This document shows positions 1 to 28,293 of a DNA stretch of 28,293 nucleotides, piece after piece. The notes under the pieces were generated by a model, which was not told where the DNA came from, did no database searches, and saw only the letters and a list, made by a program, of their open reading frames with translations. This stretch comes from a virus: the IMG/VR virus record IMGVR_UViG_3300010160_000175, positions 1-28,293 of that record. One strand, given 5' to 3'. Position 1 is the first letter of the stretch. Every line of letters begins with the position of its first letter. The position numbers were made by a program, and so were the translations under genes.

Positions 1-684
1 ATTATTGTACATGACAAACGTACACACCGTGTTATCCGACCCATCAGTGCACGTGCAAGTGTAAAAACTAGTACTACTGGTAGAAAAGACATAACTACTG
101 TTATTACTTCAGAAGGTGGAATTATGCTATGCCTAACTGAAGAAGATACTACAGATTTGCCAGTAGGAGACTTAAGCTACGATGTTTTAGCTACCTATGC
201 TAGAGCAGCACCGTATGATGGCGCAAGTGATTATGTAACAAGACCTGTTGCAGCAGGTACAATTACTGTTACCGCATTAGATAACATTACTCCAATGGAG
301 GATACACAAGCTATGGAAATCAGATTTAAACAACGTGTTGATTTCCGCCGCACCTTTACTTGGCGTGATGCAGCAGATGCTATATTGTCTGTACAAGATG
401 CCTTTATGCAGGCAAAAGACAGTACAGGTGCAACAGTACTTGATCTTCGTTGGTATGCTACCACGCCGTCAGAAGAGACTGTGGTAGCCCTAACGGGTAG
501 TCGTCGTGGTTATATAGCCCCAATAGCTGGTGGAACCTTAGAACTACATATATCAGATAAAAACACTGTACCTGCAGGTGTCTACCCATTTGACATGTTT
601 GTAAAAGACTCAATAGGAGATTGGGATTGCCTAGCTTCTGGAACGGTAGTAGTTGAAGCAGCAATATCTGCTCCCCCAACATGA
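1..684 (+). CDS. Phage structural protein with two BppU-like beta domains (5' truncated)
   Basis: The frame is open from base 1 with no ATG, GTG or TTG before 124, so the gene starts upstream and 124 is probably an internal Met. About 227 residues are visible. The C-terminal part (from about base 310) reads like the beta-sandwich at the N-terminus of phage baseplate proteins of the BppU type: a FRRTFTWRD strand, then a GGTLELHIS strand, then [14 protein letters not shown] and GTVVVEA. The upstream part (about 112-282) has the same closing pattern ([34 protein letters not shown]), so two copies of the fold seem to lie in tandem. It overlaps the collagen-like fibre gene by ATGA, which suggests translational coupling and a role in the same adsorption apparatus. 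The family call is by pattern only. Confidence 0.6.
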
Positions 685-1871
685 CAACAGTAGAGGTTTC
701 AAAACCAAGTAATAATTACGTAACAGTAACTAAAACTACTGATTATAATATAATTGAAGTACACGACCCTGGTGTATCTGGTCCTACTGGTGCAACAGGT
801 GCTACCGGGCCAGTGGGACCAACTGGTGCTACCGGGCCAGCGGGTCCGACTGGGCCAACGGGTGCTACTGGTGCTACTGGTGCTACTGGTCAATCATCAA
901 GTTTTTATAACTACAAAATAAAAACTACTACGACTAGTGGTAACCCTTTAGATGGTAATATTAGTTATAACAACGCAACACAAATTAGCGCTACACAGTT
1001 GCAAATAAACCATCTTGACCAAGCCAATAACGATATTGATTTATTTCTTGGTCTGCTTAAAAGCGGCGACAAAATCTTTATTCAAGACCAGAATAACTCT
1101 GCCAACTTTCAGTCGTGGACGATTAACGGAACTGTTGTTGACAACGGTAACTCGTGGCTTAATTTCCCTGTCGCTTTTGTTTCTTCTGGAGGTACTGGTA
1201 CTACAAACTTTTCCAACAACCATGCTGTTATTTTGGTCATTGCAAGCATTGGTCCAGCGGGACCAACGGGTCCAGCGGGACCAGCGACAACCGATGCGAG
1301 TCTCTTGACTGCGGGTTTGTTGGATACTGCAAGGTTGGCTGACGCAACAGTTACATCTAAACTATTGACAGGATATGTATCCGGAGCAGGCACAGTTGCT
1401 GCTACCGATTCTCTTTTGCAAGCAGTAAACAAGTTGAACGGCAACATTACAGCGATGAATGGTTATGGGCGAGGGTTGATGGCTACGCCTGCCACGACAT
1501 CAACATCTGACACTTCTATCACGGCTGAGGAACTTCAGTTGTCGTACAGTTTCACCGCAGTCAGCGGTAGGACATATCAGTTGGTCTATATAGAGCCAAG
1601 CGTTTACAACACCACCACAGCCATTGGGTATATACGCATAAGAGAGTCCACATCTGCTTACGGCATAACAGGAACGGTGCTAAACACATCAACCGTTTCA
1701 ATGCCAACGCTTACCCAAACAATGCAACGAGTTGAGGCTTTCTACACGGCTGTTTCGTCTGGGACTTACTACATTGTGGGAACGCTTCAACCATTAACAG
1801 GAACAATGCAGGCAAACCGTTCATCATTAAGATTTCCCCTGTTGTACGCAATAGATGTTGGTATAGTGTGA
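681..1871 (+). CDS. Collagen-repeat tail fibre protein
   Basis: A 396-aa fibre-like protein. Residues 34-70 are uninterrupted Gly-X-Y triplets ([12 protein letters not shown]), and a second short G-X-Y run lies near bases 1251-1286. Phage collagen-like repeats form trimeric stalks. The middle (about residues 71-260) is low-complexity and beta-rich. The last 133 residues (264-396) form a module that recurs at the end of the next gene, starting with RGLMATPAT and ending with [10 protein letters not shown], probably the distal receptor-contacting or trimerising head. The start overlaps the previous stop as ATGA. Fibre identity is secure from architecture; the receptor is unknown. Confidence 0.8.
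780..890 (+). repeat. Collagen-like Gly-X-Y coding repeat
   Basis: Thirty-seven codons encode consecutive Gly-X-Y triplets with Pro, Ala, Val and Thr in X and Y. The end holds three exact 9-nt units (GGTGCTACT), so copy number could change in frame by slippage. A shorter G-X-Y stretch follows at 1251-1286. The repeats explain why a shadow frame on the opposite strand looks Ser/Thr/Arg-rich. Confidence 0.9.
1470..1868 (+). repeat. Shared fibre C-terminal module, copy 1
   Basis: Codes for residues 264-396 of the collagen-like fibre. Compared with copy 2 (2944-3330), the protein shares [27 protein letters not shown], a central variable stretch and a closing L-YA-DVG-V. The DNA is alike too (for example GGCTACGCCTGC in both), so this is a duplication or exchange of one domain rather than chance. 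Confidence 0.8.
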
Positions 1872-1890
1872 TACTTGAAAGTAGCCTATA

Positions 1891-3333
1891 ATGCCAAGAG
1901 AAACTTTAATACAAGTACGAAGTGACACCTCCTCTAACTGGACCTCAGTAAACCCTATTCTTGCCACTGGTGAGATAGGGTTTGAGAGCAATACTGGTAA
2001 ATTCAAAATAGGTATTGGGTCTACCGCTTGGTCTAGCCTTCCCTATGCTAGTGGTACATCAACAACAAGTGCAACTGACTTAACTTCAGGCACTCTAAAT
2101 AACGCCCGACTTCCAGCATACGCAACGACCATTACTACCGTTGGTACTTTGGGTTCTTTGGAAGTTACTGGCAACTTAACCGTAGATACCAATACTTTGT
2201 TCGTTGATGCGCCTACAAACCGTGTTGGTATTGGTACAGATACTCCTGGGACTGCATTGGATGTTGTTGGGTCTATACAGGCAAGTTCAGATTTAAATAT
2301 TGAGGGTAATGTTGTTCTAGGTGCCAGTAATGGAGTCTTTTATAATGAGACCAATAGAAAAGTTGGTATTTTAAATCAAGCGCCTCAATATACGCTTGAT
2401 GTTTTTCACTCAGAAAGCAATGGTTGGGGTGCTATGCGTGTTCTTAACGCTGGCAATGGTTACTCTTTTCTAGTTGAAGATGCAGTAGGTGGTGACACCA
2501 CACCATTTGTAATTGCTAATGACGGTAAGACTGGTATTGGTACGGCGTCACCAACAACAGCACTTCAAGTGGTCGGAACTGTTACTGCTACAGCATTTGC
2601 TGGGTCAGGAGCGTCGGTCACATCAATTCCCGCCGCAAACTTAACTGGGACTACCTTGCCCGCTGCAATTACTGCTTCTTCACTTACCTCTGTAGGTACT
2701 TTAGGTACATTATCAGTGAGTGGTTCTATTACAGGTTATGGTGGTTTCTATAAGTTTGGAACATATCCTGGCGATTTAAGCATTTATCTTGGAACTGACA
2801 CGATTTACGGCAATGTTAACATTCAGTACAACTCAACAACAAAACTGACGGTTGGGTCAAATGGTATTACGGTCACAGGTACAGCATCAGCAACTGGAGC
2901 AATTACAGGATCAGATTTTCTAGTTAGCACTAAGTCTATGCCTCGTGGTTTAATGGCTACGCCTGCTACATCAACTACTTCCGATACATCAATCACGGCT
3001 GAAGAAGTCCAACTCACCTACACTTTCACCGCTGTCAGCGGTAGAACTTATCTGTTGGTGTATCACGAGCCTGCCATATTTGGAAGCACGGGAACGACTG
3101 TAACTGCGAGACTTCGTGAAACAAACATTTCAGGAACAAACCTCAACACAGGTCAATCGGTTGTTCCAACAGCGACATTTGCGACTGTCAGATGTGAAGT
3201 TGTTTATACTGCTTCAGCGTCAGGTTCTCTCACCATCGTTGCTACTTTACAGTTTGCGGCAGGTACAGGACAGACGGCACGCTCGGCAACAAAGTTTCCG
3301 CAACTCTACGCACTTGATGTCGGCGTCGTTTAG
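1891..3333 (+). CDS. Tail fibre protein with Mtd_N-like N-terminus
   Basis: A 480-aa fibre protein. Residues 1-55 match the N-terminal domain of major tropism determinant-like proteins: LIQVRSDTSSNWTSVNP, LATGEIGFES, then GKFKIGIGSTAWSSLPY. That domain normally attaches the fibre to the tail. The middle carries repeated fibre motifs of the form VGIGT-TPGTALDVVG (near residues 111-127 and again near 215-230). Residues 352-480 are the second copy of the C-terminal module found in the upstream fibre. The start has only a weak purine stretch (GAAAG at 1877-1881). No C-type lectin fold typical of Mtd itself is visible, so only the attachment domain is shared. Confidence 0.8.
   Translation: MPRETLIQVRSDTSSNWTSVNPILATGEIGFESNTGKFKIGIGSTAWSSLPYASGTSTTSATDLTSGTLNNARLPAYATTITTVGTLGSLEVTGNLTVDTNTLFVDAPTNRVGIGTDTPGTALDVVGSIQASSDLNIEGNVVLGASNGVFYNETNRKVGILNQAPQYTLDVFHSESNGWGAMRVLNAGNGYSFLVEDAVGGDTTPFVIANDGKTGIGTASPTTALQVVGTVTATAFAGSGASVTSIPAANLTGTTLPAAITASSLTSVGTLGTLSVSGSITGYGGFYKFGTYPGDLSIYLGTDTIYGNVNIQYNSTTKLTVGSNGITVTGTASATGAITGSDFLVSTKSMPRGLMATPATSTTSDTSITAEEVQLTYTFTAVSGRTYLLVYHEPAIFGSTGTTVTARLRETNISGTNLNTGQSVVPTATFATVRCEVVYTASASGSLTIVATLQFAAGTGQTARSATKFPQLYALDVGVV
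2944..3330 (+). repeat. Shared fibre C-terminal module, copy 2
   Basis: Codes for residues 352-480 of the Mtd_N-type fibre. It is homologous to copy 1 at 1470-1868, with the best matches at both ends and most divergence in the middle (copy 1 near residues 305-350), where exposed loops might contact the receptor. The two proteins have unrelated N-terminal parts, so the module has been joined to two different stalks. Confidence 0.8.
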
Positions 3334-3366
3334 AATACAACCAACCAAACAACAAGGAGAATAGTA

Positions 3367-3516
3367 ATGTCTAATGTACAAATAGATATCAATAAGGTAA
3401 TGGAAAGCCTCACAAACCAGATTTCACAGCAGGCCCAGCGTATCGCTGTCCTAGAGGCTACAATTGATGCTATACAGAAATCCCCCAATACGCCTGGTAA
3501 CCAGGAGGAAGAGTGA
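3367..3516 (+). CDS. Small coiled-coil protein (49 aa)
   Basis: A short ORF from ATG 3367 to TGA 3514-3516 with a good Shine-Dalgarno (AAGGAGA at 3354-3360). The protein begins MSNVQIDINKVMESL and has heptad-like spacing (INKVMESLTNQISQ, then RIAVLEATIDAI), predicting one amphipathic helix or short coiled coil with a polar Glu-rich tail. Its stop overlaps the GTG start of the holin-like gene (GTGA), so it sits in the lysis cassette. It may be a holin partner or lysis regulator, but no family is recognised. Confidence 0.7.
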   Translation: MSNVQIDINKVMESLTNQISQQAQRIAVLEATIDAIQKSPNTPGNQEEE

Positions 3517-3716
3517 TTGTTCACATGTACCTTACCAAACAAAATAAAGCTTTAATTGCATCATACGCGCGTAGCGTATTAGGAGCCGCAGTTGCTACCT
3601 ACACAGCCACACAGGACTGGAAACTAACTTTAAATGCCCTCTGGGCTGCGGCTTTGCCCGTTGCCATTCGTTTCCTTAACCCAAATGACAGTGCTTTTGG
3701 TAAGGGTGAAAAATGA
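3513..3716 (+). CDS. Holin-like small membrane protein
   Basis: A 67-aa protein. The central part (ALIASYARSVLGAAVATYT, then LNALWAAALPVAIRFL) gives one or two hydrophobic helices, followed by a polar tail ending GKGEK. It lies directly before an M15 endolysin and overlaps it by ATGA (3713-3716), the usual holin-lysin arrangement, so it probably forms the membrane lesion that releases the enzyme. Start choice: GTG 3513 lies 5 nt after GGAGG (3505 region) and overlaps the previous stop; ATG 3525 is an alternative giving 63 aa. The function is inferred from size, hydrophobicity and position. Confidence 0.6.
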   Translation: MIVHMYLTKQNKALIASYARSVLGAAVATYTATQDWKLTLNALWAAALPVAIRFLNPNDSAFGKGEK

Positions 3717-4252
3717 TTTATCCATTTATTAAACTTGAAGTACCTCTTGCTTTAAAACGCTTTAAGAACGGTCAATTGCCAGATAATGTGTTAGCACCAG
3801 TTGCTACTGGAGGTAAAATGTACTATGAAGCAGCAAAACACTTTAATGCTTTGTACACTGCAGCTTTAACTGCAGGGTTTAAATTAAGGAATGTTGGTGA
3901 CTATCGCTCATTTGAAAGCCAGTTGGCAATGTTTAGAGACCGTTATGTTCTTGAAAACACTGGAACAGGAGTAACTCGTACCTTTGAGGGTAAGACCTGG
4001 TACCTCAAGAAAGGCAAAGCCCCATCGGCAGCGCCAGACCCAACTGGATTGAAGGGCTCAAATCATGGTTGGGGACTCGCAATTGACCTTGGCTATGAAA
4101 AAAATGGAAAGCTTACATCTATGGGTGGAAAATGCTTAGAATGGATGTGCACAAACGCCCCCAAGTATGGTTTCTATCTTCAGAGTTCTGACCCAAAGTC
4201 CAAAGAGTTTGAAGCATGGCATTGGCAGTACGCCTTGGGTGATAAGGGGTAA
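3713..4252 (+). CDS. Endolysin, M15 family D-Ala-D-Ala carboxypeptidase-like
   Basis: A 179-aa single-domain enzyme of the M15 (VanY/LAS) metallopeptidase type, which cleaves peptide bonds in peptidoglycan stems or cross-links. Visible motifs are GDYRSFESQ (62-70), the zinc-binding SNHGWGLAID (116-125, with H118 and D125) and EAWHWQ (167-172, with catalytic E167 and zinc ligand H170). There is no signal peptide and no obvious separate wall-binding domain, so export should depend on the holin-like protein upstream. Length and motifs are those of a complete small M15 endolysin. A second, divergent M15 domain is embedded in the tape measure protein. Confidence 0.88.
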   Translation: MIYPFIKLEVPLALKRFKNGQLPDNVLAPVATGGKMYYEAAKHFNALYTAALTAGFKLRNVGDYRSFESQLAMFRDRYVLENTGTGVTRTFEGKTWYLKKGKAPSAAPDPTGLKGSNHGWGLAIDLGYEKNGKLTSMGGKCLEWMCTNAPKYGFYLQSSDPKSKEFEAWHWQYALGDKG

Positions 4253-4256
4253 CTAA

Positions 4257-5177
4257 ATGGCTGTTAAAATTCAATTAAGGCGTGGTACTACCTCCGACTG
4301 GTCTTCAGCAAACCCTGTTTTATCTGCTGGTGAGGTTGGTGTAAACACAACTACTACTCAAATCAAAGTTGGGGATGGCACCAGCACATGGAACTCACTA
4401 TCTTATTTTGCCTCAGGTACTATTACCTCAATAGTACCTGGTACTGGCATTAAACTTAATGGTGCTAGTTCAACTATTACTGGTGGTGCTGCTACCGTAG
4501 CTATAGACACAGCAGTGGTAATGCAAAGATCAATTGTAAGTGCTCTAGGACAAGTAGTAGTTGGTGGCGGTGCTAGTTCACCTGTTGCACTACCAGCTGG
4601 CACAAATAACTATGTATTAGTTGCTGACTCTACTAATGCAACTTACGGAGTTAAATGGGCCCCTGTTGACACTACCCTTGTTACAAGTGCTACATTTGGT
4701 AATGCGGACATTGCTACTGATGCAGGCATTGTTGATACTAAGTTGGCAACGATTAGTACTACTGGAAAAGTTTCTAACTCTGCTACTACTGCATCTGCTT
4801 CAGCTGGAAACAATACAATTGTTTCTCGTGATGGAACAGGAAACTTTGCTGCTGGGACCATTACTGCATCTTTAAATGGTGTGGCTTCAGGCAACTTGGT
4901 TTCTGGCGGTGCGCTTGGCACTCCTGCAAGTGGTACTCTAACTAACTGTACAATACCATCATTGTCTGGTGACGTTACTTCTAGTGGTAACGTTGTAAAC
5001 ATTGCTGCTGGGGTTATTCTTGATGCAGAAATAAACGCTAGTGCTGCGATTGCTGCATCAAAACTTTTAGGTGTTCAGTTGTCTCAATCAGGTATCAACA
5101 ACTCTACGACTTTCAGCACTATTACTCCTACTACTCAAGGCAATAATGGCGATATTTGGTTTAAGTACGTAGCATGA
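4257..5177 (+). CDS. Second Mtd_N-type tail fibre protein
   Basis: A 306-aa protein. Its first 50 residues (IQLRRGTTSDWSSANP, LSAGEVGVN, IKVGDGTSTWNSL) are an Mtd_N-like attachment domain clearly related to that of the fibre at 1891. The body has stock fibre phrases such as NTIVSRDGTGNFAAGTITA and GTPASGTLTNCT, and a KLATISTTGKV segment, all common in phage fibre shafts. It lacks the C-terminal module seen in the two upstream fibres and ends in GDIWFKYVA. It overlaps the next gene by ATGA. It probably forms a shaft or adaptor on which the following protein is mounted. Confidence 0.78.
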   Translation: MAVKIQLRRGTTSDWSSANPVLSAGEVGVNTTTTQIKVGDGTSTWNSLSYFASGTITSIVPGTGIKLNGASSTITGGAATVAIDTAVVMQRSIVSALGQVVVGGGASSPVALPAGTNNYVLVADSTNATYGVKWAPVDTTLVTSATFGNADIATDAGIVDTKLATISTTGKVSNSATTASASAGNNTIVSRDGTGNFAAGTITASLNGVASGNLVSGGALGTPASGTLTNCTIPSLSGDVTSSGNVVNIAAGVILDAEINASAAIAASKLLGVQLSQSGINNSTTFSTITPTTQGNNGDIWFKYVA

Positions 5178-6160
5178 GTGTGTACATCAAAGTTAATGGT
5201 GCTTGGAATGAGATTACGGGTACTGAACAGCCTTATGTCAAAGTATCTGGGGCATGGAAAAGTGTTTCTCAAATGTATGTCAAAGTTTCTGGTGCATGGA
5301 AACAAGTTTATGAATATGACAATACTGGACCAACTGTTCCTACCCCTACTGTTGTAGCGACCAGTGGAACTTTAGACACTGTTTCTTGGGGTAACATCAC
5401 AGATTCTGGTTCTGGAATTGCATCAGCAACTATTTATCAAACCTATACAGGTTCAACAAGTGGAACAGTCACAGGAACATCACAAACAATCACTGATTTT
5501 ACTAATGGTTTAACAACATTTGCAATCCCGACAAACAGACGTAACACTCCAACTGGCGAAACTTGGCAAGTAAAGTATCGCATTGTTGCTGTTGACAATG
5601 CAGGTAACACTACTACTGGATCGTATTCAACAAACCATTACACTAAACCTAAAGGCGATTATACAGTTGCTTCTAATGCAGCGGATGCACGAAACATCGG
5701 TAACACTGCTTGGTTGGCCCAAGATTCAACCGATGAAGGAGTTGTTGGTTTTTCTACAACAAAGGCTTATGGTGCCTGGTTCTATGGAAGTAATGCATTC
5801 TCTGATGTTTGCAGAGGTTGGGCTCCTAACTCTGGAAGTATATTTATACAACGACCAGGTGCAGCACAGACAAATAGGGGAAATTCTGGTGACTTTACTA
5901 TTCGCGGACACCAATCAGAAACAAAATCTGGTGCGCTAACGTTTAGTGGTACAGCAATAACTGAGTATATTGCTGGTGATGACGGTGTAGGTAATCCTTC
6001 GTTACATAGTACTATGCTAACTAACCTAGGAACAGACACTATTAAGGGATTTGCTTTAACAGACCACACCAGTATTGGGTTTTTGCGCGGTTTAACAAGA
6101 TCCACAAACAACAACCCATTCAATATCTACTCCGGAACAGTATTCTTAACATTCACTTAG
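5174..6160 (+). CDS. Tail appendage protein with triple YVKVSGAWK repeats
   Basis: A 328-aa protein. The N-terminus holds three short repeats (residues 4-14, 21-31, 35-45) of the form Y-V/I-KV-S/N-GAW, seen in many phage tail appendage proteins. Residues about 50-160 look like an Ig or fibronectin-type beta domain (GPTVPTPTVVA, YRIVAVDNAGNT), and the remainder is a unique beta-rich, Gly/Thr-rich C-terminal domain. Translation is coupled to the fibre at 4257 (ATGA). It most likely forms the tip of a fibre or a baseplate decoration. The binding target is unknown. Confidence 0.65.
   Translation: MSVYIKVNGAWNEITGTEQPYVKVSGAWKSVSQMYVKVSGAWKQVYEYDNTGPTVPTPTVVATSGTLDTVSWGNITDSGSGIASATIYQTYTGSTSGTVTGTSQTITDFTNGLTTFAIPTNRRNTPTGETWQVKYRIVAVDNAGNTTTGSYSTNHYTKPKGDYTVASNAADARNIGNTAWLAQDSTDEGVVGFSTTKAYGAWFYGSNAFSDVCRGWAPNSGSIFIQRPGAAQTNRGNSGDFTIRGHQSETKSGALTFSGTAITEYIAGDDGVGNPSLHSTMLTNLGTDTIKGFALTDHTSIGFLRGLTRSTNNNPFNIYSGTVFLTFT
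5183..5308 (+). repeat. Triple short protein repeat Y(V/I)KV(S/N)GAW
   Basis: Three copies of an 11-residue unit are encoded: YIKVNGAWNEI, YVKVSGAWKSV and YVKVSGAWKQV. The second and third are also close in DNA (both start TATGTCAAAGT), suggesting recent duplication. The spacers differ in length. Confidence 0.85.
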
Positions 6161-6176
6161 AAAGCAGTAGCTTAAA

Positions 6177-6899
6177 ATGGACCCAGATATTGCTGCACGT
6201 TTAGCGCGATATGCAAAAGAACGAAAAACAAGAAGTTATTTAGATGAAGAAACTTTAGAAGGAAGTGGTTGGACTAGTGAGTTAGATGAACTAGAACAAA
6301 ATCGACCAGACATATCGGGTGGACCTGACTATGATTGGGAAAATGACGTTGAAGTAACTGACGACAACTACACCAAAGAAGAAACCCCAAAGAAGCGTAT
6401 TGAAAGATTATGCGAAGAATTGGCAGCAAAAGTAAAAACAAAATTAAATGAAGTTACGTCAGTACCATACAACCCAGTGGAATACGAAGGACTGTCTTCA
6501 AGCAGTCGTGTAGCGGCGTTTAAATTTGACTTTGGAAACTTCAGCTGTTCCGACATTAAAAGGTTAGATGGGTACGAGGACTTAGTTGAATCTGGCGATG
6601 TAGAAAATATCATTAACCTTATTGCAGATGACGACATGTATGAAGGATACACTTGGGTAAGATTCCATAAGTTTGGAACAGAAGTGTTGTACGGCCCTAT
6701 GACTTATTCTATCTTTAGAACATTTGAAACTGGCGGAGGTTTAGGCAGTTATGGTAATGCCGTAAGAACTGTTCTGGAACCAGAGGGGTATACTAAGGGA
6801 AGTTCATTGAATCCTGGAGAAGCTGAGTCTAATAGATTAAAGTATGAAGAATATACAGATATAATTTCACAATCAGGAGTCAACCCGGATGAAAGATAA
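6177..6899 (+). CDS. Hypothetical acidic protein (240 aa)
   Basis: No family is recognised. The protein is strongly acidic at the N-terminus (Asp/Glu runs through residues 21-70, for example DYDWENDVEVTDDN), then has a basic helix (KKRIERLCEELAAKVKTK) and a globular part with aromatic residues (YTWVRFHKFGTEVLYGP). No transmembrane segment or signal peptide is visible. It starts a run of four unknown genes between the fibre region and the large terminase, so roles in tail assembly, packaging or an accessory function are all possible. The start has little Shine-Dalgarno, but the coding frame is unambiguous. Confidence 0.6.
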   Translation: MDPDIAARLARYAKERKTRSYLDEETLEGSGWTSELDELEQNRPDISGGPDYDWENDVEVTDDNYTKEETPKKRIERLCEELAAKVKTKLNEVTSVPYNPVEYEGLSSSSRVAAFKFDFGNFSCSDIKRLDGYEDLVESGDVENIINLIADDDMYEGYTWVRFHKFGTEVLYGPMTYSIFRTFETGGGLGSYGNAVRTVLEPEGYTKGSSLNPGEAESNRLKYEEYTDIISQSGVNPDER

Positions 6900-6903
6900 T
6901 TAA

Positions 6904-7236
6904 ATGGTTATTATAATCTTAACTTGTATTATTATAACAATGTGTGCATACTTCCTGTTTAGAAACACACTAAACAAACTTCAGTATTTAGGCCCTATTT
7001 ATTGGATTACACGAGATAACACCAGCTTAACGGCCCCCTTTATATCTATTGGATTCATGCGTCAAACGTCTCCACCATGGAAAATTGGAAAAGGTATACA
7101 AGTTAAATACAAAAACTATGCATTCCAAATAGGATTTTGTCGTAAATCCACCCATATTGATGAAACTTCAGGTATGCTTGGAGCATTAGGTGGAAGATAC
7201 CTAGATGAGGGTGTTGACACAATACGAAAGTGGTAA
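6904..7236 (+). CDS. Small membrane-anchored hypothetical protein (110 aa)
   Basis: The first 20 residues (VIIILTCIIITMCAYFLF) are a strongly hydrophobic helix, most likely an uncleaved N-terminal anchor. About 90 polar residues follow, with aromatic and basic positions (PPWKIGKGIQVKYKNYAFQ). It starts 4 nt after the previous stop and nearly abuts the next gene. A role at the host membrane (accessory lysis, superinfection exclusion) is possible but not shown by any motif. Confidence 0.55.
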   Translation: MVIIILTCIIITMCAYFLFRNTLNKLQYLGPIYWITRDNTSLTAPFISIGFMRQTSPPWKIGKGIQVKYKNYAFQIGFCRKSTHIDETSGMLGALGGRYLDEGVDTIRKW

Positions 7237-7238
7237 CA

Positions 7239-7460
7239 ATGTTCTTTAAAAAGGCAGAAGAGCCAGTTAAAAAAATCAAAAGAATTGAGCGTTCGGATAC
7301 TCCAACATTAATTAATTGGATGGATGCTACTATTATGGGGTTGGGTAAATCATTTGACGATTGGCGTTTTAAAGATTTATCTGAATCAGAAGTAACTCAA
7401 CATATAGATGTTTTAAAGTCAATATGGACTGAGTTATCTAACCGTATGACAGAAAAGTAG
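7239..7460 (+). CDS. Small hypothetical protein (73 aa)
   Basis: ATG 7239 gives MFFKKAEEPVKKIKRIERS; an in-frame GTG at 7230 would add three residues and overlap the previous gene by 7 nt. The protein has a Lys/Arg-rich N-terminus and then a probably helical acidic and aromatic part (FDDWRFKDLSESEVTQHI). No family is recognised. It belongs to the same tightly spaced set of unknown genes upstream of the large terminase. Confidence 0.5.
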   Translation: MFFKKAEEPVKKIKRIERSDTPTLINWMDATIMGLGKSFDDWRFKDLSESEVTQHIDVLKSIWTELSNRMTEK

Positions 7461-7468
7461 GTAATAAA

Positions 7469-7765
7469 GTGAACAAACCAAACATGGATAAAGGTAATTT
7501 AAACCCTTCACGTAAGGCTATTATTCGAAGTAATAACAACGATAGTTTGTATTTGAACAATCTAGTAGATCACCTTAATCATTTAGGGTATGAATTTGGA
7601 TGTGTATCTAGTATTATTTCTAATACTGCTGAGGTATCTACTTACCTTGTAAGTCTTCCTGACTTGTTTTACCTAGTTGATAGAATTAACGAATCATTGG
7701 GAATGCCTAAGAAACCTCTTGAAGTACCTGAACAAGGGGTACTATTTACTGATGATGTTCTATAA
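7469..7765 (+). CDS. Small hypothetical protein upstream of terminase (98 aa)
   Basis: It starts with GTG 7469 after a GTAATAAA spacer and ends 7 nt before the large terminase start. The protein has a basic N-terminus (NPSRKAIIRSNNN) and a helical middle (YLNNLVDHLNHLGYEFG, FYLVDRINESLGM). Small terminase subunits often precede the large one, but no HTH or recognisable TerS pattern is visible, so this is only a positional possibility. Confidence 0.5.
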   Translation: MNKPNMDKGNLNPSRKAIIRSNNNDSLYLNNLVDHLNHLGYEFGCVSSIISNTAEVSTYLVSLPDLFYLVDRINESLGMPKKPLEVPEQGVLFTDDVL

Positions 7766-7772
7766 TTAGATA

Positions 7773-9332
7773 ATGCAGGAACTATTAGAAGATGGGTCTT
7801 TGCCTGAAGATATTCAGGAAGTTGAACTAGACGAAACATCACAAGAATTTATTGACCAACTTGTTTTAAAACTTATTCTATTTACAGAAGAATTCTGTAA
7901 TATAACGTTTTTCCCATATCAAGTTCCTATTGCTTATCGAGTAATAGAATCAATAGTTATTGGTGATGGTGAAGAAATAACTCTAGTAGCTACACGTCAG
8001 TCTGGTAAATCAGAAGTGCTATCCAATGTGCTTGCATCTATGATGGTTATTCTTCCAAAGCTTTCAAAGGTATATCCGACCTGGTTAGGTAAGTTTGAAA
8101 AAGGGTTTTGGTGTGGCGTTTTTGCCCCAGTAGAAGATCAGGCTGATACTGTGTTTAGCCGTATAGTTAATAAACTCACCAGTGATCATGCTATGGACTT
8201 CTTGCTTGACCCTGAGATTGATGACAAAGCTACCTCGGGTGGTTCACGAGGTAAGGGCAGAATAATAAGTCTTAAGTATTCTGGATCACTTTGCCGAATG
8301 CAGACATGTAACCCTAAAGCAAAGATTGAGTCTAAAACTTATCACTTTGTTCTTATAGATGAAGCTCAAGAGGCCGATGAGTACGTAATTGCAAAATCAA
8401 TTAAACCCATGTTGGCGTTCAATAACGGGTCAATTGCATTAACCGGTACTGCTACACGTAATAAATCCTACTTTTATAAAATGATTCAGTTTAACAAACG
8501 CAGAGATGTAAACAGTAAACGCAATCATAGGCAGTGTCACTTTGAGTATGATTGGCGAACTGCTGCAAAATATAATGACAACTACTCTAAGTTTATTAGT
8601 AAAGAAAAGGTAAGAATCGGAGAAGATTCTGACGAATTTCAAATGTCCTACTGTAATAAGTGGGTCCTTGAAAAGGGCATGTTTGTAAGTGATGACCGTC
8701 TTTCTAGGATGTATGACACTTCTATGGGTATTGTTAAACAATGGTGGCGTACACCTGTAGTTGTGGGTATTGACGTTGCCCGTTCAAATGACTCAACAGT
8801 TGTTACTGTGTGCTGGGTTGACTGGGATCGCCCTGACGGTTTTGGGTTTTATGAACATAGAGTTCTTAATTGGCTTGAAATAAATAATGAAGAATGGGAA
8901 TCACAATACTTTGAAATTATTGATTTCTTAAGAAACTACAACGTTTACCGTATTGGGGTTGACTCCCAGGGTGTTGGTGGGGCAGTAGCAGAACGCTTAC
9001 AAATCCTTATGCCTAAAATTGATGTAGTAGCTGTTACTTCTGACGCAAAGACTCAAAATGACCGATGGGTTCATTTAACTGAGTTAATTCAACGTGATCA
9101 GCTAGTTATTCCAGGACATTCTAAAGCCAAACGTACACGTAGTTGGAAACGTTTTAATCAACAAATGTCCGACCTTGAAAAGGTTTATCGAGGACCATAC
9201 ATGCTGGCCGCAGCACCTGAAGAAAAAGGTGCTTTTGATGACTTTCCAGACAGCCTAGCAATAGCTTGTGCTATGTCAGTATTAGACACAATGCCAATGG
9301 TTAGCGTGTCTGATAACCCGTTCTTCAGATAA
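7773..9332 (+). CDS. terL: Terminase large subunit (packaging ATPase and nuclease)
   Basis: The 519-aa motor drives DNA into the prohead and cuts the concatemer. The ATPase domain has Walker A ATRQSGKS (73-80), Walker B VLIDEAQE (193-200, with D196 and catalytic E197) and a coupling motif TGTATR (224-229). The C-terminal RNase H-like nuclease has VVGIDVARSND (D334), IGVDSQG (D397) and FDDFPDSLAIA (acidic residues 489-493). Length and motif order are normal for the family, so it looks intact. It sits between unknown small genes and structural genes. The packaging strategy (cos, headful or terminal repeats) cannot be read from this gene alone. Confidence 0.95.
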   Translation: MQELLEDGSLPEDIQEVELDETSQEFIDQLVLKLILFTEEFCNITFFPYQVPIAYRVIESIVIGDGEEITLVATRQSGKSEVLSNVLASMMVILPKLSKVYPTWLGKFEKGFWCGVFAPVEDQADTVFSRIVNKLTSDHAMDFLLDPEIDDKATSGGSRGKGRIISLKYSGSLCRMQTCNPKAKIESKTYHFVLIDEAQEADEYVIAKSIKPMLAFNNGSIALTGTATRNKSYFYKMIQFNKRRDVNSKRNHRQCHFEYDWRTAAKYNDNYSKFISKEKVRIGEDSDEFQMSYCNKWVLEKGMFVSDDRLSRMYDTSMGIVKQWWRTPVVVGIDVARSNDSTVVTVCWVDWDRPDGFGFYEHRVLNWLEINNEEWESQYFEIIDFLRNYNVYRIGVDSQGVGGAVAERLQILMPKIDVVAVTSDAKTQNDRWVHLTELIQRDQLVIPGHSKAKRTRSWKRFNQQMSDLEKVYRGPYMLAAAPEEKGAFDDFPDSLAIACAMSVLDTMPMVSVSDNPFFR

Positions 9333-9377
9333 TTATGCCAAAACGTGGTAATCTAAATATACAAACTTCCATTCCAC

Positions 9378-9384
9378 TAGGAGG
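9378..9384 (+). promoter_or_regulatory. Strong ribosome binding site
   Basis: AGGAGGA, a near-perfect Shine-Dalgarno, lies 6 nt before ATG 9391. It is among the strongest in the window and suggests high-level translation of the 133-aa protein. Confidence 0.7.
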
Positions 9385-9390
9385 AAAAAT

Positions 9391-9792
9391 ATGGCTGTAG
9401 GCCCAACCCCAATGTTCCCTGAACGCACAACCCAAATGTTTGAACGCTCGATGGCGTCAAACATGCCTGGCGAGCGCGGACCTTTGCGTTTTGAAGAAGG
9501 TATTGCAACTGACACCGACGTTCCAAACGACTTTGGTGTAGGTGCTTATGAAGACACAGCTCCGGCTCCTGGTCGTGAAAACCACACCAATCCTGAGATG
9601 TTCTTCAAGTATCCAGAAGAGACTATGCGTGAGCGCGCCCACGTTGGTTCTGCTTCTTGGATTGAAGCTCCTCAGCATCTTCAAGAGTTTGTTCAGGGAA
9701 GCATGGCCGGAGACGGTATGCCAGAATTTGAATATTCCTATAACACAGGTGGCAAAATGAATCTGCCAAATCCGACAGTTGTTTTTGGTTAA
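9391..9792 (+). CDS. Hypothetical, probably abundant structural protein (133 aa)
   Basis: No family is recognised. The protein is rich in Met, Pro, Gly and acidic residues, with little predicted regular structure (MFPERTTQMFERSMASNMPGE; NPEMFFKYPEETMRERAH), and ends in NLPNPTVVFG. Such extended proteins are often minor virion components or head accessory proteins. A very strong Shine-Dalgarno precedes it. It follows TerL and precedes a hairpin that masks the next gene's ribosome site, so its expression may be separately tuned. Confidence 0.6.
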   Translation: MAVGPTPMFPERTTQMFERSMASNMPGERGPLRFEEGIATDTDVPNDFGVGAYEDTAPAPGRENHTNPEMFFKYPEETMRERAHVGSASWIEAPQHLQEFVQGSMAGDGMPEFEYSYNTGGKMNLPNPTVVFG

Positions 9793-9807
9793 TATCTGGT
9801 AGAGTAG

Positions 9808-9828
9808 ATGCTCCGTACTAAGGAGCAT
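9808..9828 (+). promoter_or_regulatory. SD-masking RNA hairpin
   Basis: A perfect 7-bp inverted repeat (ATGCTCC at 9808-9814, GGAGCAT at 9822-9828) encloses a 7-nt loop. The right arm contains most of the Shine-Dalgarno (AGGAG, 9821-9825) of the 53-aa gene starting at 9831, so folding would hide that site. It could act as a simple translational switch. It is not a terminator, since no U-run follows. Confidence 0.5.
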
Positions 9829-9830
9829 TA

Positions 9831-9992
9831 ATGACTATTTACCAACTAGAACTACTTTCAAAGTACCTTCAGCGTGTTGTCGCTCGAGGAGCAGAAGAAG
9901 AAAAAGAATTGTATTCACTAATACAATCAGTAATACACTTGTCAAACTCCTGCAATAATGTGTATACTAAAGAAGGCAAAACAGCCGCATAA
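9831..9992 (+). CDS. Small hypothetical protein (53 aa)
   Basis: ATG 9831 to TAA 9990-9992, with AGGAG 5 nt upstream. The peptide starts MTIYQLELLSKYLQRVVARG and continues with EEEKELYSLIQSVIHL: an amphipathic, charged helix-rich protein with no recognisable family. Its ribosome site lies in the right arm of a perfect 7-bp hairpin. It directly precedes the HTH gene, and a sigma70-like promoter candidate lies inside its 3' half. Coding status rests on start context and the absence of other use of the space. Confidence 0.6.
   Translation: MTIYQLELLSKYLQRVVARGAEEEKELYSLIQSVIHLSNSCNNVYTKEGKTAA
9939..9968 (+). promoter_or_regulatory. Sigma70-like promoter candidate
   Basis: TTGTCA (9939-9944) and TATACT (9963-9968) are separated by 18 nt; each box differs from consensus at one position. 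Transcription would begin near 9975 and would give the HTH gene (10034) and downstream head genes their own start. It lies within a small ORF, so chance occurrence cannot be excluded, and the host sigma factor is unknown. Confidence 0.35.
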
Positions 9993-10033
9993 CAACCACT
10001 GTTAATTTGGTGGGGTAACACAAGGAGTATTAG

Positions 10034-10309
10034 ATGCCTGATTCCTCAAGTCTGGTTGCAGACTTAACGGAGCGACAAGCGAATGCACTTCGTCAAAAGT
10101 GCTCGTTTACACGCATAAAAGAAAGCATGTCCTCAGAAGAGCATTCAGCAGTAAACAAGGCTGAGGAAGAGATTAAGGCCGATACTGGGAATGGTAGAGC
10201 AAAAACCTACTCCTGTACTTGGTTATCTGAAGTATTGACAAAAAATGGTTATTCAGTAAGTTCTAGCACCATATCCCGCCATATGAACAAGCGGTGTGGC
10301 TGTGAGTAA
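10034..10309 (+). CDS. Small helix-turn-helix DNA-binding protein
   Basis: A 91-aa protein. Residues about 60-87 read as an HTH: TWLSEVLTKNGYSVSSSTISRHM, with the recognition helix in SSSTISRHM, followed by a Cys-containing end (KRCGCE). Similar short HTH proteins are common in actinophage-like genomes as regulators or as small terminase-like DNA binders. A good leader (AAGGAG, 10022-10027) precedes ATG 10034. It overlaps the phosphoesterase start by 14 nt. It might control late genes or serve as the missing small terminase; the sequence does not decide between these. Confidence 0.7.
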   Translation: MPDSSSLVADLTERQANALRQKCSFTRIKESMSSEEHSAVNKAEEEIKADTGNGRAKTYSCTWLSEVLTKNGYSVSSSTISRHMNKRCGCE

Positions 10310-11282
10310 TCTTATGTCTGCTTTAACTTCCAAGCCTGAATGGCCATTAGTACAACCTGGTCCATCAATAAAGATGCCTACAATTAAAGTTAAGCCTTCA
10401 TCAAATGCCCCAGGTTATCAAACTTGCGTAATCCTCCCAGATATGCAGATTGGGTATTTCCGGGCACGTAACGGTGAATTAGAGGCCACTCATGATGAAG
10501 CAGCGATTGCCATGGCATTAGCAATAACCAAATCTCTAAATCCAGACATGGTTGTGCTTGTTGGAGACAACCTAGATTTCCCTGAATTTGGTAAATACCG
10601 ACTTAGTAGTGCTTATGCATTGACTACCCAAGCATCAATTGACCGTGCTACAACCCTCGGAGCACAACTGCGAACTTATGCTCCTAACGCTAAACTTGTA
10701 TGGATAGCCGGGAATCATGAAGAAAGATTGGTGAACTTTGTACTCGATAATGCAAAAGCTGCCTTCGGCATTCGTCAAGGTAATACTCCGGAATCCTGGC
10801 CTGTTCTTAGTATTCCTTCTCTCTGTCGCTTCGATGATTATGGGATACAGTATATACCGGGCTATCCAGCTGGACAATTTTGGATCAACGAAAGACTCCG
10901 CATCATCCACGGCACAAAAGTACGCAGTAACGGGTCGACAGCGCATGCCTACCTCAACACAGAAAAAACCTCAGTCATATACGGACACATTCACCGACGT
11001 GAATGGGCCGAACGATCACGAGACGATTGGGATGGCGCAAAAACCATCATGGCCGCATCCCCTGGTACGTTGGCAAGATGCGACGGAGCCGTTCCGTCTA
11101 CCAAAGGATCAATAGATTTAGATGGTAGACCAATGACTATTGTAGAAGATTGGCAACAGGGAATTGGGATAGTTACCTTTGAACCAGGTGATGGTGCATT
11201 TTGGTATGAACAAGTGCCGTTTCATAACGGATCGGCCTTTTTTAGAGGGAAGTTTTATAATGAAGAAAAAGCAACAAACTGA
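10296..11282 (+). CDS. Calcineurin-like metallophosphoesterase
   Basis: A 328-aa protein with the full order of two-metal phosphoesterase motifs: DMQ (49-51, where the family usually has DxH), VGDNLD (89-94), GNHEE (139-143), HG (205-206) and GHIH (230-233). Such enzymes hydrolyse phosphodiesters or phosphomonoesters, in phages often nucleic acid or nucleotide substrates. The Gln in the first motif may alter metal use but is seen in some relatives. The annotated start is GTG 10296, with GTG 10302 and ATG 10314 as alternatives; none has a clear Shine-Dalgarno. Position between TerL and portal suggests a packaging-linked or DNA-end function, which is inference. Confidence 0.85.
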   Translation: MAVSNLMSALTSKPEWPLVQPGPSIKMPTIKVKPSSNAPGYQTCVILPDMQIGYFRARNGELEATHDEAAIAMALAITKSLNPDMVVLVGDNLDFPEFGKYRLSSAYALTTQASIDRATTLGAQLRTYAPNAKLVWIAGNHEERLVNFVLDNAKAAFGIRQGNTPESWPVLSIPSLCRFDDYGIQYIPGYPAGQFWINERLRIIHGTKVRSNGSTAHAYLNTEKTSVIYGHIHRREWAERSRDDWDGAKTIMAASPGTLARCDGAVPSTKGSIDLDGRPMTIVEDWQQGIGIVTFEPGDGAFWYEQVPFHNGSAFFRGKFYNEEKATN

Positions 11283-11619
11283 CAATCCAATGATTCCAAA
11301 ACTAGCCATAATTACTTGGTTGGACGCTTTTGATGGACCAACAGGTTGGATAGACCCTCACACCTATAAACCTAGGGCAATACGCCCAATAACTATTGGC
11401 TGGGTTATTGAAGATTTCCTAGATGAGTATGTAACCATTGTTGGAACATACTATGTTGATACTAACGAAGAAGGTAAGGATACAAAGGCGGAATACTATA
11501 GTAATCCTACTCATATCCCACTTAAGATGGTACAATCTATAACATACATGAACACACCTACAGAGATATCTGCTTTGATTTTATCCGATTTCAACACCAG
11601 AGGTTTTAATGCCGATTGA
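11260..11619 (+). CDS. Hypothetical protein upstream of portal (119 aa)
   Basis: The open frame extends up to 11179, but ATG 11260 has AGAGGGA about 9 nt upstream and limits overlap with the phosphoesterase to 23 nt, so it is preferred. The protein has a basic start (MKKKQQTDNP) and then a compact beta-like domain (KLAIITWLDAFDGPTGWID, TIGWVIEDFLDEYVTIVGTYY). It reads like a small SH3- or beta-barrel-type fold, but no family is recognised. It overlaps the portal start by 11 nt, so the two are probably coupled. Confidence 0.6.
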   Translation: MKKKQQTDNPMIPKLAIITWLDAFDGPTGWIDPHTYKPRAIRPITIGWVIEDFLDEYVTIVGTYYVDTNEEGKDTKAEYYSNPTHIPLKMVQSITYMNTPTEISALILSDFNTRGFNAD

Positions 11620-13303
11620 TTTTTGGTCACCAAGTTATAGAGCTTCCTCTAGTGACCTAACTGTAGCTATATCTCCACTTGGTTTAGTGGAACTTGCAGA
11701 CGAAGAGTTTGAAGTACATGGCCCACGTCTTAACCGTTATAGCGCATGTTGGGCTTGGTACCTTGGTCACCACTGGTCATACAAGCGTGAAATGGGTGAA
11801 CAAAACATTACCCTTAACTACGCTCGTACTTTGTCAGATTACATTACTAACTTTTGTTTTGGTAAAGGTGTTCAGTGGAAAGTTCCTGAACAAAATGCTG
11901 CAATTATTCCTCAGTTACTCCATAAGGTATGGGAACAAGACAACTCAAAATATAATGTTCTTTGGGAAATGGGACAACTTGCCAGTGTAACTGGTGACTG
12001 CTTTGTTAAAGTAGCTTATGAAGAACCTTATGTTGATCCAATAGGTATAACCAACGAAGGGCGTATTCGTGTAATTGCCTTGAACCCATCACATTGCTTT
12101 CCTGAGTATCATCCTCATGACCGTGATCGTTTGTTGAGATTTAAGCTAAAGTACAGATTTTGGGGAACTTCTCCTGAAGGCACACGTCAAGTTTATACTT
12201 TCACTGAAATCTTAACTGATGATTCAATTGAACAATACATTAATGATGAACTAGTTGACCAATATCCTAATCCAATTGGGCATATTCCAATTGTGCATAT
12301 TCCTAACATGACTATTTCATCATCCCCTTGGGGACAAGCTGACATCTGGGATATCATTCCACTTAACCGTGAGCTTAATGAAAAGATGACAGAAGTATCA
12401 GACATTATTAACTATCATGCCGCGCCTGTAACCATTATTACTGGTGCTAAGGCAAGTCAGTTGGAACGTGGTCCTAAGAAAGTTTGGGCTGGTCTTCCTA
12501 AAGAAGCTAGTGTATTTAACCTTGAATCCAGCGGAAATATGGCTGGGGCTTTGGAGTACATTGGGTTTATTAAACGAGCCATGCATGAAATAACAGGTGT
12601 ACCTGAAACAGCTCTTGGCCAATTCCAACCAGTATCAAATACTTCTGGTGTGGCTCTTTCAATTCAGTACCAACCTTTAATGAATCGTTTTAATATGAAA
12701 CGTATTCACTTTAGTAAAGGTCTTGAAAAGGTTAATGAGCTTATAATTAGAACAGCGGCAATCTTTACTCCTGAAGCACTTATGTATAATCCCGCTACTA
12801 CAGAACAACCTGAAGCTGATCAAGCTACTCAACTTGATCCAGCAGATCCTCTTACCTATAGAACTACGGTTCACTGGCCTGACCCACTGCCAGTTGATGT
12901 GCTTATCAAACTTAATGAAGCCCAAGCTAAAATGGCTATGGGTCTTGAATCTAAAGAAGGCGCTATGCGCATGCTCGGTGAAGAGTTTCCACGTGAAAAA
13001 CTTGCTGAGATTTTTGAAGAACTCCGTGATGATGCTATTGACCAGGGTGCGCTTGATATGCTGCGTTCCCAAATCAACCAAGCGGTCATGATGGCAACAG
13101 GCTTGTTACCCGGACCAGGAGGTACCAGCACGATACCCCCTAAAGATGGTAATGTAACAAGTGCAGGTGCAGAACAACCGCAAGGGGGCCCATTACCGGG
13201 CACCCAAGCGATGGGTGGACCTGTAGAAGGAATAGTAAACAATATAGTTGCAAAGGCATACGGAGCTAGGTTAGCCCAGCGTCGTGTTCCTGATGAAGAA
13301 TAA
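11609..13303 (+). CDS. Portal protein (SPP1 gp6-like)
   Basis: A 564-aa protein with the layout of SPP1/phi29-type portals: a N-terminal wing (YLGHHWSYKREMGEQNITLNYAR; FCFGKGVQWKVP), a beta-rich centre (GHIPIVHIPNM) and a stem/crown with long helices (LNRELNEKMTEVSDIINYHAAP; FIKRAMHEITGVPETALG). It would form the dodecameric ring through which TerL packages DNA and to which connectors bind. Position after TerL and before scaffold and capsid is canonical. The C-terminal tail (Gly/Pro/Gln-rich) looks disordered. It has a moderate ribosome site (AGAGG, 11598 region). Confidence 0.88.
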   Translation: MPIDFWSPSYRASSSDLTVAISPLGLVELADEEFEVHGPRLNRYSACWAWYLGHHWSYKREMGEQNITLNYARTLSDYITNFCFGKGVQWKVPEQNAAIIPQLLHKVWEQDNSKYNVLWEMGQLASVTGDCFVKVAYEEPYVDPIGITNEGRIRVIALNPSHCFPEYHPHDRDRLLRFKLKYRFWGTSPEGTRQVYTFTEILTDDSIEQYINDELVDQYPNPIGHIPIVHIPNMTISSSPWGQADIWDIIPLNRELNEKMTEVSDIINYHAAPVTIITGAKASQLERGPKKVWAGLPKEASVFNLESSGNMAGALEYIGFIKRAMHEITGVPETALGQFQPVSNTSGVALSIQYQPLMNRFNMKRIHFSKGLEKVNELIIRTAAIFTPEALMYNPATTEQPEADQATQLDPADPLTYRTTVHWPDPLPVDVLIKLNEAQAKMAMGLESKEGAMRMLGEEFPREKLAEIFEELRDDAIDQGALDMLRSQINQAVMMATGLLPGPGGTSTIPPKDGNVTSAGAEQPQGGPLPGTQAMGGPVEGIVNNIVAKAYGARLAQRRVPDEE

Positions 13304-13321
13304 GCTTGTCGTATTAAATCA

Positions 13322-13333
13322 GCTATTAATAGC
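13322..13333. promoter_or_regulatory. 12-bp perfect palindrome before scaffold
   Basis: GCTATTAATAGC is a perfect 12-bp palindrome inside the 51-nt gap between portal and scaffold. It could be an operator or an RNA processing hairpin. A similar-sized palindrome precedes the capsid gene. Confidence 0.3.
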
Positions 13334-13354
13334 CCAACTAAAAGAGGTTAAATT

Positions 13355-14125
13355 ATGTCAAAATTTGAAGATGGTATTCAGGTACCAGCAGATCCGGTAG
13401 AAACACCGGCAACAAGAGTACAGGAAGAAAAGTACTTCTCTGAGGAGGACATTCAAAAAGTCCGCCAGCAGGAGAAGGATAAGATGTATAAGCGTCTTGA
13501 AGACGCTGATCATCGCGTTAAATCAATGGAAGAACAGATATCAGTACTTAGTACTGATCGTGAGAAGGCAATTAAAGAAGCAGCAGATCGTGCTAAGAAG
13601 GAATCAGAAGTCCTTCGTCAGCGTGAAATGGAAGAGCTTTCTGCAAAGGATCTTCTTTTAAAGAGAGAAGATGAGTTTAATCAACGCATCAATCAGGTTG
13701 AGCAAGAGTGGGGTCAGAAGTTTTCCGAATTGGAAAAGCAACGCCAAGCCACCGATGCAATGCTTGAAAAAGAACGTTACCTCCAGCAATTAGAGTCATA
13801 TCGTCAACGACGTATTCAGTCTGAGACTGACACTATTATTCCCGAACTACGAGACCTTGTAGCAGGTAATAGTGAAGAGGAGATTGAACATAGTATTACT
13901 GTACTTCGTGATCGAAGTACTGCTATAATTGAATCAATCCAGCAAGCGAGTCCCCCTCGTTTGAAAGGGACGACCACTACGGCGCCCCCCTCTGGACCAC
14001 TGGACAACCAAACGGACTACCAAACGGTCAGCGCGGAGGATATCCGTAATATGCCGATGGATCAATACGTAAAAATGCGTGAAAGACTTATGTCAGCAAC
14101 ACGGGCTCCTAGAGGCCGTTACTAG
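13355..14125 (+). CDS. Capsid scaffolding protein
   Basis: A 256-aa, highly charged protein. Residues about 27-165 form one long coiled coil (VRQQEKDKMYKRLEDADHRV, AAKDRAKK-type heptads, LEKQRQATDAMLEKERYLQQL). A Pro/Thr-rich linker (near 205-220) and a short C-terminal helical motif (VSAEDIRNMPMDQYVKMRER, 228 onward) follow, as in known phage scaffolds, where the C-terminal motif binds the capsid subunit. Location between portal and capsid genes is classic. It has no protease motif, so if the scaffold is removed by cleavage the protease lies elsewhere. The Shine-Dalgarno is AAGAGG before ATG 13355. Confidence 0.82.
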   Translation: MSKFEDGIQVPADPVETPATRVQEEKYFSEEDIQKVRQQEKDKMYKRLEDADHRVKSMEEQISVLSTDREKAIKEAADRAKKESEVLRQREMEELSAKDLLLKREDEFNQRINQVEQEWGQKFSELEKQRQATDAMLEKERYLQQLESYRQRRIQSETDTIIPELRDLVAGNSEEEIEHSITVLRDRSTAIIESIQQASPPRLKGTTTTAPPSGPLDNQTDYQTVSAEDIRNMPMDQYVKMRERLMSATRAPRGRY

Positions 14126-14137
14126 TAATTATAATTA
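14126..14137. promoter_or_regulatory. 12-bp perfect AT palindrome before capsid gene
   Basis: TAATTATAATTA starts right after the scaffold stop in the 45-nt gap before the major capsid gene. It could be a protein-binding site or part of a promoter, but AT-only palindromes also arise by chance. Confidence 0.25.
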
Positions 14138-14170
14138 AACCCAACAACCTATCCATCGGAGGATATTAAT

Positions 14171-15298
14171 ATGGCATTACCCGCACCAGCAGGTGGAGCA
14201 ATTACAGGAACAGGTACCTATACTGGCGGTTCAGGCAACCAGGTCACAGGATACACTGACGGTAGTTCGGCTCTATCTCCCGCAATCCAGCAAATTTGGT
14301 CAAAGGAAATTCTTTTCCAGGCTATGCCGGTTCTACGCTTTGAACAGTTCGCTGTAAAGAAGACGGAACTCGGTGTTATGCCAGGTTTGACCATCAACTT
14401 CATGCGCTACAACAACCTTACAGTTGATGAGAACGCTGGCGCTAACTTGACTGAAGGTTCCCGTATGGAGCCATCAGCTTTGTCAGCTAGCCAGATTCAG
14501 ATTACTGTTGGAGAACAGGGTAAGGCCGTTGCTGTTACCGAATTGTTGCTCAATGCATCATTCGATGACGTCATGGCTTCGTCCTCACGTCTTCTAGGTC
14601 GTCACATGGCACAGAGCATGGACATTCAGGCTCGTAACACCCTCTACAAGAACGGTATCCCGTTCGGTGGTGGATCAGCAGTTCCTCCAAGCGTTGTCTT
14701 TGGTCGTAAGACCTTGGGTGCAACCCGTGGTTCAATTGCTCCGTACGATGCAGGTACCCTTGGTACCGCTTCGTCGCCTGGTTACTTGAGCCCCGCATCC
14801 ATCAAGGACGCAGTTGAAGTCCTTGCTGGTCAGAACATTCCTCGTTTGGGCGACACCTACGTGTGCTTCGTTCACCCGTCGCAGAGCCGTTCGCTCCGTG
14901 ACTGGCCGGAATTTATCGAAGTCACCAAGTACGCTGCTCCGGGTAACTTCATGCTCGGTGAAATTGGCCGCTTGTATGACGTCGTGTTCATCGAAACCAC
15001 TCAGGTTAAGAAGGGCTTGGATGCTACTGCAACCACTGCTCCTCTTTATGGCATGGGTTCAACCCTTGACACCAGTGCTACTGCTGGTTTCCAGGAAAAT
15101 GCCGATTCTTACAACGCCATCATGATTGGTGACAACTCCTTTGGTCATGCCATTAGCCTTCCGGTTGAATTGCGTGACGGTGGTGTCATTGACTTTGGTC
15201 GTGAGCACGGTCTTGCCTGGTACGCCATCTGGGGCTTTGGTGTAATCACACACGAGTCGCGTGTTGTTCTTAACACGCTTGGTGGCGCCATTTCCTGA
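14171..15298 (+). CDS. Major capsid protein (N4-gp56-like, HK97 fold)
   Basis: A 375-aa shell subunit. The sequence follows the N4-gp56 capsid family: a flexible Gly/Thr-rich start (GAITGTGTYTGGSG), then IWSKEILFQAMPVLRFEQFA, the basic/loop region GLTINFMRYNNLT, an E-loop-like ANLTEGSRMEPSALSASQIQ, the long helix ASSSRLLGRHMAQSMDIQAR, and late beta strands (RLYDVVFIETTQV; YAIWGFGVITHESRVV). A strong Shine-Dalgarno (CGGAGGA, 14157-14163) and a visibly C-ending codon preference (AAC for Asn, AAG for Lys, GTC and TAC frequent) compared with neighbouring AT-ending genes fit the most abundant virion protein. A strong hairpin follows. Confidence 0.9.
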   Translation: MALPAPAGGAITGTGTYTGGSGNQVTGYTDGSSALSPAIQQIWSKEILFQAMPVLRFEQFAVKKTELGVMPGLTINFMRYNNLTVDENAGANLTEGSRMEPSALSASQIQITVGEQGKAVAVTELLLNASFDDVMASSSRLLGRHMAQSMDIQARNTLYKNGIPFGGGSAVPPSVVFGRKTLGATRGSIAPYDAGTLGTASSPGYLSPASIKDAVEVLAGQNIPRLGDTYVCFVHPSQSRSLRDWPEFIEVTKYAAPGNFMLGEIGRLYDVVFIETTQVKKGLDATATTAPLYGMGSTLDTSATAGFQENADSYNAIMIGDNSFGHAISLPVELRDGGVIDFGREHGLAWYAIWGFGVITHESRVVLNTLGGAIS

Positions 15299-15349
15299 AC
15301 CTAAAAAGGTAAGGAATCGTAACCCATTTAACGGTACGAATGGTGTAAT

Positions 15350-15377
15350 ATGGGTGGGGGTGGAAACCCCCACCCAT
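15350..15377 (+). terminator. Strong hairpin, likely terminator after capsid gene
   Basis: A perfect 12-bp stem (ATGGGTGGGGGT at 15350-15361 pairing with 15366-15377) closes a GGAA tetraloop. The GC-rich stem just after the capsid gene fits a transcription terminator or mRNA-stabilising 3' structure. The following bases (TACCATTTATAG) are only moderately T-rich, so termination is probably partial. An upstream ACCCAT (15322-15327) could pair with the left arm as a competing fold. Confidence 0.6.
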
Positions 15378-15412
15378 TACCATTTATAGACACATAACAA
15401 CAAGGAGATATC

Positions 15413-15661
15413 ATGGCTCGCAAGATTACGACCACAACAAATTGGGCAGAAGCAGTAGAAGGCGATGAAGTAGTCATTGACGAACCTGTTATTGTTTCTT
15501 CATCTGACCCCGACTTTGTAAAAGCAAGAGTTAAGGGAACATGGGTAATGTTCTGGGGTCCACTTAGATTTGATTTTGTTGACGGAAAGAATTACAAGTT
15601 GCCAAAGGACTTGTTTAACTACCTCCGTAATAACGGTAACATTTACGACACTATGGCTTGA
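15413..15661 (+). CDS. Small hypothetical head-region protein (82 aa)
   Basis: A strong leader (CAAGGAG) precedes ATG 15413. The protein starts MARKITTTTNWAEAVEGDEV and continues with beta-strand-like VVIDEPVIVSSSDPD and VMFWGPLRFDFVDGKNYKLP. It is a compact beta-rich protein without known family. Small proteins right after the capsid gene are often decoration or head-completion proteins. It is translated after a strong hairpin, so it may be made at lower level than the capsid unless read-through is high. Confidence 0.6.
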   Translation: MARKITTTTNWAEAVEGDEVVIDEPVIVSSSDPDFVKARVKGTWVMFWGPLRFDFVDGKNYKLPKDLFNYLRNNGNIYDTMA

Positions 15662-15668
15662 GGTATAC

Positions 15669-17156
15669 ATGCCCTTCATAATCCCTAACGCTACCGATAT
15701 TGATGGCAGTAACTTTATTGCCCTTGACCAGTCTGAACCAGATTCTCTTGATTTTCAAATATTAGGAGATCGCTCAACTGGTGTGCTTACCAACTCTTCT
15801 GGAGTTATGGGTTGTAAAGTAGAAGTTGCAACTGGTGATTACACCATCGCTATTAGCGAAGGCTGGGTATCTATAAAAGGAGAAATATACCAAGTATCTA
15901 ATACTCCTCAAAAAGCTCTACCCGCAGTACCCTCATCAACTACATCTAGATTTGATGTAGTTCTTGTACGTTTAAACACAACTTCTAATACTGTTTCAAT
16001 TGTAATTTTATCTGGTACAGAAAGTAGCACTAACCCTACTTTTCCTAAAACATCGGATCGGTTAAGTACTCTAACTGGTTCCTATATAGAACCTGCAACT
16101 GATGTTGTTTTAGCTACTGTGTATCGAAACGCTTCTTCAGCCGTATCTAACGCTTGTATAGTAGACAAACGTGTAAACGTTCCCTCAAGCGTTAGTTTTA
16201 GAGGAAGCGCAATCCCCAATAACTCTATTGGAGGTAACGGTGATTTGTACTACAAGAATCCAACGGGTGCAGGTGCTTCTGGTGTTTACATCAAGAAAAA
16301 TGGGGTATGGGTAGAGCTACTCCTACAGTCAGAATCAGGTGCTGTAACTCCTATTGGTTCAATAATTATGTGGCCAAGTAACATAACTTCACCAAATGGT
16401 TCTGGTCCTACATTCTGGCTTGAGTGCAATGGACAGTATGTTTCTAACACAACATATAGTGTGTTAAAGGATTTGTTAACTACACAATACGGGGATTATG
16501 CTGGTTCAACTTTTAAACTACCTGATTTAACAAATAGGTTTATTCAAGGGTCAGTCTATGCAGGGTCTACTGGTGGAGCCGGATCAGCAACATTAATTGA
16601 AGCAAACTTACCAGGACATGCACATTCTTCTCCAGTACATACACATTCTGTTGGTGATCATACTCACTCTATAGGACATACTCATTCTCAAAAAGACACA
16701 GCTGAGGGTGGACAGCATTACCATACTGGTACAAAAACCCAAGATGGCATACCTGGTACTGGTGGGTTTGTTTCTAGAGTTACTAGTTATATAGCAGGTA
16801 CATTTGGCACTGTAGCTGGGAAAATAAAAGGAGTAACTGGATTTGTAATTCCACACTCACTGGGTGCTGATGGAGTTGCAGATGGGCTGTTTAATCAGTT
16901 TGAGCAACTTGACCTTGGAGCTTTAGGTAATTTACCAGTACAGGGAATGCAAGTACATTGGTCTTCACAAACTGCTGATTCTACAAACCATGTACACGCT
17001 ATGGTGTTTGACCCATACGTTGGGGATAGTTTAAAAAGTTCTGGTATTACTGGAGAAAACGCTGTATCAAATACTGGTAATGGTGCCGGAGCTAGTGCTT
17101 CTTTTAGTATCATTCCACCAAATATAACCATGCGTTGGTTTATACGCGCGTTATGA
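15669..17156 (+). CDS. Collar-domain fibre protein with His-rich metal-binding repeats
   Basis: A 495-aa protein. The open frame runs back to 15570, but ATG 15669 has GAGG just upstream and avoids a long overlap with the previous gene. Residues about 228-294 are a phage tail collar domain (GSIIMWP, FWLECNGQYVSN, YAGSTFKLPDLTNRFIQG). Six HxH motifs follow (317-319, 324-326, 331-333, 337-339, 350-352, 441-443). In T4 short and long tail fibres such His pairs bind metal ions along the trimer axis. The end IIPPNITMRWFIRA matches the usual finish of collar-type fibres. Unusually it lies between capsid and connector genes, so it could be a head fibre or a whisker rather than a tail fibre. Confidence 0.8.
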   Translation: MPFIIPNATDIDGSNFIALDQSEPDSLDFQILGDRSTGVLTNSSGVMGCKVEVATGDYTIAISEGWVSIKGEIYQVSNTPQKALPAVPSSTTSRFDVVLVRLNTTSNTVSIVILSGTESSTNPTFPKTSDRLSTLTGSYIEPATDVVLATVYRNASSAVSNACIVDKRVNVPSSVSFRGSAIPNNSIGGNGDLYYKNPTGAGASGVYIKKNGVWVELLLQSESGAVTPIGSIIMWPSNITSPNGSGPTFWLECNGQYVSNTTYSVLKDLLTTQYGDYAGSTFKLPDLTNRFIQGSVYAGSTGGAGSATLIEANLPGHAHSSPVHTHSVGDHTHSIGHTHSQKDTAEGGQHYHTGTKTQDGIPGTGGFVSRVTSYIAGTFGTVAGKIKGVTGFVIPHSLGADGVADGLFNQFEQLDLGALGNLPVQGMQVHWSSQTADSTNHVHAMVFDPYVGDSLKSSGITGENAVSNTGNGAGASASFSIIPPNITMRWFIRAL

Positions 17157-17308
17157 CAGAAAAACTGCCAAAACCAACTGGAACTCCTGACCAAATACGA
17201 ATTAGACGTATAACAAGTGTTGGGGCAATGCGCCCAGAACAACCAGCCATAAATCAACCTACACAAAAAACTGTTCCAGGTCAAGACTCCGCTGATACCC
17301 CTACTTGA
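17153..17308 (+). CDS. Small Pro-rich protein coupled to fibre gene (51 aa)
   Basis: ATG 17153 overlaps the collar-fibre stop as ATGA; the ORF ends at TGA 17306-17308. The peptide (MTEKLPKPTGTPDQIRIRR, then Pro/Gln/Thr-rich) is basic near the start and probably disordered. Small coupled ORFs after fibre genes sometimes encode fibre-assembly chaperones or attachment peptides. No family is recognised, and coding status rests on coupling and fit in the gap. Confidence 0.5.
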   Translation: MTEKLPKPTGTPDQIRIRRITSVGAMRPEQPAINQPTQKTVPGQDSADTPT

Positions 17309-17322
17309 GATAGACTGGATAT

Positions 17323-18123
17323 ATGGCAACACAGACAGATATTGAAATTATTGCAAGAACATATCTCAGGGATTTTCCTAAGTTCTTTCAAACATCCTTT
17401 GATGTTGTTGGTCGTACTTATGAATTGGACCATATTAACATCGACTCTGAGTCTTTATGGGTGGCTGTCTATGCTTCTGGCTCAGGAACGGCATCTGCAT
17501 TGACATCTTCTCAATATAGTATTGATGAACGTAATGGTATTTTACGATTAACTGGCACGTATTCTAGTAGCACTAAAGTTATGGTTGAAGGTTATTACTA
17601 TGAATGGGTTACCCCTACTGACCTTACTTTTTATGCTAAAAGAGCACTAGAAAAGCATTTGCATACTATTAATTTATCCGTAGAGCAACTATCGGATGTT
17701 GTTATTAATGCAATTGGTATTGCGGCTATTTGCGAGTCATTGTGGGCTCTAATGACCGAGTACAGTCGTGATATTGACGTTATTACTTCTGAATCTGTGC
17801 ATATCCCAGCCAGTCAGCGTTTTCGCATGGTTCAATCTTTGCTTTCCCAGTGGGAAGGTGAATACAGACGTCACGCTACATCACTTAACATTGGTTTTGA
17901 TAGACTTGAAGTCTTTAACCTTCGCCGTACTTCTAGATCCACCAACCGACTTGTACCTATTTACAAAGCTAAGGAACTTGGAGATTATTCACCTTTAGAA
18001 CGTCAATGGCCAGAAATTGATGAAGGTATTGTTAGCCCAGAAGTTAAGGGAGACAATCTACGTGAAGACGTGTATATAGACACTAACCCACCATCGGGTA
18101 CTACCACGAATTCGTTTTACTAA
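17323..18123 (+). CDS. Head-tail connector (adaptor) protein candidate
   Basis: A 266-aa protein first in the connector block. Its N-terminal part (IEIIARTYLRDFPKFFQTSFDVVGRTYELDH) and the SSQYSIDERNGILRLTG segment resemble phage proteins that follow the capsid and bind the portal. The middle is helical (FYAKRALEKHLHTINLSVEQ; IGIAAICESLWALMTEYSRD), and the C-terminal tail is extended and acidic. By order (capsid, this, stopper, completion, terminator, sheath) it should be the first ring below the portal. The family is assigned by position and pattern only. Confidence 0.6.
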   Translation: MATQTDIEIIARTYLRDFPKFFQTSFDVVGRTYELDHINIDSESLWVAVYASGSGTASALTSSQYSIDERNGILRLTGTYSSSTKVMVEGYYYEWVTPTDLTFYAKRALEKHLHTINLSVEQLSDVVINAIGIAAICESLWALMTEYSRDIDVITSESVHIPASQRFRMVQSLLSQWEGEYRRHATSLNIGFDRLEVFNLRRTSRSTNRLVPIYKAKELGDYSPLERQWPEIDEGIVSPEVKGDNLREDVYIDTNPPSGTTTNSFY

Positions 18124-18665
18124 TGAACCTTCATACTGAACTTTCCTTAATTAATAAACATTTTAATAAAAGGCATAAAGAATCCGGTTCAGAGTATCTA
18201 GTTTGGTATGAGTTTGTACCTTTGGGCGCTAGCGCAAGTTCTACAAGCATTTATGATGATGTGTATGACGAATCACCAGATGGTTATGGTGGTCGTAAAT
18301 ACAAAACAGGTGTGGTGTTGCCAGCACTACTTGCTTCGGAAACTGAAGATCAAAGAAGAGCTATTCCTGAAGGACGATTAACTTTAGAAACAATAAACTT
18401 GTTTATTCCTGTTAATGCCATGCGCAATGCTGGTATTGAAACAGTGTGGGAATACCGAAAGCATCTTAATGATATATTTTTGTACGATGGTAGATTTTTC
18501 TCAGTCTTCGATTATGCAGTTAGAGGTCGTGTAAAAGGTGAAGTATTTGTGCTTGTACAAGGACAAGAACTCTATGTTGACCAGGAGTTTGTGAACGACA
18601 ATAACTTTCCTGAACTGTCTTCTAATAACCTTCCATGGCCTGCATCATTACCTAAAATAGGCTAA
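18123..18665 (+). CDS. Head-closure (stopper) protein candidate
   Basis: A 180-aa protein starting at ATG 18123, sharing one base with the previous stop (TAATG). It has an N-terminal helix (HTELSLINKHFNKRHKE) and then a beta-rich core (GSEYLVWYEFVPLG; GRLTLETINLFIPVNAM; DIFLYDGRFFSVFDYAVRGR) as in small barrel-like stopper proteins that retain packaged DNA. It sits second in the connector block. Identity is inferred from gene order, size and predicted fold. Confidence 0.55.
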   Translation: MNLHTELSLINKHFNKRHKESGSEYLVWYEFVPLGASASSTSIYDDVYDESPDGYGGRKYKTGVVLPALLASETEDQRRAIPEGRLTLETINLFIPVNAMRNAGIETVWEYRKHLNDIFLYDGRFFSVFDYAVRGRVKGEVFVLVQGQELYVDQEFVNDNNFPELSSNNLPWPASLPKIG

Positions 18666-18675
18666 AATTGTTTTA

Positions 18676-18704
18676 GCTACAACGTGCGTTGTAGCATTCA
18701 ACGC
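18676..18704 (+). promoter_or_regulatory. Two mutually exclusive RNA hairpins
   Basis: GCTACAAC (18676-18683) pairs with GTTGTAGC (18688-18695) around a GTGC loop. GCGTTG (18686-18691), inside the first hairpin, also pairs with CAACGC (18699-18704). Only one can form at a time, and the second lies about 10 nt upstream of the Shine-Dalgarno of the 18726 gene. No U-run follows, so a terminator is unlikely. Confidence 0.45.
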
Positions 18705-18725
18705 CTAGAACTGTAAGGGGTCCCA

Positions 18726-19100
18726 ATGCCTGGGAAAACTGCATCAACATCTGCTTACAGCTCTAAACTTAAACCCAGTACCCCTCATGCAGTGCATCAC
18801 TTAATTGTTAGTTTAAATAAAGTTGAAAAAGCAATAAAAGCTGCAGTTAGGGCGTACCAAAGAAAAGTACGTAAAGAGGCCCAAAAGTCTTGGGGAGATG
18901 TTGCAAAAACTATAAATGTAACGTTTGATTACAAAACTATGCTTGTTAATATATATTCAAACCATCCTGATGCGGACATGCTAGAACACGGGTCTTTAGA
19001 GTCACCACCAAAACCCGTTATACGCATGGCAGCAATAGAGGCTCAAAAAGACCTTATTCCGTTAATTAAAGAACAGTTTATAAAAATAGGTCTTAAATAA
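18726..19100 (+). CDS. Tail completion / neck protein candidate
   Basis: A 124-aa basic protein with a helix rich in Lys/Ala (LNKVEKAIKAAVRAYQRKVRK), then a beta part (INVTFDYKTMLVNIYSNHP) and a segment LEHGSLESPPKPVIRMAA reminiscent of HK97 gp10-type neck proteins, in which a Glu-His/Gly element precedes Pro and the final helix. It has a strong Shine-Dalgarno-like AAGGGGT. It is linked to the next gene by TAATG. It would sit at the head-tail interface. Confidence 0.65.
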   Translation: MPGKTASTSAYSSKLKPSTPHAVHHLIVSLNKVEKAIKAAVRAYQRKVRKEAQKSWGDVAKTINVTFDYKTMLVNIYSNHPDADMLEHGSLESPPKPVIRMAAIEAQKDLIPLIKEQFIKIGLK

Positions 19101-19798
19101 TGACTAATAAGGGATTCCTTCTTGCAGAAGATGCTGCTGTAAAAACAAGATTTAGCAATCTAACCGTTTCCGATGACCGTAATCAAGAGAGACAAGTACA
19201 GGTATTTTTTAGGTATCCAGAAGGTGAAACCGAAAAAGCTTACCCGTTTATAACCGTAGAAATGATTGGAATGTCTCATGACACTAGGAGACAGCTTTCA
19301 GAAACAACTTATTACTACAGTAATTCCGCCTCAGCATCTAATAGCCCTGCGTATGTCAATTACTACCCTTCAGAATTAAAAGCTAGTGAATTGGCTGCTA
19401 TGGTTACAAACACCACGGGCCTTAAGGTACATTCATTTATTCCGGTCACTTTAGTGTACCAAGTAACTACCTATACTAGGACTGCCCTACATGATCGACA
19501 GTTATCTAGTAAAATATTAAGACGAGTAGTACCATTTAGACAAGGATTTATTGAAATCCCAGAGGATGGTACAATTCGAAGATTTGATCTTATGTCATGG
19601 AACCCATCAGACCTCCTTGACAGAGAAGCAGGATATCGCAAACGTATTTTTAGAAAAGTGTTTACAATACAAATGAATGCTGAAATAGCTGACACGGATC
19701 TTACTGTGTTCAAGAAAGTTGCTTCAGTTACAGGCTCTTTATCTGTAGACAACACTGATAGTTTTCCGTCAATAACCAACATTTTAGAGGAGTTTTAA
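19100..19798 (+). CDS. Tail terminator protein candidate
   Basis: A 232-aa protein starting at TAATG and ending one base before the sheath start. It begins GFLLAEDAAVKTRFSNLTV and contains the core VQVFFRYPEGETEKAYPFITVEMIG, a pattern seen in phage tail-terminator-like proteins (a beta sheet packed with helices). It also has a long segment with SKILRRVVPFRQGFIEIPEDG. A protein in this place normally caps the sheath-tube and joins the tail to the head. It is inferred from position plus the YPEGE-YPFITVEM pattern. Confidence 0.6.
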   Translation: MTNKGFLLAEDAAVKTRFSNLTVSDDRNQERQVQVFFRYPEGETEKAYPFITVEMIGMSHDTRRQLSETTYYYSNSASASNSPAYVNYYPSELKASELAAMVTNTTGLKVHSFIPVTLVYQVTTYTRTALHDRQLSSKILRRVVPFRQGFIEIPEDGTIRRFDLMSWNPSDLLDREAGYRKRIFRKVFTIQMNAEIADTDLTVFKKVASVTGSLSVDNTDSFPSITNILEEF

Positions 19799-21346
19799 AT
19801 GCCCACTTACCAAAACCCTGGTGTGTACGTAACAGAATCAGCTTTTGTCTCAAAGCCAAAGCAATCTAATGCGGCACGTTCAAGCGCTGCTTTTTTTGGA
19901 GAAGCCGCACGAGGACCTTCTACCGCTACTTTAATTAGCTCTTGGTCTGAGTATCGCACACTTTATGGAGAATTAAACCAATCCTATGATCTTGGATTTG
20001 CTGTTTATCATTACTTTTCAAATGGTGGTAAAGATGCATACATTACAAGAATCACTTCTAGTACAGCTGCTGCAGCTACTGTAACCGCAACCTATAGCCC
20101 TAACATTGGTGGGAGTGCTTCAGCTGTTGCTACGTTATTTACAGCTTCTGCAATAAGCAAGGGAACTTGGGGTAATGGTCTTACTTTGGAGTTTACTGCT
20201 GGAAATACCAAAGCTACTTCTACAGTAATGCCTTCCTTTAACCTAACGGTTAAACTTGATGGTATTGAAGTTGAACGTTGGAATGACCTTTCTCCAAATT
20301 CTGCAGATAACCGTTATCTTGTAACTATTTTGAATACGTATTCTATGTATATTAATAATGTTGTTATTGGTAACCCAGCACCTGTTGCAACTATTTCAAG
20401 TGGTACTAGCTCGGCATTTGCTTATAAAACTACTGCTACTTCGTTTAGTGGTGGAGTTGCTGGGTCAGCAGTACAGGCTTCAGACTATGTTGACGCTTTA
20501 CCAAAGCTTGATGCAGTTGAAGGTGTGTTACTCCTTAATGCTGTAAATAAGTCGGAATCAACAATCATTAACCCTTTTATTGCTAAGGCAGAAAGTCGTG
20601 GTGATAGTTTTGTTATTATTGACCCGTCAATGTCTGAAGTTGTCGTTGCAACCATTGGTGCCTCTATTGTTGGAGCATACTCAGTTTCAAACTATGCTGC
20701 TGTGTACTACCCACATTTGTTAATGCTTGATCCTTCAAAGACAGGTCCAGGAGCAGTAAAAGCAACTGCACCTGGTGGTGCTATAGCTGGCGCCTTTGTT
20801 AGAACCGAAATTGAAAGAGGTATTGCTAAAACACCAGCAGGTTTTAACGTAGGAATTAAAAATGCAATTGGTCTTGGAACACCTTTTACTGCAACTGAAA
20901 CTGGTACGTTGTACGGATCATATAACATAAACACTTTAAAGGCAATTCCTGGTGGTGGAATAGTTGTTAATGGCGGACGCACTCTAGATAAAAACGCTCC
21001 AGGCAAGTTTATATCTGCACGTCGTACTTTGAACTACTTGAAGCAAGCTCTTAAAGATGCAACAGCTTACGCTGTATTTGAGCCTAACGATGAAAGATTG
21101 TGGAGCCAGCTTTCAATTGGTGTTTCATCTATGCTTGCTGAGTTTTGGCGCCAAGGTAATCTAAAGGGATCAACTCCAGCTGACGCATTTTATGTTAATT
21201 GTAGTTCATCAAACAACTCGGCAATCAGTGTAGACAATGGAGAAGTAAAAATTGAAGTTGGTGTTGCTCTGCAGTACCCAGCTGAATTTATAGTAATTAA
21301 CCTGTCCCAATGGACCGGTGGTTCAAACGCAATCGAAACTATCTAA
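19799..21346 (+). CDS. Contractile tail sheath protein
   Basis: A 515-aa protein of the phage sheath family. It opens with PGVYVTE (7-13), the family's signature start, followed by AFFGEAARGP and FAVYHYFSNGGKDAYITRI. The centre has extra beta-rich insertions (about 90-220). The C-terminal half carries the conserved sheath core (DAVEGVLLLNAVNKS; YPHLLMLDPSK; RTLNYLKQALKDATAYAVFEPN; VALQYPAEFIVINLSQW). It polymerises around the tube and contracts to drive it through the envelope. Its presence shows the phage has a myovirus morphology. A strong Shine-Dalgarno (GAGGAG, 19787 region) precedes ATG 19799. Confidence 0.95.
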   Translation: MPTYQNPGVYVTESAFVSKPKQSNAARSSAAFFGEAARGPSTATLISSWSEYRTLYGELNQSYDLGFAVYHYFSNGGKDAYITRITSSTAAAATVTATYSPNIGGSASAVATLFTASAISKGTWGNGLTLEFTAGNTKATSTVMPSFNLTVKLDGIEVERWNDLSPNSADNRYLVTILNTYSMYINNVVIGNPAPVATISSGTSSAFAYKTTATSFSGGVAGSAVQASDYVDALPKLDAVEGVLLLNAVNKSESTIINPFIAKAESRGDSFVIIDPSMSEVVVATIGASIVGAYSVSNYAAVYYPHLLMLDPSKTGPGAVKATAPGGAIAGAFVRTEIERGIAKTPAGFNVGIKNAIGLGTPFTATETGTLYGSYNINTLKAIPGGGIVVNGGRTLDKNAPGKFISARRTLNYLKQALKDATAYAVFEPNDERLWSQLSIGVSSMLAEFWRQGNLKGSTPADAFYVNCSSSNNSAISVDNGEVKIEVGVALQYPAEFIVINLSQWTGGSNAIETI

Positions 21347-21361
21347 CAAGGAGAATATACA

Positions 21362-21988
21362 ATGGCACGTTCAGCTGCTACAGATCCAGTACGTAACTTT
21401 AAATTTCAAGTAACTATAGTACCAACTGCTGGTACCCAGTTAGCAGCAACCCTCGCTGGTATCGGTGATTTGGGGTTTGCTGCTATGACTGGTGTTTCAG
21501 TACAACACCAAATGGTAGGTTACCGTGAAGGTGGAATGAATACTCATACCCATAAGCTAGTCGGCCAGTCTGACTTTGGCCCCATTACTTTTAGTCGTGG
21601 TGTTATTGCAGAACAAAGTCATTTATGGAAATGGTCTGAATTCCTACATTCATGGAATACTGCTACAGTTGGTGGTGCAGGTGGTGGTTCAAACTCTAAT
21701 GTTGCCAATGGTAATGATTACCGTTGTAATATTCTTGTCAAAGTGTTTGACCACCCTCACTCAGTAGGTACTTATCAAGAATCAGGAACAGTTAGTAGTG
21801 CGGCCAATAGTCTTGGTAAAGTTCGCTTAGCTATTAAAATGTTTGATTGCTGGCCTGGTGCTTTTCAACTAAGTGACCTTTCAGCAGGAGACTCTGGTAT
21901 TATTGTGCAACAACTTACGGTACACCATGAAGGATTTAAACTAGCATGGAATGCAACTGACATTGACGCGCTAACACAAGTAAACTAA
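21362..21988 (+). CDS. Tail tube protein (T4 gp19-like)
   Basis: A 208-aa protein following the sheath, as is standard for contractile tails. It opens with PVRNFKFQVTI, then the conserved VSVQHQMVGYREGGMNTHTHKLVGQSDFGPITFSRGVI (positions about 47-82), with the KLVGQSDFGPITFSRG strand pair typical of gp19 and Hcp-like tube subunits, and ends with DSGIIVQQLTVHHEGFKL. Hexameric rings stack to make the inner tube. A strong ACAAGGAGAATATACA leader precedes ATG 21362. Confidence 0.9.
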   Translation: MARSAATDPVRNFKFQVTIVPTAGTQLAATLAGIGDLGFAAMTGVSVQHQMVGYREGGMNTHTHKLVGQSDFGPITFSRGVIAEQSHLWKWSEFLHSWNTATVGGAGGGSNSNVANGNDYRCNILVKVFDHPHSVGTYQESGTVSSAANSLGKVRLAIKMFDCWPGAFQLSDLSAGDSGIIVQQLTVHHEGFKLAWNATDIDALTQVN

Positions 21989-22002
21989 ACTAAACATACA
22001 AG

Positions 22003-22026
22003 GAGTAATACAATGAGTAATACAAT
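22003..22026 (+). repeat. 12-bp tandem duplication across a start codon
   Basis: GAGTAATACAAT occurs twice in tandem (22003-22014 and 22015-22026). The first copy gives the end of the Shine-Dalgarno and the start of the ATG (22013); the second encodes residues 2-5. It is a probable slippage duplication in frame. Confidence 0.8.
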
Positions 22027-22807
22027 TGAAACTGAGTCTATGGACGAAATGTTCAAAGACCCAGCCCCTGTTATTGCCAACCCCGAATCAGTTATTGTTG
22101 AATTACAAAGAGGATTACTCAATCCTGCAACTGGTCAATGGCAAACTACGGCTGAAGTTAGAGAACTAAATGGCAAGGATGAAGAATTCTTAGCATCATT
22201 AGAAGGTAATAAAAACATTACGTATGCAATGTACGTTGGAACTATAGTAAGTCGTGCAACGGTTAGAATTGGTGACACTCTTATTAGGAACAATAAAAGT
22301 GTCATTGATGAGTTAATTACTGGTGATAGAGATACTTTGCTAGTTGCTATTCTTAGAGCTACTTACGGGCCGGAGCGTACTTTTAAATACCCTTGTGAAG
22401 CTTGTAAGACATCAAATGATGTAACTATCAATATTGAAGAAGACTTCCCAATTCAAACTACAACATTCAACCTTCGTGAACCATTTGACGTCACCCTTAA
22501 AAAAGGAGAAGTGCTTAAGTTTAAGCTTCCAGTAGGCTCAGATAATATTGCTATGTCAAAAGGTGAAAGTATTGCTCAACAGAGCACTTTGTTAATTAGT
22601 CGTTGTGTGGTTTGGAAAGACCACAAGGATAGCTTGTACAGTGAGGAGTGGGCTAAGAATCTTGGTCTGCAAGATCGCAATACCATTCTTTCTGCTATTC
22701 TAGGGCCAAAAGTAGGCCCCAAGCTTGGGGAGGTGAATACCCAGTGCGCTACTTGTAGCGCTGACATTGTAATAAATGTAGACTGGGTATCCCTTTTACT
22801 TGCCTGA
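22013..22807 (+). CDS. Zn-ribbon tail assembly chaperone / T4 baseplate-like protein
   Basis: A 264-aa protein with four Cys in two CxxC pairs (C128-C131, CEAC; C245-C248, CATC), a zinc ribbon interrupted by a 110-residue domain. The N-terminal region (VIVELQRGLLNP; AEVRELNGKDEEFL; VGTIVSRATVRIGD) and the RDTLLVAILRATYGPE segment resemble the T4_baseplate-type family and tail assembly chaperones. It lies between tube and tape measure genes, the chaperone's usual place. Ribosomes can read on into a second frame near the stop (see the entry at 22800), giving a longer form of about 313 aa. Confidence 0.7.
   Translation: MSNTIETESMDEMFKDPAPVIANPESVIVELQRGLLNPATGQWQTTAEVRELNGKDEEFLASLEGNKNITYAMYVGTIVSRATVRIGDTLIRNNKSVIDELITGDRDTLLVAILRATYGPERTFKYPCEACKTSNDVTINIEEDFPIQTTTFNLREPFDVTLKKGEVLKFKLPVGSDNIAMSKGESIAQQSTLLISRCVVWKDHKDSLYSEEWAKNLGLQDRNTILSAILGPKVGPKLGEVNTQCATCSADIVINVDWVSLLLA
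22790..22807 (+). other. Candidate programmed frameshift region
   Basis: In the zero frame the codons are TCC CTT TTA CTT GCC TGA. A +1 shift on CTT-T (the kind of slip used in bacterial release factor 2) or on TCC-C, or a -2 shift, would pass into the frame that stays open to 22955. The alternative frame is open only from 22782 to 22955, so any shift must happen in 22782-22807. Confidence 0.5.
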
Positions 22808-22955
22808 CTTAAAAGGTATATACTGGGAGTACGAAGGCGTAGCTACTGTTTACAAAGGGTTTAGTTTAGATGATATACGGGGCATGACTATACGTCAAAG
22901 AGACTTTTGGTTCCGTATGGCTAAATGGAGAATATCCGATGGAAGCAGTAGCTAA
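22800..22955 (+). CDS. Frameshift C-terminal extension of the chaperone
   Basis: In the +1 frame the DNA is open from 22782 to TAA 22953-22955. The encoded peptide (PDLKGIYWEYEGVATVYKG; FSLDDIRGMTIRQRDFWFRM; AKWRISDGSSS) is rich in aromatic and basic residues and looks like protein, not random sequence. There is no ribosome site and no ATG near its start; the only nearby starts are TTG 22800 and a late ATG. The stop shares a base with the tape measure start (TAATG), as at other real junctions here. The most likely reading is a gpG-gpGT type product made by frameshifting; independent initiation at TTG is less likely. Confidence 0.6.
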   Translation: MPDLKGIYWEYEGVATVYKGFSLDDIRGMTIRQRDFWFRMAKWRISDGSSS

Positions 22956-25900
22956 TGACCGAAGATGAAATTAACAAATCAGTTTCCAAAGAAGCAGGAG
23001 GCATGGTCTCTGCTTCTGTTGGCATTAACGCTGATACTGCATCTCTTAAAAGCCTTAAAGATGGTATAAAGGCAATTAAAACCGAAACTAAAGAATTGGT
23101 TAAGGTTTTAACAGAAGCTAGAAATGTCCTTAAAGAGATGTACGATAAGTACGGTCTTACTGCTTCTTACCAAGTACACCAAGCTGGTGCTGAGGGTGCG
23201 CAATACTCCACTGATGCAAGTGGTTCTACCACACAAGCAGCTGGGACCAAAACTGTAGGAACTCAACCTGGTAAGTCTCCAAACGTTCAACCTGCCCCAG
23301 ATTCAGTATCGGCTGCTTTGTCAGGACAAAATGCTTTAACTCAAGGTCAGGGTGGGGGTGGTTGGGCCCAAAGAATGTTTCAGGGTACCACTAGTGCTCC
23401 AAACTTTCAAGGTGTTGCTGGTAAATTTGGTGGTGGGGGTTCTGGTGCTATAGGGGTAGGCCAACAGATAGGAGCAATGTTTTCGAGTGCTGGTAACTTT
23501 ACAAGCATGGCTGGTACCTTGGCTAAAACAGCTGTACAGGCTATTGACAACCGTGTAGAGGCCGGAAGAGATTACGCACTTAATGCGGATAGATCTACGC
23601 TTCAGATGCAACAGTTGACAGGCATGAGCCAGGGTCAAGTAATGAACAACCTTAGAATGCCTTTAACTGACTATAAGCTTGGTACTAATGGCATTAACCA
23701 ATTGATGTCACTACAGGCCCGTACAGGCATCAATGCGGCCCAACAAGCATCAAGTGTCGAAATGATGAGAACTATTAGTGGTTTCTCTATGGGTGCTGAA
23801 GGTGCATCCAGTATCATTGAAAATCTTGCTGCTCCAGAAACAGTAAACAAGATGTTTATGATGACCGGTACAAGCCTTATTGGTCCTGGTGGTCAACAAA
23901 ACAGTACTAAAGACATAATACAAACTCTTGCTAGAAAAGCTGGGTTAGACAATGCAGCTCTTGCAAAGACTGCATCAGCTCCAGGTTCTGTTACTAGGGC
24001 AACGCTTTCGTCTATGGGTGTATCCGGAGACTTGCAAGATCAAGTTATTCAGTATGCTCAATCTAATGTAGCTTTTAAGGCTAAGGGTGGAAAAGGATCG
24101 TACGATCCAACCAAAGAGGCTGATCGTAAACGTATGGGTATTGATGATACTTTTGCTATGGAAGCAGAAGAAACTGAACGTAAACGAGGTAAAAGAGACG
24201 AGCAGTTCTATCGAGACCAAGCTGTTTCTTACGCTAAATTAGAGCGCCAAACACAACGGGTAACTGACGCACTAGGAAAAATGGAACACGCTCTTAAAGG
24301 GATTATTGGTGAAAGAACTAGTAACCGAATTGGTCAGAAAATACTAGGTGGAGTAATGGGCGCAGTGGGTGCAGGTTTAGTGGCATCTGGCTTTGGAGCA
24401 CCAGTTGGTTTTGGATTAATGGCTGGAGGAATGGCATTAGCAGGTGACCCTGTTCTAGATGAATCAAAAGCTTTTGCTCAAAAAACTGGATTCTATGGTT
24501 TTACCAACACAAATGCACCATCAATACCCCGTGCCATAAGAGCTGCTCCAGTAACCACTTCTACTTCTCCAACTGATGTCTCAACTGATACATATGCACC
24601 ACAAACTACAGATTTTCAATTTCCTGAAGGTTTTAGTCCTGATGCAATGTCGGGGTATTTAGTTGATAAGCGTACAGTAGGGGGCGGTGGTAAAGAAGTT
24701 AAAATGGCCTTTACAAACAAATTTGCAAGTGAAAACCTAAACCCAGCACTTAGAACTTCTGTAGAAAACATGGCAACAAAAGCTCAAGAAGAAGCTGGCA
24801 TAGACTTGCGAATGAGCCCAGGTGGTGGTCGTAGAGACTTTTATGAACAAACTAAATTATTCTTTAGTCGATATACCCCCGCTGCAAGCAACCAAAGAAC
24901 TTTTGTTGATGCGTACGATGGCGCAACACGTGCTGTAGTTCCTTTCAATGGTAAAAACTATATGAAAAAACCACAAAACAGGGAACCTCCTGCAGCTGCT
25001 CCGGGTGACTCACTCCATGAAATTGGTATGGCTGCTGACTTAGACCTATCTGATCCAAAAACAAAAGCATGGGTTAAAGCAAACTTATGGAGATTTGGTT
25101 TAGCATCAGGTGATGGAGAAGATTACCACGTCCAACTTGGTTGGACTAAAAACATGGGTGTAAAGAAGTTTTTAGGAGAAACTGCTTTAACGTTTGACCA
25201 GGCTTCAAAAAATGCTAGACAAGGTGGTGTAACTTGGGCACAAAATATAAACCCTGGATTTGGTGTTGACACCAGTGTGTTTTCAGAGAAACTTTTAAAA
25301 AGACTTGGAACAACGGTTACTGTAGAAAAATTACAGTGGCTTAGAGCATGGACACAAAAAGAGGGTGGGGGTGGTATGTATAACCCCTTTAACGTAGTCT
25401 CCGGAAGTAACAGAAGAACTGTTGATGGTAGAGACAGAACTGAAACTAACTATAACCAAAATGGGAACTATCCTGTTCAAAACTTTGGTAGCCTTGAAGA
25501 AGGTATTAACTTCACTTTATACCATTTGTTAAACCATCAAAAAGGTCTTATGAAAGTTATGATGCAGCCAAATCCATCTATTGAAGATTTTAAATCGGTT
25601 GCCAGTAAAAGCACGGCATCAGGAAGTAAAGGTTTAATGAATAATATTGATAGTGTTGTTAAACGCTACAATAAAGCAGTAGCTGATAAAGATTACGCTG
25701 GTATAGAACGAAACTATGGTAGTACCGGATTAGCAGCTATTGGATATGCTGGAGACCCACAACCATCGGTATCTCCAATGACGGTATCTCCAATGTTTAT
25801 TCCAAACACTTCTATGTCTTTATCTAGTATGGGAATGTCCGGCGGAAATACTGTTAATGAGGGAAGCACCATAACAATTTCACCAGTTATAAATATGACT

Positions 25901-26011
25901 TCATCTGGAGCAAATGGTTCAGTTAGTGAGTATGACCTAAGATCAATGGCTAAACGAATAGCTAAATTAATTGAACAAGAAACTAACATTAATAAAATTA
26001 GGAGTACGTAG
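22955..26011 (+). CDS. Tape measure protein with M15 peptidase and lysozyme-like domains
   Basis: A 1018-aa protein. Residues 25-65 are a coiled coil, 70-200 a Gly/Gln/Ser-rich stretch, 200-450 mostly helical, and about 462-498 a hydrophobic Gly-rich segment (GGVMGAVGAGLVASGF) as expected for a membrane-interacting part of a tape measure. Residues about 590-735 are an M15 peptidase domain with SLHEIGMAADLD (H688, D695) and EDYHVQ (E722, H725). Residues about 785-865 resemble a phage lysozyme/glucosaminidase-like domain (WLRAWTQKEGG with E803; MYNPFNVV; YPVQNFGSLEEGINFTLYHLL). It sets tail length and probably opens the wall during injection. Start ATG 22955 shares a base with the previous stop. 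Confidence 0.8.
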   Translation: MTEDEINKSVSKEAGGMVSASVGINADTASLKSLKDGIKAIKTETKELVKVLTEARNVLKEMYDKYGLTASYQVHQAGAEGAQYSTDASGSTTQAAGTKTVGTQPGKSPNVQPAPDSVSAALSGQNALTQGQGGGGWAQRMFQGTTSAPNFQGVAGKFGGGGSGAIGVGQQIGAMFSSAGNFTSMAGTLAKTAVQAIDNRVEAGRDYALNADRSTLQMQQLTGMSQGQVMNNLRMPLTDYKLGTNGINQLMSLQARTGINAAQQASSVEMMRTISGFSMGAEGASSIIENLAAPETVNKMFMMTGTSLIGPGGQQNSTKDIIQTLARKAGLDNAALAKTASAPGSVTRATLSSMGVSGDLQDQVIQYAQSNVAFKAKGGKGSYDPTKEADRKRMGIDDTFAMEAEETERKRGKRDEQFYRDQAVSYAKLERQTQRVTDALGKMEHALKGIIGERTSNRIGQKILGGVMGAVGAGLVASGFGAPVGFGLMAGGMALAGDPVLDESKAFAQKTGFYGFTNTNAPSIPRAIRAAPVTTSTSPTDVSTDTYAPQTTDFQFPEGFSPDAMSGYLVDKRTVGGGGKEVKMAFTNKFASENLNPALRTSVENMATKAQEEAGIDLRMSPGGGRRDFYEQTKLFFSRYTPAASNQRTFVDAYDGATRAVVPFNGKNYMKKPQNREPPAAAPGDSLHEIGMAADLDLSDPKTKAWVKANLWRFGLASGDGEDYHVQLGWTKNMGVKKFLGETALTFDQASKNARQGGVTWAQNINPGFGVDTSVFSEKLLKRLGTTVTVEKLQWLRAWTQKEGGGGMYNPFNVVSGSNRRTVDGRDRTETNYNQNGNYPVQNFGSLEEGINFTLYHLLNHQKGLMKVMMQPNPSIEDFKSVASKSTASGSKGLMNNIDSVVKRYNKAVADKDYAGIERNYGSTGLAAIGYAGDPQPSVSPMTVSPMFIPNTSMSLSSMGMSGGNTVNEGSTITISPVINMTSSGANGSVSEYDLRSMAKRIAKLIEQETNINKIRST

Positions 26012-28269
26012 TGGCTAATTATAAAGACTATGATGACCTATACGATTTCCTTAACGGTACAGCTCCAGGTGCTTCACGTGGTAGTAGTGAAATTATGGAT
26101 GTGTTCAATGACACATTTGCATTTAATCCAAGCACTGTACGTACCGGTAAAGTCCTTGCTAACGGATCTTTTGACACAAATGCTACAACAAAACTAACTC
26201 GTGGGTTTATAAGAAACCTTATGGTTGATTTAGGTGACGGTCAAGTACAGATGCCAAATATAAGATGTAGATTTCAATTTAATCCACAAGACATTGAGCA
26301 CTCACTTGAAGCACGTAGGGACATGTATTTACCCATTCTTCAAGATCCCCAACAACTAAGACAACCTATGGCAGGCAATGCAGCTTTTGCTTTTGAATTA
26401 ATATTTGACAGAACTATGGAAGTTAACAGTAAAGTGTCAAAGTCCTCTGTAGCGGGTGTTGACGACGAATCTCCTGGTGAAGAAACACCAGATGAAACTA
26501 GCGCAGAAACTGTTGGCGTATTTCATGATTTAAGAATACTGTATTCTATAATTGGTACAGGGTTAAGTAAAGAGTTATTAGACGCACAAATGAAAAAAGC
26601 TAGATTAGATATCTTATCTTATGCACAACGTAATTACTCTGAATTAAACATTCAAAGAAATAGTGATGGCAACTTTGTGGCCGTTGGAAACACTGATGAA
26701 ACTGGTGTTGAGGGTACTGTAGACCAAAACTCACAAGAGTTAGTAAACTTTTTAAGTCAATTAAATGACCCATTAAGTGATGCTTCTGGGAATCTAAGTT
26801 TTATGTCTAATTTAAATATTGGAAACTCTGCATTTTTAACACCACAACCATGCAGAGTTATTTTTTCTCCTATGTTTATGGTTGATGGTTTTGTAATGAA
26901 TACTAGAGTTTTATTTACAAAATTTAGTGCAAAAATGATACCCATACAATGTAAAGTATTTTTACAAATGCAAGCAGTTTATATTGGTTTTGCAAAAAAA
27001 CAAACATTCCTGACTGCCCAGTATGAAGAGCAAGCAGAAATAAACACCGGAGCTCAACAAAATGCAAATCAGGCCGTTGTAGATATTTGTAAAATTCTAC
27101 AAACTAATATGAGAGCAATAGGGGTTGGTTATAGTAGTGATACTAGAATACTTGGTAATTCCACTGAGGCAACAAACACTACAGACCACGTGTATTCTGT
27201 TAGTTACAATAAAGAGGGAAGCAATGAAGCAGCTTCTGGTTTAGTTTATCAACCAATTTGGCTTTATGGAACTAAAAACTTTTGGTATAGAAGAGGTTTT
27301 TCTACTAATCCAAGTCTTTCAAAGAGTAATAACTTAACTAGCTACAACTCTGATTATTACCTAAATTATAACACTCCTATAAACACTCCTAACTTTATGC
27401 CCGGAATAACAGTAGCGCTTGTTAACGGTACTAAAGAAAAAGATGAAATAGCTAAGAAAGTATTTGAAGATTATAAAGATTCAGGTCCTCTCCTTAGGAT
27501 AAATATAACATCAAGAATATACGGGCCTTTTGGTAGCCAAGTGTTAGGAAATGCTTTTGTAGCTACCAAACTTGGAACAGAAGCTAAGTCTTACCCAAGT
27601 TCTAGTGAGTATCCTACAGGTGTAAAACTTTTAGGTGATTATAATGTTGGAATAGAGATAAGAGATAAAGCAACCTGGGAAAAATATGCTGATCGTTCAC
27701 ATGATTTTCTATTAAGTTCTAGATCTCCTAGTGAAAATCTATATAATGACTCCAACCAAGCTGCTAATCCAATAACTCCAAGCACAGATAATAGTTCATT
27801 TGTTAGTGTACTTAACAATTTGGACGATAAAATTACTACTTATACTAATTCCTTAAGTCCTCATACTTCAACACAAAAAGCTAATGCTAAAAAAGTACTA
27901 CAAGATATATACAAAAGTTCAAATAGAATTGGAGCAGAAAATACTGACCCAAAAATAGATGGACAACTTGATACATTGCTCCCGTTGTTTCCGGGAGCGT
28001 ACTATAGCAACATTCCTGATTCTCTACTAGAATTAGTAAATGAGGTGCACGGTTTAAACTCATTATATTTTGTTGTAGTTACTGAAACTAGTTTAAAAAT
28101 GACAATATCAGCTGTGGCTAACGCTGGAACTCAACCATTTGCAATAGTGTCTGAAAGATCTACGGATGTAATTCAGGGGTCAACAGTAGGGCACAAAGTA
28201 AGTCTGATTCAACGGTACGAAAACATCCCACCTGCTCCAAGTTACTGGCTAGTAGGAGATACGCAATGA
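26011..28269 (+). CDS. Baseplate / CIS tube-like structural protein (752 aa)
   Basis: The start is GTG 26011, sharing one base with the tape measure stop. Residues about 80-140 show the pattern of contractile injection system tube-associated proteins: RCRFQFNPQDIEHSLEARRD (N91-P92), then FAFELIFDRTMEV (F132-D133). The remainder is long, Asn/Ser/Thr-rich and beta-rich, with no LysM or lysozyme motif that I can recognise. Position after the tape measure suggests a baseplate or hub component joining the tube to the wall-contacting parts. It overlaps the next gene by ATGA. Confidence 0.6.
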   Translation: MANYKDYDDLYDFLNGTAPGASRGSSEIMDVFNDTFAFNPSTVRTGKVLANGSFDTNATTKLTRGFIRNLMVDLGDGQVQMPNIRCRFQFNPQDIEHSLEARRDMYLPILQDPQQLRQPMAGNAAFAFELIFDRTMEVNSKVSKSSVAGVDDESPGEETPDETSAETVGVFHDLRILYSIIGTGLSKELLDAQMKKARLDILSYAQRNYSELNIQRNSDGNFVAVGNTDETGVEGTVDQNSQELVNFLSQLNDPLSDASGNLSFMSNLNIGNSAFLTPQPCRVIFSPMFMVDGFVMNTRVLFTKFSAKMIPIQCKVFLQMQAVYIGFAKKQTFLTAQYEEQAEINTGAQQNANQAVVDICKILQTNMRAIGVGYSSDTRILGNSTEATNTTDHVYSVSYNKEGSNEAASGLVYQPIWLYGTKNFWYRRGFSTNPSLSKSNNLTSYNSDYYLNYNTPINTPNFMPGITVALVNGTKEKDEIAKKVFEDYKDSGPLLRINITSRIYGPFGSQVLGNAFVATKLGTEAKSYPSSSEYPTGVKLLGDYNVGIEIRDKATWEKYADRSHDFLLSSRSPSENLYNDSNQAANPITPSTDNSSFVSVLNNLDDKITTYTNSLSPHTSTQKANAKKVLQDIYKSSNRIGAENTDPKIDGQLDTLLPLFPGAYYSNIPDSLLELVNEVHGLNSLYFVVVTETSLKMTISAVANAGTQPFAIVSERSTDVIQGSTVGHKVSLIQRYENIPPAPSYWLVGDTQ

Positions 28270-28293
28270 TAACTAAATACTTATCAACCGATA
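28266..28293 (+). CDS. Start of next tail/baseplate gene (3' truncated)
   Basis: ATG 28266 overlaps the previous stop as ATGA, the same coupling used repeatedly in this block. Only nine codons (MITKYLSTD) lie in the window, so no function can be given. Confidence 0.45.

Follow-up and report, generated by a model that had tools for sequence, protein, structure and literature searches.

A 2017 review counted no more than five virion lysins that combine two different lytic domains, and all of these came from phages of Gram-positive hosts (PMC5380687). Earlier peptidase–glycosidase pairs are found in CwlP from SP-beta and in a handful of staphylococcal virion lysins (PMC5380687), and such pairs in one tape measure were previously known from few phages of Gram-positive hosts. 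CwlP (YomI), from the SP-beta prophage of Bacillus subtilis, is a large tail protein, probably a tape measure, combining a lysozyme-type domain with an M23-type D,D-endopeptidase (PMC5380687). Among actinophages, the tape measure of mycobacteriophage TM4 bears a peptidoglycan hydrolase motif that helps the phage to inject its DNA into stationary cells (PMC1796659). The diffocin tape measure extends along the inside of the tube, its C-terminus resting on the spike, and presumably refolds once ejected, while the diffocin hub combines a transglycosylase and an endopeptidase (PMC11329794).

Here, we compare with these systems a virus contig of 28,293 bases (the window; G+C content 41%), whose plus-strand ORF 22955-26011 encodes a protein of 1018 amino acids. 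Being long, conserved at the C-terminus and encoded after the genes for the tail sheath (19799-21346; phrog_23, E=4e-48) and the tail tube (21362-21988; phrog_4542), this protein is predicted to be the tape measure of a contractile-tailed phage. A T4_baseplate-family gene (22013-22807) lies just before it, and the match of the 1018-aa protein to the tape measure family phrog_16823 falls on the M15 region described below. We propose, with a probability of about 0.78, that the tape measure doubles as a two-enzyme virion-associated lysin.

The nearest cultured kin are Streptomyces phages, with GiJojo being the closest (45% identity for the terminase and 35% for the sheath), and the gene order is the same as in GiJojo. 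The same genome position is occupied there by gp84 (L053:21701-24871; phrog_329; 1056 aa), annotated as a hypothetical protein, which appears from its position and domains to be a tape measure. It carries a peptidase followed by a glycosidase ahead of the C-terminus, the order also predicted for the window protein, but its modules are an NlpC/P60 domain (E=4e-21) and a transglycosylase. The window phage probably infects an actinobacterium, since WhiB genes are present in seven out of 12 related records (contigs of up to 94 kb); of 14 control genomes, only Corynebacterium was positive. That 41% G+C would suit a low-G+C aquatic actinobacterium is only a guess. Right behind the tape measure gene, 26011-28269 encodes a protein of 752 aa with a weak CIS_tube match and no confident family, probably a hub or baseplate protein; a calcineurin-like metallophosphoesterase gene (10296-11282) lies between the terminase and portal genes.

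The features of the tape measure, with domain identities and boundaries established computationally, and the separate endolysin of the phage are as follows.

22955..26011, + strand: predicted tape measure protein, 1018 aa (ORF; phrog_16823; position that of GiJojo gp84)
23402..24424, + strand: conserved tape measure body, residues 150-490 (identity 65-87% with close relatives, 46% with L028)
24725..25159, + strand: M15 (VanY-type) zinc peptidase domain, residues 591-735 (PF02557, VanYB profile, fold)
25010..25039, + strand: M15 zinc motif S-x-H-x-x-G-x-A-x-D, residues 686-695, with H688 and D695 (in 27/27 tape measures)
25118..25129, + strand: M15 motif E-x-x-H, with E722 and H725 (invariant)
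25256..25684, + strand: second domain with a GH73-like predicted lysozyme-superfamily fold, residues 768-910 (fold match; purifying selection)
25361..25363, + strand: E803, predicted general acid (invariant in 15/15 aligned domain sequences)
25442..25444, + strand: E830, predicted second catalytic carboxylate, counterpart of FlgJ E223 (sole other invariant acid)
25880..26008, + strand: C-terminal segment, residues 976-1018, which, judging by the diffocin tape measure (PMC11329794), probably anchors the protein at the tail tip (identity 67-91% in close relatives)
3713..4252, + strand: separate M15 endolysin, 179 aa (PF02557, E=8.6e-17; clade apart from the tape measure M15)

The preliminary description had assigned to positions 24722-25560 an M15 peptidase and a lysozyme/glucosaminidase-like domain. 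This stretch indeed corresponds to residues 590-869 of the ORF, with H688, D695, E722, H725, and E803 as named there, and the M15 assignment is borne out. PF02557 matches residues 594-700 with 25.5 bits for the whole protein (E=1.3e-5) and 27.9 bits for the segment, the curated cut-off being 25 bits. A chance origin of this match is ruled out by the profile constructed from 13 relatives, which matches VanYB structures from PDB at E=7e-8 along with other VanY and LdcB structures, and by the predicted M15 fold (Ply500, Z 10.3; LysB4, Z 10.2; VanYB, Z 8.6; VanXYc and ChiX also matched). The zinc ligands H, D, H and the catalytic E are all present: SLHEIGMAAD holds H688 and D695 and, together with E722-x-x-H725, is invariant in relatives. 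The loss of catalytic residues, proposed as a possible refutation, was looked for, and the motif is retained by all 27 tape measures compared below; one relative, L022, split into two frames within the M15 region, was set aside as a likely assembly error. Taken together, the profile, the fold, and the invariant zinc motif make residues 591-735 a well-supported VanY-type M15 peptidase.

The profile matches include VanY and LdcB carboxypeptidases, and the domain might thus not open the wall as an endopeptidase but act as a trimming D,D- or L,D-carboxypeptidase or as an assembly protease. This seems unlikely, as two phage endolysins, Ply500 and LysB4, give the top fold matches, and the phage sequences closest to the tape measure M15 belong to the lysin A proteins encoded by Microbacterium phages; besides, trimming by carboxypeptidases would leave a cross-linked wall closed. 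The window domain shares the fold (Z 10) and the zinc ligands with Ply500 and LysB4, but these two are free endolysins, whereas the window M15 sits within a tape measure.

The phage has a free M15 protein as well, the endolysin encoded at 3713-4252, with an equivalent in all 11 related virus records. On the tree, the endolysin and tape measure M15 domains form two distinct clades (support 100/99, in 100% of bootstrap trees), and therefore a recent origin of the tape measure M15 as a copy of the phage's own endolysin is ruled out. The endolysin gene is flanked by two tail-tip genes, 1891-3333 and 4257-5177, each starting with an Mtd_N domain; a diversity-generating retroelement behind them is unlikely, as a search of 12 related records revealed no reverse transcriptase.

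The second domain is conserved, does hold E803, and is longer than initially described (about residues 768-910). Searched singly or as a profile, it had zero matches in Pfam, PHROGs, NCBIfam, and PDB sequences. In particular, PF01832 (GH73, Glucosaminidase) did not match any of the 12 second-domain members or anything elsewhere in the related records, and the SLT lytic transglycosylase family PF01464 did not match the second domain. HHalign yielded 0.3% against SLT domains of sister phages and a non-significant 1% probability, with the aligned stretch in the expected register, against a self-collected set of 13 GH73 sequences. No relatives outside the phage's own group turned up in 50,697 phage records or, in a weak scan with two short patterns only, in 84,980 genomes.

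The alignment of 15 copies of the second domain (identity down to 29%) has 17 invariant columns, including E803, Y809, N810, P811, N813, R828, E830, and G850, with E803 and E830 being the only invariant acids. The second glutamate lies 27-31 residues past the first one, and the spacing of the glutamate, N-x-F, and the second glutamate is similar to that in GH73. FlgJ has a helix glutamate, E184, and a hairpin glutamate, E223, and the E223 to Q mutant keeps residual activity (PMC4752226). The second domain likewise has an invariant helix glutamate, E803, and a second glutamate, E830, matching E184 and E223, respectively; in many GH73 members, the second one is located on a hairpin. The C-terminal motif YATDP, which we take to be common in GH73 (12 out of the 13 collected sequences have a motif of the type YAT plus D/S/A-P), is absent from the aligned copies.

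Two AlphaFold models had mean pLDDT of 71 and 73, with the confidence being lowest in the loop/hairpin region that would hold E830. In the first model, the best matches of the second domain were all GH73, namely, FlgJ 5dn4 (Z 6.8), 5dn5 (5.9), and T. maritima 4qdn (5.9), with further GH73 matches to Sphingomonas FlgJ (5.4), Auto (5.1), and AtlA (4.9). Over both models, Z was 5.6-5.9 for 4qdn, 5.4 for 3k3t, 4.9-5.1 for Auto, 4.9-5.2 for AtlA, and 4.6 for phi29 gp13. The GH73 matches, with Z about 5 to 7 and low pLDDT in the hairpin region, are middling, and Foldseek alone gave no significant match for the second-domain model.

As Z 5 to 7 could arise by chance and Foldseek alone was negative, one may suppose that the second domain has nothing to do with wall cutting and is simply a globular portion of the tape measure, comparable to those reported as predictions for diffocin and R-pyocin tape measures, its resemblance to lysozyme being a coincidence among small helical domains. 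We regard this as highly improbable, given that each of the top eight matches to the model of the domain alone is a GH73 enzyme, an autolysin glucosaminidase, or a phage tail lysozyme, and that SLT domains replace the second domain positionally in homologous proteins.

Returning to the lysozyme-superfamily reading, the second domain resembles the GH73 glucosaminidases (FlgJ, Auto, AtlA, TM0633) in its predicted lysozyme-like fold and shares with them the helix glutamate, N-x-F, and the second glutamate, but differs from them in having no significant sequence similarity and no YATDP. Because of the latter two features, we describe the predicted fold as GH73-like without assigning the domain to GH73 itself. 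Accordingly, the lysozyme/glucosaminidase-like label of the preliminary description agrees with the predicted fold, the two invariant glutamates, and SLT in the same slot, and disagrees with every sequence profile and with the absence of YATDP; the profile search suggested there for both segments placed M15 (PF02557, VanYB) but put the second segment in no family, while the suggested structure prediction matched the M15 fold and found GH73 to be nearest to the second domain within the lysozyme superfamily.

A search with the conserved tape measure body allowed us to reach a sister group with other C-terminal halves. Among 27 non-redundant tape measures spanning both slots, including that of the window, the full M15 zinc motif is universal, whereas the second slot is occupied by the GH73-like domain with both glutamates (16/27), by SLT of two subtypes (10/27), or by an unplaced domain (1/27, L096). 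None of the 27 has a lone module, that is, either M15 or the second domain only. SLT or SLT_3 scored above the Pfam cut-off in L092, L094, L099, and L103, and HHalign relates both SLT subtypes to each other (97%). Thus, M15 is the constant module in this lineage, and the second module is exchangeable. This SLT/GH73-like replacement, in which one glycan-cutting enzyme would take the place of another in the same slot, is the best evidence for glycan cutting by the second domain. The domain is likely a glycosidase, and it may, less firmly, be a glucosaminidase specifically. For RcZahn, a Rhodobacter phage with a Gram-negative host, M15 is the only lytic domain recognised in the tape measure.

Both the M15 and the second domain are under purifying selection, with dN/dS about 0.03-0.24, the values for the linker joining the domains to the body being 0.15-0.6. 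This low dN/dS also speaks against the idea that the second domain, though descended from a lysozyme fold, binds peptidoglycan without cutting it, leaving M15 as the sole enzyme. The absence of any profile match and of the GH73 motif YATDP would be consistent with it; however, the two glutamates are invariant while the rest of the domain drifts to about 30% identity, and SLT enzymes occupy the same slot in sister phages, so we consider binding without cutting rather improbable.

If the second domain is indeed a glycosidase, the two-enzyme tape measure could act as follows; the activity, the bonds, the timing, and the host are what we infer here. By analogy with the diffocin and TM4 tape measures, the protein would be extended inside the tail tube, the conserved C-terminus being positioned at the tip and both lytic domains close to it. 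Upon contraction of the sheath and arrival of the tube at the wall, the C-terminal part would exit first, and both lytic domains would fold once outside the tube. The M15 zinc domain would then cleave a bond in the stem peptide, most likely acting as an endopeptidase, and the GH73-like domain would cleave the glycan strand, with E803 as the general acid and E830 as the second carboxylate. Cutting both types of bonds may produce a local hole in the thick, cross-linked actinobacterial wall, through which the tube and DNA would pass.

The preliminary description considered a peptidase–glycosidase pair to be less common than a single domain, and it is correct in that the pair is uncommon yet not unknown, being preceded by the cases listed above. 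E830 as a second invariant glutamate, the separate M15 endolysin at 3713-4252, and the swapping of the second slot in relatives come in addition to that description. As in CwlP, a peptidase is combined with a glycosidase, here a predicted one, and the host is probably Gram-positive too, but in the window protein M15 comes first, followed by the uncatalogued GH73-like domain, and the phage is contractile-tailed. TM4 likewise has an actinophage tape measure with a peptidoglycan hydrolase, but with a single motif from another family (mt3) and a non-contractile tail. Hence, the strategy of a two-lysin tape measure is already known, while the combination of M15 with a GH73-like domain is probably new, and the glycosidase family is probably uncatalogued. 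The presence of a second module beside M15 in 27 out of 27 homologous tape measures (unassigned in one) suggests that cutting both types of bonds is required or strongly favoured for entry via the actinobacterial wall, and the lineage offers a natural module-swap set for testing what each cut contributes.

The segments of the tape measure seem to have separate histories, which points to exchange between phages, since the synonymous difference per site varies between segments within a pair. For L027 and L026, it is 0.23 in the body and 0.65 in M15 and the second domain; for L004 and L018, it is 0.27 in the body and 0.08 in the second domain. The second domain is a candidate lysin family missed by present databases. 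The chances seem roughly even for a broader proposal, by which it founds a lysozyme-superfamily glycosidase family missing from current libraries, and the tape measures of the lineage carry an obligate two-slot lysin cassette with a fixed peptidase and a glycan-cutting slot exchanged as a unit between phages.

The unplaced domain of L096:4344-7304 (around ALLQNETGGKYN...WGGFNIS) adds a third type of occupant to the glycosidase slot and is unmatched in Pfam and PHROG.
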